Shown here: piece after piece, positions 1-64,000 of the stretch
Layout of the letters: each line of letters begins with the position of its first letter
How positions within the stretch are numbered: position 1 is the first letter of the stretch
Assembly: GCA_013214705.1 (NCBI GenBank)
Contig: JABSRZ010000011.1
Span: 1-64,000 of the forward strand
Origin: Hyphomicrobiales bacterium
GTDB lineage: Bacteria; Pseudomonadota; Alphaproteobacteria; Rhizobiales; OSC116
Length of the DNA: 64,000 nt
Reading direction: 5' to 3'
Translations under genes and position numbers: made by a program
Notes under the pieces: model-generated
What the model saw: only the letters and a program-made list of their open reading frames with translations
Told to the model about the DNA's origin: nothing
The model's database searches: none

Positions 1-492
1 TATAGAGATGGCAATGAAGTGATTGCCAAAGTTGCCGGCATTCAAGAATTATTTGCCAGTACTTGCGATTTACGCGAGGCCGCGCCTTATCTTTATGCCA
101 CCAGCGGCGACGCATGGTTGGCCAATGAACAGCTAAACGAAGAAGTATTCGGGCCTTTGGGCATCATCATTAAAGTGATTAATGAAGCGCAGATGGTTGA
201 GATTGCCACAAAATTAAAAGGCCAGCTAACCTGCACTTTGCATTTAGCCGATGGCGATGAAAAATTAGCCCAAACCTTAATGCCAATATTAGAGCGCAAA
301 GCTGGCCGTATTTTGGCCAATGGCTTCCCAACAGGAGTAGAAGTTTCCGACACGATGGTGCATGGCGGGCCATTCCCAGCCTCGACCAATTTTGGTGCAA
401 CATCGGTCGGCACTATGGCCATCCGCCGCTTCCTCCGCCCGGTTTGTTATCAAAATATTCCAACAAGTCTATTGCCGGCTGATTTGGTATAG
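1..492 (+). CDS. Aldehyde dehydrogenase, C-terminal part (2-oxoglutarate semialdehyde type)
   Basis: The reading frame is open from the first base of the window, so the gene starts upstream and only the last 163 codons are seen. The visible part is the C-terminal NAD(P)-binding and oligomerisation region of an aldehyde dehydrogenase: FGPLG near the start, then a glycine-rich stretch GGPFPAST and the ending RFLRPVCYQN. This ending is typical of the long 2,5-dioxovalerate (2-oxoglutarate semialdehyde) dehydrogenase group, which finishes hydroxyproline and sugar-acid degradation by making 2-oxoglutarate. The catalytic Cys and Glu lie outside the window. A broken LysR gene lies directly downstream on the other strand. 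The family call is firm and the substrate is inferred. Confidence 0.8.
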   Translation, partial: YRDGNEVIAKVAGIQELFASTCDLREAAPYLYATSGDAWLANEQLNEEVFGPLGIIIKVINEAQMVEIATKLKGQLTCTLHLADGDEKLAQTLMPILERKAGRILANGFPTGVEVSDTMVHGGPFPASTNFGATSVGTMAIRRFLRPVCYQNIPTSLLPADLV

Positions 493-1056
493 CGCGCATT
501 TGGTTGATGGGGCGGGTGGTTAAATCGGGATACTGGTTGACATTAAATATACCGACGGCGTCAATGCGATGCCAAAATTTTGTTGGCAAAGCGACAGGGC
601 GACAATGGACGAGGCGTTTCAAATTGTGGAATGATGTTAATATTTTGTGACCGAAAAAAACCATCTTGCCGGGTGCGTCTAATTTGACATTGGTATAGGG
701 CAATCAGCGGATATTGCGAAATATCGGTTGCGGTAACTGATTTTTGTGCGGCAAGAGGGTGGTTTTTTATAAACACCACCTCAAATGCAAATTCAAATAG
801 TGGATGTTCTATCAAATGAGAGGACGGCCTACCGACTGCATTTTACATGTCAAGATGATCGACAATTTCGACAGCGCAAGCCATCTCTGGATATTTGAGT
901 TTTGCCTGCCGAGGGCAGGGCTTATCCACGAAACGGCAACCGGAGCGGTTGATGAAATTCTCAAATTGGTGTTGGATTTGGCTTTTATATCCTGAGCTAT
1001 GCATTTAATGCCTTCGAAATTGTGCAAAATTGGCAGGCTTTCTCGCAAGAGGTGAT
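430..1056 (-). pseudogene. LysR-type regulator, broken remnant
   Basis: Reading the minus strand, parts of a LysR effector-binding domain appear in order but in different frames. First comes LRISSTAPVAVSWISPAL (about 970-915), then after a frame change KLKYPEMACAVEIVDHLDM followed by a stop (about 885-845). Next is EVVFIKNHPLAAQKSV (about 790-740), then after another shift a C-terminal part containing DAVGIFNVNQYPDL (about 560-515). The N-terminal helix-turn-helix is not found upstream. At least two frameshifts and one in-frame stop make this a pseudogene. Its last part overlaps the 3' end of the aldehyde dehydrogenase, which it may once have controlled. Edges are approximate. Confidence 0.75.
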
Positions 1057-1182
1057 GGCAGTGGAGGAGGAAGAATCAGAGGACTATCGGTTATTCGCCT
1101 TGATGAGGCCAGCAAGTTAGTGGATATTCCTGTGAGTGATGATGCCTCTAATAAAAATATGCTAGCTGTCCCGTTTGATTAG
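1054..1182 (+). pseudogene. C-terminal gene fragment, weak resemblance to GyrA/ParC repeat
   Basis: A plus-strand frame reads GGGRIRGLSVIRLDEASK and continues through a charged tail to a stop at 1180-1182. The pattern of a basic-glycine stretch followed by VIRLDE and KLV recalls one blade of the GyrA or ParC C-terminal domain, but it is too short to assign. No start codon or ribosome-binding site is seen, and the frame closes at 1006-1008. It lies where the DNA-binding part of the broken LysR gene would be expected, so it may mark a deletion or insertion junction. Confidence 0.25.
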
Positions 1183-1208
1183 ATAGCGCATTCGGTATGA
1201 CTCAATAA

Positions 1209-1389
1209 TGTGGGAAATATCGAAAATCGAATAATGCCTATTTGCTTTGGCTAAATATGAAAACGGAAGGGGCGCGAGTATTCATTGTTTTGGTTTTATG
1301 CAAAGAAACCATTTGATTTGACTGATTGGTTTGGAAAGTATGGCGAACTGAGCTATAGGGAATTTGAAGAGCTGATCAAACGCTTTTAA
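1209..1389 (+). pseudogene. Frameshifted short coding remnant, unknown
   Basis: Two frames joined at a run of four G (1268-1271) give a continuous protein-like stretch. The first reads SNNAYLLWLNMKTEG. Without one base in the run it continues as REYSLFWFYAKKPFDLTDW and ends EFEELIKRF before the stop at 1387-1389. Composition and continuity suggest a once-coding 3' end that is now frameshifted. No family is recognised and there is no usable start. An error in the G run is an alternative to decay. Confidence 0.35.
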
Positions 1390-1527
1390 GGAAAGAATTA
1401 TGGTGGCTGGAGATTCAGCTGGTGTAACGAGCCATATTGAAAGATTGAATAATATGCATTGTTTGCAATACGGATTTTTGTGCTGAGGCCTGCTCGGTTT
1501 CGTTCGACCATATAGACGATTAAGTTC

Positions 1528-1560
1528 GAAAAGCGAAGCCTAAGCTTCGCTTTTCTTTCT
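1528..1560. terminator. Intrinsic terminator, probably bidirectional
   Basis: A perfect 12-bp stem GAAAAGCGAAGC (1528-1539) pairs with GCTTCGCTTTTC (1544-1555) around a four-base CTAA loop. TTTCT follows on the plus strand. It lies about 20 bases beyond the stop of the minus-strand SRPBCC gene and after the plus-strand remnants, so it can end transcripts from either side. Confidence 0.75.
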
Positions 1561-1580
1561 ATTCTAGAAGCCGATATCCA

Positions 1581-2072
1581 TTAAGCGACGGCGTTGGTGT
1601 CGTCAGTTTTGACAAGTTTTGGTTTTGCCATGTTTGATTCTACGTAAGTCTTAAATTCTCGTTGAGCGCCTTTAATGGTCTTGCGAAATTGCGGAGCGAG
1701 AATAAATGTTTGTAAAAACCAGCCTATCGGACCGAATTTGGTTTCGATGTCGATTTTTGTTGTGCCGCGTGTGAGGTTTGGGCCCAGCTCTTCCAGGCTC
1801 CAGCCGCCACTCGCTTCTTTGATGAAGAACGGTAGTCCTTCAAGCGAGAGGGTGAAGCTTTTGCCTTCCTCCCATTCTAAGACGTTTTCGACAAGGGTGC
1901 CAAAACCGGGTACATCGCAGGTGCGGCCAGCGCCAATACCTCGTTCAATTTTCGTGTGAAAATGAGATTCTTTCACCGCTTTGGTCCAGTTCTGAATGTC
2001 AGCAAGATTGCTGATTTTGCTCCAGACTTGGTCGATCGGTGCGTTAATTTCTACTGTTCGTTCTATGCGCAT
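1581..2072 (-). CDS. SRPBCC (START/Bet v 1-like) family protein
   Basis: The 163-residue protein has the usual SRPBCC opening: a first strand with RTVEINAPIDQVW (about 4-16) and the helix and tryptophan segment ISNLADIQNWTKAVKESH. Later strands end in a long C-terminal helix (PQFRKTIKGAQREFKTYVES). This fold makes a hydrophobic cavity and is used by polyketide cyclases, aromatases and lipid-binding proteins. No catalytic residue can be named from sequence. The tail after about residue 147 is polar and probably disordered. It lies 23 bases downstream of a TetR regulator on the same strand, so the two likely form an operon. The ligand is unknown. Confidence 0.75.
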   Translation of the reverse strand: MRIERTVEINAPIDQVWSKISNLADIQNWTKAVKESHFHTKIERGIGAGRTCDVPGFGTLVENVLEWEEGKSFTLSLEGLPFFIKEASGGWSLEELGPNLTRGTTKIDIETKFGPIGWFLQTFILAPQFRKTIKGAQREFKTYVESNMAKPKLVKTDDTNAVA

Positions 2073-2095
2073 GGTCTTCTCCTTTTTAAATTAAG

Positions 2096-2746
2096 TTAAG
2101 TGATATTTGTCCGTGGCTTCATGCCGTCTAGAATCAATCCGAGTGATGCCCGTACCCAGTAGGCACGGTATTCCTGATCCAACGTCGTGACGTTAAATAG
2201 CTGCTTATTGGTGTGTGCGTATCGCGCCTGATTGATCAGCCTGTCTAGTAAAGTTCCCGTCACGATGCTTGGATCTGTGTCCTCAGACACGAATCCTAGA
2301 TCCTTGGCTTTTTGAACAAAATTCGTCAATGTATGGTTAATCTCGACCAGTTCGAGAACGGCGCTCGAATATTTATCTGGCGTAAGTTGTTCAAACTCCC
2401 GAAGCGCTATTAGCAATGTTTCACGGTTCTCGAGATAGGCTTGCAGAAGCTGCATGAGAAACATCTCTAAGCGAACCTCGAATTCCTCTTGAGACCTTAA
2501 TTCACCAGACAAAGCCATTTTTACCTGTTCGTTCTGTAACGCCGCAAATTGATGTAAGATTTCTTGGTAGAGCTGTTCTTTGGAACCAAAGTGATAAGTG
2601 ATCGCGTTAGAACTGGCACCAGCACGGGCACAAATTCCGCGCACGGAAGCGCCTCTAAAGCCATGTTCCCAGAATTCTGAAACGGCGGCGTCCAAGACGG
2701 ACTGGCGGGTTGATGTTGTTTTAGTTTGTGACATGTGTGATAACAT
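2096..2746 (-). CDS. TetR/AcrR-family transcriptional regulator
   Basis: The N-terminal third is a clear TetR DNA-binding domain: a first helix (SVLDAAVSEFWEHGF), then the helix-turn-helix SVRGICARAGASSNAITYHF and the usual FGSKEQLYQEIL helix. The remaining 150 residues form the helical ligand-binding and dimer domain, which diverges in this family and does not reveal the inducer. The start is either the ATG at 2746 or the one at 2734, and neither has a clear ribosome-binding site. A perfect 14-bp palindrome lies just upstream (2749-2762), as expected for autoregulation. The gene is followed by the SRPBCC gene in the same direction. Confidence 0.85.
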   Translation of the reverse strand: MLSHMSQTKTTSTRQSVLDAAVSEFWEHGFRGASVRGICARAGASSNAITYHFGSKEQLYQEILHQFAALQNEQVKMALSGELRSQEEFEVRLEMFLMQLLQAYLENRETLLIALREFEQLTPDKYSSAVLELVEINHTLTNFVQKAKDLGFVSEDTDPSIVTGTLLDRLINQARYAHTNKQLFNVTTLDQEYRAYWVRASLGLILDGMKPRTNIT

Positions 2747-2748
2747 AC

Positions 2749-2762
2749 ATTACAATTGTAAT
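2749..2762. promoter_or_regulatory. Candidate TetR operator (ATTACAATTGTAAT)
   Basis: A perfect palindrome centred between 2755 and 2756 lies directly upstream of the TetR start. Its position and symmetry fit an autoregulatory operator. Binding is an inference from position. Confidence 0.5.
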
Positions 2763-2881
2763 AAATGTCAAGACGATTGTGATAATATTTAGTAATTGGG
2801 TATCAACACATGGCTTTGTAGGGCGTGAGATGTAGGCCTACCGATAAATATACAGTTGATATTGGAGATATTGGAGAGGGT

Positions 2882-3355
2882 TTAATATTCGGACTCATCG
2901 AACAATTCGACGGTGATATTGGCCTCGGCCAGCATAATGCCGGCGACTTCAAACCCGCGTTTAAAGCTGACGTCATTTTTGGGTGGTGATATGGTTTTTA
3001 GAGTCTTGATGCCGGATTGGATGATGCCGCGGGCGCAATCTGAACACGGGAAGACGCTGCAATAAAATGTCATATTTTCTACTATAGTGCCAGTTCGGGC
3101 GGCGTTATATAACGCGTTTCTTTCGGCATGTTCAACCCAATGAAATTTTTCTCTATCTGTTCGGTCAAAACGGGCTTCATCGAATTTCACCCCACGCGGA
3201 AAGCCATTATATCCGGTGGCAATAATTTGGTTTGCTTGGCCAACAATGACCGCACCGACTTGACGATGCGGGTCTTCACTCCACGTTGAGATTAATTTAC
3301 AGACATCAAAAATTCGGCGATCCCATTTGTTCATTATTAATATGATGTCTGTCAT
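2882..3355 (-). CDS. CMP/dCMP-type deaminase family protein
   Basis: From the ATG at 3355 the protein has 157 residues. It carries the zinc-binding signature of the cytidine/deoxycytidylate deaminase superfamily: His76-Ala-Glu78 in VEHAERNAL and Pro103-Cys104-Ser-Asp-Cys107. His76, Cys104 and Cys107 would bind zinc and Glu78 shuttle the proton. The N-terminal GAVIV and TGYNGFPRG segments are those of the dCMP deaminase branch. The start at 3355 is chosen because GGGTGA precedes it and it lies just after the aldehyde dehydrogenase stop (3363); an ATG at 3334 is possible. It is the last gene of a ten-gene catabolic operon, so its substrate may be a pathway amine or ring compound and not dCMP. 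That is inference. Confidence 0.8.
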   Translation of the reverse strand: MTDIILIMNKWDRRIFDVCKLISTWSEDPHRQVGAVIVGQANQIIATGYNGFPRGVKFDEARFDRTDREKFHWVEHAERNALYNAARTGTIVENMTFYCSVFPCSDCARGIIQSGIKTLKTISPPKNDVSFKRGFEVAGIMLAEANITVELFDESEY

Positions 3356-3362
3356 TGATTTA

Positions 3363-4802
3363 TCACCCTGCAAAAGTATAGGCGGTTTTAACGATGGTAA
3401 AAAATTCTACCGCATATTGGCCTTGTTCGCGTGCGCCATAAGATGAACCTTTACGCCCGCCAAACGGTACATGATAATCCACCCCGGCGGTTGGTAAATT
3501 GACCATCACCATGCCAGCTTCGGATTGTCGTTTGAACTTGGTGGCATATTTTAGACTTTGGGTGCAAATTCCGGCGGCCAAGCCAAAACCAGTGTCATTG
3601 GCCACTTTCAGCGCTTCATCATAATCTTCGACTTTAATAACCGAGGCGCAAGGGCCAAAAATTTCTTCTTGATTGATGCGCATGTCATTGGTTGTGCCAA
3701 TGAATAATGCTGGTCTTTGATAATAGCCTTGCTGGTCTAAATTTATCTGTTCGCCGCCAAATACTTCATCGGCTTCTTGCTTGGCAAGTTCGATATAAGC
3801 TAGGTTGGATTTTAATTGTTGCTCATTAACCACTGGGCCGATATTTACCGTCGAATCTAATGGGTTGCCGATGGTTAGTTTTGTCATTTCCTGTTTCATT
3901 TTGGCTACAAAAGCATCATGTATGCCTTTTTGCACAATGAAGCGTGACGGCGCGGTACAGCGTTGGCCAGTGGAATAAAACGCGCCATTTATGCAGGCGG
4001 CTACCGCTAAATCTAGGTCGGCATCATCCAAAATAACCATGGGGTTTTTGCCACCCATTTCGAGCTGGAATTTTTTGTGGGTTTCGGTACATTTTAACGC
4101 CACATGTTTGCCGGTTTCTACCGAGCCAGTGAAGGTTATAGCCGCAATGTCGGGGTGGTTTAACATAGCTTCGCCAACCACAGACCCGCGCCCCATGACC
4201 AAATTAAATACGCCATCTGGTGCGCCGCACTCGACTAATAATTCGGCAATGATATGGGCGCAAGCGGGTGTTAAATCGGCTGGTTTGATGATGACGCAAT
4301 TGCCAAAGGCCAATGCCGGCGCTATTTTCCACGCGGGGATGGCGATGGGGAAGTTCCACGGGGTGATGATGCCGACAATACCAAGTGGTTCGCGGGTAAC
4401 ATCGATGTTGATGTTGGGGCGAATGGAGGCAATGTTATCGCCGGTCATGCGCAGCGCTTCGCCGGCAAAGAATTTAAACACTTGTGAGGCGCGCATAGTT
4501 TCACCCACGGCTTCGGCCAGTGATTTGCCTTCTTCACGCGCTAAAATGGTGCCGATTTCTTGGCTTCTAGCTGCCATTAAATTGCCGACTTTATCAAGCA
4601 AGTCATGCCGCACTTGTGGTGACGCCGTTGCCCAAGCGTTAAATGCATTTTTGGCAGAGGCCACTGCTGCATTTACATCTTGTTCCGAGCCGACTGCGTA
4701 TTCGCCAATGATATCAGTTAAATCTGCCGGGTTTTTGTTGCTTTTGCTTTTGGTGAATTCAGCCCATTGGCCGGCAATTAAGTTACGTTTTACTTCTGAC
4801 AT
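3363..4802 (-). CDS. NAD(P)-dependent aldehyde dehydrogenase, probably 2-oxoglutarate semialdehyde type
   Basis: A complete 479-residue aldehyde dehydrogenase, the usual length. The substrate loop and Rossmann region (ITPWNFP, Asn150), the general base Glu248 in QLEMGGKNP and the nucleophile Cys282 in STGQRCTAPSR are all present. The sequence resembles enzymes annotated as 2,5-dioxovalerate (2-oxoglutarate semialdehyde) dehydrogenase. It lies 21 bases downstream of a DapA-family lyase, and that pair often makes 2-oxoglutarate semialdehyde and oxidises it to 2-oxoglutarate. The protein is expected in the cytoplasm. The family is certain. The substrate rests on the neighbour and could be another short aldehyde. 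Confidence 0.85.
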   Translation of the reverse strand: MSEVKRNLIAGQWAEFTKSKSNKNPADLTDIIGEYAVGSEQDVNAAVASAKNAFNAWATASPQVRHDLLDKVGNLMAARSQEIGTILAREEGKSLAEAVGETMRASQVFKFFAGEALRMTGDNIASIRPNINIDVTREPLGIVGIITPWNFPIAIPAWKIAPALAFGNCVIIKPADLTPACAHIIAELLVECGAPDGVFNLVMGRGSVVGEAMLNHPDIAAITFTGSVETGKHVALKCTETHKKFQLEMGGKNPMVILDDADLDLAVAACINGAFYSTGQRCTAPSRFIVQKGIHDAFVAKMKQEMTKLTIGNPLDSTVNIGPVVNEQQLKSNLAYIELAKQEADEVFGGEQINLDQQGYYQRPALFIGTTNDMRINQEEIFGPCASVIKVEDYDEALKVANDTGFGLAAGICTQSLKYATKFKRQSEAGMVMVNLPTAGVDYHVPFGGRKGSSYGAREQGQYAVEFFTIVKTAYTFAG

Positions 4803-4823
4803 TGTGTACCCTTTATGAATTAA

Positions 4824-5720
4824 TTATAAATAACCTAGCTTTGAAGCTATGGTTTTGACTTGTTGAATTTGTGCTTGAGTTAAATTGGTCAAAGGGGCAA
4901 TAACCGACTGCCAATTGTCGCTCTTTTCTCTTATCCCAATTAAGTATTTGACCACTTGGATGAGTGGTAATGAGGCGATTTCGGTTCTCAATTCAGCTAT
5001 TTTGGCGCTTAATTCAGATTTATTTGCCGCCCCTTGCCATATTTTTGCGGCCAGAGGTGCCGTCACATTTACCGAGCCGGATATACAGCCAGCAAAGCCA
5101 TTGGCTTTGGCGTCTGCCACCGAAACCTCGTTGCTTGGAAACACTTTAAAATTGGCTACATTTTTAACAATTTCACTGCAATAAGCGATGTCACCAGATG
5201 AGTCTTTTATGCCGGCGATGCGATGCGGCATTTTTTGCGCGAGTTGTTTAATAACCTCGACTGAAAATTTAACCCCTGACAAAGCCGGGAAATTATACAG
5301 GTAGATTTTTATATCGGCATAGCCTAAGGCCTTATCTAAGGTAGAGAAATAGTCGAGAATGCCTTGGTCAGAAACCGGGTTGTAATAAAATGGCGGCAAT
5401 ATTAGCGCGACTGGGTAGCCCAAATCATTGGCAAATAGAGTTAACTCGGTGGTTGTGGCCAAATCTGACAAACCAGTGCCAACCATAAGTTTAGACACAT
5501 CTAGCTTTTCGGCTGCGACTTTCATAATGGCTTTGCGGTTGGCAACATTTTGCGAATTGGCCTCACCAGTTGTGCCCAAAACGTTTAAAGCATCACAGCC
5601 ATTGTTTAGCGCCCATTGGCAATGGTTGATAAATTCATCCAATAATGGTTGATTGTCGGTATCAATAGGTGTGGGCACAGCGGCAATAATGCCGGCTAAT
5701 TTTTTATCTATTTCGGTCAA
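4824..5720 (-). CDS. DapA/N-acetylneuraminate lyase family aldolase or dehydratase
   Basis: A class I aldolase-fold protein of about 298 residues. Counted from an in-frame TTG at 5735, it shows GTTGE (54-58), the catalytic Tyr147 in YNFP and the Schiff-base Lys177 in GIKDSSGD. I place the start at the TTG at 5720, because AAGGAA lies six bases before it. The family cleaves or dehydrates 2-oxo acids through a lysine imine. Because the next gene is a ketoglutarate-semialdehyde-type dehydrogenase, a dehydratase or deaminase role is likelier than lysine biosynthesis. It sits inside the ten-gene catabolic operon. The substrate is not determined. Confidence 0.8.
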   Translation of the reverse strand: MTEIDKKLAGIIAAVPTPIDTDNQPLLDEFINHCQWALNNGCDALNVLGTTGEANSQNVANRKAIMKVAAEKLDVSKLMVGTGLSDLATTTELTLFANDLGYPVALILPPFYYNPVSDQGILDYFSTLDKALGYADIKIYLYNFPALSGVKFSVEVIKQLAQKMPHRIAGIKDSSGDIAYCSEIVKNVANFKVFPSNEVSVADAKANGFAGCISGSVNVTAPLAAKIWQGAANKSELSAKIAELRTEIASLPLIQVVKYLIGIREKSDNWQSVIAPLTNLTQAQIQQVKTIASKLGYL

Positions 5721-5743
5721 AATATATTCCTTCAAAGTCTTGA

Positions 5744-6073
5744 TTATTTTTTAATTTCAAAATTTTCCACCAAGGGGTGATCTTGGTCGGTGGTGAATTC
5801 TTTGGTCCAACCATCTGGCATGCCCCAACCGGTAACTTTTTCTTCAAAAAACTCTTTGTTTGCGGCGACGTATGGGGCTTCATCTTCGGTAACTTCTGAA
5901 ATTTTACGAATGGCATCTACCGGGCAAACAGACTCGCAAAGGCCACAATTTATGCATTCGCTAGGGTTGATGTAAAACATCCGCCCGCCTTCATAGATAC
6001 AGTTTACCGGGCAAACCAAAGTGCAGCCACCATCTTTTATATCTATGCAATCTGAAATGATTACAAAGGACAT
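5744..6073 (-). CDS. 7Fe ferredoxin ([3Fe-4S][4Fe-4S])
   Basis: A 109-residue ferredoxin. Aligned by eye with the Azotobacter FdI pattern, Cys9, Cys17 and Cys50 would hold the [3Fe-4S] cluster and Cys21, Cys40, Cys43 and Cys46 the [4Fe-4S] cluster, with Cys25 free. The motif [12 protein letters not shown] is plain. The C-terminal half is acidic and aromatic, as in the FdxA group. GAGG precedes the ATG. It is a small soluble electron carrier. Its place between an enoyl-CoA hydratase gene and the DapA-like gene suggests that it serves a redox enzyme of this operon, perhaps the FAD oxidoreductase at 8087, and not general metabolism. Confidence 0.9.
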
Positions 6074-6099
6074 ATCGTTTTCCTCACTCGCTTATTCGC

Positions 6100-6876
6100 T
6101 CATTCGCCACGCCATTGTGGAGCGCGTTTTTCGATGAATGCCTTGACGCCTTCTTCAGAATCTTTAGATTGCAAAGCTTTAATAAGTTCAGGTGTGCGTA
6201 AGCCTTGAGCTTCTTTGGCGGTTAAATGGCTAGTGTTGTCTATGGTGTGTTTTAAGGCTCGCACAGATAATGGTGCGCAGAGTTTAATGTCATCCACCCA
6301 TTTTTGCACGCACGCATCCAGATCTTCTGGGGCGACAATTTCATTGACTAAACCATATTGATAGGCCTTATCGGCAGACATTCTGCGGCCCGTTAACAAG
6401 TAACCCGCTGCAATCTTTGCAGGTATTTGGCGTTGCAATAACACCATACCGCCAGCAAGCGCTAACCTGCCCAATCTGGATTCTGGCAAGCCAAAAAACG
6501 AGGTATTGGTGGCTATAACAATGTCGCAACCTAGCACCATCTCAAACCCGCCACCTAAGGCAAAGCCGTTCACCCGTGCTATCAAGGGAATTTTCAGACT
6601 GTCGCGAAGGGCTATGCCACCAAAGCCGTTTGGGTTTGATTCAGCCCAATATTCTAAACCTGTTTTGTCGCCAGCTGCCTTTACATCAGAACCAGCGCAG
6701 AATGCGCGTTCGCCGCCGCCTGTTAACACAACGCAGCGCAAACTATCATCGGCTTCAATTTTTTGCCAAATTTTTTCGAGCGCTTCATCAGTTGCGCCAT
6801 CAACTGCATTCATGCGTTTTGGGCGGTCGATGGTGACATAAGCCACTGCATCTTTAATTTCAAATTTAACACTCAT
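6100..6876 (-). CDS. Enoyl-CoA hydratase/isomerase (crotonase) family protein, CaiD-like
   Basis: A 258-residue crotonase-fold protein. The two oxyanion-hole regions are clear: FCAGSDVKA (about 60-68) and GFALGGGFEM, and a glutamate is kept in GLPESRLGRLALAGG. The ending FIEKRAPQWRGE is typical of carnitinyl-CoA dehydratase-like proteins. The ATG at 6876 is preferred to a GTG nine bases upstream. It is 20 bases after a CaiB-type CoA-transferase gene, the usual partner: the transferase loads CoA on an acid and this enzyme hydrates, dehydrates or isomerises the thioester. The substrate is unknown, and carnitine is only one option because no CaiT or CaiC gene is present. Confidence 0.85.
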   Translation of the reverse strand: MSVKFEIKDAVAYVTIDRPKRMNAVDGATDEALEKIWQKIEADDSLRCVVLTGGGERAFCAGSDVKAAGDKTGLEYWAESNPNGFGGIALRDSLKIPLIARVNGFALGGGFEMVLGCDIVIATNTSFFGLPESRLGRLALAGGMVLLQRQIPAKIAAGYLLTGRRMSADKAYQYGLVNEIVAPEDLDACVQKWVDDIKLCAPLSVRALKHTIDNTSHLTAKEAQGLRTPELIKALQSKDSEEGVKAFIEKRAPQWRGE

Positions 6877-6896
6877 TATATTCACTCACTTTTATA

Positions 6897-8051
6897 TTAG
6901 TCTAAAGACATGCCCAACTCGTTCAAAATCTCATCATTATGCTGGCCTAATGTCGGCGGTGCATGACGCAATGTAAATGGCGCATCTGACATATGAACTG
7001 GTGACGCGATGACTTGGATGTCACCATGAAGTGGATGTTTGATGGTGGCAATCATCTCATTGACCGCCGTTTGCTCATTTTCTAAAGCTTCACCCAAAGA
7101 CCTAACCGGTGCGCAAAGCAGGTCTTGTTTTTCTAATTTTGCTATGGCTTGTTTGGTGGTCATCTTACCGAAATAACTTCTAAATTCGCCGTGCAAATAT
7201 TCTTTTACCTTGGTTTGGTCTTCAAGCAGCGGATATTTTATCGATAAATCTTCTGGATGCTCCATAGCGAGGCAAATATCTTGCAACGGATTTTGTTTGA
7301 ACGCACCAACAATGACGATTGCGCCATCTGTTGTATCAAACACACCGCTCAACGGCAGAGCCGCCCAGTTTAAAGTGGCATTTGTGGCCATTAAATTTGC
7401 GGCTTCCTGCATTTGCATAGCTAACATCGAGTCATATAAAGACACATCAACTCGCTGGCCAACGCCAGATTTAAAGCGCGCGATAATGGCGGCCATAACG
7501 CCTTGTACCAGATGCATACCGGCTGCATAATCGCAAAGTGCTGTGGGGTATATGGAACGTGGAATGCTGGCATCTGCCCGCTGCTCCATAACGCCGCTCA
7601 TCGCTTGTGCTAAAACATCCTGCCCACCTTTATGAGCATTGGGGCCAGTGGGGCCAAAACCGGTGCCTGAAGCAAATATTATACGTGGGTTGATGGCTTT
7701 TAAGGTTTCGTAAGAAAACCCCATGCGGCTCATGACGCCCGGCCTAAAATTACTCACCACCACATCGGCGGTTTTGGCCAATTCGTATATAACTTTTTTG
7801 GCTGCATCGGTTCTGGTGTCTAAAGTCATGGATCGTTTGTTGCGGTTTAGGCTAAAGAATACCGGGTTGTTACGCGATAGCTCGCTATTGCCGCCAAAAA
7901 CATTGCGTGATAATTCGCCCACTTTTGGCCGTTCAATTTTAATGACATCGGCACCGAAATCTGCCAACATCTGGGTTGCACATGGGCCTAACATGACTTG
8001 TGAAAAATCGATTATTTTAATGCCATCTAGTGGCAGGCTATTGTTAGACAT
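6897..8051 (-). CDS. Family III CoA-transferase (CaiB/BaiF/Frc)
   Basis: A 384-residue family III CoA-transferase, the normal length. The N-terminal GIKIIDFSQVMLGPCATQML and the IKIERP segment are diagnostic. Asp174 in ALCDYAAGMH matches the aspartate that forms the acyl anhydride in formyl-CoA transferase. The fold is a knotted dimer. It moves CoA from a donor thioester to a carboxylic acid without ATP. It lies 35 bases after the FAD oxidoreductase gene and 20 before the crotonase gene in one operon, so it probably activates the acid made in the first steps. The acid cannot be named from sequence. Confidence 0.88.
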   Translation of the reverse strand: MSNNSLPLDGIKIIDFSQVMLGPCATQMLADFGADVIKIERPKVGELSRNVFGGNSELSRNNPVFFSLNRNKRSMTLDTRTDAAKKVIYELAKTADVVVSNFRPGVMSRMGFSYETLKAINPRIIFASGTGFGPTGPNAHKGGQDVLAQAMSGVMEQRADASIPRSIYPTALCDYAAGMHLVQGVMAAIIARFKSGVGQRVDVSLYDSMLAMQMQEAANLMATNATLNWAALPLSGVFDTTDGAIVIVGAFKQNPLQDICLAMEHPEDLSIKYPLLEDQTKVKEYLHGEFRSYFGKMTTKQAIAKLEKQDLLCAPVRSLGEALENEQTAVNEMIATIKHPLHGDIQVIASPVHMSDAPFTLRHAPPTLGQHNDEILNELGMSLD

Positions 8052-8086
8052 GTCTATTCTTTCTTTTATTTGTCTGTGCTAGCAGG

Positions 8087-9427
8087 TTATGAAGCATTTT
8101 CTGATGGTTTATCACCCGGGTCTGCATTTTGTGCGCGCATTTGCTTCTGAATGTCTTTGGCGGCCACATCTCTAAAGGCGGTATTCTGGTTTAGTGCCAA
8201 CGCCGCTGCCACACCCGCTGCTTGGCCTTGAACCATGCATGGTGGTATTTCACGCGATATTTTTTGAGCTTCGGACTCGGCAGAATAATGCCGACCCGCG
8301 ACGATTAAATTATCAACGCCTTTGGGCAATAATGCGCGGTATGGGGTGTAATAATCGCGCCCACGGCATACGGTATCTTCGAAATGGCGGCGGCTGGTGA
8401 CATCTTTTTTGGTCACTACATATTCACCGACCAATTGACGGGTTTGACGAACGCCAACTTGCTCGGCGGCGCCCAACATATGACATTTTTCGAACCCTGG
8501 CATATTGGCTTTGACAAATTCATATAGCGCCCACATTCTAGCGCGGCCATCAAATTCGGCAGCGGTATTGTCTTCGACAGAAATGCCGTCATAACCAGTC
8601 ATATGCGGGCAATTGCACCAAACGATGCCTGGAATGGGGGTTTTTAACCACCATAAATCCCACGCGCCACCAATGATACGCCGCGCTTGGCGATCTATTT
8701 TACGGTATTCATCCGGACATTCATATTGGAACTTCTCGACGGTGTCGGTATCGACATTGCTTAACCTAAATACCGTTGTAACAATATATTGGCCTATGGA
8801 ATGTTCTGCACCGGCCGCAATGGCTAGGTCTAAATCGCCAGATGCGTCAATGAAGGAGTCGCCCAAAATGGCTTCGCGGCCAGTTTTGGTTTGGACGATT
8901 ATGCCTTTAACTTTGCCGTCTTCGACAATCGTGTCTGAAAACCAACTGTGCAAGCGCAAGTTAACCTTGGCTTCTTTGACCAATTTTAGCGACACACGTT
9001 TCCATGCATCTGGGTCAAATGCCACCGCATAAGTGATGGGCATAGGTTCGAGTTTCGAATGAAAATCATGGCAGCCCCAACGTGACCATTTGCGCCACAT
9101 TTCTTGGCTTTGAATGCGGTCCTCGCTGGGTGGATATACTGCGCCATTTTCCATTTTCATGGTTTCGACAAATTCATCAACAATGCCGGTGACGGTTATT
9201 TCGCTGCCGTTGGTCATATCATCTAAAACCAGAACCATGCCGCCAGATGCCATGCCGCCAAGATGGTGATAGCGCTCGATAAGGGTAACGGAGCAACCGT
9301 TACGAGCTGCGGAAACCGCTGCGGTTACACCCGCCGCACCGCCACCAACCACGACCACATCACTTTTGGCCACAACTGGCACATTTTGCTTTTCTAAAGT
9401 CAGTGACATATTTTTAAATGTAGACAT
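8087..9427 (-). CDS. FAD-dependent oxidoreductase (FAD_oxidored family)
   Basis: A 446-residue flavoprotein with an N-terminal dinucleotide-binding motif VVVVGGGAAGVTAA (24-37), an acid-ended second strand (TLIER) and HHLGGMASGGMV, the pattern of the FAD_oxidored group. A second FAD segment near the C-terminus reads GVDNLIVAGRHYSAESEA. The ATG at 9427 is used because GGAGAG lies four bases before it; an upstream ATG in frame at 9448 lacks this. There is no signal peptide, so the protein is cytoplasmic. It follows the ABC permease gene by 68 bases and is the first enzyme gene of the operon, so it may oxidise the imported compound. The substrate is unknown. Confidence 0.8.
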   Translation of the reverse strand: MSTFKNMSLTLEKQNVPVVAKSDVVVVGGGAAGVTAAVSAARNGCSVTLIERYHHLGGMASGGMVLVLDDMTNGSEITVTGIVDEFVETMKMENGAVYPPSEDRIQSQEMWRKWSRWGCHDFHSKLEPMPITYAVAFDPDAWKRVSLKLVKEAKVNLRLHSWFSDTIVEDGKVKGIIVQTKTGREAILGDSFIDASGDLDLAIAAGAEHSIGQYIVTTVFRLSNVDTDTVEKFQYECPDEYRKIDRQARRIIGGAWDLWWLKTPIPGIVWCNCPHMTGYDGISVEDNTAAEFDGRARMWALYEFVKANMPGFEKCHMLGAAEQVGVRQTRQLVGEYVVTKKDVTSRRHFEDTVCRGRDYYTPYRALLPKGVDNLIVAGRHYSAESEAQKISREIPPCMVQGQAAGVAAALALNQNTAFRDVAAKDIQKQMRAQNADPGDKPSENAS

Positions 9428-9495
9428 AATTCTCTCCGTTACTGCCAAGTTAAACTGGGCATTTCAATATTTCTAACTTAGTTGGTTTACATTTT

Positions 9496-10260
9496 TTAAA
9501 CCGAATGCTCAGGTTTCCATTTAATGATAAGCCGTTCGGCAACACTTACAGAAATAAACAATATGACCGCTAACCCAGATGACACAATGACTGTGGCGTA
9601 TAACAGTGGCGATCTAAAATTAAACGTGGCTTCGATAATTAACGACCCTAAGCCAATATCTGCGCCAACCCATTCGCCAACAATCGCACCGATAACACAG
9701 GTTGTAGAGGCGATTTTTAAGGCCGAAAACAAGAAGGGTAGGGATGATTGCAAACGAATTTTCCAAAAGAATTCGGGTTTTGTTGCTGACAATATACGAC
9801 CAAGCTCTATCATCTGCCCGCTGACAGATTCTAAACCACGCACCATATTCACCAATGTGGGGAAAAAGCATATTAGCGCAGCAATGATAACCTTGGTTTC
9901 AATGCCGTTGCCAAATATCAACACTAAAACTGGCGCAACCGCCAAAATAGGGATGGTGTTGACAAATACCGCGATGGGGAAGAAGGCTTTTTCGACCATT
10001 TTATTGTGAACAAACGCGATGGCCAAGGTGATGGCAATAAAGTTACCAACCACAAAACCGGCTAGGCTCTCGAACAAAGTTGGTAGAAAATTGCGCCACA
10101 ACGTGTCTCGTTCCTCGACCAAAGTGGCAAAAACTGAACTTGGTGCGGGGGCAATATATTCAGGAACCCCAAATATTTGAATTCCTAATTCCCAGATGAC
10201 AAAAATCATTGAAGTGGTGAATAATGGCAACCAGTTTTTTTTGAAAAATTTTATAAACAT
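9496..10260 (-). CDS. ABC transporter permease, NitT/TauT (SsuC-like) type
   Basis: A 254-residue membrane protein with about six hydrophobic segments and the permease coupling motif region (GRILSATKPEFFWKIRLQSS followed by LPFLFSALKIAS). This is the BPD_transp_1 domain of the nitrate/sulfonate/taurine class. Its start overlaps the stop of the ATPase gene by one base (TAATG), indicating translational coupling. With the ATPase at 10260 and the binding protein at 11074 it forms a complete importer in the inner membrane. This class imports sulfonates, nitrate, pyrimidine precursors, aromatic acids and others, so the substrate cannot be read from the permease. Confidence 0.88.
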   Translation of the reverse strand: MFIKFFKKNWLPLFTTSMIFVIWELGIQIFGVPEYIAPAPSSVFATLVEERDTLWRNFLPTLFESLAGFVVGNFIAITLAIAFVHNKMVEKAFFPIAVFVNTIPILAVAPVLVLIFGNGIETKVIIAALICFFPTLVNMVRGLESVSGQMIELGRILSATKPEFFWKIRLQSSLPFLFSALKIASTTCVIGAIVGEWVGADIGLGSLIIEATFNFRSPLLYATVIVSSGLAVILFISVSVAERLIIKWKPEHSV

Positions 10261-11069
10261 TAGCAGGTCTCCAAAACTTCTCTCAGATATCGAGAAATTT
10301 TATTAAACTCTTGAGTTTCACGTATTGGCAATTCGCGCGGATAAGGTAAATCTATGTCAATAAGCTCGCGTACGCGCCCGGGATTAGCTTCTAGCATTAA
10401 AACTTTTTGACCTAAGAAAATGGCTTCTGGAATAGAATGAGTGACAAATAATATGGTGGTTTTTGTTTCTTGCCAAATTTTGAGGATTTGCTCGTTCAGC
10501 CGGTCTCGAGTGATCTCGTCCAACGCGCCAAATGGTTCATCCATCAGCAATAGGCGTGGTTTGCATATTAACGCTCTGGCGATGGCAACTCGTTGTTTCA
10601 TGCCGCCAGATAATTCGTGTGGCAAGGCGTTTTCTCGGCCTTTTAAACCGACTAATTCTAATAGTTCCTCGGCTGATTTTTCGCTTTTGGCTTTTGGCCT
10701 TTTATGGGCGTGTTTCGCGCCAATTTCTAACGGCAAGCGTACGTTTTCGATGGCTGTGCGCCACGGTAGCAGCGTTGAATCTTGAAATACAAATGCGAAT
10801 TCTCGCGCCAGACGTGCTGCGGCAACGTGCTGGCCAAATACATTAACTTCACCATCTGCAATCGGCACTAAATCTGAAACCAGACGCAATAAGGTGGATT
10901 TTCCACACCCGGAAGGCCCTAGTATGGTGATAAATGCGCCAGCTTCAACTTCAAGATCGATATTTTCTAGAGCGGTTAAATCACCAAAACGCACCTGAGC
11001 GTTTTTTAAACTAACAGCAGGGGCAGAAGCCCCTCCTGTTTTATTCATATCATGTGTGACATTAGTCAT
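10260..11069 (-). CDS. ABC transporter ATP-binding protein, NitT/TauT (SsuB-like) type
   Basis: A 269-residue ATPase. Walker A is GPSGCGKST, the signature is LSGGMKQR and Walker B is LLLMDEPFGALDE, followed by the switch histidine in FVTHSI. GALDE and the total length are typical of the sulfonate/taurine class. The ATG at 11069 lies just past the stop of the binding-protein gene (11074). An upstream ATG at 11096 would overlap that gene by 23 bases and lacks a ribosome-binding site. The first codons contain a perfect 6-bp hairpin (11019-11034), and its GGAGGGG is unusual inside a coding start. It works with the permease at 9496. Confidence 0.9.
   Translation of the reverse strand: MTNVTHDMNKTGGASAPAVSLKNAQVRFGDLTALENIDLEVEAGAFITILGPSGCGKSTLLRLVSDLVPIADGEVNVFGQHVAAARLAREFAFVFQDSTLLPWRTAIENVRLPLEIGAKHAHKRPKAKSEKSAEELLELVGLKGRENALPHELSGGMKQRVAIARALICKPRLLLMDEPFGALDEITRDRLNEQILKIWQETKTTILFVTHSIPEAIFLGQKVLMLEANPGRVRELIDIDLPYPRELPIRETQEFNKISRYLREVLETC
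11019..11034 (-). promoter_or_regulatory. Small hairpin inside the start of the ATPase gene
   Basis: AGGGGC and GCCCCT form a perfect 6-bp stem with an AGAA (minus strand TTCT) tetraloop, about 40 bases after the binding-protein stop. It could lower read-through or expression of the transporter ATPase relative to the binding protein. There is no U-tract, so it is not an intrinsic terminator. Confidence 0.3.
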
Positions 11070-11073
11070 ATTA

Positions 11074-12114
11074 TTATCCAATTTTTGGACGGTCATTTGC
11101 GGTGGCTTCTAAAATTGACAAAGTCATAACATCATCAACGGTCGGCGTGCTTTTCTTGAACTGACCCAACTCGGAATAGGTATTGATTTGAGTTTCCCAA
11201 TTTTCTCTGGACATTGTGCCCCAGCCATTTTGCTTGGTTTCATTGTTAAATACATAACTTAAAATCAGCGGAACAGCTTCTTTTTCAGAGGCAAGATCCA
11301 TATTAGGATAACGTTCTACCAACAGCTCTGCGGCTTTATCTGGGTTTGCATGAACCCATGCCCAACCTTTTGATGTTGCGCGAACAAAGGCTTCAAATTG
11401 AGCTCCGTTATTTGCCAAATTATCATCAGTTGTGTAATATGGGTTAGCATAAAGTTGCACACCCGCGTCCCAAAGGCGCATGTCATTACGTTGATCGCCT
11501 AATATTTTTAGGGCGTTAATGTTAGACTGCCAACCGGTAACTGCATCCACTTGACCTGTCATCAATGGTGCCATGTCGCCACCCATAACAATAATTTCAA
11601 CATCGGCTTCGTTAATTTGATGTTTAGCTAGCAAAGCGCGCAATAAGATTTTGGCTGTGCCTTGGGTGCCGATTTTTTTGCCAATCATATCTTCTGGGGT
11701 GTTGATAGGGTTGCTTTTCAATGAGAAATAGGTGAATGGATGTTGTTGGTAACCAGTGGCGAAACATTTAATTGGAATGCCCGCTGCCCGTGCCAACATA
11801 AGTGAGGGGCTTGATGAAAGTTGGCCAACATTTGCGCGGCTAGAAGCTACAGATGCGACACCATCAACATTTGGGCCACCAGGGGTGATGTTTAATGTTA
11901 AGCCTTCGGCTTTATAATATCCTAGCGAGTCGGCTGCGACTTCGCCCAGTTGGCCGTTTGAAGCCAACCAACCAAGTTGCATATTGATTTCAAATTCGCC
12001 AGCGGCTGCGGCTTCGGTAATACCAATCATGGTGCCACTAACGGCAACGCCCGCAACACCCATGCCCTTAAGCACCTGGCGGCGGTTTGTTGAAATATCT
12101 AGTGATTTCTTCAT
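11074..12114 (-). CDS. ABC substrate-binding protein, NitT/TauT (NMT1/SsuA-like), Tat signal
   Basis: A 346-residue periplasmic binding protein. The start at 12114 follows GGGAG with good spacing; the frame extends 37 codons further up without support. The N-terminus has a twin-arginine signal, NRRQVLKGMGVAGVAVSGTM, with a likely cut near AAAAGEF, so export folded through Tat is expected. The mature part has the NMT1-type pattern: LGWLASNGQLG, then GPNVDGVASVASSRANVGQ and the hinge region IGTQGTAK. It is the first gene of the operon and lies divergent from a LysR regulator at 12272. The ligand is unknown; the family includes binders of sulfonates, thiamine precursors and aromatic acids. Confidence 0.87.
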   Translation of the reverse strand: MKKSLDISTNRRQVLKGMGVAGVAVSGTMIGITEAAAAGEFEINMQLGWLASNGQLGEVAADSLGYYKAEGLTLNITPGGPNVDGVASVASSRANVGQLSSSPSLMLARAAGIPIKCFATGYQQHPFTYFSLKSNPINTPEDMIGKKIGTQGTAKILLRALLAKHQINEADVEIIVMGGDMAPLMTGQVDAVTGWQSNINALKILGDQRNDMRLWDAGVQLYANPYYTTDDNLANNGAQFEAFVRATSKGWAWVHANPDKAAELLVERYPNMDLASEKEAVPLILSYVFNNETKQNGWGTMSRENWETQINTYSELGQFKKSTPTVDDVMTLSILEATANDRPKIG

Positions 12115-12271
12115 TCTAATCTCCCTTTTTAATGATGCCCAATGAAATATCCGGCGGCTACTCAATTTAACTATCTTGATGTTATACGCAGATAAGTGTG
12201 TATAATAAGAACTATATTTCGCCAATGGCGATGCCTTTTGGGCATCACCTAAAACCTATATTGGAAATCAT
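12115..12271. promoter_or_regulatory. Divergent promoter region between the operon and its LysR regulator
   Basis: This 157-base gap separates two divergent genes. It contains an inverted repeat TTATAC-N12-GTATAA (12182-12205), overlapping a TATAAT at 12201-12206 oriented towards the LysR gene. A second inverted repeat GATGCC-TTTTG-GGCATC lies at 12230-12246. LysR proteins usually bind such dyads in a shared divergent promoter. The assignment rests on position and symmetry only. Confidence 0.45.
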
Positions 12272-13174
12272 ATGCACAATCCATTATTGCAATATTTAGA
12301 CGAAGTGGCAAATCAAGGTTCGATTCGAAAAGCTGCAAAAATATTGAATATTTCGTCATCTGCGGTCAATAGGCAGATATTAAAGCTGGAGTTAGAATTT
12401 GGCAGTAAATTATTTAACCGCACACCGCATGGCGTGGAATTAACCGAGGCAGGTCGACTGGTGGTAGAGCATTGCCGCAACACTATATACGATTTTAACA
12501 ATGTCCGCGCGGCGATTGATGACATTAAAAATTTAAGGTCGGGGCATATTGCAATTTCAACATTAGACTCGCTCACTTTTGATTTTTTGCCACATGTTCT
12601 AGGCCAGTTTGCCAAGGAATACCCATCGGTTTCTTACACCGTAAAAATTGTTGGTATAGATGAAGCCATGGAAGACGTGGCCAGCGGGGAAGCCGATATA
12701 GGCATTGGTTTTTCGCGTAACCCCCACCCAGATATCAGAATAGTTGCAGAAAAGCCTTCGCCGTTTGGCGTCATTGTGCCGACAAAGCATCCGTTGGCCA
12801 ACAGACCCTTTATCCGTATGTCCGATTGTGAACCTTTTCCACTGGTTCGTACCATTGACGCCCGCGGCCATACCTCCATAATCGATCAAGAATTATCCAG
12901 TGAATTGTCATCTATCTCCACAATATTTTATACCAATTCTGTGTTAATGGCCAAACGGGCAATTAATGAGAAAATCGGCATTGGTCTTTATACAAAAATT
13001 GGCTTTATGAAAGACATTCGTGAGAAAAAACTGGTTTTTGTTCCTTTGGCCGAAAGCGAACTTAAAAATTATAAAATATGCGCTTTTATTTCGGCTAAAA
13101 AACATCCGGATACACCTACTAGATTATTTTTGAATTTATTAGAGCGCAACTTACGCGAAGTTGACTTCACTTAA
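12272..13174 (+). CDS. LysR-family transcriptional regulator
   Basis: A 300-residue LysR regulator. The N-terminal winged helix (about 1-60) reads LDEVANQGSIRKAAKILNIS and continues SSAVNRQILKLELEFGSKLF, which is canonical. The rest is the two-lobed effector-binding domain, with DVASGEADIGIGFSRNP as the usual landmark. It is transcribed away from the ten-gene operon that starts at 12114, so it is the natural candidate for its regulator, with a catabolic intermediate as co-inducer. The effector is not predictable. It converges with the Na/Pi transporter gene 30 bases downstream, with no clear terminator between. Confidence 0.92.
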   Translation: MHNPLLQYLDEVANQGSIRKAAKILNISSSAVNRQILKLELEFGSKLFNRTPHGVELTEAGRLVVEHCRNTIYDFNNVRAAIDDIKNLRSGHIAISTLDSLTFDFLPHVLGQFAKEYPSVSYTVKIVGIDEAMEDVASGEADIGIGFSRNPHPDIRIVAEKPSPFGVIVPTKHPLANRPFIRMSDCEPFPLVRTIDARGHTSIIDQELSSELSSISTIFYTNSVLMAKRAINEKIGIGLYTKIGFMKDIREKKLVFVPLAESELKNYKICAFISAKKHPDTPTRLFLNLLERNLREVDFT

Positions 13175-13203
13175 GTTTGCCAAATGCAACTCATGCAGCA
13201 AGT

Positions 13204-14892
13204 TCAATCGCTGCTGTTAGATTGGGTTAAACGGCTGGCTTGAAGTTCGCCCGCTGCTTCTAACAACGGATAAGCTGAAGATGATAAATAGCTGTTGATG
13301 CGTTTAAGGTCACGTAAGATATCTAAATGAAATGCACTGGTTTCTAGCGATTTGATGTCGCCATCTTTTAATCTGGTTAAGTGCTGTAGCCGGTTTTCAT
13401 ATTCGGTTTGTCTGAACAATTCTTTACGCTTGATGAGTTCGCGGGCGCTGGCAATGTCTTGCTCCATAAACACTTTGACCGTCAATTGCAAAGTCACCTG
13501 AATATACTCATACATATTGGTAATTTCTAGCATTCCGGCAGCCGAGAAGCGTTTGTTCTGTTTGATTTTTTGACCAATTGTTTGCAAAGTATTTTTGTTT
13601 AACTCATTGCCTATATGAGTAAGGCTGGTGGTGAAGCTGATAATTTCCACCACGCGATTGCTCTGTTTGGTGTCGAGCTGTTGCTGGGTTAACTCGACCA
13701 AATAATCTTTTATAGCGCGAGATAAGTTAATGATGTCTTTGTCTATGGCTTTGGCGTCGCGACGTTTGATACCATCAAATTGTTTCAGTGCCTCAAATGA
13801 CAAGTTCAACATTTTCTCGACTCGGTCGATTAAATGTAGGGTTTCGCGCGCTGCAAGGTTAAGCGCTATTTCTGGCATCTCTAGCGCGGTGGGTTTTAAA
13901 TAATTGGGTTCAATATCTTTGGTTTTCTGGCCAGTGTCTTTTACCATCAATTGCAATAGTTTTGCCACCGGAGCGGTTAAACCGATAAACCCAATAAACA
14001 GTGCTAAGTTGAACATGATATGCACAAATACGGTGAATTCGACCAATGAACCTAGATTTATATATGCCATCATATCTGTCAAAGCTGGGCTGATGATGCT
14101 TTGCCCAGCCAGGCCTAATATTGCTGCTGTCACCCGAAATAGAAAATTGCCTAACACTATTTGTTTGGAGGTTGCCGCTTCTTTTAAATTCATGATCAAT
14201 GCTGGCAATGCGCCACCAACATTTACCCCCAATACAAGTGGATAAATCAGATCATTATTAATGATTCCGGCAGTTGAAAAACCAGCGATTAACAAAATAA
14301 CCGCAAGGCTAGAGTGGGTGAAATAGGTTAGGATGGCAGCGATGATGACGGCCAATACCGGTTCTGATTGTAAGGTTTGCAAGATAACCAGCAATAGATC
14401 GCTTGATTGCAGTTGTTGGGCGACAATTGACAATTGGGTGAGCGATAATAATATGAATCCCAGACCCAAAAATATCCGGCCAATCTGTTTGCCGTTGCCA
14501 AATTTTTTGTCATACATGTTGTGTAAAACATAGCCAATTAACAATAATAATGGCCATAACGCTTTGATATTAAGCGATAATAATTGAGCAATGATAGCCG
14601 CGCCAAAATCGGCACCCAGCATGATGGCAAGCCCGGTGGTTAAAGGTAATAATTGTGCCGAAGCAAAAGAGGTTGTTAACATGGCGACGGCGGTGGAGCT
14701 TTGTAAAACCAGCGCGGCAAAAAAGCCGGTAAAAGCCGCGACAAAACGGTTGGACAGATTTTTTGTTAAACCTTGGCGAAGCTGTGCACCATAGGCGCGC
14801 ATGAAACCGGTGCGCACCATGCGGGCGCCCCACAGCAGCAATGCAGCGCTACCGGGCAGATATATTAAAGTTTCAATTGCGGATAATTGCAT
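13204..14892 (-). CDS. Na+/phosphate cotransporter family protein with PhoU-like tail
   Basis: A 562-residue inner-membrane protein. The first 320 residues hold repeated Na_Pi_cotrans segments, with the QSSTA-type motif in FAALVLQSSTAVAMLTTSFA and a second copy near YFTHSSLAVILLIAG. The last 220 residues are helical and polar, like PhoU, which fits the bacterial NptA/YjbB class. Such proteins move phosphate and in bacteria can export excess phosphate. Its neighbours include two glycerol-phosphate-type flavoproteins and, further on, a metallophosphoesterase, so disposal of phosphate released by organophosphate use is a reasonable but unproven role. Confidence 0.88.
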   Translation of the reverse strand: MQLSAIETLIYLPGSAALLLWGARMVRTGFMRAYGAQLRQGLTKNLSNRFVAAFTGFFAALVLQSSTAVAMLTTSFASAQLLPLTTGLAIMLGADFGAAIIAQLLSLNIKALWPLLLLIGYVLHNMYDKKFGNGKQIGRIFLGLGFILLSLTQLSIVAQQLQSSDLLLVILQTLQSEPVLAVIIAAILTYFTHSSLAVILLIAGFSTAGIINNDLIYPLVLGVNVGGALPALIMNLKEAATSKQIVLGNFLFRVTAAILGLAGQSIISPALTDMMAYINLGSLVEFTVFVHIMFNLALFIGFIGLTAPVAKLLQLMVKDTGQKTKDIEPNYLKPTALEMPEIALNLAARETLHLIDRVEKMLNLSFEALKQFDGIKRRDAKAIDKDIINLSRAIKDYLVELTQQQLDTKQSNRVVEIISFTTSLTHIGNELNKNTLQTIGQKIKQNKRFSAAGMLEITNMYEYIQVTLQLTVKVFMEQDIASARELIKRKELFRQTEYENRLQHLTRLKDGDIKSLETSAFHLDILRDLKRINSYLSSSAYPLLEAAGELQASRLTQSNSSD

Positions 14893-14987
14893 TTGATTAT
14901 AGTCCCTCTAATGTGGGTGATATGTCGCCAAGACGATGGCCATATATATTGTGGCTAAATATAAACCCTAGAAAGGCGATAAGATAT

Positions 14988-16226
14988 TTAGCTGAAACAA
15001 ATTTCAATAGAAGTTTTATCATTTATATCAAAAGGATCAAGTCGAATATTTTTTAAAGTGATTCGGCGCGCCGGCATACAGCGGTGGCGTTTTTTGTAAA
15101 CCGTCTTGCCAGCGAATTTTACCGTCACCAATCCCCAATATATTTTTGAAACATGAAAGCAGATGTTGATGGTTTTTGAGGTTTCATTATCTAGTCTGAC
15201 CATGTTTGGGGTGGTCATTTTGATGTCAGAGCTATGCTCGATAGGTATAAATTCAGCCGAATTCACTGTGTTTTGAGCTAATTTATCAGCCAAGAAGCTG
15301 CCGAGTTTTAGGCCTTCCAAATAACATTGGTCGCCCATGTCAGCTGGGTGAACGGCGTTGCCAATGACGGTGACGTCACTATCAGAGGTCTGCCAATTTT
15401 CATCTATAAACGGAATGTCGGTTTGTGGGTTTAATAGCAAATGGCTAGCCACAGCCAAGCTGTTTTCGCCAACAAATTTACCACTGAATATGATGCCATC
15501 GCAGTTTAAAACCTGTTTCACGCCGGAATCCGACATAATGGAAACGGCTTTTAGCGTGTTGATGCTTTCTATATTGGTAATTTGACTATTGTAATAGATC
15601 GGAACGCGCAGAATTTTGGCCAATAACACTGCCGGGCGATAGGCGGTTATGCGGTGGTTTCGCTCTATCATGGCGACGGGTTTAATTTTGGCGCGCCACA
15701 ATGTCCAAATTGCCGAGAAGCTAACCAATTCTGTGCCCACCACCACGGCTTGGTTAAAAGGCCGAGCGCCAAAACTGTATATAAATTGTTGCAATGCGGC
15801 GGTTGATACGATGCCACGGGGCCGCATGCCAGAAACCAGCCGAGCGTGGCGCGTGCTTTCTCTTGCGCCGGTGGCCAGAATAATGTGTTTGGCCTTAACT
15901 GTTTGCAAACCTTGTGCGGTTGCAACCTCGAAAGTCGAATCCTGTTTGATGGCGATCACGCTAATATTGGTTCTGATGGTCACATTTTTGCATCGTGCTA
16001 ATATTTTTTTAATGAAAGCTGGGCCGGTCATCGGGCGTTTAAAAGCCACCAAACCAAAAGTTAAATGTTTGGTGTGGCGGGGTATGCCGCCTATATGCTC
16101 TTCGCGTTCAAATATAGTGATGTTTTTTACGCCGCGCTCTGCCAAAGCGGTGGCCGCGCCAATGCCGGCGGGGCCAGAGCCAATGATGGCAACATCACAA
16201 TTAAAATCAGAATCAAAATCAGTCAT
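14988..16226 (-). CDS. NAD(P)/FAD-dependent oxidoreductase, GlpB-like partner
   Basis: A 412-residue flavoprotein. The first FAD motif is VAIIGSGPAGIGAATALAER (13-32), a second dinucleotide segment is NQAVVVGTELVSF, and an ATGARES motif lies between. The start at 16226 is chosen because GGAGG lies five bases before it. That gives an 8-base overlap with the preceding GlpA-like gene and suggests coupled translation of a complex. Two-flavoprotein sets of this kind occur as GlpA/GlpB-type glycerol-3-phosphate dehydrogenases and in opine or HcnBC-type amine oxidases. The C-terminal 70 residues are basic and match nothing I know. The exact substrate is open. Confidence 0.8.
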   Translation of the reverse strand: MTDFDSDFNCDVAIIGSGPAGIGAATALAERGVKNITIFEREEHIGGIPRHTKHLTFGLVAFKRPMTGPAFIKKILARCKNVTIRTNISVIAIKQDSTFEVATAQGLQTVKAKHIILATGARESTRHARLVSGMRPRGIVSTAALQQFIYSFGARPFNQAVVVGTELVSFSAIWTLWRAKIKPVAMIERNHRITAYRPAVLLAKILRVPIYYNSQITNIESINTLKAVSIMSDSGVKQVLNCDGIIFSGKFVGENSLAVASHLLLNPQTDIPFIDENWQTSDSDVTVIGNAVHPADMGDQCYLEGLKLGSFLADKLAQNTVNSAEFIPIEHSSDIKMTTPNMVRLDNETSKTINICFHVSKIYWGLVTVKFAGKTVYKKRHRCMPARRITLKNIRLDPFDINDKTSIEICFS

Positions 16227-17667
16227 TTTTGCCTCCATCGCTATCTTGTGGCGGTGAAATTGCACCTTTTGTCAATTCGGACACTTTGGCACTGCAATAA
16301 AAACCGTTGCAACGCCCCATCATAACCCGAGTTCTGCGCCTGATGCCGCCAACAGATTTTGCCGCAATTTCGGATTTTAAAGCTGATTCTAATTGCCCCC
16401 GCGTAACATGTTCGCAATGACAAATTATTTCTGTGCCATCTCCAATTTCAAAAGCTCTGGGTTTATGGGCTGCCAAATTGGGCATTTGTGGCCAATATAT
16501 ATCTTTTAAATTGTTGAACGGCACAATGTCGGCAAAATTTTCTAGACATAGTTTTTCGACATATTTGGCAATGCCAAGCGCCGATGTTAGCCCGGTGGAG
16601 CGTATGCCGTTAACGCCGACCCAGTTTTTGCTTGGGTTGGCCTCGATTTGATAATCTTTAAATTGAGTTGCGGGGCGCAAGCCAGCATAGGTTGCGGTTA
16701 TGCCGTGATGTTCTAAATCGGGCAACATTTTAACGCCGCAGGCAAACAGGTTTTGCAGAATATTTGCATCTACCGATGTGTCATATCTGTCTTGTTGTTC
16801 TTCGGCGGTGGGGCCTAACAATAAATTGCCAAAAATAGTTTTTGTGATCACCACGCCTTTGGTGGTGGCGGTTGGGACGGGTAAAATTATCGAGTTTACC
16901 AAGCCATATGCGCTTTTATCGAAAACAATGAATTGGCCTTTTCTGGGTTTTATTGCAAATTTAGGTGTCTCGCAAATGCTTTGGACGATGTCGCCATTAT
17001 TGCCGCTGCAATTAATGACAAGTTTGGCTTTGTATTTATCAATAGTGGTTTCTAAACACCATAATTTACCATCAAATTCGCCATCTGTGACCTCGCAATT
17101 AAACTGGTATTGCGCCCCAGCCTTGGCGGCTTGGGTTACATAAGCCAGCGGGGCGCTCCACGGGTCGATGACATATTCTTGCGATATTTCAACCGCGCCG
17201 AGCGCGTTGTTGGATAAATTTGGCTCGCGTTTTATGAGGTCTGGCAAATCAATTTGTTTGACGTCGTCACTGCCGTTTTCGTGAGCTTTACTGACTATAG
17301 AGGGCAATTGACTGAGTTGTTGCTCATTCCAAGCGACTAATAAGGCGCCGGTTTTTAGCAAGGGTAAATTCAGCTTATGGCGAATTTCTATATATTCTTT
17401 ATAACCCGCGCGCATGCATTCTAGTTCAAGTGAATTGGCAACAGCGTCAAAGCCAGTATGTAATATGGCCGAGTTGGCTTTGCTAGCTCCAGATAAAATA
17501 TCGGCTCCGCGCTCGAGCAGAAGCACTTTTAAACCGTTGAGGGTTAACTGACGCACAATAGCACAGCCGACAACGCCTGCACCAATGACAATTACATCCC
17601 ATTGTTGTGCAGTTTGGATATGTTGTTTTGTTTTGTTGACGGTTGACTGAGTCAATTTCAAATCCAT
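16219..17667 (-). CDS. GlpA-like FAD-dependent dehydrogenase with BFD-type [2Fe-2S] domain
   Basis: A 482-residue protein in two parts. The N-terminal DAO domain starts with DVIVIGAGVVGCAIVRQL (about 24-41), then LLLERGADILSGASKANSA and LHTGFDA, as in anaerobic glycerol-3-phosphate dehydrogenase GlpA. The C-terminal part is a BFD-like [2Fe-2S] domain: CHCEHVTRG, then RRRTRVMMGRCNGFYC, giving the Cys-X-Cys and Cys-X4-Cys set. It is divergent from a peptide-class ABC importer and overlaps the second flavoprotein by 8 bases. The likely reaction is oxidation of a glycerol-phosphate-like compound, with electrons passed to quinone or the partner. Another 2-hydroxy acid or amine is possible. Confidence 0.82.
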   Translation of the reverse strand: MDLKLTQSTVNKTKQHIQTAQQWDVIVIGAGVVGCAIVRQLTLNGLKVLLLERGADILSGASKANSAILHTGFDAVANSLELECMRAGYKEYIEIRHKLNLPLLKTGALLVAWNEQQLSQLPSIVSKAHENGSDDVKQIDLPDLIKREPNLSNNALGAVEISQEYVIDPWSAPLAYVTQAAKAGAQYQFNCEVTDGEFDGKLWCLETTIDKYKAKLVINCSGNNGDIVQSICETPKFAIKPRKGQFIVFDKSAYGLVNSIILPVPTATTKGVVITKTIFGNLLLGPTAEEQQDRYDTSVDANILQNLFACGVKMLPDLEHHGITATYAGLRPATQFKDYQIEANPSKNWVGVNGIRSTGLTSALGIAKYVEKLCLENFADIVPFNNLKDIYWPQMPNLAAHKPRAFEIGDGTEIICHCEHVTRGQLESALKSEIAAKSVGGIRRRTRVMMGRCNGFYCSAKVSELTKGAISPPQDSDGGKND

Positions 17668-17922
17668 TTTAAAGTTATGCCAACAAACTAACTTTAAGAA
17701 ATCAGATTTGCAAGGCGCTTGCTAATAAATCACATATTTTGTGGTTTTTATCCACATTATAGAAATTAATTCTTTACATTATTCGATATAACCCTCTATT
17801 GTCACGAAAGTGTAATAATTTCGTACTAATTATGTGATTGTTGAAGCATTTTATTATGATTTGCGACAATATTCCTTTAAATATCATGACATTGAGTTAT
17901 GATTAAAATCTGGGAGGATAAA
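17668..17922. promoter_or_regulatory. Divergent intergenic region with a DeoR-type dyad
   Basis: The 255 bases between the flavoprotein gene and the ABC binding-protein gene are AT-rich. They hold one notable dyad at 17804-17824 and a shorter TGTGG/CCACA repeat at 17740-17756. Both transcription units must start here. No convincing -35/-10 pair could be fixed. Confidence 0.5.
17804..17824. promoter_or_regulatory. Candidate DeoR/GlpR operator, ACGAAA-N9-TTTCGT
   Basis: A perfect inverted repeat with 6-bp arms. CGAAA/TTTCG half-sites are common in operators of DeoR-family repressors, and a DeoR gene lies at the end of the rightward operon (25168). It is placed about 100 bases before the binding-protein start and about 137 bases before the divergent flavoprotein, so one site could serve both. 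Confidence 0.4.
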
Positions 17923-19923
17923 ATGGGAAGACGAATAAATAGGATTACGCTGGCGGCTCTATTGCTACCGGCTGTAACCGTTGCAAACGCTGCGGGTATC
18001 GGGGCGACAGTTGCCAACCCGATGGACTTAAAACCAGCATATGCCAACCAATTAGAATTAAAGAATTTCGAATCCCAAGCGGGCGAAAGTCTTAGTTTTA
18101 CTGGCAACCCATTATTCGCTGATCAGGTGAGTTCTGGTAGTTTACCAAAGGTTGGCGATCGTTTGCCTAGTGAACCTTTGGTGGTGATGCCAATTTCGCA
18201 AACAGGCGAATATGGCGGCATATTAAAAGGCACTGCTTTAGCACTTGAGTCAGGCACATCAGAAATATTGTCTTGGCGTCAAGTAAACCTTGTGCGGTTA
18301 AACCCAGCAGACAACAGCATTGTACCTAATGTTGCCAAGTCTTGGGAATGGAATGCAGATAAAACTGAAATTACATTCACTTTGCGCGAAGGCCATAAAT
18401 GGTCTGATGGAGATGCATTTGATGCCGATGACGTGGTATTTTTTGTTAATGACATCATGCGCAATGAAGAGCTTACCCAATCTGTTTGGGGTAACTGGGC
18501 GCATGGCGGCGAAACTGTAAAAATCAAAAAAATTGATAACCTAACATTCACTTTCATTTTTGCCAAACCAAACCCTGTTTTCTTGCATTATCTAGCCACT
18601 TCGGGTTCTTACTTTACCCCGTGGGCGGCTTCACATGTGCTGAAGCAATATCACATCGACTATAACGAAAATGCCGATGAGGTTGCCAAAGCTGCTGGTT
18701 TCGAAAGCTGGAAAGAGAATTTCAAAACTTATTATCATAAGTGGAAAGATGCTGTAACTGCCACTGAAAAAGGCCTTACAGTTCCGACTCTTGAAAGCCA
18801 CATTTTAGCCAAAGCTACTGATGGCCAAACTCGTGCATTTGTTGCCAACCCGTATTATTTTAAAGTTGATACATCTGGTAACCAATTGCCATATATTGAC
18901 CGTCATAATGAGCGTTTCTTAGAAAAGCAAATTTGGACGCTTGAAGTGATCAATGGCAATATTGATCAAAAATCACAAAATGTCGACTTAGCTGATTTTC
19001 CTTTGATTAAAGAAAATGAAGCCAAGGGCGATTATAGCGTGCATTTAGATGATGGCCAAATTGGACCCGTATTGGTGTTCAACTATACCATTGCAGACAA
19101 AAGCAAAGCTTTTGCTTATGGCAATGCAAATTTCCGCAAAGCTATGTCTGTAGCCATTAACCGTGATGATCTTATTGAGCAACTATATCTAGGTCTAGCC
19201 AATACTGACCAAGCTATGCCAGCAAATATTGGCTTTGCGACTGCGGAAGACCGTGCCTATATGACGGAATTCGACCCTGCAGCAGCCAATAAAATGCTTG
19301 ATGATATGGGCATGACAGCACGTAATGCTGATGGTTATAGAATGGCACCAGATGGAAGTGATTTCAAAATATTCTGGGAATATTCACTACAATTCACTCG
19401 TTCACCTGAATTCCCACTATTGATTGCTGAATATTGGCGTGCTGTTGGCATTGATGTATTGCTAAAAGAAGTGACTACCGAGTTGGTGCGTCAGAAATCT
19501 GACTTGAATGAGTTGGAAATTGGCATGGAATGGGATCTACCATTTGAATGGACATTGATTGCCGAACCTAAAGTATATTCTGCTCCATGGGCAATTGGCG
19601 GACCGATAACTGGCGCAACTTGGGTCAAATATTGGGCGACTAATGGTGCAGAAGGTGAAAAACCTCCTGTATGGGTTGAAGAGCTCCGCACCGCCTCACT
19701 AGCATTTGCAAGCGCAAAACAAGGTAGTGATGAATATATGGCTCTAGGCGCTGAAATGGTTAAGCTTAACCTTGAGAATATGGTGCTTATTGGTACAGCT
19801 GGTGCCGTTCCACAAATTAACATTGTGTCAAATAAATTGGCAAATGTTCCGACATGGAACTTGAATGCATACAGAGCTGGTTTTGCCTATTCGCAACAAA
19901 CCGATCAATGGAGCTTTAAATAG
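17923..19923 (+). CDS. ABC substrate-binding protein, peptide/nickel class (SBP_bac_5), unusually long
   Basis: A 666-residue periplasmic binding protein. The ATG at 17923 follows GGGAGG by five bases and opens a Sec signal peptide (MGRRINRITLAALLLPAVTV, cut after ANA). Family landmarks are the cluster 5 opening VPNVAKSWEWNADKTEITFTL, then EGHKWSDGDAFDADDVVFFV and the later FRKAMSVAINRDDLI. Usual length is 500-600, so it is longer than average, with an extended N-terminal part before the first landmark. It heads an importer of five genes. Class members bind peptides, opines, nickel and many small polar compounds. The nearby glycerol-type enzymes suggest a non-peptide ligand. Confidence 0.9.
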   Translation: MGRRINRITLAALLLPAVTVANAAGIGATVANPMDLKPAYANQLELKNFESQAGESLSFTGNPLFADQVSSGSLPKVGDRLPSEPLVVMPISQTGEYGGILKGTALALESGTSEILSWRQVNLVRLNPADNSIVPNVAKSWEWNADKTEITFTLREGHKWSDGDAFDADDVVFFVNDIMRNEELTQSVWGNWAHGGETVKIKKIDNLTFTFIFAKPNPVFLHYLATSGSYFTPWAASHVLKQYHIDYNENADEVAKAAGFESWKENFKTYYHKWKDAVTATEKGLTVPTLESHILAKATDGQTRAFVANPYYFKVDTSGNQLPYIDRHNERFLEKQIWTLEVINGNIDQKSQNVDLADFPLIKENEAKGDYSVHLDDGQIGPVLVFNYTIADKSKAFAYGNANFRKAMSVAINRDDLIEQLYLGLANTDQAMPANIGFATAEDRAYMTEFDPAAANKMLDDMGMTARNADGYRMAPDGSDFKIFWEYSLQFTRSPEFPLLIAEYWRAVGIDVLLKEVTTELVRQKSDLNELEIGMEWDLPFEWTLIAEPKVYSAPWAIGGPITGATWVKYWATNGAEGEKPPVWVEELRTASLAFASAKQGSDEYMALGAEMVKLNLENMVLIGTAGAVPQINIVSNKLANVPTWNLNAYRAGFAYSQQTDQWSFK

Positions 19924-19944
19924 GCTTTATTAAGACAAAGTGTG

Positions 19945-19967
19945 AGAAGCAGTGAAAACCTGCTTCT
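19945..19967 (+). promoter_or_regulatory. Hairpin between binding-protein and permease genes
   Basis: AGAAGCAG pairs with CTGCTTCT across a 7-base loop, 22 bases after the binding-protein stop. No T-run follows, so it is more likely an mRNA-stabilising 3' end or a partial attenuator than a full terminator. Confidence 0.5.
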
Positions 19968-20057
19968 TGCAACCCATACTTTAATAATCTTTGTTAATTC
20001 TGTTTATTTGTGAATAATGTTTTAAGATTTATACTCGCCTAATTGACAAGGAATATC

Positions 20058-21056
20058 GTGCCCCTTCTTCAAAAAATATTAGTCAGATTAGGCTCTTCGG
20101 TCTTGATGCTGGTTGCGGTTTCTATCGTGGCCTTTATCATTATTAGCCTACCGCCGGGCGATTTTGCTGACAGTTATGCAGCTAATAAAATATCCAGTGG
20201 TGAAACCGTCACCTTGGCAGAAATTGAAGCCATTCGCCGCCAGTTTGGTTTAGACAAACCACTTTATCTGCAATATTTCAAATGGATTGGTGGCATGGTA
20301 TATGGCGATTTTGGTTATTCCTGGGGCTATAGTCGGCCGGTGACCGAAGTGATTGGTGAGCGTTTGCCAATGACTATATTAATTGCCACTGGCACTTTGT
20401 TATTCACTTATATTACCGCAATTCCTTTAGGTATTTATTCGGCTTTGCGCCAATATTCGGTGGCAGATTATACTTTTACCATATTGGGCTATATTGGCCT
20501 TGCCACCCCCAATTTTCTGTTGGCATTATTGTTGATGTTTGGTGCCACCACTTGGTTTGGTGTGAGCGTTGGCGGGCTGTTTTCGCTTGAATATCAAGAT
20601 GCAGCTTGGTCTATGGGCAGGGTTTGGGATTTATTGAGCCATATTTGGGTGCCAATTATTGTGTTAGGCACGGCCGGCACGGCGTTTCAGCTGCGCATTA
20701 TGCGCGCCACATTACTTGAAGAGCTTAACAAAATGTATGTGACGGCGGCGCGAGCCACTGGCCTGTCTGAATTTAGGATGATATTAAAATACCCAGTTCG
20801 CTTGGCACTTAACCCCATCGTATCAACATTGGGATGGGAGCTGACCACGGTAATTTCTGGTGCGCCGATTATTGGCTTGGTTTTGTCATTGCCTGACACC
20901 GGCCCGATGTTCATTAATGCATTGCGAAGCCAAGATATGTTTTTGGCCGGTGCGATGATGCTTATCTATTGTATTTTGGTGATGATAGGTTCGTTTATTT
21001 CGGACATTTTATTAATGATTGTTGACCCACGAGTGAGAATGGGAGCCTCGACATGA
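20058..21056 (+). CDS. ABC transporter permease, DppB type
   Basis: A 332-residue inner-membrane permease of the dipeptide class. It has the N-terminal GSSVLMLVAVSIVAFIIISL helix, the LPPGD motif and RRQFGLDKPLYLQY, which is the DppB signature region. About six membrane spans follow, and the coupling loop lies near TAARATGLSEFRMILKYPVR. The GTG at 20058 is used because AAGGA lies just before it; the frame also extends to a TTG at 20043. Its stop overlaps the next permease start by four bases (ATGA). Confidence 0.9.
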   Translation: MPLLQKILVRLGSSVLMLVAVSIVAFIIISLPPGDFADSYAANKISSGETVTLAEIEAIRRQFGLDKPLYLQYFKWIGGMVYGDFGYSWGYSRPVTEVIGERLPMTILIATGTLLFTYITAIPLGIYSALRQYSVADYTFTILGYIGLATPNFLLALLLMFGATTWFGVSVGGLFSLEYQDAAWSMGRVWDLLSHIWVPIIVLGTAGTAFQLRIMRATLLEELNKMYVTAARATGLSEFRMILKYPVRLALNPIVSTLGWELTTVISGAPIIGLVLSLPDTGPMFINALRSQDMFLAGAMMLIYCILVMIGSFISDILLMIVDPRVRMGAST

Positions 21057-22198
21057 GCCAGACCAGCCCTACACCAAACCAACCGAATATGGTTGCAGCC
21101 AATAAAGTAAAGTCCATCAGGCGGCTAGATCTTGCGACCTCGCGGCAGTTAATGTGGTATAAATTCAAGCGGCATAAATTGGCGATGATCGGCACTGGCA
21201 TTATATTTGTATTTTTATTATTGTCGATATTTCCTGAATTCATTTCGACCACCAAACCGCAATTGCGCGACCCAGCTTATAGCAGTGGCCCGCCAACCGG
21301 GATACATATATTTGATGAAGAATGGCAGATACATTGGCCGTTTATTTATGGTCATAAAATGAAGCGCCACCCCGTCACTTTGCGCAAATTGGTGGTTTTA
21401 GATACCGATACCAGAGTGCCAATAGAGTTTTTTGTGCGCGGTGAAGCTTATAAATTTTTAGGATTTATCCCGGCTGATTTGCATTTATTTGGCACGTTAG
21501 GCACGCAAATTCATTTGTTTGGCACTGATAAATTGGGCCGAGATATTTTTAGCCGCACCATTTATGCCACCCGGGTCTCGATGTCGATTGGCATAATTGG
21601 TGTTATGGCGGCGTTTTTTATTGGTTTGGCCATTGGTGGTTTGGCTGGTTTAAAAGGTGGTTGGGTTGACAATGTCATTATGCGGCTGATCGAATTTATT
21701 CGCTCGATACCCAGTTTGCCGCTATGGCTCGGTTTGGCGGCTTCGTTGCCGCGTGAATGGTCGGCAACCACTGTATATGTGGTGGTGACATTAATATTGG
21801 CAGCTTTAGGCTGGACCACATTGGCGCGCCGGGTGCGGAGCAAATTGCTGACGCTGCAAAATGAAGATTTTATCCAAGCTGCGCGGTTGGCGGGTTGCTC
21901 TAACTATCGACTGGTAACCAAACATATGTTGCCCTCATTTATGAGCTATCTGATTGTCGACTTGACGGTGGCATTTCCGTATATTTTATTGGCCGAAACC
22001 AGTTTAAGCTTTTTAGGGCTCGGCATGCGTGAACCTATGGTTAGCTGGGGTGTGTTATTATTTTCGGCGCAAAATGTTACTGCTTTGGCACATACGCCAT
22101 GGTTGCTCATTCCCGGTGGGTTTATTTTGGTCATCGTGATCGCATTTAACTTCTTTGGCGATGGCATGCGTGATGCTGCCGACCCGTATACTAAATAG
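21053..22198 (+). CDS. ABC transporter permease, DppC type with long periplasmic loop
   Basis: A 381-residue partner permease. After the first membrane segment (about 46-65) it has a periplasmic insertion of about 100 residues, running from TTKPQLRDP to LFGTDKLGRDIFSR. That makes it longer than typical DppC (about 300) and closer to the YejE-like group. The EAA-type loop is in AARLAGCSNYRLVTKHMLPS. Start and stop couple it tightly to DppB and the ATPase genes. Together with them it forms the channel of the importer headed by the gene at 17923. The long loop may pair with the long binding protein. Confidence 0.9.
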   Translation: MSQTSPTPNQPNMVAANKVKSIRRLDLATSRQLMWYKFKRHKLAMIGTGIIFVFLLLSIFPEFISTTKPQLRDPAYSSGPPTGIHIFDEEWQIHWPFIYGHKMKRHPVTLRKLVVLDTDTRVPIEFFVRGEAYKFLGFIPADLHLFGTLGTQIHLFGTDKLGRDIFSRTIYATRVSMSIGIIGVMAAFFIGLAIGGLAGLKGGWVDNVIMRLIEFIRSIPSLPLWLGLAASLPREWSATTVYVVVTLILAALGWTTLARRVRSKLLTLQNEDFIQAARLAGCSNYRLVTKHMLPSFMSYLIVDLTVAFPYILLAETSLSFLGLGMREPMVSWGVLLFSAQNVTALAHTPWLLIPGGFILVIVIAFNFFGDGMRDAADPYTK

Positions 22199-22206
22199 GT
22201 GCAATA

Positions 22207-23244
22207 ATGAGTGATGATTATTTATTGAAAGTTGAAGACCTGACCATATCGCTAGATGTTGATAAGGCCAGTATACCCATTGTAGAAGGGGTTAATTTTG
22301 CCATTAAACCCGGCCGGGTATTTGCTCTAGTGGGCGAAAGCGGCAGCGGCAAAACCATTGTCTCACTGTCTATTTTACGGTTGTTAGGCAAGGGTGTTAG
22401 AATTACCGGTGGCAAAATATTGTTTAAAGATAACAATGGTAAAACCGTTGATATCTTAAAGCTAAACCCAAAAGGCAAAGACATTCAGGCCATCCGTGCG
22501 GCGCAAATTGGCATGATTTTTCAAGAGCCGATGAGCAGCTTCTCGCCAGTTCATACCATTGGCAACCAGATTGAAGAAGTGGTCAATTTGCACTTAGATC
22601 TGGATAAAAAGCAAGCCCGGCAAAAATGCATCGAAATGCTAGGCAAAGTGGGAATTGTGAACCCAGAGCGGGCTTTTGACCAATATCCGTTTGAGTTTTC
22701 GGGTGGGATGCGCCAACGGGCGATGATAGCCCGCGCGATGATTTGCAACCCCAAATTATTGATTGCGGATGAGCCTACCACAGCGCTCGATGTGACCATT
22801 CAGGCGCAGATTTTGAAATTGATGAAAAATTTGCAGAACGAGCTAAACATGGCCAACTTGTTTATCTCGCACAATATTGGGGTGATAGCGCAAATTGCCG
22901 ATGATGTGGCGATTATGTATATGGGCAAAATTGTTGAGCAGGGGCCAGTGCGTGATATTTTACGCAAACCCCAACACCCTTATACCAAGGGCTTGTTGCG
23001 GGCGATCCCGCACCTTGCAGATATTGGCCGTAGCCGTAGGTTAGAGCCGATTGCAGGTAGTGTTCCCAACCTGTTCGAACGGCCAAATGGCTGCCCATTT
23101 GCCGCCAGATGTAGTCAATTTATAGAAAATATTTGTGACCGTGGTTTTCCGGAAAAAACCAAACTTAGCCCCGACCATTCGGTTTTCTGTTATGCGGTTG
23201 CGCAGGATGTCAATGGATCTCAAATGCAGGAAGTCGTGGCATGA
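22207..23244 (+). CDS. ABC transporter ATP-binding protein, DppD type
   Basis: A 345-residue ATPase. Walker A is GESGSGKT, the Q-loop is IFQEPMSSFSPV, the signature is FSGGMRQRAMIARAM and Walker B is LLIADEPTTALDVT. The C-terminal oligopeptide-transporter domain carries PNLFERPNGCPFAARC with its four-cysteine region (CPFAARCSQF, then C, and a later FCYA), as in OppD/DppD where it can bind an iron-sulfur cluster. Its stop overlaps the next ATPase start by four bases, and the two would act as a heterodimer. Confidence 0.92.
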   Translation: MSDDYLLKVEDLTISLDVDKASIPIVEGVNFAIKPGRVFALVGESGSGKTIVSLSILRLLGKGVRITGGKILFKDNNGKTVDILKLNPKGKDIQAIRAAQIGMIFQEPMSSFSPVHTIGNQIEEVVNLHLDLDKKQARQKCIEMLGKVGIVNPERAFDQYPFEFSGGMRQRAMIARAMICNPKLLIADEPTTALDVTIQAQILKLMKNLQNELNMANLFISHNIGVIAQIADDVAIMYMGKIVEQGPVRDILRKPQHPYTKGLLRAIPHLADIGRSRRLEPIAGSVPNLFERPNGCPFAARCSQFIENICDRGFPEKTKLSPDHSVFCYAVAQDVNGSQMQEVVA

Positions 23245-24257
23245 GCAACCTAATTGAAGTCGAAAATTTAACCGTTGAATTTAGCGGCCCTAGCAAGGGT
23301 TTGTTTGGCAAAAAAGGCACGCCGATTACCGCAGTCGATGACGTTTCGCTATATATAAAAAAAGGTGAAGCGCTGGGGTTGGTGGGCGAAAGTGGCAGTG
23401 GCAAAACCACATTTGGCCGCGCATTGTTGCGCCTGCAAGAGCCAACATCTGGCCAAGTGAAAATGCATGGGCAGAGCGGCAGTAAAGTGATTACTGATTT
23501 AGATGCAAAGTCATTGCGCAAAGCGTGGCAAGAAATGCAGATGGTGTTTCAAGACCCGCAATCGTCGCTTAACCCGCGCATGACGGTTATGGACAGCATT
23601 GCCGAATCGTTAATCGTCAACGGGTTGGCAAAAAATATGGAAGCCGCAAAACCGCGGGTTTTAGAAGTGGCACAAAGTTGCGGCCTGTCTGTCGATCAAT
23701 TGAGCCGCTACCCGCATGCGTTTAGTGGCGGGCAACGCCAACGTATATCGATAGCTCGGGCATTGGTTATGCAGCCTGAATTTATCATTTGTGATGAGCC
23801 GGTTTCAGCCCTTGACGTATCTATCCAAGCGCAGATTTTAAACCTGTTAATTGACCAACAGCAAGAGCTGGATCTCACCCTTTTATTTATATCGCATGAC
23901 TTAATTGTTGTCGCCTATATTTGTGACCGCATTGCGGTTATGTATCTTGGTAACATTATTGAAATTGCGCCAACAAAAGATTTGTTTAAATTGCCATTAC
24001 ACCCTTATACAGAGGCTTTAATGTCTGCAATTCCGTCTGATGACCCGGACCAACAATTGATGCAAGCTGGCATAAGCGGTGAGGCCATAGGCAATGACGC
24101 CACCCGCCAAGGCTGCTTGTTTGCGCCACGTTGCCAATATGCAGACAAAGACAAATGTCAAAATGTTAAGCCGCCATTGACGGAAGTCAATAACAATAGG
24201 TTGGTTGCATGTCATTATGCCGATAAGCTAACGCTTAATGGATTTGAAACTATTTAA
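23241..24257 (+). CDS. ABC transporter ATP-binding protein, DppF type
   Basis: A 338-residue ATPase partner of the DppD-type protein. It has Walker A GESGSGKTT, VFQDPQSSLNPRMTV as the typical DppF Q-loop, FSGGQRQRISIARAL and ICDEPVSALDVSIQAQ. The C-terminus has the cysteine-containing CLFAPRC motif. An insertion SGPSKGLFGKKGTPITAVDD lies before the first core strand, as is common in this class. It completes the five-gene importer 17923-24257. The metallophosphoesterase gene follows 11 bases later. Confidence 0.92.
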   Translation: MSNLIEVENLTVEFSGPSKGLFGKKGTPITAVDDVSLYIKKGEALGLVGESGSGKTTFGRALLRLQEPTSGQVKMHGQSGSKVITDLDAKSLRKAWQEMQMVFQDPQSSLNPRMTVMDSIAESLIVNGLAKNMEAAKPRVLEVAQSCGLSVDQLSRYPHAFSGGQRQRISIARALVMQPEFIICDEPVSALDVSIQAQILNLLIDQQQELDLTLLFISHDLIVVAYICDRIAVMYLGNIIEIAPTKDLFKLPLHPYTEALMSAIPSDDPDQQLMQAGISGEAIGNDATRQGCLFAPRCQYADKDKCQNVKPPLTEVNNNRLVACHYADKLTLNGFETI

Positions 24258-24268
24258 GAGACAAAGTT

Positions 24269-25117
24269 ATGAATATTTTGCATATCACTGACATTCATTT
24301 TGGGCCATATCATTGGCAAGTTGATGATGGCCTGATTATCGACCGCATAAACAATTTTGCGCCAGATATAATATTGAACACTGGCGATCTAACTTCGGAT
24401 TCTTTATCGGAAGAATTTCGGCAAGCGCGGGATTTTTTGGCTAAGCTTGAGTGTAAAAACATCGTTTCTATTATGGGAAATCATGATAAATATTCGAAAC
24501 GATCGCACGAAATGTTTCGCGAATATATTTATGATGGCGATTTTGTGAAACCAAAAGATGTGACAAAATTGAGCAAGAAAAAGGTTTTCATCAACTCTAA
24601 AACCGCAATTTTGCAAGATTATTTTACCGAAATAAATTATCTGCGTGAATTTGAAATTAAAGGTAAGAAAATATTGGTAATTTGCGTTGAAACCAGCCAA
24701 TACCAAGATGATGATGGCCGGGTTGAGCCGCAAATATTAGATGCGTTGAGCGATGAAATTGCTAAGCGGCAGTTTGACCAAGCTTTATTGTTAACCCATC
24801 ATTCGGTGTTATCGACTGATGAATGCCCGCTGATAAACTCGCAACGGGTGGTTGATTTTATTCATAAAAACCAAATACAAGCCAGTTTTTGTGGCCATAC
24901 CCATGAGTTGGAAATGGTAGAGGTTAAAGATCTGGTGCGTGGCACTAAGTTTAGGCAATTTATGTGCGGTTCACTTTCATCGCTAAATATACCGCGTGAA
25001 AGCAATATGTTCTGCACTTATGAAAATTTTGGTAGCCAAAATGAAATTATTACAGTGACCCGAATTCTACCAACCGACAGCGGTGTGGAGTTCAACCAAA
25101 CAATTATTGGTGGTTAA
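24269..25117 (+). CDS. Calcineurin-like metallophosphoesterase
   Basis: A 282-residue protein with all five motifs of the calcineurin-like family in order: ITDIHFG (6-12), NTGDLTSD, MGNHDKYS, LTHHSV and FCGHTHELE. These supply the Asp, His and Asn ligands for a two-metal centre. It resembles the CpdA and glycerophosphodiesterase-like branch (about 270 residues). No signal peptide is seen, so it acts in the cytoplasm on an imported phosphoester. It lies between the ABC ATPase gene and a DeoR regulator in one direction with close spacing. That supports a role in releasing glycerol-type products from the transported compound. The direct substrate is unproven. Confidence 0.87.
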   Translation: MNILHITDIHFGPYHWQVDDGLIIDRINNFAPDIILNTGDLTSDSLSEEFRQARDFLAKLECKNIVSIMGNHDKYSKRSHEMFREYIYDGDFVKPKDVTKLSKKKVFINSKTAILQDYFTEINYLREFEIKGKKILVICVETSQYQDDDGRVEPQILDALSDEIAKRQFDQALLLTHHSVLSTDECPLINSQRVVDFIHKNQIQASFCGHTHELEMVEVKDLVRGTKFRQFMCGSLSSLNIPRESNMFCTYENFGSQNEIITVTRILPTDSGVEFNQTIIGG

Positions 25118-25167
25118 ATATATTTGTGTATAGTGAGTTGTAATTTTGTTCAATAATGAGAGATAAT

Positions 25168-25923
25168 ATGAAATCTTCGCAGCGTCTTCAGGCCATACAA
25201 TCCGTATTAGCTTTGCGGGGCAGGGTGTCAGTTATCGAACTGGCCGAGCAGTATGATGTGGCGCAAGAAACCATTAGACGTGATTTGTTGAAGTTAGAAA
25301 AAAGCGGCATCATCCAAAAAATACATGGCGGGGCTATTAGTGTTCAATATAAAACCGAGCAAACCCTTGCTGCACGGTTTACACAGGACATTCCGCAAAA
25401 ACACGCTTTGGCCGAAATTGCAGCCAATCTTATACCGCCGGGTAGCACATTATTCATCGATTTTGGTACAACCACTAATATTTTTGCCGAACATATTAAA
25501 CATTTATCTGACATCACGGTGTTTACAAATTCGCACTTAATTGCCTCGACATTGTCTGAAAACTCAAATTGTGAAGTCTATGTTTTGGGCGGGCGATACG
25601 ACGACAAAATAAAAGCCAATATGGGCACGATGATTGTTGAAAATATTAACCGATATATGGCAGATTTTGCAGTTATTGGTGTGGGCGCTGTGGATGTTAC
25701 CAACGGATTTTCGGACCAAAATATAGATGAGGCAACGGTGGCACGCAATATGATTAGACGCAGTCGCGAAACCATAATTCTGGTCGACCCTAGTAAGTTT
25801 AACCGCAATGGCGTTGCGCATGTTGCTGACTTTAGCCAGATCGATTATTTTGTGTCGTCTGAAATGCCAGATGCTGAACTGTGCGCAATGCTTGAACAAA
25901 ATGGGGTTAAACTTAAGGTTTGA
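25168..25923 (+). CDS. DeoR/GlpR-family transcriptional regulator
   Basis: A 251-residue DeoR regulator. The N-terminal helix-turn-helix is RLQAIQSVLALRGRVSVIEL followed by AEQYDVAQETIRRDLLKLE and the DeoR hallmark KIHGGA. The C-terminal domain is the sugar-phosphate sensor fold, with IDFGTTTNIFAEHI and VLGGRYDD. The ATG at 25168 is preferred because GAGAG lies five bases before it; an ATG at 25156 has none. The effector is expected to be a phosphorylated sugar or glycerol 3-phosphate. A candidate operator lies upstream of the operon at 17804. Its stop TGA lies only two bases before the GTG of the kinase gene. Confidence 0.9.
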   Translation: MKSSQRLQAIQSVLALRGRVSVIELAEQYDVAQETIRRDLLKLEKSGIIQKIHGGAISVQYKTEQTLAARFTQDIPQKHALAEIAANLIPPGSTLFIDFGTTTNIFAEHIKHLSDITVFTNSHLIASTLSENSNCEVYVLGGRYDDKIKANMGTMIVENINRYMADFAVIGVGAVDVTNGFSDQNIDEATVARNMIRRSRETIILVDPSKFNRNGVAHVADFSQIDYFVSSEMPDAELCAMLEQNGVKLKV

Positions 25924-25925
25924 TT

Positions 25926-27347
25926 GTGAAAATATTAGCAATAGATCAGGGTACAACATCTACAAAAGCAATGTTGCTAGACCAAAATGGGGTTGGCCGC
26001 ATTATTTTGACCAAAACTCACCAACAATATTACCCAAAAACCAATTGGGTTGAGCATGACCCGATTGAATTGTTGGATCACATCACTGAATGTATTTTTT
26101 TGGACAAGTCTATTGATGCCATTGGCATTTGTAACCAAGGCGAGAGTTGTTTGGCTTGGAATAAACTTACTGGTGAACCGATAACGCCGATTTTGGTTTG
26201 GCAGGATAGTCGAACAGAAAAAATTATTGAAAACATGAAGCAAAACGGCGCTGAGAAGGCTGTTTTGGAGCTGGCCGGATTGCCCTTGGTGTCCTACTTT
26301 TCGGCGGCAAAATTTAGCTGGATATTGGAAAATATACCAGTGGCTGCGGGTTTGTTGGCACAAGGTAATTTATGTTTGGGCACGACAGATGCATTTTTCT
26401 TGCATCGATTAACCGGCCAATTTGTCACTGACATAACCACCGCATCTAGAACCTCTTTAATGAATTTGCGGACGGGTAAATGGGACCAGATATTATGTGA
26501 TTTATTTGCTGTACCGATGCAGGCATTGCCGGAAATACGGCCATCAGCGGGCAGTTTTGGGTCGGTAAATATTGACAATAGAACGGTGCCGATTGTGGTC
26601 AATATTGTCGATCAGCAGGCCGCACTTTACGGACATGGATGTGAGCAAAATGGCGATACCAAAATTACTTTTGGCACCGGTGCGTTTGTTTTAGCGATAG
26701 CAGGCGCTGAACCTGTGCAGATATTTAGCCAAAAAATTGTGTCGACAATCGCGTGGCAAAAACATCAACAAGCGCCGGTTTTTGCACTAGAAGGCGGGGT
26801 GTATAGCGCCGGGGCGGCGGTGAATTGGGGACGTTCGATTGGGCTGTTTTCAGATTATCAGCAGATAAATAGCTTCGATGCGCGTTCGGCTATTGAAAAT
26901 GGGCTGGCATTCATTCCGGCGTTTAATGGCTTGGCCAGCCCGTATTGGGATGATGACGCGGCGGCATTGTTTATTGGCATGGGTCTGAGCACAAATGGCC
27001 AAGATATGATGCAAGCCATTTTAGAAGGCGTGGCGTTTAGAGCCAAACAGGTGATTGTTGCCATGGCCAAAAATATGGACATTTGTGCGGATATAAGCGT
27101 TGATGGTGGCTTATCGAAAAACCCATATTTTTGCCAATTTTTAGCCAATATTTTAAACAAAACTATAATAGTTTATGAATCGACCGAATTGACCGCGTTT
27201 GGGGTTTTGAAATTAACCTCAGAACAATTGCAGGTTGATATTTGCCAACCCAAAATAGCTGATAAATATTTACCCAATGCCGAGATTGATTATGACCAAT
27301 TATTTGATCAAGCGATTGAAATGTCTAGACATTGGAATAAGCAGTAG
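25926..27347 (+). CDS. FGGY-family carbohydrate kinase, glycerol-kinase-like
   Basis: A 473-residue FGGY kinase. The first phosphate-binding motif is ILAIDQGTTSTKAML (residues 3-17), close to glycerol kinase. The second phosphate motif is ITFGTGAFVLA and the adenosine motif is ISVDGGLSKNPYFCQFLANI. The segment EHDPIELLD is also GlpK-like. It is slightly shorter than GlpK (about 500). The GTG at 25926 is chosen over an in-frame TTG because it lies AAGG-N7 downstream. With the DeoR regulator, phosphoesterase and GlpA-like dehydrogenase it supports phosphorylation of glycerol or a similar polyol. Substrate assignment is by context. Confidence 0.85.
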   Translation: MKILAIDQGTTSTKAMLLDQNGVGRIILTKTHQQYYPKTNWVEHDPIELLDHITECIFLDKSIDAIGICNQGESCLAWNKLTGEPITPILVWQDSRTEKIIENMKQNGAEKAVLELAGLPLVSYFSAAKFSWILENIPVAAGLLAQGNLCLGTTDAFFLHRLTGQFVTDITTASRTSLMNLRTGKWDQILCDLFAVPMQALPEIRPSAGSFGSVNIDNRTVPIVVNIVDQQAALYGHGCEQNGDTKITFGTGAFVLAIAGAEPVQIFSQKIVSTIAWQKHQQAPVFALEGGVYSAGAAVNWGRSIGLFSDYQQINSFDARSAIENGLAFIPAFNGLASPYWDDDAAALFIGMGLSTNGQDMMQAILEGVAFRAKQVIVAMAKNMDICADISVDGGLSKNPYFCQFLANILNKTIIVYESTELTAFGVLKLTSEQLQVDICQPKIADKYLPNAEIDYDQLFDQAIEMSRHWNKQ

Positions 27348-27376
27348 GTGTTTTCGGCAAGTCAGATAAGAGCAAG

Positions 27377-28852
27377 TTAGACAGAACCGATGCAGATATA
27401 TTTCAGTTCTAGATAATCATCGACACCATATTTAGAACCTTCGCGGCCATGGCCAGATTGTTTAATCCCACCAAAGGGGGCGACTTCGGTTGAAATTAGC
27501 CCGGTATTTATGCCGACCATGCCATATTCTAAAGCTTCGGCGACGCGCCAAATTTTGGAATTATCTTTGGCATAAAAATAGGCCGCGAGCCCAAATATTG
27601 TGTCATTGGCCTGCGCAATCACATCATCAACATCGTCAAATTTAAACAATGGCGCGACCGGGCCAAAAGTTTCATTGTTGGCAACAAGCATGTTTTTGGT
27701 AACGTGCTTTAAAACTGTCGGTTCAAAAAATGTACCACCCTTGGCATGAACATGGCCGCCGGTGATTATTGTTGCACCTTTGGCGACGGCATCGGCAATG
27801 TGGCTTTGGACTTTTATGACGGCTTTTTGATCGATGAGCGGGCCGGCGGTTACGCCAGCTTCAAAACCGTCGCCGATTTTGATTTTTTGCACGGCTGCAA
27901 CCAATTTTTCGGCAAATGCGTCATAAACATCTGCTTGAATATATAGGCGGTTGGCGCACACACAGGTTTGGCCATTATTTCTATATTTAGAAATCATTGC
28001 GCCTTCAACGGCGGCATCCAAATCGGCATCATCAAACACAATGAATGGGGCATTGCCGCCCAATTCCATGGAGGTTTTCATCACTTGATCGGCAGATTGT
28101 TTCATCAGAATTCTGCCAACTTCGGTTGATCCGGTAAAGGTTAGCTTGCGAACTTTTATATTGTCGCAGAATTCTTTGCCTATTTCGGCACTGGATGTAG
28201 ACAGAATGACGCTAAACAAGCCTTTCGGCAGGCCAGCAGTTTCGGCGAGTTTGGCCAATGCTAAGGCAGATAAGGGCGTTTCGGCGGCAGGTTTTGCCAC
28301 AAATGCACAGCCAACCGCCAAAGCCGGTGCGAGTTTTCGGGCAATCATCGCGTTGGGGAAATTCCACGGGGTTATGGACGCGACCACGCCAACCGGTTGT
28401 TTTAAAACCATGATGCGTTTATCTGGCTGATGCCCGGGTATCACATCGCCATAGATACGTTTGGCTTCTTCGCTAAACCATTCGATAAAACTAGCGCCAT
28501 AGAGAATTTCACCTTTGGCTTCGGCCAATGGTTTGCCCATTTCGGCGGTTAAAATTATGGCAAGGTCATCAGCGTTTGTTATAATTAAGTTATAGTAGGA
28601 TCGCAATAGATTGCTACGGTGTTTAGCGGTTTGTGCTGCCCACTCTTTTTGCGCCAGAAAAGCTGCATCTATGGCTAGTTTGGTTTCCTCAACGCCCATA
28701 TTTGGCAGGGTGGCAATGACCTCTCCGGTCGAGGGGTTTTTGACCTCAAAGGTTTGGCGGCTTATGGCCTTGGCATGCCAAGTGCCGCCAATATAACCCG
28801 CCTCAACCAATAATGCTGGGTTTTTAAGCATCTCTAAAATATTTGACTTCAT
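27377..28852 (-). CDS. gabD: NAD(P)-dependent succinate-semialdehyde dehydrogenase, GabD-like
   Basis: A complete 491-residue aldehyde dehydrogenase. It has SITPWNFPNAMIARK, the base in SMELGGNAPFIVFDDADLDAA and the nucleophile in NNGQTCVCANRLY, whose CxC arrangement is the mark of GabD. The C-terminus FGGIKQSGHGREGSKYG is also GabD-like. It oxidises succinate semialdehyde to succinate in the cytoplasm. No GabT aminotransferase is adjacent. The gene is alone on its strand and converges with the kinase gene at 27347. Glutarate semialdehyde or a similar aldehyde is an alternative substrate. Confidence 0.85.
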   Translation of the reverse strand: MKSNILEMLKNPALLVEAGYIGGTWHAKAISRQTFEVKNPSTGEVIATLPNMGVEETKLAIDAAFLAQKEWAAQTAKHRSNLLRSYYNLIITNADDLAIILTAEMGKPLAEAKGEILYGASFIEWFSEEAKRIYGDVIPGHQPDKRIMVLKQPVGVVASITPWNFPNAMIARKLAPALAVGCAFVAKPAAETPLSALALAKLAETAGLPKGLFSVILSTSSAEIGKEFCDNIKVRKLTFTGSTEVGRILMKQSADQVMKTSMELGGNAPFIVFDDADLDAAVEGAMISKYRNNGQTCVCANRLYIQADVYDAFAEKLVAAVQKIKIGDGFEAGVTAGPLIDQKAVIKVQSHIADAVAKGATIITGGHVHAKGGTFFEPTVLKHVTKNMLVANNETFGPVAPLFKFDDVDDVIAQANDTIFGLAAYFYAKDNSKIWRVAEALEYGMVGINTGLISTEVAPFGGIKQSGHGREGSKYGVDDYLELKYICIGSV

Positions 28853-29046
28853 TATTTATCCAATCTGGTTATGACATCGCGGATTGCCATTTGAATGGGC
28901 ATAGCTGTTAAAAATAACATGGCGCATTTATATTTGCTTGCCTAATCTTTTCTAATGGCAATCATTTGTTGACGATTATTATCACTCAATCAAAAATTAA
29001 CCTTTGGATCGAAATTGAGCTAAAAAAAGGCCGTTTTGCCCTCAAG

Positions 29047-29063
29047 TTTTAGTTATACTAAAA
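29047..29063. promoter_or_regulatory. Candidate operator copy 1, TTTTAGTTATACTAAAA
   Basis: A 17-bp palindrome with 7-bp arms TTTTAGT/ACTAAAA around a 3-base centre. A second copy lies 51 bp downstream, about five helical turns away, so two dimers could sit on the same face. It is the likely binding site of the XRE-cupin protein encoded 84 bases downstream. Confidence 0.6.
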
Positions 29064-29069
29064 TTTGTA

Positions 29070-29098
29070 TTGACTATTGTAAAAATTATTGGCAATAT
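29070..29098 (+). promoter_or_regulatory. Weak sigma70-like promoter between the two operators
   Basis: TTGACT (29070-29075) is followed after 17 bases by CAATAT (29093-29098). The -35 is good and the -10 poor. The second palindrome begins on the last base of the -10, so a bound repressor would block this promoter. Confidence 0.4.
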
Positions 29099-29114
29099 TT
29101 TAGTAATACTAAAA
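29098..29114. promoter_or_regulatory. Candidate operator copy 2, TTTTAGTAATACTAAAA
   Basis: The arms are identical to copy 1, and one base differs in the 3-base centre. It lies 34 bases before the regulator start and overlaps the proposed -10 edge and start site. Confidence 0.6.
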
Positions 29115-29147
29115 CAAAAGTTAATATTTAATTTATAGGGGGCGTAA

Positions 29148-29813
29148 ATGATTAGCAAAGCAAAACGAATTAGTTTGGCCGCTGCGGAAGGCGCTGCACT
29201 TGGAGAAAAGCTGAGAGTGCGCCGCCGGGCGCTGGGCATGACTTTAAAACAAGTGGCGGATCAAGCGGGTTTAACCGTTGGCTTTATATCTCAGATTGAA
29301 CGTAATATCACCGCGCCATCTTTATCGTCATTGGTGTCTGTCGCGCAAGTTTTAGAGATGAATGTCAGCGACTTTTTATCGCAACCCAAGGGTGATGGAT
29401 CAATCACTCGTCATGATGAGCGGCCCGAATATTCGGTAGGCAACAGCACCATGACTTATGAGAGGTTGTCCTCGAATTTTTCGGGCAATGTTTTACGTAG
29501 TTTAATTATAAAAGAGCCACCGGGGCATAAAGCTGAACCCATTAGCCATGATGGCGAAGAAATGATTTTTATGCTGAGCGGGGAAATTACGGTTGAGCTT
29601 AACGGCGTTCAAACCATTCTTGAAACCGGCGATTCACTTCATTTTCCATCCACTCAAGTTCACTCCACCTGGAACCACACTGACGCAACGTCTACTTTTT
29701 TGTGGGCGGGCACAATGGATGTTTTTGGTGATGGCGGCTTTGATCCCGACCCGATACATCGGAAATTAGCCTTGGTAGAAGATACAGATCTGAACAATGA
29801 AGAAGCAAACTAA
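29148..29813 (+). CDS. XRE-family regulator with C-terminal cupin domain
   Basis: A 221-residue protein in two domains. Residues about 24-78 are a Cro/CI-type helix-turn-helix: LRVRRRALGMTLKQVADQAG then LTVGFISQIERNITAPS. Residues about 125-200 form a cupin barrel with GHKAEPISHDGEEMIFMLSG and a second motif near HFPSTQVHSTWNHT. This architecture (PuuR/SutR-like) senses a small amine or sulfur compound and usually represses the adjoining catabolic genes. It is the first gene of a twelve-gene operon and lies just downstream of two matching palindromes, which fits autoregulation. The ligand is unknown. Confidence 0.92.
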   Translation: MISKAKRISLAAAEGAALGEKLRVRRRALGMTLKQVADQAGLTVGFISQIERNITAPSLSSLVSVAQVLEMNVSDFLSQPKGDGSITRHDERPEYSVGNSTMTYERLSSNFSGNVLRSLIIKEPPGHKAEPISHDGEEMIFMLSGEITVELNGVQTILETGDSLHFPSTQVHSTWNHTDATSTFLWAGTMDVFGDGGFDPDPIHRKLALVEDTDLNNEEAN

Positions 29814-29825
29814 AAGGAGATGAAA

Positions 29826-31421
29826 ATGAATAAATTGTCCAAACTAATTATTGCGGGGTTGATGACCGCATCAAGCCTGACTATGGGGGCGCTAAGTGTA
29901 AATGCAGAAACCGTGTTGCGACTAGATGAAGTTGCCGTAGGCGAGCTAGACCCGGCAAAAGCTTCGGATTATGCCGATTCCATTTTGATGTTCAACATGT
30001 ATGACACTTTGATTTTGCCAAAACAAGGTGGGCCTGGACATGTAGCTCATTTGGCCAGTAGCTGGGAAACCGATGGGGCGTCTTACACATTTACTTTGCG
30101 CGATGATGTGAAATTCCAAAGCGGAAACGCGTTTACGGCTGAAGATGTGGTATTTTCATTTGAAAGAACAAAAGCTCTGGGAGCCGGACTTTCTTACTTA
30201 TTTGGTGATATAGAATCTGTCGTAGCGATAGATGCCAACACGGTTAAATTCACCTTGGCAAGAGCCTATGCGCCGTTTGTGGCTTCATTGGTAAGGTTGC
30301 CAATATTAGACAAAAAATTAGTCATGGCCAATTTAGGTGATGGTGAAGGCGAAATGAAAGATTGGGGTCAAGCATTCCTTTCTGGCAATAGTGCGGGCAC
30401 TGGCGCCTATTCAGTTGTTTCACACAACCCGCAAGAAGAAACGGTTATGGCCAAAAGCAGCAGTTATTTTGCCGCTATGAACGCAGCCGCACCTGATACA
30501 GTTAGGCTACGTTATGGCCTAGAAGCCGCCACAGTGCGCACGTTGATTGCGCAAGGCCAACATGATATTTCATCGCAATGGTTACCGCCTGAAGTGATGA
30601 AAGCTTTGGTAAATGACGGTGCGCAATTGTTTAAAGAAGCTGGTACTGGTGCGTTTTACTTTAAAATGAACACCACAAAAGCGCCGTTAGATGATGTGAA
30701 TTGTCGCTTGGCTCTGGCCAATGCATTTGATTATGAAACTGCGGTTAAAATGATTGCAGTGACTGATGATGTTGCGCAAGGTAGTGCCGCCACGGGTGCC
30801 ATTCCGGTGGGTATGTTTGGTGCAAACCCTGCCTCCAATACATCTAGCCAGAATATGGAAGCGGCTAAACAATATTTAGCTGATTGTAAATATGATGCAG
30901 CAGAGATGGATATCGAAATATCTTGGATTGCTGAAGTTCCGCTTGAAGAACGCTTTGCTTTGTTAATGCAATCTAATTTCACTCAATTGGGCATTGCATC
31001 TCACATTAAGAAACTGCCATGGGCATTATTTGCAGAGCAAGTGTCTAAAGCCGAAAACACCCCGCATATTTCACAATTATTTGTGAATGCTGTGACCGGT
31101 GACCCCGATACATTATTGTATGGCATGTATCATTCTTCAGTGCCAGGCACTTGGCAGTCGCCAGAGCATTTGAACGATGCTGAAGTTGATAAATGGCTTG
31201 AAGCGGGTAGAGCTGGTACCAATGACGCTGAACGTGAAGCGGCTTATAGCGCGCTTAATAAACGCTTGTTAGCCATTGCACCAACTATATATGGCTTTGA
31301 TAGGCAATCTGTATTTGTGGCCAGCTCACGGGTGAGCGCACCAGCACTTACAGACCCAAGCAAAGCCTTCGGTCTAGATGGAATGGGTTTCTCATTCCGC
31401 CTCATGGAAATGTCGGAGTAA
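29826..31421 (+). CDS. ABC substrate-binding protein, peptide class (SBP_bac_5)
   Basis: A 531-residue binding protein, the normal family length. The ATG at 29826 follows AGGAG by about seven bases and opens a Sec signal peptide (MNKLSKLIIAGLMTASSLTM, cut after NAE or just before). Landmarks are HLASSWETDGASYTFTLRDD, VKFQSGNAFTAEDVVFSFER and DDVNCRLALANAFDYETAV. It is a different lineage from the long protein at 17923. A terminator-like hairpin follows its stop, so it is probably made in excess over the permeases. The hydantoinase-type enzymes downstream suggest a cyclic amide or peptide-like ligand. Confidence 0.9.
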   Translation: MNKLSKLIIAGLMTASSLTMGALSVNAETVLRLDEVAVGELDPAKASDYADSILMFNMYDTLILPKQGGPGHVAHLASSWETDGASYTFTLRDDVKFQSGNAFTAEDVVFSFERTKALGAGLSYLFGDIESVVAIDANTVKFTLARAYAPFVASLVRLPILDKKLVMANLGDGEGEMKDWGQAFLSGNSAGTGAYSVVSHNPQEETVMAKSSSYFAAMNAAAPDTVRLRYGLEAATVRTLIAQGQHDISSQWLPPEVMKALVNDGAQLFKEAGTGAFYFKMNTTKAPLDDVNCRLALANAFDYETAVKMIAVTDDVAQGSAATGAIPVGMFGANPASNTSSQNMEAAKQYLADCKYDAAEMDIEISWIAEVPLEERFALLMQSNFTQLGIASHIKKLPWALFAEQVSKAENTPHISQLFVNAVTGDPDTLLYGMYHSSVPGTWQSPEHLNDAEVDKWLEAGRAGTNDAEREAAYSALNKRLLAIAPTIYGFDRQSVFVASSRVSAPALTDPSKAFGLDGMGFSFRLMEMSE

Positions 31422-31433
31422 TATTCCCTGACG

Positions 31434-31466
31434 ACCCGAGCTTTATACCAGCTCGGGTATTTTTTT
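31434..31466 (+). terminator. Terminator-like hairpin after the binding-protein gene
   Basis: ACCCGAGCT (31434-31442) and AGCTCGGGT (31450-31458) form a perfect 9-bp GC-rich stem with a 7-base loop, followed by A and seven T. This is a standard intrinsic terminator, placed inside the operon only 12 bases after the binding-protein stop. It must be partial if the downstream genes use the same promoter. Confidence 0.8.
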
Positions 31467-31471
31467 AGAAA

Positions 31472-32506
31472 GTGGCGAATATGCCCACCTCTTTCATTAT
31501 TTTATTTAAACGACTTTTTACTTCTTTCATTGTGCTTATTGGCGTGTCAATGCTCATTTTTACCATTGCACGTATCATACCGGGTGACCCCGCGCGCATT
31601 GCTTTAGGGCCAAATGCTACGTTAGAAGCAGTGGCCAATTTACGGGCAAACTTGCATTTAGATGAATCAATCATTGTGCAATATGGTTATTTTATTTGGA
31701 ATTTGTTACATGGGGATTTGGGCATTTCGCTTTATACCAACCGCCCGGTGCTGTTAGATATTGGGCAGTTTTTGCCCGCCACATTAGAGTTGGTATTTGT
31801 CGCCGGGTTTATTATGGTGGCGATTGGTTTGCCGCTGGGCGCGATAGCCGCCCGTTACCGTGGCAAATTTATAGATCATGTTATTAGAATTTTATCACTA
31901 TTAGGTGTGTCCGCACCCTCATTTGTGTGGGCGGTGATCTTGATGCTGATGTTTGCGTTTTACTTGCCGATATTTCCCATTGCGGGGCGCATAACCGATA
32001 GTTATACCATTCAAGCGGTCACCGGTTTTTTGTTGCTAGACACGCTTATTGCTGGCGAATATAGAGCTTTCGGCGATGCGTTTTGGCATTTGATATTGCC
32101 AGCCTTTGCTTTGGCATTATCGGGCATTGGGCAAGCCGCACGCTTAACCCGCGCCAATATGATTGAAACCTATGACAAGCCATATATTGAAATGGCGCAA
32201 TCTTATGGGTTTTCAGAAAAAAGAATAGCTTCCAAATTTGCTTTCAAACCTTCGCTCATACCATCTATGACCATTATTGGGTTAGACTTTGCGGCGATGT
32301 TGGGCAATGCGTTTTTGGTCGAAGCGGTGTTTGCGTGGCCGGGGCTATCGCGTTACGGTGTGGCGGTAATTTTGCGCAAAGACCTTAACGCCATTGTTGG
32401 CACTGTGTTGGTGATCTCGGCAACATTTTTAATTGTGAATATAATTGTCGATTTGCTGATTGCTTTTATCAATCCTCGCATTCGTTTTTCTACGAGGCGC
32501 TCATGA
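31472..32506 (+). CDS. ABC transporter permease, DppB type
   Basis: A 344-residue permease. The N-terminal FIVLIGVSMLIFTIARIIPG (about 15-34) and PGDPARIALGPNATLEAV are the DppB hallmark, with ANLRANLHLDESIIVQYGYF next. The coupling loop is around AQSYGFSEKRIASKFAFKPS. The start is a GTG at 31472 or the ATG at 31481, and neither has a strong ribosome-binding site, which fits lower expression than the binding protein. The stop overlaps the next gene by four bases. Confidence 0.9.
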   Translation: MANMPTSFIILFKRLFTSFIVLIGVSMLIFTIARIIPGDPARIALGPNATLEAVANLRANLHLDESIIVQYGYFIWNLLHGDLGISLYTNRPVLLDIGQFLPATLELVFVAGFIMVAIGLPLGAIAARYRGKFIDHVIRILSLLGVSAPSFVWAVILMLMFAFYLPIFPIAGRITDSYTIQAVTGFLLLDTLIAGEYRAFGDAFWHLILPAFALALSGIGQAARLTRANMIETYDKPYIEMAQSYGFSEKRIASKFAFKPSLIPSMTIIGLDFAAMLGNAFLVEAVFAWPGLSRYGVAVILRKDLNAIVGTVLVISATFLIVNIIVDLLIAFINPRIRFSTRRS

Positions 32507-33333
32507 AACGCATTATTTTTATTCTACTCTCAAACCCGCTTTCGCTGTTAGGCCTGTTTTTGGTGACTTTGGTTATTATATTGGCAATATTCGCCGATTT
32601 CATCGCCCCATTTCCCGAACATCGTGGGGCAGTGGTGGATTTTGTAAACTTTAACAAAGCCCCAGAATGGCCGTATATTATGGGCACTGATCTGGTGGGG
32701 CGGGATATATTTAGCCGTATTATATACGCCTATCGAATTTCTTTATTGTTGGGCGTATTCGTGTTGTCAATCGCCGTGCCAATAGGGGTGACGATGGGCC
32801 TGATAGCTGGTTATATGGGCGGTAAAACCGAATATATTCTGATGCGCATTACCGACGTATTTTTATCCATACCGCCGCTGGTGCTGGCCATGTCCATTAT
32901 GGGCTTATTAGAACCGACATTGATAAATGGCATGTTGGCGGTAACCGTAATGTGGTGGCCTTGGTATACACGGCTGGTTTATAACATTGCCCGCAGTGAA
33001 AAAGAAGAAGGCTATGTATTGGCCGCCGAAATCATTGGGGCTTCGAAAACTCATATTATTTTTCGCGAGATATTGCCCAATTGTTTGCCGGCCATTGTTA
33101 CCAAAATGACCCTAGATTTTGGCTTTGTTATACTGATCGCCTCGTCTTTGTCGTTTTTGGGTTTAGGCGTACAACCGCCAACACCCGATTTAGGCTCTAT
33201 GGTGGCCGGTGGTGCCACTTATTTGCCAGATAGTTGGTGGTTAACTGTATTCCCCGGGTTGGCGATATTGGTGGCGGTGTTTGGCTTTAACCTCGTAGGC
33301 GATGCCTTGCGCGATGTTTTGGGGGCGGATTGA
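32503..33333 (+). CDS. ABC transporter permease, DppC type
   Basis: A 276-residue permease of normal DppC length. It has the N-terminal membrane helix (LSLLGLFLVTLVIILAIFAD), the motif MGTDLVGRDIFSRIIYAYRI, and the coupling loop AAEIIGASKTHIIFREILPN. The family motif SLSFLGLGVQPPTPDLGSMV is intact. It lacks the long periplasmic insertion of the paralogue at 21053. It overlaps both neighbours by four bases. Confidence 0.92.
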   Translation: MKRIIFILLSNPLSLLGLFLVTLVIILAIFADFIAPFPEHRGAVVDFVNFNKAPEWPYIMGTDLVGRDIFSRIIYAYRISLLLGVFVLSIAVPIGVTMGLIAGYMGGKTEYILMRITDVFLSIPPLVLAMSIMGLLEPTLINGMLAVTVMWWPWYTRLVYNIARSEKEEGYVLAAEIIGASKTHIIFREILPNCLPAIVTKMTLDFGFVILIASSLSFLGLGVQPPTPDLGSMVAGGATYLPDSWWLTVFPGLAILVAVFGFNLVGDALRDVLGAD

Positions 33334-34214
33334 TGAACCAACCGACTTTAAACATAGAAAATCTACAACTGGGGTTTAAATCGCATGTTGGTATGTCGAA
33401 AGTTTTGCACGGCATATCGCTCAATATCCGTAAAGGTGAACGCGTGGCTTTGGTTGGCGAGTCTGGCTCGGGCAAATCGGTAACCGCGCGCATAATTCTT
33501 GGCTTGTTGCAAACCTTACCGACCGCTAGAATATCGGGTGTTTTGGAATTTGAAGGCCGCGATTTAACCAAATTGTCGGCCAAGCAACGTCATGCTTTGC
33601 GGGGCACAGAAATGTCGATGATATTTCAAGACCCAACATCGGCATTAAACCCGGTTTATACCATTGCTGTGCAGTTTACCGAGGTGCTGCGGCGCAGGCA
33701 ACCAAAGTTGAAGAAATTATTAGCCTTTGAACAAGCTGCGGCGGCATTGCGACAAGTGGCGATTGATGAGCCTGAACGGGTGTTGAATTCCTATTCATTT
33801 CAACTATCTGGTGGCATGAACCAGAGGGTGATGATAGCGATGGCATTGATAAACAACCCAACTTTGTTAATAGCAGATGAGCCGGGAACGGCGCTGGATG
33901 TTTCGGTTCAAGCGCAAACTTTGGATTTGATGCATAAATTGGTGCAAGAACACCAGACATCGGTTTTGTTCATATCGCACAATTTGGGTGTGGTGCGTGA
34001 TTTTGCCGACCGGGTTTATGTGATTTATAAAGGCCGCATTGTTGAGGAGGGCGCGACACAATTGCTGTTTAGCAACCCGCAACACCCTTATACGCAGGCG
34101 TTAATGTCTGCGGTGCCACGCATTACCGGGGGCGGCATTCCCAACATTCCGGATGTTTCTGACCGATATTCTGACCCAGCATACATTCACCCAGCTAGTG
34201 GAGGTGAATTATGA
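33330..34214 (+). CDS. ABC transporter ATP-binding protein, DppD type
   Basis: A 294-residue ATPase. Walker A is GESGSGKS, the Q-loop IFQDPTSALNPVYT, the signature LSGGMNQRVMIAMAL and Walker B LLIADEPGTALDVS. It ends shortly after QHPYTQALMSAVPRITGGGI, so the cysteine-rich oligopeptide domain of longer DppD proteins is missing. That makes it about 40 residues shorter than the paralogue at 22207. The gene ends in GGAGGTGAATTATGA, which supplies the ribosome-binding site of the next gene and overlaps it by four bases. Confidence 0.92.
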   Translation: MMNQPTLNIENLQLGFKSHVGMSKVLHGISLNIRKGERVALVGESGSGKSVTARIILGLLQTLPTARISGVLEFEGRDLTKLSAKQRHALRGTEMSMIFQDPTSALNPVYTIAVQFTEVLRRRQPKLKKLLAFEQAAAALRQVAIDEPERVLNSYSFQLSGGMNQRVMIAMALINNPTLLIADEPGTALDVSVQAQTLDLMHKLVQEHQTSVLFISHNLGVVRDFADRVYVIYKGRIVEEGATQLLFSNPQHPYTQALMSAVPRITGGGIPNIPDVSDRYSDPAYIHPASGGEL

Positions 34215-35059
34215 ATAAAGTCATTCTATCGTTGCAAAATATAACCAAAACCTTTGCGCTCGGTGCACACGAAGTGCGGGCAATTGATGATGTGTCATTG
34301 GACATACACCGGGGTGAATGCCTCGCGATTGTTGGCGAATCTGGCTCGGGAAAAAGCACCCTTGCCAATATGATTTTGGGCATTTTTGAGCCAACTAGTG
34401 GCGAGATTCTGTTCAATAACTCTGTCCTGCCAGCCGTTAGAGATTTGCCGCTGCGCCGCGCCATTCAACTGGTGCAGCAAAACCCGCTTTCCTCACTTAA
34501 CCCCAGACGCAAGATAGCTGCATCTTTGCGGTTGGCGCTCGACGTGCATTCAATTGGTGATAAAAATGAGCGCCAACAAAAAATTGGTGAATTGTTAGAA
34601 GAGGTCGGTTTAACCGCGGAACAACAAAACAGGTTTCCGTCCGCACTTTCGGGTGGGCAACGCCAGCGTGTGGCCATTGCCCGGGCTTTGGCCTGCCAAT
34701 CGGAATTATTGGTATTGGATGAGCCAACCTCGGCCTTGGATGTATTGGTACAGGCGCGGGTTTTGAACCTATTGAACGAGCTACGGGCAAAGCGGCAGTT
34801 GACCTATATATTCATCACTCATGATTTGTCGGTGGTGCGCAACATTGCTGACAGGGTGGCGGTTTTTAGGCACGGAAAATTAGTTGAGTTGAACAAGGTC
34901 GAGAAAATTTTCTCATCACCCGATCATGCCTATACACGCGGTCTGATTGCGGCGATTCCGGTGGTTACACAAGATGAAGTTTTGCTGCGTGATTCACTTG
35001 GAAATGATGGTTCAACGGGAAATCATAACTTACTAGGAAATAAAGAGGAAACAAGATGA
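34211..35059 (+). CDS. ABC transporter ATP-binding protein, DppF type
   Basis: A 282-residue ATPase. It has Walker A GESGSGKST, the Q-loop VQQNPLSSLNPRRKI, LSGGQRQRVAIARAL and LLVLDEPTSALDVLVQAR. It also lacks the C-terminal cysteine region and ends in a polar tail rich in Gly and Asn. With the gene at 33330 it makes the ATPase pair for the importer 29826-35059. Its stop overlaps the GAF gene by four bases, which links transport and enzyme genes in one operon. Confidence 0.92.
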   Translation: MNKVILSLQNITKTFALGAHEVRAIDDVSLDIHRGECLAIVGESGSGKSTLANMILGIFEPTSGEILFNNSVLPAVRDLPLRRAIQLVQQNPLSSLNPRRKIAASLRLALDVHSIGDKNERQQKIGELLEEVGLTAEQQNRFPSALSGGQRQRVAIARALACQSELLVLDEPTSALDVLVQARVLNLLNELRAKRQLTYIFITHDLSVVRNIADRVAVFRHGKLVELNKVEKIFSSPDHAYTRGLIAAIPVVTQDEVLLRDSLGNDGSTGNHNLLGNKEETR

Positions 35060-35562
35060 CGGATTTGTCTAATTTTGCCACGGCGCTGGCGAAGGCTGAA
35101 AACCAGCCGCAGTTTACTTATGAAAGTCTTTACATATTTGCCGACCAGTTAATTGGTGCAAAATTGTTCACCCTCACTGCAATAGATAATAGACGCCAAA
35201 TGGCAAGGCGCGTGTTTTCTAATTTGCCAGAGGCTTACCCATTGCTTGGCACCAAGCCGATGCCAGATGATATGTGGACACAACAAGTTATTGGGCGTCA
35301 TGAGACGTTTGTCGCCAATAATATTGACGCCATCGCCAACGTGTTTTTTGACTATGAGTTGATAAAATCGCTTGGCTGCGAGTCGGTGATAAACATTCCG
35401 ATTGTTGTGGCTGGTAAAGTTTTGGGTACTATCAATTGCCTGCACCAAGCCAACCATTATTCGCCAAACCATGTTGCTTTGTCAGAACAATTAAAACTTT
35501 TGGGCGTGGCGGCTTTTCTTTTGAATAATTCTCGTTCATCATTGGGAGATACAAATGAGTGA
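35056..35562 (+). CDS. Small GAF-domain protein
   Basis: A 168-residue protein that is mostly one GAF domain: GAKLFTLTAIDNRRQMARRV at the start, a middle helix FDYELIKSLGCESVINIPIV, and the final strands AGKVLGTINCLHQANHY. No output domain is present. Single GAF proteins bind small ligands or, in the free-methionine-sulfoxide reductase branch, use cysteines; only one or two cysteines (Cys in LGCES and INCLH) are seen here. It overlaps the ATPase gene by four bases and HyuA by eight, so it is part of the operon. It may sense or handle the substrate of the HyuA/HyuB enzymes. Confidence 0.8.
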   Translation: MTDLSNFATALAKAENQPQFTYESLYIFADQLIGAKLFTLTAIDNRRQMARRVFSNLPEAYPLLGTKPMPDDMWTQQVIGRHETFVANNIDAIANVFFDYELIKSLGCESVINIPIVVAGKVLGTINCLHQANHYSPNHVALSEQLKLLGVAAFLLNNSRSSLGDTNE

Positions 35563-37624
35563 TAAATCTATACGTGTGGCCACTGATGTTGGTGGAACGT
35601 TTACCGATCTGGTGTGTTTTGAAACTGATTTAACCAGCGGAGAGTCTGTGATCATCACCGCAAAAACGGACACCACGCCGCCAAATTTTGAGCAAGGCGT
35701 GTTGAATGTGCTGGCCAAGGGCAATGTTGACCCTGCCACCATCGATTTTTTAGCGCATGGCACAACTGTGGTGATAAATTCACTTACCGAGCGAAAAGGC
35801 GCAAAAGTCGGCTTGATTACCACGCTGGGTTTTCGCGATACATTAGAGATAGCCCGCGGCAATAGACCTGACTTTTTTAATTTACATTATGAAAAGCCTG
35901 AACCATTTGTGCCGCGTTATTTGCGTAAAGAATTGCCGGGTCGGATGTCTTATCAGGGTGAGGAAATGACCGCGCTAGATTTGAGCGGTTTAAAAGAAAT
36001 ACTAGATGGGTTTAAGCAAGAAAAAGTTGAAGCCGTGGCCATTTGTTATTTGCATTCATATGCCAACCCAGACCATGAATTGCGCACTTTGGCTGAAGTT
36101 GCCAAACTTTGGCCAGAGGTGGCAGTGGTTTCGTCTCATCAAATAACCCGCGAATGGCGGGAATATGAACGCACCAGCACCACTGTACTTTCGGCTTATG
36201 TACAACCATCTGCAGAGCGATATTTGCAACGCTTAGATGCCGGGTTAAAAGCCAAAGGCTTTAAGGGCAGCCCTTATATTATGCAATCTAATTGCGGTGT
36301 GGATTCGCTTGAATCGGTTTCAAAAATTCCCATCACCATGGTTGAGTCTGGCCCAGCATCTGGTTTTTGGGGCGCGGCCGAGCTAGGCAAACAAATAGGT
36401 GAAGCTAATGTTTTGGCGCTTGATATTGGCGGCACGACTGCCAAATGCTCGCTAATTGAAAATGGCCAAATATCTATTATGACTGATTATTGGATCGAGC
36501 GTGACCGCACATCGGCTGGTTATCCGATTATGGTGCCAGTGGTGGATTTGGTTGAAATTGGCAATGGCGGTGGCTCTATCGCCTGGGTTGATGATTTTAA
36601 AAAATTGCATGTTGGGCCGCAATCGTCTGGCGCAGTGCCGGGCCCGGCGGCTTATGGCAAAGGCGGCCATGAAGCCACTTCGACCGATGCTAATTTATGG
36701 CTGGGGCGAATTAATAAAGACTATTTCTGTGGTGGGGCTATTTCTGCAGACATGCAAGCTGCCAAAAAATCTTTGGCCGCCATTGGCGAAAAACTTGGCG
36801 TGGATGTAGATGAAGCGGCACGCGGCATCATTCGGATTGCCAACAATAACATGGTCAACGCGCTTAAATTAATTTCGTTAAATAGAGGGTTTGACCCACG
36901 CGATTTTACCATGGTGGCGTTTGGTGGCGGTGGGGCGATGCACGCAGTGGCTTTGGCGCAAGAATTAGGGGTTAAAAAAGTTATCATTCCGGCTGGAGCG
37001 GCGGTATTTTCGGCTTGGGGTATGATGATGTCAGACCTTCGACGGGACTATTTTGTCACCCATTTGGTGGATTTAATACCTAGCGCGGCAGAAGAAATAG
37101 AGCATGTATTCGCGACTTCAGAAAATGAAGCCTATGAGCGTTTTGAAGCCGAAGGGGTTGCGCGGTCTAAAGTTAAGTTCGAGCGTTACGGTAAATTCCG
37201 CTATCAAAACCAAGAACACACAACCGAGGTATTGTTGGCGCAAGGAGAGGTAACCAGCGACCGTTTGGCCGAAATAGAAGCTTCATTTCATGACACTTAT
37301 GAACGCGAATATACTTACCGCTTGGATGCACCGGTTGAAATGGTGGGCATTCATTTGGTCGCCTCGGCAGAGGTTGGCAAATTAAAAATGACTGAAACCG
37401 AGGCTGCCGGGACGTCGGTAAAAATTGCTTTAAAATCGCAACGGGAAGTTGATTATGCGCTTGAGGGCAAGCATATGGCGGACATTTATGATGGTGACTT
37501 GTTGGAAAGCGGCATGACGTTTTCTGGGCCGGCGATTGTTGAAGATGCGGGCACAACTGTGGTTGTTCATCCGGGCAATCAGGTTAAAATCGACGGTTAC
37601 GGAAATTTACACATCAGCTTTTAA
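35555..37624 (+). CDS. hyuA: Hydantoinase/oxoprolinase subunit A (HyuA)
   Basis: A 689-residue HyuA-type subunit, full length. The N-terminal ATP-binding motif is RVATDVGGTFTDLVCFETD. The middle domain starts with LALDIGGTTAKCSLIENGQI, and GNGGGSIAWVDDFKKLHVGP and AFGGGGAMHAVALAQELGV follow in the normal order. The family (5-oxoprolinase, N-methylhydantoinase, acetone carboxylase relatives) uses ATP to open or carboxylate a carbonyl substrate and works with a HyuB subunit, encoded directly downstream. Hydrolysis of a cyclic amide such as 5-oxoproline or a hydantoin is the likeliest reaction. The exact one is not fixed by sequence. Confidence 0.92.
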   Translation: MSDKSIRVATDVGGTFTDLVCFETDLTSGESVIITAKTDTTPPNFEQGVLNVLAKGNVDPATIDFLAHGTTVVINSLTERKGAKVGLITTLGFRDTLEIARGNRPDFFNLHYEKPEPFVPRYLRKELPGRMSYQGEEMTALDLSGLKEILDGFKQEKVEAVAICYLHSYANPDHELRTLAEVAKLWPEVAVVSSHQITREWREYERTSTTVLSAYVQPSAERYLQRLDAGLKAKGFKGSPYIMQSNCGVDSLESVSKIPITMVESGPASGFWGAAELGKQIGEANVLALDIGGTTAKCSLIENGQISIMTDYWIERDRTSAGYPIMVPVVDLVEIGNGGGSIAWVDDFKKLHVGPQSSGAVPGPAAYGKGGHEATSTDANLWLGRINKDYFCGGAISADMQAAKKSLAAIGEKLGVDVDEAARGIIRIANNNMVNALKLISLNRGFDPRDFTMVAFGGGGAMHAVALAQELGVKKVIIPAGAAVFSAWGMMMSDLRRDYFVTHLVDLIPSAAEEIEHVFATSENEAYERFEAEGVARSKVKFERYGKFRYQNQEHTTEVLLAQGEVTSDRLAEIEASFHDTYEREYTYRLDAPVEMVGIHLVASAEVGKLKMTETEAAGTSVKIALKSQREVDYALEGKHMADIYDGDLLESGMTFSGPAIVEDAGTTVVVHPGNQVKIDGYGNLHISF

Positions 37625-37641
37625 TATTGAGGAGAGGGACT

Positions 37642-39306
37642 ATGACACAATCTAAATATGACCCGATTACGTTAGAAATTATTCAGAATTCGCTGCAAGC
37701 CACGGCCGATGAAATGTTTGCCGCCATGCGCAAAACCGCGATGAGTTCGATAATCTATGAAGTGTTGGATATGGGCACAGGCATAATGGATGGCAAAGGC
37801 AATCTGGCCTCATCAGGCGCTGGCATACCGGCTTTTATCGGCGTTTTGGACAAAGCCGTGGCGGTGTTAATTAAGAAGTTTGACCAGCCGGGAGACATCG
37901 AACCGGGTGACGTATTTGCCACCAATGACCCTTATTATGGCGGGGTGACACATTTGAATGACATCATAGTGGCTATGCCGGTATTTGTCGGTGATAAAAT
38001 CATCGCGTGGACGGCCAATATTGCTCACAATTCTGATGTTGGTGGCATGGCGCCGGGGTCTTTAAGCGGTGATGCGACTGAGATATTTCAGGAAGGGTTG
38101 CGATTGCCTGCTATCAAGATCATTTCAAAAGGCAGGCCTATTCAATCTGTTATGGATATAATTACGGTTAACTCGCGCATGCCGGATGTATTAAAAGGCG
38201 ACTTGTGGGCGGCCATTTCATCCACCCGCATTGGGGTGAAGCGGCTGTTGGAATTGTCGGCAAAATATGGCGTTGATACGTTTGAATATGCCATGGTTTC
38301 ATTTATGGATTTTGGCGAAAAAGTCTCTCGCACCGAAATGGCACACCTGCCGAAAGGTGTTTTTGAGTTGTCGGAAGAACAAGATGATGGCCGTATTTTT
38401 AATGTAAAAATTACCATTACCGATGATGATTTTACGGTTGACCTGCGCGATAACCCCGACCAGACCAACAGCCCGGTTAATACCAGTCGTGATGGGGTGA
38501 TGGTGGCTGCGCAAATGATTTTTAAATCGCTTACCGACCCTTATTCGCCATGCAATGAAGGCTCGTTTAGGCCGATAAATCTACTCACCCGCGAGGGCAG
38601 CGTATTTCATGCGCAAGAGCCAGCGCCCATTGGGTTTTATTATGAAATTGAACTGCGGGTATATGATTTGATTTGGCGCTGTTTGGCGCAAGTGATGCCA
38701 GAGCGTTTGGCGGCCGGGCATTTTGCCTCGGTTTGTGGTACATTTATTGGCGGCATTCACCCAGATACTGGACGCCAATATACAATTATCGAACCGCAAA
38801 TTGGTGGTTGGGGCGCTAGCATATCGCGCGATGGAAATAATGCCATGTTCTGCGGGTTTCATGGCGAAACTTATAACTGCCCGGCCGAAATTAATGAGGC
38901 GCGCAATGGCTTGATTGTTGACCGTATGGAATTGAATATGGAAGCCGGTGGTGAAGGCAAATATACCGGTGGGCGCGGCATTCGGATGGATTATAGACTG
39001 CGCGGCGATGATGGATTTTTAACCGCTGGCTATACCCGGTCTAAAATCCCAGCTTGGCCAGCTGATGGGGGCGCTGAGGGCTCATCTAATTATATAGAGG
39101 TTATTCGTACCGATGGTTCGGCCGAAACCTATGCATTTGTTTCGGGGTTAACCACCAATAAAGATGACATTATTAGAGTTGTGACCGGAAATGGTGGCGG
39201 GTTTGGCGACCCGAAAGATAGAGACCCCGAAGCCATTCGCCAAGACATTCGCAATGGGTTTATAAGCCCAGAACGGGCCAAACAGGTTTATGGATATGTA
39301 AAGTGA
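37642..39306 (+). CDS. hyuB: Hydantoinase/oxoprolinase subunit B (HyuB), copy 1
   Basis: A 554-residue HyuB-type subunit. Landmarks are DPITLEIIQNSLQATADEMF, then FATNDPYYGGVTHLNDI, GSLSGDATEIFQEGLRLP and NTSRDGVMVAAQMIFKSL. The C-terminus has GGEGKYTGGRGIRMDYRL and GNGGGFGDPKDRDPEAIRQD, as expected. The ATG at 37642 follows GGAGAGG; an in-frame TTG at 37627 is rejected. It pairs with HyuA. A second HyuB gene of similar sequence lies at 41272 in the same operon, so one HyuA may serve two B subunits. Confidence 0.92.
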   Translation: MTQSKYDPITLEIIQNSLQATADEMFAAMRKTAMSSIIYEVLDMGTGIMDGKGNLASSGAGIPAFIGVLDKAVAVLIKKFDQPGDIEPGDVFATNDPYYGGVTHLNDIIVAMPVFVGDKIIAWTANIAHNSDVGGMAPGSLSGDATEIFQEGLRLPAIKIISKGRPIQSVMDIITVNSRMPDVLKGDLWAAISSTRIGVKRLLELSAKYGVDTFEYAMVSFMDFGEKVSRTEMAHLPKGVFELSEEQDDGRIFNVKITITDDDFTVDLRDNPDQTNSPVNTSRDGVMVAAQMIFKSLTDPYSPCNEGSFRPINLLTREGSVFHAQEPAPIGFYYEIELRVYDLIWRCLAQVMPERLAAGHFASVCGTFIGGIHPDTGRQYTIIEPQIGGWGASISRDGNNAMFCGFHGETYNCPAEINEARNGLIVDRMELNMEAGGEGKYTGGRGIRMDYRLRGDDGFLTAGYTRSKIPAWPADGGAEGSSNYIEVIRTDGSAETYAFVSGLTTNKDDIIRVVTGNGGGFGDPKDRDPEAIRQDIRNGFISPERAKQVYGYVK

Positions 39307-39332
39307 AAGTTTAAAAACCAAAGGAAATTAAA

Positions 39333-40133
39333 ATGTTAAAACCGTTGAAAGTTATGTATTTTAACCCGGTGGGAACTTCAGGTTATGACCAAATGTTTGC
39401 AGATATGGTAAAAGATCATAAGCTTCCGGGAACCGAGGTTCACGTCACATCCCTGCCGGCGGAAAATGGCGCTTTTACACATATTGAATATCGCGCCTAT
39501 GAATCTATGGTCACCGGTGGGACGATAAGGGCAGCAAGAGCGGCGGCCAAAGAAGGGTTTGATGCGTTTGTCATCGGCTGTTTTTATGACACCGCATTGC
39601 ATGACGCGCGGGAAATGTCTGGCGAAATGATTGTGACCGCACCATGTGTGGCGGCGGTTGAAATAGCCAGCAGCTTGGCCAATCGGTTTGGGATCATTGT
39701 TGGCAGGCGCAAATGGGTCAATCAAATGTCATCTACGGTTAAAGACATTGGGCAATATGAACGGCTTACTGGGTTTTACCATGTGGGTTTAGGGGTGAAT
39801 GATTTTCAGACAGATCATGCAAAAACCAATGAGTTATTGATAGAGGCGGGGCGCAAAGCGGTTGAGGAAGACTATGCCGAAGCGCTGATACTTGGTTGCA
39901 CATTGGAAGTTGGTTTTTACAAACAAATTGAACAGCAGCTCGGCGTGCCGGTGATAGACCCTTCGATCGCCGCGCTTAAACGCGCTGAATATGGCGCGAT
40001 TTTAAAACGCCAATGCGGCTGGATACCTAGCCGCAAATGGTCTTGTGAAGCACCACCTGAAGCAGAATTAGCCCAACTGGGTGTTTTTGATGAGGGCGAA
40101 GCCTTTGGCAACCGCATCATTGTTGCGGCTTGA
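39333..40133 (+). CDS. Aspartate/glutamate/hydantoin racemase family protein
   Basis: A 266-residue protein with the two-cysteine active site of the Asp/Glu racemase fold: Cys83 in VIGCFYDTALHDARE and Cys189 in LILGCTLEVGF. The opening NPVGTSGYDQMFADMV replaces the NPN-type start of classic hydantoin racemases but keeps the phosphate-loop-like turn. Two-base proton transfer between the cysteines would racemise a hydantoin or amino-acid carbon. A maleate-isomerase or decarboxylase role is possible in this superfamily. It is placed between HyuB and an M24 peptidase gene, which supports racemisation of the HyuAB substrate or product. Confidence 0.85.
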   Translation: MLKPLKVMYFNPVGTSGYDQMFADMVKDHKLPGTEVHVTSLPAENGAFTHIEYRAYESMVTGGTIRAARAAAKEGFDAFVIGCFYDTALHDAREMSGEMIVTAPCVAAVEIASSLANRFGIIVGRRKWVNQMSSTVKDIGQYERLTGFYHVGLGVNDFQTDHAKTNELLIEAGRKAVEEDYAEALILGCTLEVGFYKQIEQQLGVPVIDPSIAALKRAEYGAILKRQCGWIPSRKWSCEAPPEAELAQLGVFDEGEAFGNRIIVAA

Positions 40134-40162
40134 ATTAGTATCTATATTGGATTGGAAGTGAG

Positions 40163-41260
40163 ATGAGTTTTGAAATTTCAAATACACGTTTAAAGCAATT
40201 GCGCCAAAAAATGCGTGTCGCAAATGTTGGGCTATTGGCGCTGGGGCCAGCCGAACATATGCAATGGCTTTTGGGTTTTCACCCGCATGCCGATGAACGG
40301 CCTTGTTTGCTATTGATAACCGCCGACAGTGAAGCTTTTTTAATGCCAAGTCTAAATGCTGAAGGCAGCCGCGACCATACAGACATAAAGTTTTTTAAAT
40401 GGTCGGATGATGAAGGGCCAGCGCAAGCCTTAACCGCGATGTTGTCGGAATTAAACCTTACCGATGTGGCAAAAATTGCAGTCGATGAAACCATGCGGGC
40501 AGATTTTGCGTTGTTATTGCTCGGGCAATTGCCAAATACTGAACATCAATTCACTAGCGATACGCTTGGTATATTAAGAATGAAAAAAGACCAAACTGAT
40601 TATGTGAGCCTAAAAGAAAATGCACTGATTTGCGATGGCGCCATGCAAGCTGGGTTTGAAGCGATAAAAATTGGTGTGTCTGAAACTGATATCCAAGCCG
40701 TGATTAAAGATTATTTTGCTGCACATCACGCGCCGATGCTGTTTGGCATTGTTGGTATTGGCTCAAATGGGGCTTTTCCGCATCATCAAACAGGCGAGCG
40801 TTTGGTGCAAGATGGCGATGTGGTGTTGATTGATATTGGCGGTAAGAAAGGTATTTTTCCGTCCGATATGACTCGGATGGCCATTGTTAATGAGGCGCCG
40901 GAGGATTACCATAAAATTCATGCGATTGTTGAAGCCGCCGTGTGTGCAGCCTTGAAAGCCGCCAAGCCCGGAGTGCGGGCAGCTGAAGTAGATGCCGCCG
41001 CCAGAGAGGTTATTGAGTTGGCGGGCTATGGCGAATATTTTGTTCATCGTACCGGGCATGGCCTCGGCCTCGAATTACATGAACCGCCCTATATAACCGC
41101 CACTTCAGAAACCATATTAGAAGCGGGCATGGTGTTTTCCATCGAACCGGGGATATATTTGCCGGGCAAGTTTGGCATCAGGCTAGAGGAAATTGTTATT
41201 TTACGCGAAGATGGGCCAGAAATATTATCTGAATTGTCGCGTAAAGTGCGGGTGGTTTGA
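40163..41260 (+). CDS. M24-family metallopeptidase (Xaa-Pro peptidase/prolidase type)
   Basis: A 365-residue pita-bread protein. The N-terminal 125 residues form a creatinase-type N-domain. The C-domain keeps all the metal ligands: the two aspartates in LIDIGGKKGIFPSDMTRMAI, the histidine in GHGLGLELHEPPY, and glutamates in FSIEPGIYLPG and RLEEIVIL. Because the ligands are intact, a metal-dependent Xaa-Pro peptidase or related amidase is likelier than a creatinase, which lacks metal. It may cleave a proline-like or N-acyl dipeptide taken up by the operon transporter. Confidence 0.88.
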   Translation: MSFEISNTRLKQLRQKMRVANVGLLALGPAEHMQWLLGFHPHADERPCLLLITADSEAFLMPSLNAEGSRDHTDIKFFKWSDDEGPAQALTAMLSELNLTDVAKIAVDETMRADFALLLLGQLPNTEHQFTSDTLGILRMKKDQTDYVSLKENALICDGAMQAGFEAIKIGVSETDIQAVIKDYFAAHHAPMLFGIVGIGSNGAFPHHQTGERLVQDGDVVLIDIGGKKGIFPSDMTRMAIVNEAPEDYHKIHAIVEAAVCAALKAAKPGVRAAEVDAAAREVIELAGYGEYFVHRTGHGLGLELHEPPYITATSETILEAGMVFSIEPGIYLPGKFGIRLEEIVILREDGPEILSELSRKVRVV

Positions 41261-41271
41261 AAGGCTAAAAA

Positions 41272-42846
41272 ATGTCACAAAGAGTTGATGGTTTTACAAT
41301 ATCTGTCATTCAAGCGTCATTGATTGCCAGTGCCGAAGAAATGTTTGCAGTGATAAAAAAAACCGCAATGAGCCCGATAATATATGAAGTGTTGGATGTC
41401 GGAACTGGCATAACTGACGCAAATGGTGAGCTTTTAAGCTCTGGAGCGGGTATACCATCATTCATTGGCGTGTTGGACAAAGCGGTTAAACGCATTTTAC
41501 AAATTTACGGCAAACCGCAGATTAATGATGGCGATTTATTTGTAACCAATGACCCATATTTTGGCGGCGTGACGCATCTAAATGATGTGGTGATTGCCAT
41601 GCCGGTGTTTGAATCTGGTAAATTAATTGCGTGGACGGCATCGATTGCGCATTGGAACGACATTGGCGGCATGGTCGCGGGCTCGATGTCGGTTGATGCC
41701 ATAGAGATTTTTCAGGAAGGATTGCGCTTACCTGCGGTTCGTCTATTTGATGCCGGGCAAAAAATAGACTCGGTATTTGACATTATTATGGCCAATTCTA
41801 GGTTGCCGACATTTGTCAAAGGCGACCTGTGGGCGCAGATTGCGGCCAGCCGACGCGCTGGCAATAGGCTGCAAATATTGGTCGACACTTATGGCCATGA
41901 CGCTTATCTGCAAGCCATTGAGGCTTTATTTGCCGAAGGCGAAGCGCGCGGCTTGGCAGGCTTGGCAGAGTTGCCTAGCGGCAGCTTTGAAGTTGAAGAA
42001 GAACAAGATGATGGCGCTTTGTGGCGGGCAATCATCACCATATCTGATGATAAATTTGTGGTTGATCTAACTGGCAACCCGGCGCAAACAAATGGCCCGT
42101 TTAATACCAGTCGTGATGGCGCTATCATCGCCTCTCAGATGATTTTTAAGGCCTTGACCGACCCAACCTTATTTGCAAATTCTGGCTCATTTCGGGCTTT
42201 AGAAGTTATCACCGTAGCCGGCACGGTTTTTCATGCTACGCCGCCTGCGGCACATGGGTTTTATTTTGAAACCCGCATCAGATTATATGACATGTTGTGG
42301 CGTTGCTTGTCGCAACAGTTTCCAGAGCGCTTGCCCGCTGGGCATTTTGCCTCTATTTGTGCGACGGTTATTGCTGGCAACCACCCCGATACTGGGCGGC
42401 GTTATACCATGGTCGAGCCGCAAATGGGCGGCTGGGGTGCGACCAACCAACGTGATGGGTTGGATGCCATGTATGCCACCGGCCACGGCGATACATTTAA
42501 CTGCCCGGTTGAAATATGTGAAGCCCGCTATGGTATAGATGTTGGTTATAAAAGACTGAATGATTTAGTGCCAAACGATGATTTGTATAAAGGCGGGCGC
42601 GGGGTTGAGTTGAGTTATTTACCTCGCGGTGCGGCCATTTTATCGGCTGGTTATAGCCGCAATCGCATACCGGTTTGGGGCGCAAATAATGGCAGCAATG
42701 GTGGCACCAATGGGCTTGAGGTGATTAAGCCAGATGGCAGCACAAAACCCTATGCATATGCCAGCGGCATTGCCATTGAACCGGGTGACCAAATTAGAAT
42801 TTTTACCGCCAATGGCGGCGGATGGGGCAAAGCTCCCAGAGCTTGA
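41272..42846 (+). CDS. hyuB: Hydantoinase/oxoprolinase subunit B (HyuB), copy 2
   Basis: A 524-residue HyuB paralogue with the same order of landmarks as the copy at 37642: SVIQASLIASAEEMF, TNDPYFGGVTHLNDVV, MSVDAIEIFQEGLRLP and FNTSRDGAIIASQMIFKAL. The C-terminus GGRGVELSYLPRGAAILSAG and FTANGGGWGKAPRA ends about 30 residues earlier than copy 1. No HyuA lies next to it. The copies are clearly diverged, so this is an old duplication with probable change of substrate or a mixed complex. It is the last gene of the operon. Confidence 0.9.
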   Translation: MSQRVDGFTISVIQASLIASAEEMFAVIKKTAMSPIIYEVLDVGTGITDANGELLSSGAGIPSFIGVLDKAVKRILQIYGKPQINDGDLFVTNDPYFGGVTHLNDVVIAMPVFESGKLIAWTASIAHWNDIGGMVAGSMSVDAIEIFQEGLRLPAVRLFDAGQKIDSVFDIIMANSRLPTFVKGDLWAQIAASRRAGNRLQILVDTYGHDAYLQAIEALFAEGEARGLAGLAELPSGSFEVEEEQDDGALWRAIITISDDKFVVDLTGNPAQTNGPFNTSRDGAIIASQMIFKALTDPTLFANSGSFRALEVITVAGTVFHATPPAAHGFYFETRIRLYDMLWRCLSQQFPERLPAGHFASICATVIAGNHPDTGRRYTMVEPQMGGWGATNQRDGLDAMYATGHGDTFNCPVEICEARYGIDVGYKRLNDLVPNDDLYKGGRGVELSYLPRGAAILSAGYSRNRIPVWGANNGSNGGTNGLEVIKPDGSTKPYAYASGIAIEPGDQIRIFTANGGGWGKAPRA

Positions 42847-42899
42847 ATAAAAAGTTTATTTAAATCTGCCTTGATGTGGCTTTTAGACCTGAACTTAAC

Positions 42900-43586
42900 C
42901 TAACGTTGGGCGGCGATAAAGGCTAGCAATTGGTCTTTGGTGCGGGTGATGTGGCTGGTTAATAGTTTTTGGCCGGCGTCGATGTTTTTATTGAGTGCGT
43001 AATCTAGCAGGGTGCGATGTTCTTGTTTTGCAGTTTCACGTTGGCGCATGACGCTCAAATGCATGCGCACATAGCGGTCAGATTGCAAACTGACCTTGCG
43101 TAGCAATGCATTGGTTAACTTTCGGTTTGCTGCGGCGTAAAGTGCTGCATGATATTCATAGTTTAGCCGTCCCCAATTGGCCACGTCATCAGCATCGTAA
43201 GAGGTTTCCATTTCATCGAGTAATTTGCCACAGCGGGCGAAATCTTCCTCTGTCATATTGGGGATAGAAATGCGAAATAAATCCACCTCGATTAGAATAC
43301 GCAGATCAAAAATCTCACCAATTTCGCGCAGTGAATGCTTGGTCACTGACGTGCCGCGGTTGTTGGAAAGTTGTACCAAGCCTTCATCATGCAAGCGTTT
43401 AAGCGCCTCTCGGATGGGCATACGCGATACGCCATATTCTGTGGCCAGCGCTTCTTGGCGAATGGTTTCGCCTTCGGCCATGTCGCCGCTTAAAATACGT
43501 TCACGTAGAGCGTCTGCAATTACATCTGGTAGACTTTGCCGCGAAATTATGCGTTTGCTGGCCATCTGCGAGCTTTCTTTGGTCAT
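42900..43586 (-). CDS. GntR-family regulator with FCD domain
   Basis: A regulator of about 228 residues. The winged helix near the N-terminus reads LPDVIADALRERILSGDMAE then TIRQEALATEYGVSRMPIRE and ALKRLHDEGLV. The C-terminal FCD domain carries its metal-site pattern, including FDLRILIEVDLFRI and YEYHAALYAAANRK with the histidine, and a later HRTLLDYAL. Such proteins sense small organic acids. The start at 43586 is tentative; the frame extends up to a TTG at 43628. A dyad TGTAT-ATTGG-ATACA abuts this start, and its 12-bp core recurs upstream of the hydroxyproline operon (50162-50181). This regulator is therefore the likely controller of that operon. Confidence 0.88.
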   Translation of the reverse strand: MTKESSQMASKRIISRQSLPDVIADALRERILSGDMAEGETIRQEALATEYGVSRMPIREALKRLHDEGLVQLSNNRGTSVTKHSLREIGEIFDLRILIEVDLFRISIPNMTEEDFARCGKLLDEMETSYDADDVANWGRLNYEYHAALYAAANRKLTNALLRKVSLQSDRYVRMHLSVMRQRETAKQEHRTLLDYALNKNIDAGQKLLTSHITRTKDQLLAFIAAQR

Positions 43587-43601
43587 TGTATATTGGATAC
43601 A
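43587..43601. promoter_or_regulatory. Candidate FCD-GntR operator at its own gene, TGTATATTGGATACA
   Basis: TGTAT and ATACA form 5-bp arms around ATTGG. The 12 bases ATATTGGATACA are identical to part of the 20-bp palindrome at 50162-50181. Shared sequence at the regulator gene and at a likely target promoter supports autoregulation. Confidence 0.6.
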
Positions 43602-43728
43602 GTTAGCATTTTTATTTGGTTTTTCCAAGCTTTAGATGCTTGGAGTGGATTGAAAAATGGCTTAGACTGGCATTGAAATTCGATTTTTTTAGTAGCTAAT
43701 TATTTAACCCGAATGGGACTAAGCCTTT

Positions 43729-44742
43729 ATGAGCAGATTTGTCAAAATAGAACTGGCTGAAATAACCAATTTGAGTGTTAAAATATTAAGCCAAGCCGGA
43801 TATGGCGATGCCCACGCTCATGTGATTGCCAAAATGTTATATACCTGCCAAATAGATGATTGCCATTCGCATGGTTTGTTCCGGCTATTTATGTGTTGCC
43901 AGACCATGCAAGCTGGCAAGATAGATGGTCAGGTTTTGCCAATTATCAACAACAGCGATAATGCCATTGTGCATGCCGATGCGCGGGGTGGCATGTCACC
44001 TTTGGCAGTCGACAGCGCTATACCCAAACTGATCGAAAAAACCCGCAAACACGGCATTGCGGCACTTGCGGTCAATAGATGCTTTCACTTTTCGGCGCTT
44101 TGGCCAGAGGTCGAGCGATTAGCTGGCGCTGGCTTAGCCGCCATGGCGATGGTGCCCAGCCATGCTTGGGTTGCGCCGGTTGGTGGCAGCCGCGGGAGTT
44201 TAGGCACAAACCCATTGGCGTTTAGTTGGCCACGGCAAGGTAAAGAGCCGTTTACCTTCGATTTTGCGACTAGCGGTTTTGCCCGCGGTGAGATTGAACT
44301 TTACAAGCGCGCAGGCAAACTTTTGCCCGCAGGCGTTGCCATCGACAAAAACGGAAACCCCACGACAGATCCAAGCGCGGCATTGGATGGCGCAATGTTG
44401 ACTTTTGGCGGCCATAAAGGCTCGGCGCTGTCAATTATGATTGAATTGCTGGCTGGGCCTTTGATTGACGATTTGACCAGTTTAGAAAGTATGGAATTTG
44501 CTGCAGGTCGGGGAGGCGCGCCTTATCATGGGCAAATCATCATCGCGTTTGACCCTAATTTATTTAGTGGTGGGCGCGTGGTGGACAATGGCGCGCGCGC
44601 CGAACGCTTGTTTGCCGACATTATAGATCAGGGTGCGCGCTTGCCATCGCAACGGCGCTATGCCGCCCGCGCCCGTAACCTTGCGCGAGGTTATGTTGAG
44701 ATACCGCAACCATTGCATTTAGATTTATTGGCGTTGCTGTAA
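43729..44742 (+). CDS. Malate/L-lactate dehydrogenase family; probable pyrroline-2-carboxylate reductase (DpkA-like)
   Basis: A 337-residue NAD(P)H-dependent oxidoreductase of the Ldh_2 fold, normal length. The core has AVNRCFHFSALWPEVERLAG, the FSALWP form of the histidine region seen in delta1-piperideine/pyrroline-2-carboxylate reductases. The cofactor part is SRGSLGTNPLAFSWPR with FDFATSGFARGEIELYKRAG. TFGGHKGSALSIMIELLAG closes the site. In hydroxyproline gene clusters this enzyme reduces pyrroline-2-carboxylate, the product of trans-3-hydroxyproline dehydratase, to proline. A proline-racemase homologue lies convergent at 44775, which supports that role. It is divergent from the GntR gene. 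Confidence 0.82.
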   Translation: MSRFVKIELAEITNLSVKILSQAGYGDAHAHVIAKMLYTCQIDDCHSHGLFRLFMCCQTMQAGKIDGQVLPIINNSDNAIVHADARGGMSPLAVDSAIPKLIEKTRKHGIAALAVNRCFHFSALWPEVERLAGAGLAAMAMVPSHAWVAPVGGSRGSLGTNPLAFSWPRQGKEPFTFDFATSGFARGEIELYKRAGKLLPAGVAIDKNGNPTTDPSAALDGAMLTFGGHKGSALSIMIELLAGPLIDDLTSLESMEFAAGRGGAPYHGQIIIAFDPNLFSGGRVVDNGARAERLFADIIDQGARLPSQRRYAARARNLARGYVEIPQPLHLDLLALL

Positions 44743-44774
44743 ATGCTGTGCTAGTGGATCGGTCGCAAGTGTCG

Positions 44775-45800
44775 CTAAGCGCCCCATGTATCGCTAAGCC
44801 TGTAACCTTGTGGCCAAGGATCTGATGGGTCTAGCATATGTTGATGAATGCCCGTTACCCAGGCGCGGCCGCTAATTTGCGGCACAATAGCCGGGTGTGA
44901 GCCTATTTGTGTGGCCTCGATAATTTTGCCGGTAAAGCTTGAGCCAATGATGGAGATGGCTTCAAATTCTTGCCCGACCTGCATTTGGCCTTTTGCTGCC
45001 ATCAGCGCCATTCGGGCTGAAATTGCTGTTCCAGTGGGCGAACGATCGACTTTGCCGGGTTGGATGGCCACTGCAGATTTGCCACGAAAACCTTTTTCGG
45101 TTTTGATAACGGGCCCGCAAAACGCGCAGAAAGAAATGTGATTCCAATCGGGGTTGTCTGGATGGCTGAAGCCCAATTGTTCATTGGCGGCGTTGGTAAT
45201 TTTAACCCCCAAACGGGCGATGTCTTTGGCTTCTGCTTCGATGATTTCAAAGCCTAGTGCGGCCGCGTCAACCACCACAAAGCTGTCGCCGCCATAGGCC
45301 GTATCGACGGTAATTGTACCCAAGCCCGGCACATCAAGTGGAACTGCAATCTTATCCGCAAAACTGGGGACATTTTGCACAAAAATCCGCTCGGCTTTGC
45401 CATTGCGACATTCGGCATGCACCCGCACCAGCCCCCCCGGCGCTTCGAGTACCATGCGGGTTATCGGTTCTTGCATCGGGATGATGCCGCTATCTAGCAA
45501 AACTGTGGCCACGCATATCGAGTTTGAACCTGACATGGGCGGCGTGTCTTCTGGCTCCATGATGATAAAGGCCGCGTCTGCCGCTGGGTTTATGGGCGGC
45601 ACTAACAGGTTTACATGCCGAAAAACCCCGCCGCGTGGCTCATTTAGCATAAAATTTCGCAAAGTTTGGTCTTGGGCTAAAAAGCTGCGCTGATCCCAAA
45701 GGGTATCGCCCGGTGGTGGCGCAACGCCGCCGACGATGACATCGCCAACCTCGCCCTCGGCATGGGCGGATATCACATGTATGGTTTTTAGGCTTCGCAT
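44775..45800 (-). CDS. Proline racemase family protein with Ser/Thr active site (probable hydroxyproline dehydratase)
   Basis: A 341-residue member of the proline racemase family. In the usual alignment the first catalytic Cys is Ser90 ([13 protein letters not shown], normally MCGH) and the second is Thr256 ([13 protein letters not shown], normally SPCGTG). Codons are TCA and ACT, so this is not a misread. Two thiols are needed for racemisation. Family dehydratases for trans-3-hydroxy-L-proline have Thr at the second site but usually keep Cys at the first. A dehydratase or a new activity is therefore likely. The DpkA-like reductase gene next door (43729) fits a dehydratase that makes pyrroline-2-carboxylate. 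AAGGAA precedes the start. Confidence 0.82.
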
Positions 45801-45809
45801 GATGTTCCT

Positions 45810-46913
45810 TTAAGAATAAGTGGCTACGGGATCGCCCAAAGCGTCAAATATTGGGGTGATGCCAAGCCCCGGACCGTCTGAGGCGGTCATCCGGCCATTC
45901 ACTCTTTTAGGCGCGCCTTCGGCAATGGTTACTGTGCCATAGCTATTAAAATCGGTGGCAGAAAAAGTGAATTCAGCTGGGGTTGAACGAGCCAGATGGG
46001 CGATGGTTGCGGTGACAATGTCACCACCCCACGTGTCTTCGATGGTCATCGGGATGCCGTGCTGAATGCACAGATCGCGCATTAATTTGGCTTTGGTCAG
46101 GCCACCAACTTTGGAAATTTTTAAATTAATCACGTCCATCGCGTCTTCGGCAATCGCCCGCACCAAGGTGTTTGGGGTATCAATCACTTCATCTAATATA
46201 AATGGCAGCGTGGTGCGGCGGCGGATTGAAACGCATTCTTCATAGGTCAGGCAAGGTTGTTCGACATATACATCTAATGATGAAATAGCGCTGACCACGC
46301 GCGCGGCTTGGTGGCGTGTCCAACCGGTATTGGCATCTGCCACCAGTAAATCGGTGGGTTTTAGCACTTCGCGGGTGGCGTGAATGCGTTCGATGTCTTC
46401 ATCAGCATTGCCGCCGACTTTGAGCTGAAATTTTGTATAGCCCTCGGCGGCATAAGTTTCGATTTTTTTGGCCATAATGTCTGGAGCTTGTTGGCTGATG
46501 GCGCGGTATAAGACCACATCGTCCTGCGCTGCGCCGCCCAACAAAGTATAGACTGGTAGGTTGGTGGCTTTGCCCAGCAAATCCCAACAGGCGATGTCAA
46601 TGGGCGCTTTTGCGTAAGGGTGTCCACGCAAAGCGGCATCCATGATGCGGTTAACCTCGCCAATATTTAACGGGTCTAAACCAATTAAATGTGGCGAAAG
46701 TTCGGCCAGCCCGGCGCGCACACCTAGAGCAAAAGATGGCAGATAAGCCGAGCCAAGCGGGCAACATTCAGCATAACCAGCGATGCTGTCATCGGTGATA
46801 ATTTCGACAATGGTGCTGTCGAAAACCTCAACAAAATTGCCATTTGACCAGCTATAACGGCCCTCTTTTAACGGCAAATTAACTTGGTAAACTTTTATTT
46901 TAGTGATTTTCAT
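45810..46913 (-). CDS. Enolase-superfamily protein, mandelate-racemase group (hydroxyproline-betaine epimerase-like)
   Basis: A 367-residue enolase-superfamily protein. Catalytic lysines are Lys165 in FQLKVGG and Lys265 in [10 protein letters not shown]. Metal ligands are Asp193 in VADAN, Glu218 in VEQP and the acid at 241 or 242 in ILDEV. Where muconate-lactonising enzymes have KxK, this protein has Gln-Leu-Lys. The same Gln-x-Lys occurs, as I recall it, in the hydroxyproline-betaine 2-epimerase HpbD. The segment [20 protein letters not shown] is also close to HpbD. Its place beside a 4-hydroxyproline epimerase, a D-amino acid dehydrogenase and a DapA-family deaminase fits the same pathway. 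A proline or hydroxyproline derivative is the expected substrate. Confidence 0.82.
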
Positions 46914-46925
46914 AAGCCATCCTTG

Positions 46926-48179
46926 TTAAAAACGGGTTGCTAAAAACGGTTTTAGCGATATTTTTGGTTTGGTTTCATTGATAAGCGTGGTGACAAGTTC
47001 GGCTGTACCGGCCGCTTGTGTCAAGCCCAAATGGCCATGGCCAAACGCATAAATAACATTGTGGGCTTTGGGCGAGCGGCTGATTACCGGCAGGCTATCT
47101 GGCATCGACGGACGAAAGCCCATCCATTGCTTGCCGCCTTGGGTTTTTAGTGCGGGTAGGAAGCTTGCGGCCTTGTTTAATAAAATTTCAGCGCGTTGGT
47201 AATTTGGGGCTAGTTTTAAGCCGCCTAATTCGACCGCACCACCAACCCGAATGCCGTCACCTATTTTTGTGATCACAAAACCATGTGCGCCAAAAGTGAG
47301 GTGAGTTTTCAAGTCAAACGCGCCAGCGGGCAGGGTGGTATTATAGCCGCGCTCGGTTTCTAGCGGTATTTTATCGCCTAATGTTTGTGCTAGATGATGA
47401 GACCAAGCCCCGGCGGCAACCACAACTTGTTTGGCTTGTAACTCACCAGCAGAGGTCATTAGGCATATCTTACCAGACTTTTGCACCAGACTTTCTACCT
47501 GCCTGATATCAATAATGCCGCCGCGTTTCACAAATTCCTTGGCGATGTGGTTTGCCCAAATAGATGGGTCAGAACAATTTAGCCAATTGGGTGTGAACGC
47601 CGCATGGGTGAAACGCGGGCTTAAGCCGGGTTGGATATCCGCAATGGCTTGGGGTGATTTTAAAAGTTTAAACTCGATATTGTGTTGTTGGCGTAATTCC
47701 CAACCTTCTAAGCTGGCTTTAAACTGTTTTTCGCCTTCATATAGTTGCAATTGCCCCTCTCGCCTGACTAACGATTCGGCATTTAGGAATTTAATCTGGC
47801 GCTCTAGTGCGGCTTCAGAAAGCTGCATTAAATCGGCTTGGGCTTTTAGCGATGCGGTATATCGGTCGTGCCGACTTGCGCGCAAAAAGCGCCACATCCA
47901 CGGGGCTATTTTTAACCAATATGCTGGCGGAATTGATAGTGGCCCTAACGGGTCGAGCAGCCATTTGGGTGCATTGCGAAACGTGCCGGGTGTGGCGAGG
48001 GGCTCGATGTCTGAAAAGGCAAAAGCCCCGGCATTGCCAGCTGAAGCCTCGGCCGCCACGCCTGTGCGGTCGACAATGGTGACGGTGCGGCCAGCACGTT
48101 GGAGTGCTAAACCTGCGCTAAGGCCTATAATGCCTGCGCCGATGATGATGATGTCATGTTGATTTTTTAAGTCAGTCAT
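46926..48179 (-). CDS. FAD-dependent D-amino acid dehydrogenase (D-hydroxyproline dehydrogenase type)
   Basis: A 417-residue DAO-family flavoprotein. The FAD motif is IIIGAGIIGLSAGLALQRAG (11-30), followed by VDRTGVAAEASAGNAGAF, the DadA/HypO pattern. The C-terminal signature WMGFRPSMPDSLPVISRSP with YAFGHGHLGLTQAAGT is strongly diagnostic. It oxidises a D-amino acid, here probably cis-4-hydroxy-D-proline, to the imino acid and passes electrons to the respiratory chain. The start codon overlaps the epimerase stop by four bases. It is one of the core steps of 4-hydroxyproline degradation, between epimerase and deaminase. Confidence 0.88.
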   Translation of the reverse strand: MTDLKNQHDIIIIGAGIIGLSAGLALQRAGRTVTIVDRTGVAAEASAGNAGAFAFSDIEPLATPGTFRNAPKWLLDPLGPLSIPPAYWLKIAPWMWRFLRASRHDRYTASLKAQADLMQLSEAALERQIKFLNAESLVRREGQLQLYEGEKQFKASLEGWELRQQHNIEFKLLKSPQAIADIQPGLSPRFTHAAFTPNWLNCSDPSIWANHIAKEFVKRGGIIDIRQVESLVQKSGKICLMTSAGELQAKQVVVAAGAWSHHLAQTLGDKIPLETERGYNTTLPAGAFDLKTHLTFGAHGFVITKIGDGIRVGGAVELGGLKLAPNYQRAEILLNKAASFLPALKTQGGKQWMGFRPSMPDSLPVISRSPKAHNVIYAFGHGHLGLTQAAGTAELVTTLINETKPKISLKPFLATRF

Positions 48180-49108
48180 AACCGAATGCCATTTGCAAAT
48201 GGGTCTGTTGGGTTGAAGATTAGTTTTGTTTCGGCCATCACAAATGCCTGCCCAGTAATTTGGGGGATGATGTTGCCGTTTGCGGCCAGTTGGTATGAAA
48301 GTCGATATTGGCTGCCGATGATGCTTTCTTGGGTGATTTCTTGACCCGGTTTTAGCAAACCATCAGCCGCCAGACAGGCGAGCCGCGCCGAACTGCCTGT
48401 GCCGCAAGGTGAGCGATCATAGCTATCATCTGGGCAAAGCACAAAATTGCGGCTATGAATATTTTTATTGGTCGATTGCGATTGCAATATGATGTGATCG
48501 ATCAATTCGCCATTGTCGCCGCCAATGTTGGCTTTATGGGTTTGGTCGCGAATCATTATAGTTAAATCGGTCAATTTGCGGATATTGCTGGGTATGAGTT
48601 CTATCGGGCTGGGGTCAATTATATAGAACCAATTGCCGCCATAAGCGACATCGCCAGTAAAGTGGCCTATACCTTCGACTTCCATACTCAGGTTGGCGGC
48701 AACCCGGCGGCTCTCGACATTGGTTACGGTTACAGTGTTTTTATCTGATAATAGAATATCGACCACGCCGGCGGGCGTTTCTATTTTATGAGCGCCGACA
48801 TCTATGCGCCCCAAATATGCCAATGACACGGCCAAGCCAATTGTGCCATGCCCGCACATGCCCAATACGGCGTCGGCATCGAAATAAATAACCCCGGTGG
48901 TGCAGTCTGCTTCTGTAGGTTCTACCAGCAATGCTGCCACCATAGCCGGCTGACCGCGCGGTTCAAACAACACCGATTGGCAAAATTGTTTGTGCTTGGT
49001 CGCCAGAATTTGAGCCCGCTGCGCCAGCGTGCCGGTACCAAGGTCTGGCCCGCCACTTAGGATAACACGGGTTGGCTCTCCGCCTGTATGGCTGTCAATT
49101 ACATGCAT
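48176..49108 (-). CDS. 4-hydroxyproline 2-epimerase (proline racemase family, Cys/Cys)
   Basis: A 310-residue proline racemase family protein with both catalytic cysteines: Cys85 in VLGMCGHGTIG and Cys235 in DRSPCGTGSSARL. The opening IDSHTGGEPTRVI and the length are typical of 4-hydroxyproline 2-epimerase. It interconverts trans-4-hydroxy-L-proline and cis-4-hydroxy-D-proline. The adjacent D-amino acid dehydrogenase (46926) and DapA-family deaminase (49099) complete the pathway and make a plain proline racemase less likely. Its start overlaps the deaminase stop by ten bases. The contrast with the Ser/Thr homologue at 44775 shows two different uses of one fold in the same operon. Confidence 0.88.
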   Translation of the reverse strand: MHVIDSHTGGEPTRVILSGGPDLGTGTLAQRAQILATKHKQFCQSVLFEPRGQPAMVAALLVEPTEADCTTGVIYFDADAVLGMCGHGTIGLAVSLAYLGRIDVGAHKIETPAGVVDILLSDKNTVTVTNVESRRVAANLSMEVEGIGHFTGDVAYGGNWFYIIDPSPIELIPSNIRKLTDLTIMIRDQTHKANIGGDNGELIDHIILQSQSTNKNIHSRNFVLCPDDSYDRSPCGTGSSARLACLAADGLLKPGQEITQESIIGSQYRLSYQLAANGNIIPQITGQAFVMAETKLIFNPTDPFANGIRL

Positions 49109-50058
49109 TGCGCAATTATTCCACCTTGTTTAGACCAATCGGCAAACCAATTGCGAAATAGGGTATATTGTTGTTCGCAATAATTGCGTTGGGCATCGCT
49201 TAATTCATCAGTTTCATAAAAATGCAGGCGATATTCTTCCTCGCCATTTAACACCAATAAATATTTATAGAATAACACCAAATCTGTGCCTTCATCAAAG
49301 CTAGCCAATACGCCAAACGCTTCTTCTAACTCTAATGCGCGTTGGCGGGCTTCGGCATTGCCTTTGGCGGCGCGTTTTGACAGACTGGCCAATAGCAACG
49401 CTTCTTTTGGCAATGCCGTGCCAATGCCAGTTATAGACCCGGTGGCGCCACAATTAACAAAACCATGATAAACCTCGGTATCCACACCAACCATAAGCGT
49501 AATGTCATCATCATGCGAGGTTATGGTATCGGCGGCGTAGCGCAAATCTGCTTTGCCGCCAAACTCCTTGAAACCAATTAGGTTAGGATGTTCGGCACGT
49601 AGTTCAAAGAATAAATCTGCCCGGGTTGCAAAGCCATAATGGGGGCTGTTGTAAATTATCGCCGGCACATCTGGTGCGGCACTAAGAATGGCTTTAAAAT
49701 GATGTTTTTGAGCTATGGTTGATGTCCCGCGTGATAAAACCCGCGGAATGACCATGAGGCCAACAGCGCCAACTTTTTGGGCATGCGCCGCATGCGCAAC
49801 CGCCGATTTGCTGTTTATAGCGCCAGTGCCCACCACAACTGGCAAGCCAGCATTTACCAATTGTTCGACACCTTCCATACGTTGTTCATCGGTTAGCAAT
49901 GGCCAATCGCCCATTGAGCCGCAATAAACCACCGCCGACATGCCGGCATCAATCATTTGTTTTCCTTTTTTAACCAATGCATCAAAGTTGGGCGTTCTAT
50001 CTGCTTTGCAGGGAGTCATTAGGGCTGGCATGGTGCCGGTAAATATATTTTTTGACAT
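49099..50058 (-). CDS. DapA-family lyase, probable pyrroline-4-hydroxy-2-carboxylate deaminase
   Basis: A 319-residue class I aldolase-fold protein. Tyr136 in IIYNSPHYGF and the Schiff-base Lys164 in LIGFKEFGG are present, with GSMGDWPLL replacing the GTTGE turn of true DapA. This variant is characteristic of the deaminase that turns delta1-pyrroline-4-hydroxy-2-carboxylate into 2-oxoglutarate semialdehyde and ammonia in hydroxyproline degradation. It is the first gene of the operon and lies below a 20-bp palindrome (50162-50181). A 2-oxoglutarate semialdehyde dehydrogenase is needed next; candidates are at 1 and 3363, not in this operon. Confidence 0.85.
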   Translation of the reverse strand: MSKNIFTGTMPALMTPCKADRTPNFDALVKKGKQMIDAGMSAVVYCGSMGDWPLLTDEQRMEGVEQLVNAGLPVVVGTGAINSKSAVAHAAHAQKVGAVGLMVIPRVLSRGTSTIAQKHHFKAILSAAPDVPAIIYNSPHYGFATRADLFFELRAEHPNLIGFKEFGGKADLRYAADTITSHDDDITLMVGVDTEVYHGFVNCGATGSITGIGTALPKEALLLASLSKRAAKGNAEARQRALELEEAFGVLASFDEGTDLVLFYKYLLVLNGEEEYRLHFYETDELSDAQRNYCEQQYTLFRNWFADWSKQGGIIAQCM

Positions 50059-50161
50059 GGTATATCTTTCAATTTTGGTTTTTGCTGCGATGTTGAAGCG
50101 GCAATGGTAAAGAGTGTTAAGGCAAACCGGTCTGGTTAAATCTGTATATTAACCTGGTATA

Positions 50162-50181
50162 GGATATTGGATACAATATCC
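50162..50181. promoter_or_regulatory. Candidate FCD-GntR operator, GGATATTGGATACAATATCC
   Basis: GGATATTG and CAATATCC are perfect 8-bp arms around GATA, about 104 bases upstream of the first gene of the leftward hydroxyproline operon. It shares ATATTGGATACA with the dyad at the GntR gene (43587-43601). It is the likely control site of the operon 44775-50058. Confidence 0.65.
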
Positions 50182-50369
50182 ATAACTATTTAAATTTGGC
50201 GCTAATCTACCGGCTCGACCTTTGACATTTGCTGATATCGCACTAGAGGATGTAAAACTAAGTCAAATTACGGGCTTTTAAGGCGAAATTGACAAAGCAT
50301 TGGCATGGTTGGGTTTAATTGCATCGAGATGTTTGTAAAAGAGAATTTAGCGGATGGCCGGGCGATGTG

Positions 50370-50383
50370 TTGGAATATTCCAA
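50370..50383. promoter_or_regulatory. Perfect 14-bp palindrome TTGGAATATTCCAA
   Basis: It lies in the middle of the gap, distant from both start codons. It has operator-like symmetry but no copy elsewhere was seen, so the protein that would use it is not known. Confidence 0.3.
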
Positions 50384-50531
50384 CCAAATAATTTGAAATA
50401 TAATGTTTATAATCAATTGGTTATATACTTTTATTAAACTTATTGATTTTGAAATATTTAAGCGTGAATCGAACTTATTTCTGATGAAAATAAGCCTATT
50501 GACTCGGTTGGGGCTTTCGAGTAGGGTTCGA

Positions 50532-50570
50532 TTGTGAAATTTAAATCAAACAATGAAATAAATTTCACAA
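50532..50570. promoter_or_regulatory. Candidate SorC operator, TTGTGAAATTTA inverted repeat
   Basis: TTGTGAAATTTA (50532-50543) is repeated in inverse as TAAATTTCACAA (50559-50570), with a 15-base gap. The arms are one helical-turn multiple apart. It lies about 66 bases before the sugar binding-protein start. The SorC regulator at 55501 is the natural candidate because that family uses long, spaced dyads. Confidence 0.5.
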
Positions 50571-50635
50571 AAGAGGATTTAGGAATAAGCGGGGTCCAAT
50601 ACGGGATTCTAAACAAGAATTAACTGGAGGGAATT

Positions 50636-51655
50636 ATGAATTTTAAGAAAATATTTAAGACAAGTCTGATGGCTACGTCTTTGATCGTGGCATCAACTGT
50701 TGCGACTGCCGTACAGGCCGAAGGTGAGCGCATTGCTTTCTTCGTTTCTGATTTATCTAACGTGTTTCATCAATCTCAAGCGGCTGAAGCTGTACGTTAT
50801 GGTAAAGAAAAATATGGCGTTGAAGTTGTTATTTTTGATGGTCAAGCCGATTCAGCTGTGATGACACAAAATGTGGATCAAATCGTTGCTGGTGCATTTG
50901 ACGGCGCTACATTGCATATTTGGGATGGTGAAGCTGCCACACCGGGTATTAATGACGCTCTTGCTGATGGCATTGCGGTAACATCTTTCTTTAACCCAAT
51001 TACTGATACTGGCATTCCTACAGCGCGTAGTGATGAAGCTGGTGTTTCTTTTGAAATGGGTGCCCAAATGGCAACCGCTTGGATAAAAGCTCATCCAAAC
51101 ACACCTATCAAAATGGTTCAGCTTGGTTGGCCTAACCATACGGAAGTAAACTCAGGCCGTACTAACCCGTTTGCTGCTGGTGTTTTATCTGTGGCTCCAA
51201 GTGCTAGAAATCTAGGTGCTTTGGATTCAAGTGGTGGTCAAGAAGCTGCTAAACAAATCATCGTTGATTTGTTGACCCAACAACCTGACGTTAACATCAT
51301 CTATTCAGAAGCTTCAAACCTAACTGTTGGCACAATGGCTGGTCTTTCTCAGCTTGGTCGTGGCAAATTTGATAATGGTAAGCCTTTGACAGAAATCGTA
51401 GCCAGTGTTGACTTTGATACTGTTGAATTTGACCTAATCTATGATGCAAATTCAAGCCTTAAAGTTTCTATGGGTCTCCCACCAGTTGAAACTGCACAAG
51501 GCCGTATCGATCTAGTGATGGATGTTATAAACGGTAAAATTGCAGCCACATCAAGCCCTGCTGAAGAGTTTTACTATAAAGCTTATACCATCTCTTATTG
51601 GTCAATGGATGAAGCTGATGCTTCAACATGGTTAGCTGCTCAGTTCGGCGGATAG
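50636..51655 (+). CDS. Sugar ABC transporter substrate-binding protein (RbsB class)
   Basis: A 339-residue periplasmic binding protein of the LacI-like Peripla_BP_4 fold. GGAGGG before the ATG gives a strong ribosome-binding site. The Sec signal is MNFKKIFKTSLMATSLIVAS with a cut after VQA. The mature start RIAFFVSDLSNVFHQSQAAE and the hinge pieces VDQIVAGAFDGATLHIWDGE and YDANSSLKVSMGLPPVETAQ are family landmarks. It is the first gene of a four-gene sugar importer. A hairpin follows its stop. The GlpD-like and FGGY enzymes downstream suggest a sugar alcohol or related sugar. Confidence 0.92.
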   Translation: MNFKKIFKTSLMATSLIVASTVATAVQAEGERIAFFVSDLSNVFHQSQAAEAVRYGKEKYGVEVVIFDGQADSAVMTQNVDQIVAGAFDGATLHIWDGEAATPGINDALADGIAVTSFFNPITDTGIPTARSDEAGVSFEMGAQMATAWIKAHPNTPIKMVQLGWPNHTEVNSGRTNPFAAGVLSVAPSARNLGALDSSGGQEAAKQIIVDLLTQQPDVNIIYSEASNLTVGTMAGLSQLGRGKFDNGKPLTEIVASVDFDTVEFDLIYDANSSLKVSMGLPPVETAQGRIDLVMDVINGKIAATSSPAEEFYYKAYTISYWSMDEADASTWLAAQFGG

Positions 51656-51665
51656 AATTAAGTTT

Positions 51666-51709
51666 ACTTGGCGATCGATTATGAATAAGAATTAGGTTGA
51701 TCGCCAAGT
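51666..51709 (+). promoter_or_regulatory. Long-loop hairpin after the sugar binding-protein gene
   Basis: ACTTGGCGATC (51666-51676) pairs perfectly with GATCGCCAAGT (51699-51709), 11 bp with a 22-base loop, starting 10 bases after the stop. No T-run follows. It probably protects the binding-protein transcript from 3' decay or partly blocks read-through. Confidence 0.55.
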
Positions 51710-51844
51710 TGTTAAAAAATGCAAAAATAACTGCGCGGATAGTCTATTCCTGCGCCAAATAAAATTACCAATTATTTAAATATTCAAACGTGGAATGGGT
51801 ATAATTAGCCCAATGTATAATGCATCACGACGGGGAGAATAATT

Positions 51845-53356
51845 TTGACCAACCAGCAACAATCACCAGTTCTCTCAGTGGAGGGATTAGTCAAAGATTA
51901 CCCCGGCGTAAGGGCTGTCGATGATGTCAGCTTCTCTATAGAACGTAGCACCGTCCATTGTTTGATAGGCGAAAACGGAGCTGGAAAATCTACCCTAATC
52001 AAAATGTTGACCGGCGCTTTACAGCCTACCCATGGCACGATGAAAGTTAATGGCTCTGTCTATCAACCCAACAACACTCATGAAGCCCGCGGGCATGGCA
52101 TCGCGACATTATTTCAGGAGCTTCACGTTGTTGACGAACTTAGTGTTCTGGAAAACCTAACCCTTGGCATGGAAGTCAGCCGGTTTGGATTTTTTATAAA
52201 ATCCGACCTTGAAGATCGGGTTATCCAAACCCTTAAGGCTATAGAGCCTTCCATCGACCCGTCTGCACGCGTATCTTCTTTAAGTGTGGCACAAAAGCAA
52301 ATTATCGAAATAGCTAGAGCGGCTTCATCTGGCGCCAATGTCATTATAATGGACGAACCGACAGCCGCCCTTTCTGAACGGGAAGTCGACCGACTTTTCG
52401 GCGTGATAAGGCGCTTACAGGAAACTGGTGTCACTGTGATTTATATTTCACATAAGCTTGACGAAATTCTCAACCTTGGTGATACAGTTACCGTTATGCG
52501 TGATGGTAAGCACATCATTACCAAACCGTTATCTGAGGTATCGGGACGCGCCGAACTGATCGAATTGATGATTGGTCGCAGCGCATTTCAAACCCATACG
52601 CCACGGACAAAGATTTCCGACGAAATTCTGCTTAAGGCCGAAAACCTGACCAATGACCTGCTTAAAGATGTGTCATTTCATATTCATAAGGGCGAAATTG
52701 TGGGTTTTTATGGACTTGTTGGCGCTGGGAAAACCGAGATCGCGCGCGCCTTGTTTGGCGCAGATCAAGTGGCGGGTTCAATCAGTTTTAAAGGCCAAAA
52801 AGTCGGCCGTTCGCCCAAACACGCCATAGAGGCAGGCATCGCATTAGTCCCCGAAGAAAGACGGACACAAGGCCTGTTCACCAATTTGACAATCCGCGAG
52901 AATATTCCGGTTATGAATTTAAGAAATTTATCGGATTACGGTATATTCCGCTCTGCAGATGAAGTGGCAGCGGCAATCGAATATGTCGATAAGCTAAGCA
53001 TCGCCACCGATTCCATCGAAAAACATACGGAAAAGCTATCTGGTGGTAATCAGCAAAAAGTGGTGCTGGCAAAATGTTTATTTTCCGATGCCGATTTATT
53101 GTTGTTGGACGAACCAACCCGCGGGGTAGATGTGGGCGCTAAAACCGAAATTTACGACATCATCAAAGATTTGGCAGATGAGGGCAATTCAGTCGCGATA
53201 TTTTCTTCGGAGCTGGAAGAAGTGCTTGGAATTTGTGACCGAATTTTTCTGTTATATTCAGGGTCGCTTGAAGAAGAATTTATCAATAGTCCCGATGTGG
53301 ACGTGTCACACATCTTAAATGTTGTGACAGGTGGCCACGAAGGAGCCGTTCTATGA
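51845..53356 (+). CDS. Sugar ABC transporter ATP-binding protein, two-domain (RbsA/MglA type)
   Basis: A 503-residue ATPase with two ABC domains. The first has Walker A GENGAGKST, the signature region VSSLSVAQKQIIEIARAA and Walker B VIIMDEPTAALSE. The second has GLVGAGKTE, LSGGNQQKVVLAKCL and LLLLDEPTRGVDVG. Length and the Q-less second signature are typical of RbsA. The start is a TTG at 51845 preceded by GGGGAG, a rare but well-placed start. Its stop overlaps the permease start by four bases. Confidence 0.93.
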   Translation: MTNQQQSPVLSVEGLVKDYPGVRAVDDVSFSIERSTVHCLIGENGAGKSTLIKMLTGALQPTHGTMKVNGSVYQPNNTHEARGHGIATLFQELHVVDELSVLENLTLGMEVSRFGFFIKSDLEDRVIQTLKAIEPSIDPSARVSSLSVAQKQIIEIARAASSGANVIIMDEPTAALSEREVDRLFGVIRRLQETGVTVIYISHKLDEILNLGDTVTVMRDGKHIITKPLSEVSGRAELIELMIGRSAFQTHTPRTKISDEILLKAENLTNDLLKDVSFHIHKGEIVGFYGLVGAGKTEIARALFGADQVAGSISFKGQKVGRSPKHAIEAGIALVPEERRTQGLFTNLTIRENIPVMNLRNLSDYGIFRSADEVAAAIEYVDKLSIATDSIEKHTEKLSGGNQQKVVLAKCLFSDADLLLLDEPTRGVDVGAKTEIYDIIKDLADEGNSVAIFSSELEEVLGICDRIFLLYSGSLEEEFINSPDVDVSHILNVVTGGHEGAVL

Positions 53357-54378
53357 GTCTAGTTACAAAATCAGCCAAACCCATTGGCCATAAGCGCAGC
53401 TTAAGTGATGAAATGTTCATCACCATGCTGGTGGCTTCTGTTGCGGTTGGCATATTTTTGTTGGCATCGGTATTAGTGCCCAATTTTTTCCAATGGCAAA
53501 ACCTGATTAATTTGGTGACCAATAACTGGGCGGTTATTTCGCTCGGCATCGGGGTCACATTTCTACTTGTATCGGGGAATTTTGATTTATCGGTTGGCGG
53601 CATTGTGGCCTTATCGGGCGTGCTTTCGGTTTGGTTTGTTCAGTCAACTGGCGGAGTCAACGCTCTTTCAACCGGGCTGGGTATGCCCTATTGGCTTGGG
53701 GTTATATGCGCGCTTGGTGGTGCACTTGCCATTGGCGGCTTAAATGCGCTGTTTGTGGTTCGGTTTCGCATTCCCTCTATCATTGTGACATTAGGCACGA
53801 TGATGGTGGCGCGTGGCATCGCTCAGGTCATCACTCAAGGTTCACAACGCAATACAAATCTACCGGATGAATTTGGTTTCCTCGGAAATTTGACAATGTT
53901 TGGTACCTCTATCAGGTTCCCCGTCGTGCTGATGGCGTTCATGCTAATCGTTGCGGTTATCATTGAAAGAAAAATGGTATTTGGCCGCATAACCTATTGG
54001 ATTGGGGCAAACCCCATTGCCGCCACCTTATCGGGTATCGATAAAGCCAAGCATGTGACTTATTTATATCTGTTCAGTTCTGGCATTGCTGGTGTTGTTG
54101 GCATTCTGTTGTCTTCTGAATTTAAATCTGGTTATTCAAACCGCGGCATGTTGATGGAATTTGACGCATTGGTGATCGCCCTGTTGGGTGGTGTCGCCAT
54201 AGCCGGTGGTTTCGGTTCGGTTGTGGGCATGTTTTTTGGTGCGATTATTTTGGCGGTAGTTACGTCGGCAACCACAGGGTTGACTTTGTCGCCTGACTGG
54301 CAATTCATCCTCAAAGCGGTAGCTGTTTTCCTAGCAATCATGACTCAAACTTGGGCACTTGCCCGCAGAAATCGGTGA
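53353..54378 (+). CDS. Sugar ABC transporter permease (RbsC type), first of two
   Basis: A 341-residue permease of the BPD_transp_2 family with about eight to ten hydrophobic segments. The conserved LLVSGNFDLSVGGIVALSGV segment, ALGGALAIGGLNALFVVRFR and LGTMMVARGIAQ are present, as is ALLGGVAIAGGFGSVVGMFF near the end. It overlaps the ATPase gene by four bases. A second, different permease gene follows, so the channel is likely a heterodimer. Confidence 0.92.
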   Translation: MSLVTKSAKPIGHKRSLSDEMFITMLVASVAVGIFLLASVLVPNFFQWQNLINLVTNNWAVISLGIGVTFLLVSGNFDLSVGGIVALSGVLSVWFVQSTGGVNALSTGLGMPYWLGVICALGGALAIGGLNALFVVRFRIPSIIVTLGTMMVARGIAQVITQGSQRNTNLPDEFGFLGNLTMFGTSIRFPVVLMAFMLIVAVIIERKMVFGRITYWIGANPIAATLSGIDKAKHVTYLYLFSSGIAGVVGILLSSEFKSGYSNRGMLMEFDALVIALLGGVAIAGGFGSVVGMFFGAIILAVVTSATTGLTLSPDWQFILKAVAVFLAIMTQTWALARRNR

Positions 54379-54383
54379 TCTTG

Positions 54384-55415
54384 ATGTCAAAATTATCAAC
54401 CTTTAATCAATCTTCCACCACATTAGGTGGGCTTGTGGCGCAATTTCTTCGCAATTATTATATTTACCTGGTTTTGCTGGTCATCATCGTCATATTAAGT
54501 TTGACCAATCTTGACAGATTTGATCTGTTCGCGCGTGGCAATTTTCTATATGACAGAAATATTATTAATATATTGCGGGTGTCCGCGCCATTGCTAACCC
54601 TTGCGGGTGCGTTCACACTGCTGATGGTTTCTGGTTATATTGATCTTTCGGTCGGGAGCACGATGGGCTTAAGCGCGGTTATCTACGCGATGTTAGCAAT
54701 TAACGGCGTGCCTTTTTTAGCGGCTTTTGGGTTAACCATGGTATGTGGTGCTTTGCTAGGGGCTTTTAATGGGCTTCTGGTGGTGAAGTTAAAAATCACT
54801 CCGGTTATCGCCACCTTAATCACGCTTAGTTTATTTAAGGGCATCGCCCTGCTGCTGGTGCAGGATGGGGTTTCGGCAATTAAATCTATTGGCGATATAA
54901 AAATGCCGACTTGGTTTAATTCTTATGGCAGAGAAGGCGTATTGATGGGCTTGCCCATGGCCTTTTGGGTAGCTGTTGCCGTGACTATAATATTAGTTGT
55001 TGCTCAGAACCGAACCCTATTGGGTAAATATGCAGCGGCAACCGGTGGCAACCCGATAGCTGCGAAATTATCTGGAATTCAAACCGGGAGGGTTGTATTT
55101 GTACTCTATATCATTGTCGGCGTTACCGCAGCCCTAGCGGGGATTGCCCGCTCTAGTTTCATGTCGCTCGGCGATCCGCTTTCGGGCGATGGTATGGAGC
55201 TAAACGCCATTCTCATCGTGCTTATTGGTGGCACTGCTTTTAGTGGTGGTGAAGGCAGGGTGTTTAGATCTTTCATTGGCGCGCTTATTATTATGGTGCT
55301 AACTGTGGGCATGCTAACCCTTGTGCCGGCTTATTTTCAAACATTGGTCATTGGCGCTGCATTGCTTGCCGCCGCTGCTTCTAACCATCTTATAAGCAGA
55401 AAGGCAGCAGAATAA
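54384..55415 (+). CDS. Sugar ABC transporter permease (RbsC type), second of two
   Basis: A 343-residue permease paralogous to the one before it. It has FTLLMVSGYIDLSVGSTMGL, MVCGALLGAFNGLLVVKLKI and the late ILIVLIGGTAFSGGEGRVFR motif. The ATG at 54384 is used, five bases after the preceding stop; a longer frame upstream would overlap the first permease by 28 bases. The pair with the ATPase and binding protein completes the importer. Confidence 0.9.
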   Translation: MSKLSTFNQSSTTLGGLVAQFLRNYYIYLVLLVIIVILSLTNLDRFDLFARGNFLYDRNIINILRVSAPLLTLAGAFTLLMVSGYIDLSVGSTMGLSAVIYAMLAINGVPFLAAFGLTMVCGALLGAFNGLLVVKLKITPVIATLITLSLFKGIALLLVQDGVSAIKSIGDIKMPTWFNSYGREGVLMGLPMAFWVAVAVTIILVVAQNRTLLGKYAAATGGNPIAAKLSGIQTGRVVFVLYIIVGVTAALAGIARSSFMSLGDPLSGDGMELNAILIVLIGGTAFSGGEGRVFRSFIGALIIMVLTVGMLTLVPAYFQTLVIGAALLAAAASNHLISRKAAE

Positions 55416-55500
55416 TGTGTGTTAAACATATCAAATTTACAGATTTGCAACTAAAATTCTGTTTTACTGGGCTTACAAACAATAAAAAGTTGGATAGATT

Positions 55501-56466
55501 ATGGCGGTAAAAAATGACATTCTTGACTATGATACAGCCCGCCAGATTTATCGTGTTTTGGTGATGCATTATGTTGAAGGTTTAAAGCAATCGGAAATTG
55601 CGGCAAAAATGGATCTTTCGGCGGCTAAAGTTAACCGCTTGATTAGACAAGGCCGCGACAAAGGCATGGTCGATATTAGCATTAAATCGCCGTTCCAACC
55701 TTTGCTGGATATCGAAAGCGCGCTAAAGAAAATTGGCAATCTGGATGATGCTATGGTCACACCTACTTTATCAGAAAACCCAGACGTGGTGCTGAAAACA
55801 GTAGGCGAAGCTGGTGCTAACTTGCTGTTGGAAAAGCTTAAAGATGGTGACACCATTTGCATTACCGGTGGCAAAGGCGTCAGCGCGTTGGTTGCTGGGC
55901 TTAACCCCGAACGCAGCTATGATGTCGAAGTGGTGCCAGCAACCGGTTGTGTGCAAGGTCAGCATTATACCGATGTAAACCATGTAGCGACGCAATTGGC
56001 CGAAAAATTAGGTGGCCGGGCGTTTCAAATTCATGCGCCGTTATTTGCCGAAACCAGCCAGCAAAAAGAAATGTTGATTGGTATGAAATCTGTCACTGAG
56101 ATATTAGACCGCGCGCGTAATGCTGACATTGCCATATTTGGTGTGGGGTCGATTTTATCGGCCGACTCAAGTTATTATGACTTGCATCCGATGCCAAAAG
56201 ATGATCAGGACGATATTTTAAAAGCTGGTGCCACCGGCGAATTGCTGGCTCATTTGCTCGATAAAAACGGCCGGCTTTGCGACTATTCGCTAAATTCTAA
56301 ATTGGTGGCGTTAAGCCCCGAAGAACTAGCCCAAATACCCCTAACTATGGGTATTGCTAGTGGTGACAATAAAATTGCGCCGATATGTTCGATGTTGCGC
56401 GGCAACCATGTGAAGGCACTGGTGCTAGACGAAGCGACAGCCAAAGGCGTTCTGGATACTATTTGA
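55501..56466 (+). CDS. SorC-family sugar-responsive transcriptional regulator
   Basis: A 321-residue SorC regulator. The N-terminal helix-turn-helix is EGLKQSEIAAKMDLSAAKVN followed by RLIRQGRDKGMVDI, and the rest is the sugar-phosphate-binding domain with GDTICITGGKGVSALVAGLN and IFGVGSILSADSSYYDL. The group includes EryD and other polyol regulators. It lies between the transporter and the enzyme genes, 85 bases after the permease, and probably senses the phosphorylated pathway sugar. The inverted repeat at 50532-50570 is a candidate site. Confidence 0.9.
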   Translation: MAVKNDILDYDTARQIYRVLVMHYVEGLKQSEIAAKMDLSAAKVNRLIRQGRDKGMVDISIKSPFQPLLDIESALKKIGNLDDAMVTPTLSENPDVVLKTVGEAGANLLLEKLKDGDTICITGGKGVSALVAGLNPERSYDVEVVPATGCVQGQHYTDVNHVATQLAEKLGGRAFQIHAPLFAETSQQKEMLIGMKSVTEILDRARNADIAIFGVGSILSADSSYYDLHPMPKDDQDDILKAGATGELLAHLLDKNGRLCDYSLNSKLVALSPEELAQIPLTMGIASGDNKIAPICSMLRGNHVKALVLDEATAKGVLDTI

Positions 56467-56479
56467 AAGGTTACAAATT

Positions 56480-57472
56480 ATGACTGATATAATTACACGT
56501 GAGATTGGCAAGTCTGGCATTAAAGCCTCTGCTGTTGGCCTGGGTACATGGGCGATGGGTGGCTGGATGTGGGGCGGGACAGATGAAGATTTATCTGTGC
56601 GTGCTGTGCAAGCCGCCATTGATGAAGGCATCAGCTTGATTGACACCGCCCCAGCTTATGGCATGGGGAAATCCGAAGAACTTGTCGGACGTGCCATTAA
56701 AGGCCGGCGCGACAAAGTGGTTTTAACCACCAAGTGTGGTCTGGTTTGGCACACAGATGGCGGCGAACATTTCTTCGATCAGGCCGGTAAACCGGTACAT
56801 CGTTATTTGGGCAAAGACTCGATTATTTATGAAGTTGAACAAAGTTTAAAACGCTTAGGAACCGATTATATCGATCATTATATCACCCATTGGCAGGACC
56901 CGACGACCCCAGTTTCTGAAACCATGGAAGCCATGGACATGTTAAAACAACAGGGCAAAATTCGTTCTGTGGGCATTAGCAATGTCACTGCAGACGATTT
57001 AAAGGCTTATGTTACGGTCGGCGGTGTTGATTCCATACAGGAATGCTACTCGATGCTCGACAGAGGTGCCGAGGCGGAATTGCTGCCGATCTGCAAATCT
57101 AACGATATTTCCATGTTGAGTTATTCGTCACTGGCACTGGGTTTATTGTCAGGAAAAATTGGCCCAGACCGCAAGTTTGATGGTGATGATCAGCGCATTG
57201 GTAACCCGCGTTTTAGCATGGCGAACCGCGAAAAAATATCGACTTTGTTTGAAGAAATTAAACCGATTGCAGATAATTATGATGCCACCATCGCCCAGTT
57301 GGTGATTGCATGGACGATACAGCAACCCGGCATAACATTTGCTTTATGCGGGGCGAGAAACCCAGAACAAGCCGTCGAGAATGCGCGCGCCGGGGCAATT
57401 GCCCTCAATGCTGGTCATGTGGCCACTATAAACAGCGCGGTTGATAAATATTTGCAAAATATGGATGCCTAA
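56480..57472 (+). CDS. Aldo/keto reductase
   Basis: A 330-residue aldo/keto reductase of the TIM-barrel family. The catalytic set is visible: Asp and Tyr in IDTAPAYGMGKSEELVGRAI, the lysine in KVVLTTKCG, and the histidine in DYIDHYITHWQDP. The NADPH segment is near LVIAWTIQQPGITFALCGAR. It reduces a sugar aldehyde or ketone, or oxidises the alcohol in reverse, with NADP. In this operon it may interconvert a polyol and an aldose before phosphorylation. It follows the SorC gene by 13 bases. Confidence 0.9.
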   Translation: MTDIITREIGKSGIKASAVGLGTWAMGGWMWGGTDEDLSVRAVQAAIDEGISLIDTAPAYGMGKSEELVGRAIKGRRDKVVLTTKCGLVWHTDGGEHFFDQAGKPVHRYLGKDSIIYEVEQSLKRLGTDYIDHYITHWQDPTTPVSETMEAMDMLKQQGKIRSVGISNVTADDLKAYVTVGGVDSIQECYSMLDRGAEAELLPICKSNDISMLSYSSLALGLLSGKIGPDRKFDGDDQRIGNPRFSMANREKISTLFEEIKPIADNYDATIAQLVIAWTIQQPGITFALCGARNPEQAVENARAGAIALNAGHVATINSAVDKYLQNMDA

Positions 57473-57503
57473 AGGCGTTCAACATTTATTAGAAAGAAGT
57501 TAG

Positions 57504-59243
57504 ATGTCCGTCCCAACTCGTGAAAACGTGCTAGATACATTACGCCAAAATCAGACCCCACAGGTGCTGATTGTGGGTGGTGGCATTAATGGCATCGGCT
57601 TATATCGAGAGCTTGCTCTGCAAGGCATTGAAGTGGTTTTGGTAGAGCGAAATGACTTTTGTAGTGGTGCCAGCACCGCCTTGTCACGGATGATTCATGG
57701 TGGCCTGCGTTACATGGAAAATGGCGAATTTCAGCTGGTCAAAGAATCTTTGCACGAGCGCAACAATTTACTGAAAAATGCACCGCATTATGTAGCGCCT
57801 TTGCCAACAATAGTGCCTATTTTTAGCTATTCTTCGGGCATATGGGGCGCGATTAGGCGGTTTTTACGGCTGTCTGACAAACCCACTAGGCGTGGTGCAT
57901 TTATCGTCAAAATGGGTTTAACTTTGTATGATTTGTTTACAAAATCTGACCAAGTTATGCCGAAGCATATATTTAGAAATAAGGCCAATACCTTTAAAGG
58001 CTGGCCGGCGTTTCACCCGGATGTGAAATGTAGTGCGACCTATTATGATGCGTGGATCACATATCCGGAGCGTCTTGGTCTGGAAATGATAAATGATGTC
58101 GGGCAAACGAACCCCAATGCAATTGCGCTTAACTATATGAATGTTGAGGGTGCTGAGGGCAAAACAGTGCAAGTGACCGATGCCCTTACGCAACAAAGCA
58201 TATCAATCACCCCAGATATTATTGTCAACGCCACTGGCGCATGGGTAGATTTTACCAATGGGGCATTATCGGCTTCGCCTGACAATAAAAAAACCGACAT
58301 TGTGGGTGGCACTAAAGGTTCGCATCTGGTTATTCGCAATGATGATTTGTTGGCTGCCACTGGCGGTCAGATGGTTTATTACGAAAATCAGGAAGGTCGA
58401 ATTTGTATTTTGTTTCCTTATTTTGGCAATGTCTTGGTGGGGTCAACTGATCTTAAACTTGATGATCCGGAAGGCAATAAGTGCGAAGATTTTGAGCGCG
58501 AATATATTCTGGAATCGCTGAAATTTGTGTTTCCGAAAATTGAAATTGCCGCATCTGAAATATTATACTCGTTTAGTGGCGTTAGGCCGCTGCCACAAAG
58601 TGACAGCACGGTGACCGGAAAAATTAGCCGCGACCATTATTGCAAAGTTGTTTCCAAAGCTGAGGGTTTCGAAACCCCAGTTTTATGCATGATCGGTGGT
58701 AAATGGACAACTTTTCGGGCGTTTGGCGAGCAAGTTGCCGACCAAATATTGGATATGCTAGAGCTGAAAAGAAACGTTTCGACAAAGGATTTGCCGATAG
58801 GTGGCGGACGAGATTTCCCGCGGTCAAAAATCGGTTGTGACGAGTGGGTGAATGGTTTGTCGGTGCGTTCTGGCCTTAAGGCAATGCGGGTAAAAAGCCT
58901 AGTAGAACGTTATGGCACGATTGCTGAGCGCATAATAGATTTTATGCAAACCGGCGATGATGCTCCGCTTGCAAGCTTGGCCAGTTATTCAAAGCGCGAG
59001 ATAGAATATATCATTTTGAATGAACATATTGTGACTTTAAGCGATATATTATGCCGCCGCACATCTATCGCCATTAGTGGCGACGTGTCGCTGACCGTCA
59101 TAAATGAAATATTAGAAATTTTAGCCAGCTTGAAACAATGGACTAAAGACCAGAAACAGGCCGAACTAGATAACGTTTTGTACCGTTTATCGCATTTTCA
59201 CAACCTCACAGAAGATGTATTACGCCAACGTGGAATAACTTAG
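57504..59243 (+). CDS. GlpD-like FAD-dependent polyol-phosphate dehydrogenase
   Basis: A 579-residue flavoprotein of the GlpD/EryB class. The FAD motif is VLIVGGGINGIGLYRELALQ (22-41), then FCSGASTALSRMIHGGLRYM, the glycerol-3-phosphate dehydrogenase hallmark. ILFPYFGNVLVGSTDLKLDD and IGGKWTTFRAFGEQVADQIL follow in order, and the C-terminal helical domain is present. It oxidises a polyol phosphate to a keto phosphate at the membrane and feeds electrons to quinone. The adjacent FGGY kinase and class I aldolase make an erythritol, threitol or pentitol phosphate as plausible as glycerol 3-phosphate. Confidence 0.88.
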   Translation: MSVPTRENVLDTLRQNQTPQVLIVGGGINGIGLYRELALQGIEVVLVERNDFCSGASTALSRMIHGGLRYMENGEFQLVKESLHERNNLLKNAPHYVAPLPTIVPIFSYSSGIWGAIRRFLRLSDKPTRRGAFIVKMGLTLYDLFTKSDQVMPKHIFRNKANTFKGWPAFHPDVKCSATYYDAWITYPERLGLEMINDVGQTNPNAIALNYMNVEGAEGKTVQVTDALTQQSISITPDIIVNATGAWVDFTNGALSASPDNKKTDIVGGTKGSHLVIRNDDLLAATGGQMVYYENQEGRICILFPYFGNVLVGSTDLKLDDPEGNKCEDFEREYILESLKFVFPKIEIAASEILYSFSGVRPLPQSDSTVTGKISRDHYCKVVSKAEGFETPVLCMIGGKWTTFRAFGEQVADQILDMLELKRNVSTKDLPIGGGRDFPRSKIGCDEWVNGLSVRSGLKAMRVKSLVERYGTIAERIIDFMQTGDDAPLASLASYSKREIEYIILNEHIVTLSDILCRRTSIAISGDVSLTVINEILEILASLKQWTKDQKQAELDNVLYRLSHFHNLTEDVLRQRGIT

Positions 59244-59249
59244 GAGATA

Positions 59250-60101
59250 ATGATGTTAATTAGCAAAAAAACCCGCATGAACCGTTTGTTTGGACAGGGA
59301 AAATGCCTAGATGTGGCCATCGATCATGGCGTATGCAATGAGCCTTCTTTTTTGGGCGGCCTAGAAGATATTTCTAAAGTGGTCGATGTGCTGGTGGATG
59401 CTGGCCCCGATGCCATTCAGATGAATTATGGCGAATGTGACTTGCTGCAAAATAAGCCCGGTAAAGACAAACCTGCTTTGGTGATGCGCATTGATATGGG
59501 CAACCCCTATAATGCCACCCGCCACCGCGTGATGTGGGCTGAATTGCAAAATACCGAAGAACCAATTTTGGCGGCGCTGCAAATGGATGCCGCCTGCGTG
59601 GTGGTGAATTTATTTATGCTGCCGGATGAACCAGACTTGTTTCGCCAATGCGTTAAAAACATCGCCCGGGTTAGAAATGATTGTGAAAAATTTGGCATGC
59701 CGTTGATGATTGAACCATTGGTGATGTTGCCAAATGAAGTAAGAGGTGGTTATCAGGTCGATGGCAATACCGAAAAAATTGTCACTTTGGCAAGACTAGC
59801 GCGGGAAATGGGGGCAGATATTATCAAAGCCGACCCAACTTCAGACCCTAATGATTTTTATAAAGTGATTGAAGCGTCTCGCTGCCCAGTATTGGTGCGT
59901 GGTGGTGGCAAAGAAGATTTGAAAACGGTTTTTGATAAATCATATGCGCTTATGTCGCAAGGCGCACAAGGTATGGTTTATGGCCGTAATATTTACCAAC
60001 ATGATAACCCCAAACAAGTAGTCAAAGGCCTCATGGCGATGATTCATAACGACGCGACCGGCGATGAAGCGTGGGATATTTATCAGAATGATAAAGGGTG
60101 A
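59250..60101 (+). CDS. Class I aldolase, DeoC/LsrF/FbaB family
   Basis: A 283-residue TIM-barrel aldolase. The Schiff-base lysine is in GADIIKADPTSDP, followed by CPVLVRGGGKED and the phosphate-binding end MVYGRNIYQHDNP. VAIDHGVCNEP near the start is also typical. The ATG at 59250 or 59253 may be the start; AGGAG fits either. Family enzymes cleave keto-sugar phosphates to DHAP or a related triose and an aldehyde. Between the dehydrogenase and the kinase it gives the full kinase, dehydrogenase, aldolase sequence of a polyol pathway. The cleaved sugar is not known. Confidence 0.87.
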   Translation: MMLISKKTRMNRLFGQGKCLDVAIDHGVCNEPSFLGGLEDISKVVDVLVDAGPDAIQMNYGECDLLQNKPGKDKPALVMRIDMGNPYNATRHRVMWAELQNTEEPILAALQMDAACVVVNLFMLPDEPDLFRQCVKNIARVRNDCEKFGMPLMIEPLVMLPNEVRGGYQVDGNTEKIVTLARLAREMGADIIKADPTSDPNDFYKVIEASRCPVLVRGGGKEDLKTVFDKSYALMSQGAQGMVYGRNIYQHDNPKQVVKGLMAMIHNDATGDEAWDIYQNDKG

Positions 60102-60106
60102 GTGAA

Positions 60107-61624
60107 ATGGGGTCATATCTATTAGGCTTGGATGCGGGTAACACGATTTTAAAGGCTGTGTTATTTGACTTGAGCGGCAATGAAATTGCGGTTTATGCAA
60201 AAGATGGCAAGTCGAACTATCCACAAGCGGGATATGTCGAACGCGATATGAACGAATTGTGGAGCCAAGCGCAAGAAGCGATAAACGGATGTATTGCCAA
60301 AGCTGGCATCAATGCCGCTGACATTATAGCCGTTGGCTGCAGTGGCCATGGCAATGGTTTATATTTGTTAGACCAAGACGGTGAAGCGTTGCTGGGCATT
60401 CAGTCGTTAGATAGCCGCGCGATGGGCTTGGTTGAGCGATGGCAAAAAGATGGCACAGCTGATGCGCTTTACCCAATATGTTTGCAAAAACCATGGCCGT
60501 CACAAACCCCAACTTTGCTAGCATGGGTTAAGGAAAATGACCCAGAAACCTATGCCAAAATTGGCACTGTATTTTTGGTTAAAGATTTTGTCACCCATAA
60601 GCTAACCGGTGTTTTAAGTTCTGATTATTCGGATATGAGCGGCTGTTCATTTTTGAAATTACCCGACCGTAAATATGACCGCGAATTGCTTGAAAAATTT
60701 GGCATAGCTGATTGTGAAGACAAATTGCCCAAATTGTATGAACCAAGCGAAATTGTGGGAAAGGTTACCCAACTTGCGGCTGAACAAACTAGTTTAGCTG
60801 TTGGCACACCGGTGGTGGCAGGTCTGTTTGACGTGGTTGCCAGTGCTTTGGGCTCAGGCGTGGTGGAATTGGGCGAAGCTTCAATTGTTGCCGGAACTTG
60901 GAGCATTAATCAGGTGATTGTCGAAAAACCATTGGTTGATGACACTATTTTCATGACCGCATCTTATGCTGATGACCGCTATATGGAAATAGAGGCCAGT
61001 GCCACCTCGGCGGCCAACCTTGAATGGTTTGTAAAGGAATTTATAGAACCGGGTTTAGACCATGATAGTGGTGTATCGCCATTTGATATTTGCAATGATT
61101 TGGTGGCAGGGGTTAAACTAGATGCTGCCTTGCCTTTATATCATCCGTTTTTATATGGCTCTAGCACCAATGGTGCAGCCCGCGCTGGTTTTTATGGCAT
61201 TGGTGGTTGGCATGGCCGGGCAGAAATGTTGCACGCTCTATATGAAGGTGTGGTATTTGGGCATCGCAAACATGTCGAAACCTTGCGCGCTGCTGGCGCG
61301 GGTTTTAACAAAGTTATATTATCTGGTGGTGGCTCAAGAAGCCCGGTATGGCCGCAAATGTTTGCCGACATTTTGGATGTGCCGGTGACCATTGCCAAAT
61401 GTCAAGAAACTGGCGCTTTAGGTGCGGCAATTGCCGCTGGCATTGGGGCAGGGGTATTTGGCAGTTATGAGGCAGGGGTTAAAAAAATGACCCAATTGGA
61501 CCGCCAATATACGCCCAATGCAGCCACCCAAAAAACCTATGCAGAACGTTACGAAATTTACAACTCTCTTTGTGATGACCTAGGCTCTGCTTGGGACACT
61601 TTAAAAGACATATCAAATAACTAA
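60107..61624 (+). CDS. FGGY-family carbohydrate kinase (LyxK/EryA-like)
   Basis: A 505-residue FGGY kinase. The first motif is LLGLDAGNTILKAVLFDLSG, with YVERDMNELW as the usual following segment. The middle has SGHGNGLYLLDQDGEALLGI and GTPVVAGLFDVVASALGSGV. The C-terminal adenosine part is VILSGGGSRSPVWPQMFADI. It resembles L-xylulose and 3-keto-L-gulonate kinases more than glycerol kinase. The ATG at 60107 is preferred over a GTG at 60098. It phosphorylates the imported polyol or keto-sugar in the cytoplasm. Its stop lies in a 20-bp tandem repeat. Confidence 0.88.
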   Translation: MGSYLLGLDAGNTILKAVLFDLSGNEIAVYAKDGKSNYPQAGYVERDMNELWSQAQEAINGCIAKAGINAADIIAVGCSGHGNGLYLLDQDGEALLGIQSLDSRAMGLVERWQKDGTADALYPICLQKPWPSQTPTLLAWVKENDPETYAKIGTVFLVKDFVTHKLTGVLSSDYSDMSGCSFLKLPDRKYDRELLEKFGIADCEDKLPKLYEPSEIVGKVTQLAAEQTSLAVGTPVVAGLFDVVASALGSGVVELGEASIVAGTWSINQVIVEKPLVDDTIFMTASYADDRYMEIEASATSAANLEWFVKEFIEPGLDHDSGVSPFDICNDLVAGVKLDAALPLYHPFLYGSSTNGAARAGFYGIGGWHGRAEMLHALYEGVVFGHRKHVETLRAAGAGFNKVILSGGGSRSPVWPQMFADILDVPVTIAKCQETGALGAAIAAGIGAGVFGSYEAGVKKMTQLDRQYTPNAATQKTYAERYEIYNSLCDDLGSAWDTLKDISNN

Positions 61625-61652
61625 AGTTAAGGTCAAATAACTAAAAGTAAGG
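61613..61652 (+). repeat. 20-bp tandem duplication spanning the kinase stop
   Basis: Two adjacent 20-bp units with two mismatches at 61613-61632 and 61633-61652. Each holds TCAAATAACTAA and AAGG. The first unit contains the kinase stop and the second brings the ribosome-binding site for the next gene. It looks like a recent local slip that kept both signals. Confidence 0.8.
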
Positions 61653-61661
61653 AAAAAAATT

Positions 61662-62675
61662 ATGAAATCCATTGGATTTACGCGCTCGCTACCTATTGAA
61701 GAAGCTGACAGCTTTATTGAAATTGAAACCCCCACGCCAACCCCAGGGCCGCATGACTTATTGGTGGAAATTAAAGCTATATCTGTGAACCCAGCCGACG
61801 CGAAGGTGCGGATGCGCAGTGCGGTTGATAAAGTGTTGGATGAGCCACTGGTAATTGGTTATGACGCTGTGGGCGTGGTTGTGGCTACGGGCAGCGATGT
61901 TAGCTTGTTTAAAACAGGTGATGAAGTTTGGTATGCCGGTGATGCCAGCCGACCGGGCACAAATACTGAGATGCATTTGGTTGACGAACGGGTTGTAGGG
62001 CCGAAGCCTAAAAGCCTGACCAATGCACAAGCCGCAGCCATGCCGCTAACTAGTTTGACCGCATGGGAAATGTTATTTGACCGACTTGGCATAAAACAAG
62101 GTGGTGGCGAGGGCGACACTTTATTGGTCATCGGTGGTGCTGGCGGTGTTGGTTCAATGACCATTCAAATTGCCAAACAACTTACAAAGCTGAAAATTGT
62201 CGCCACGGCATCTCGGCCTGAAACTGAAGCTTGGTGCAAAGATCTGGGTGCAGATATAGTGGTAGATCATCGTGATTTGCTTGCCAGCATGAAAGCCAAA
62301 GGCCTTAAAGACGTTAAATATATCGTCCAATATGCAGATTTAGCTCAGCATTGGGATGCTATGTGTGAATTGGTCGCGCCTCAGGGTAAAATCGGCACGA
62401 TTGTCGAAACAGATGAACCTATCAATATATCGCAATTACAAGGTAAATCTGTAGCTTTATGTTGGGAACTAATGTTCACCAGAGTCATGCACCAAACCGA
62501 AGATATGGCCGAACAAAACAAAATTCTAACCCGCATAGCTAAGATGGTGGATGAAGGCGTCATTCGCACCACATTACAACAGACATTAAACGGCTTTACA
62601 GTGGAAACTATGAAAGAAGCCCATCGGCGGATTGAACAAGCCAATGTCATTGGCAAGCTAGTAATAGAATATTAA
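61662..62675 (+). CDS. Zinc-type alcohol dehydrogenase-like protein (quinone oxidoreductase subfamily)
   Basis: A 337-residue medium-chain dehydrogenase/reductase. It has the GroES-like front (VEIKAISVNPADAKVRM and DAVGVVVATGSDVSLFKTGDEVWY) and the NADPH motif LLVIGGAGGVGSMTIQIAKQ. Zinc-ligand residues are absent, which points to the ZADH/quinone reductase branch that uses NADPH without zinc. AAGG in the repeat precedes it by nine bases. It follows the kinase in the same direction, so it may belong to the polyol operon, perhaps reducing an aldehyde product. Confidence 0.86.
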   Translation: MKSIGFTRSLPIEEADSFIEIETPTPTPGPHDLLVEIKAISVNPADAKVRMRSAVDKVLDEPLVIGYDAVGVVVATGSDVSLFKTGDEVWYAGDASRPGTNTEMHLVDERVVGPKPKSLTNAQAAAMPLTSLTAWEMLFDRLGIKQGGGEGDTLLVIGGAGGVGSMTIQIAKQLTKLKIVATASRPETEAWCKDLGADIVVDHRDLLASMKAKGLKDVKYIVQYADLAQHWDAMCELVAPQGKIGTIVETDEPINISQLQGKSVALCWELMFTRVMHQTEDMAEQNKILTRIAKMVDEGVIRTTLQQTLNGFTVETMKEAHRRIEQANVIGKLVIEY

Positions 62676-62703
62676 TTTGTAAGCATCAAACAGGAGAACC
62701 ATT

Positions 62704-64000
62704 GTGCCAAACAAACCCAAACTAGATATAGGACCCTATGACTATATCATTGTTGGCGCTGGTTCTGCTGGTTGTGTATTAGCCAACCGGCTAAGCGCTG
62801 ACCCCAAGATAAAAGTGTTGTTGCTAGAAGCTGGGGGCAAAGACAATTACCATTGGATACACATTCCCATTGGTTATTTATATTGTATGGGCAATCCGCG
62901 GACTGACTGGATGATGAAGACAGAGCCAGATGCAGGCTTAAATGGGCGGGCTTTGAATTACCCACGCGGTAAAGTGTTGGGTGGCTGCTCGTCTATAAAC
63001 GGTATGATTTATATGCGCGGCCAAGCCGGCGATTACGACCAGTGGCGGCAATTGGGCAATAAAGGCTGGGCGTGGGATGATGTATTGCCCTATTATACAA
63101 AATCTGAAAATCATTATTTAGGCAAATCGGCTATGCATGGGCAGGGCGGCGAATGGGAAGTGCAAAAGCAGCGCTTGTCTTGGGAAATTTTAGACGCGTT
63201 CCGTGACGCTGCTGGCGAATTGGGCATACCAAAGACCGAAGATTTTAATGATGGAAATAATGAAGGCGCTGGTTATTTTGAGGTGAACCAAAAAGATGGC
63301 CGCCGGATGAGCACAGCTCGGGCGTTTTTAAAACCAATTAGACATCGCCCTAATTTGCGGGTGTTGACCCATGCGCACACGACCTCGTTAATATTAGAAG
63401 GCAAGCGCGTCACAGGGGTTGAGTTTGAACTAAAAGGCCAACCGGCCATTGCCAAAGCGAGCGGTGAAGTTATATTGTCCGCAGGCGCGGTGAATAGCCC
63501 CAAAATTTTGGAGCTTTCCGGCATTGGGCGAGGGGATGTTTTGTCAAAATTTGACATCCCGGTGCGGCATGAATTGGATGGTGTTGGTGAAAACCTGCAA
63601 GATCATCTGCAAATTCGAACGGTTTTTAAAATTAAAAATGCCGTCACTCTGAACCAAAAAGCCAATAGTCTTATTGGCAAAATGGCGATGGGTTTGGAAT
63701 ATGCATTGTTTAGATCTGGCCCTTTGTCGATGGCGCCTAGCCAGCTGGGGTTATTTGCAAAAAGCAGCCCACATATTGAAACACCGGATTTGGAATATCA
63801 TATCCAACCGCTTAGTACCGACAAGTTGGGAGATAAACTGCATCCGTTTCCGGCGATTACTGCATCTGTTTGTAATTTACGACCCGAAAGCCGCGGGACT
63901 ATCCATATAAAATCTAAAGACACAACACAACATCCGGCGATTGTTACCAACTATCTTTCGACCCAAAATGACCGAGATATTGCGGCCAAATCGATACGGT
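62704..64000 (+). CDS. GMC-family FAD oxidoreductase (choline-dehydrogenase-like), 3' end cut
   Basis: The frame starts at the GTG at 62704, preceded by CAGGAG, and runs open to the window end, so 432 of about 530-550 codons are seen. The FAD motif [20 protein letters not shown] (11-30) is followed by LLLEAGG, the second FAD motif [20 protein letters not shown], and [16 protein letters not shown], the GMC signature 2. The catalytic His of the C-terminus lies beyond the window. It oxidises an alcohol to an aldehyde with electrons to quinone or oxygen. It is the last visible gene of the polyol cluster. Confidence 0.9.

Follow-up and report, generated by a model that had tools for sequence, protein, structure and literature searches.

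Binding-protein genes of importer operons in this genome are, with few exceptions, followed by a strong hairpin just past their stop codons, and at orthologous junctions the hairpin persists while the sequence of its stem and the U tract behind it do not. We consider it likely that this hairpin is an intercistronic stoichiometry element, which serves as a 3' protector of the binding-protein mRNA and which, where a U tract follows the stem as it does at 31434, probably acts in addition as a partial terminator. Coordinates refer to the window, that is, the whole stretch of 64,000 nt of DNA that was analyzed.

The stem-loop at 31434 separates a binding-protein gene from a permease gene (Table 1) and begins 12 nt past the stop codon of the former. 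T makes up eight of the nine nucleotides counted after the last G or C of the stem, and the perfect, GC-rich stem plus seven T that the first-pass annotation had described between these two genes is confirmed. From the end of the stem it is 13 nt to the GTG listed as the permease start and 22 nt to the ATG at 31481, which is the more likely start as judged by eye against the ortholog starts. The predicted folding energy is -15.9 kcal/mol, a value reached by 2 of 200 shuffled versions of a 51-nt piece and by 1 of 1000 shuffled versions of the 50-nt gap. Two known designs are recognizable at this site: (i) a G+C-rich stem of at least about 7 bp with a U tract right behind it, which makes this copy a candidate intrinsic terminator, and (ii) a stable structure between the stop codon of a binding-protein gene and the next importer gene, as in the malE-malF type, for which a U tract is not needed. 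A consensus scan for sigma-70-like sequences gave no match on the plus strand between 29099 and 32417, and an internal promoter for the permease was rejected on this basis. The importer is followed, at 35555-42846, by hydantoinase/oxoprolinase A and B genes, an Asp/Glu/hydantoin racemase gene and an M24 peptidase gene, which suggests that a cyclic amide or an amino-acid derivative is imported and degraded.

Table 1. Binding-protein junctions of the window and the hairpins found at them
Feature	Position	Strand	Details
Periplasmic binding-protein gene, SBP_bac_5 (upstream cistron)	29820-31421	+	Pfam PF00496, E 5.8e-62
Stem-loop	31434-31458	+	perfect 9-bp stem, 6 G-C pairs, 7-nt loop
U tract ATTTTTTT	31459-31466	+	directly 3' of the stem; seven T at 31460-31466
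Permease gene, BPD_transp_1	31472-32506	+	GTG 31472 as listed
Stem-loop after SBP_bac_5 gene 17899-19923	19941-19971	+	perfect stem at 19945; 1/9 T, no U tract
Stem-loop after Peripla_BP_4 gene 50636-51655	51666-51709	+	15-bp stem, 14-nt loop; 4/9 T, no U tract
Stem-loop after NMT1 gene 11074-12225 (minus)	11013-11040	-	5/9 T, no U tract

According to Pfam, the window holds four binding-protein genes, all of which adjoin importer genes. The first-pass annotation had spoken of four importers of different families with internal terminators; the four genes belong to three Pfam families, since SBP_bac_5 occurs twice beside Peripla_BP_4 and NMT1. The hairpins that it placed at 19945-19967 and 51666-51709 are found at those coordinates, and the weaker one at 11019-11034 exists as well, on the minus strand, where it falls not in a clear gap but within the start of the listed ATPase ORF (10260-11096, minus). 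None of these three has a U tract, so that the term terminator fits, by sequence, only the 31434 copy: what the four cases have in common is a hairpin rather than a terminator.

The whole genome (3.5 Mb, 45 contigs) was searched for seven binding-protein families, and the next genes were named by Pfam; this comparison uses simple ORF calls, not annotation, for both genes and start codons. Removal of three duplicates (L011, L046 and L062) reduced 69 loci to 66 genes, and in 40 of these the next gene encodes an ABC or TRAP subunit; eight regulators with a DNA-binding domain and 18 genes without a shown following importer gene were kept apart. We scored hairpins of -14 kcal/mol or better within a 45-nt limit, both limits having been chosen after the first 40 genes had been seen. 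By this measure all 40 genes that precede an importer gene carry a hairpin, with an onset 2-35 nt past the stop codon, and in 34 of them no part of it overlaps the next ORF, even when that ORF is read from its earliest start. Among junctions matched for gap length (40-250 nt), the hairpin is present at 33/33 binding-protein junctions vs 15/85 other same-strand junctions (Fisher p 5.7e-18). The controls were sampled from 400 kb of the same genome; one of the 15 matches belongs to a binding-protein gene (ABC_sub_bind, L139), and the sampled stretches also contain two further binding-protein genes found later. The hairpin follows 2 of the 8 regulators, which combine the Peripla_BP_4 fold with the DNA-binding domain, and 12 of the 18 genes without a shown importer gene.

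Two loci from the search stand somewhat apart: L026 and L027 match PF13416 without an obvious signal peptide, and the next gene encodes a CoA-transferase in one case and an oxidoreductase in the other, rather than an importer subunit. A multicopper-oxidase-like gene (L152:8629-9729), the N-terminus of which looks exported, has a like hairpin 14 nt past its stop codon and a same-strand gene 72 nt on, and the design may extend beyond importers.

Because the thresholds had been set after inspection of the first 40 genes, four further families were run. In these, five binding-protein genes precede an importer gene, and two of the five carry a hairpin within the strict limits: the OpuAC and TctC genes have a hairpin plus a U tract, the hairpin of one Bmp gene lies 72 nt downstream, outside the limit, and no hairpin of the required strength and position follows the second Bmp gene (36-nt gap) or the ZnuA gene (no gap). 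The proposal that the design is a general rule in this genome, which had been based on four examples, gains strongly from the 40/40 in seven families but is tempered by the 2/5 in the later ones. Pooled, 42/45 genes carry the hairpin. The rule is strong but not absolute, and it is broken chiefly at junctions with a small gap or none. In the same genus, a protein similarity search gave 25 further loci of the SBP_bac_5 type, and after exclusion of one with too short a flank the hairpin was present in 24/24.

We then compared orthologous junctions, using relatives of the 29820-31421 protein with 63-77% identity. Four of 66 loci (L125 and L133-L135) were incomplete or distant, which left 62 usable ones, and after five with gaps above 130 nt and six without an assigned permease start had been left out, 51 junctions remained. 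The hairpin is kept in 50/51 of these (gaps up to 130 nt), at a median of 12 nt past the stop codon and 24 nt ahead of the permease, and the longest perfect stem in the gaps averages 9.0 bp vs 4.9 bp in shuffles. The stems themselves fall into about 30 unrelated sequence clusters. Folding of the whole gap is only moderately better than that of shuffles (z below -2 in 33/51), and covariation, which was considered as proof and dropped, is weak in the one alignable group of eight related junctions (six distinct), with one compensatory pair and a score matched by 28/500 shuffles. The distances of the stem from the permease, here as in the orthologs, leave the start region outside the stem and do not support sequestration of the permease start. 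In four rhizobial orthologs (L105, L111, L116 and L117) the gaps after the binding-protein gene measure 217-278 nt; the hairpins in them look like dispersed repeat elements, and a repeat may have replaced the junction hairpin there.

A hairpin of this kind is ordinary in design and already established in E. coli and clostridia. In Wu et al. 2022 (PMC9045158), stem-loops after binding-protein genes of cellulolytic clostridia, many of them U-poor, terminate 21-96% of transcription in a reporter, at least 15 such stem-loops are predicted in E. coli, and the mechanism is believed to be widespread. The likeness to our junctions is close, with a single stem-loop between the binding-protein and translocator genes in both, and the clostridial examples are long-stemmed and often have few U; a stem-loop downstream of the binding-protein gene is what we find in 40/40 genes of the first seven families and 2/5 of the later ones. 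Unlike the clostridial terminators, which were measured in that reporter, the hairpins described here are predicted from sequence, and the orthologs are mostly from Alphaproteobacteria and mostly lack a U tract. In E. coli, according to Dar and Sorek 2018 (PMC5927463), a structure between malE and malF stabilizes malE, the cistron that gains stability in five ABC operons (malE and four more) is that of the binding protein, and protective structures are as a rule found within coding sequence. The 31434 hairpin resembles the malE-malF structure in lying in the gap between binding protein and permease, but it is nearer to the stop codon than the malE hairpin, and the stems here form no repeat family. 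Among 14 hand-picked E. coli K-12 junctions, nine have a hairpin by our measure, including nikA, which has no gap, so that its match falls in the following gene. Strong hairpins lie 59-64 nt downstream of malE, dppA and gltI (64 nt past the stop codon for malE), the livK hairpin lies one nucleotide outside the position limit, and gsiB has no hairpin within the limits. Titles and abstract openings in the small-RNA, rhizobial, TRAP and Rhodobacter literature gave no report of such a hairpin rule in Alphaproteobacteria. New here are the near-universality of the hairpin in one genome and its persistence in orthologs without a conserved stem sequence or U tract.

The nearest competitor to a protective role, which we regard as unlikely, is that all copies are plain internal intrinsic terminators, each of which stops a fixed share of the polymerases, with the low-U copies acting as weak ones. 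The tail at 31434 and the spread of T content across the genome are in part what one would expect of such elements: at least six T of nine follow the stem in 14 of the 40 hairpins, to which the label terminator can be extended, four or five in a further 13, and, in Wu et al. (PMC9045158), low-U copies with long stems still terminate. The remaining 13 hairpins have three T or fewer, however, and the same study reports no termination by a stem without its tail. Only 1/51 orthologs has a U tract of at least six T, and in the nearest ortholog (L157, same genus) the hairpin is present and the U run absent. Since 50/51 keep the hairpin and the T count stays below six in 50/51, what they share is not intrinsic termination; the hairpin is the kept element, and the U tract of 31434 looks like a local addition. 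The lack of U is in itself no proof that transcripts do not end at these hairpins, because convergent gene ends are equally U-poor: where a hairpin stands at the end of a gene that faces an opposite gene, at least six T follow it in 5/23 cases in this genome and 1/13 at the ortholog loci. We accordingly set aside the argument from missing U tracts alone.

Far less probable is that the binding-protein mRNA releases a small RNA whose 3' end is the hairpin and whose U tail would bind Hfq. The model would be E. coli SroC, the annotation of which places it between gltI and gltJ, at an equivalent junction of an importer operon, and the tail at 31434 is U-rich; but the window contains no match to any Rfam family, stem sequence and U tail are both unconserved, and a candidate short RNA here would, unlike SroC, be one without conserved sequence. 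MalH, which was considered as an RNA from the malE gap, is reported to derive from malG instead.

Finally, we find it hardly credible that the hairpins are due to chance or are functionless leftovers of mobile, REP-like repeats. Perfect stems are indeed not in excess over the whole window: a scan for Watson-Crick stems of at least 8 bp with loops of 3-9 nt found three only (1528, 19945 and 31434), vs a mean of 8.5 in shuffled windows (both strands), and E. coli and some rhizobial gaps seem, by eye, to use repeat-like hairpins. Against this stand the gap-matched comparison, the position kept in the orthologs and the mutual dissimilarity of the stems; among the 40 there is not one similar pair at the 75% identity level, which rules out a spreading repeat of the REP type with shared sequence. 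Perfect stems of at least 8 bp that are followed by at least six T of nine number 2 in the window vs 0.1 in shuffled windows (64 kb, both strands). Apart from 31434, the only strong terminator-like hairpin in the perfect-stem scan is at 1528-1555 (plus strand), with a 12-bp perfect stem, a 4-nt loop and 6/9 T.

We therefore return to the stoichiometry element and describe how it would work. Gene order and spacing suggest that the binding protein, permeases and ATPases share one transcript, on which the stem-loop would sit between a ribosome finishing the binding-protein gene and one starting on the permease. When the message is cut, trimmed or terminated downstream, the hairpin would form an exonuclease-resistant 3' end of the binding-protein mRNA, and the protected mRNA would allow the binding protein to be made in excess. 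At 31434, part of the polymerases would probably stop at the U tract, as at a leaky intrinsic terminator, and the rest would read through into the permease. By analogy, and as follows from the experiments in E. coli and clostridia, the hairpin probably serves differential expression, providing more capture protein than membrane channel. More tentatively, and with less than even confidence, we suggest that a hairpin just past the stop codon is near-obligatory for binding-protein genes in this lineage and selected on position and pairing only, such that the mode would turn over between leaky terminator and plain 3' protector as orthologous junctions gain and lose U tracts, while the excess of binding protein would stay constant.

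The results support a simple rule for one genome: binding-protein cistrons from several unrelated families can be told by a strong hairpin no more than about 35 nt past the stop codon. They also separate a constant part, the hairpin, from a variable part, the U tract, and this separation makes it directly testable whether the stoichiometry of importers is set by termination or by RNA stability. The rule is, in addition, an aid to the placement of start codons and to the reading of RNA-seq data from importer operons.
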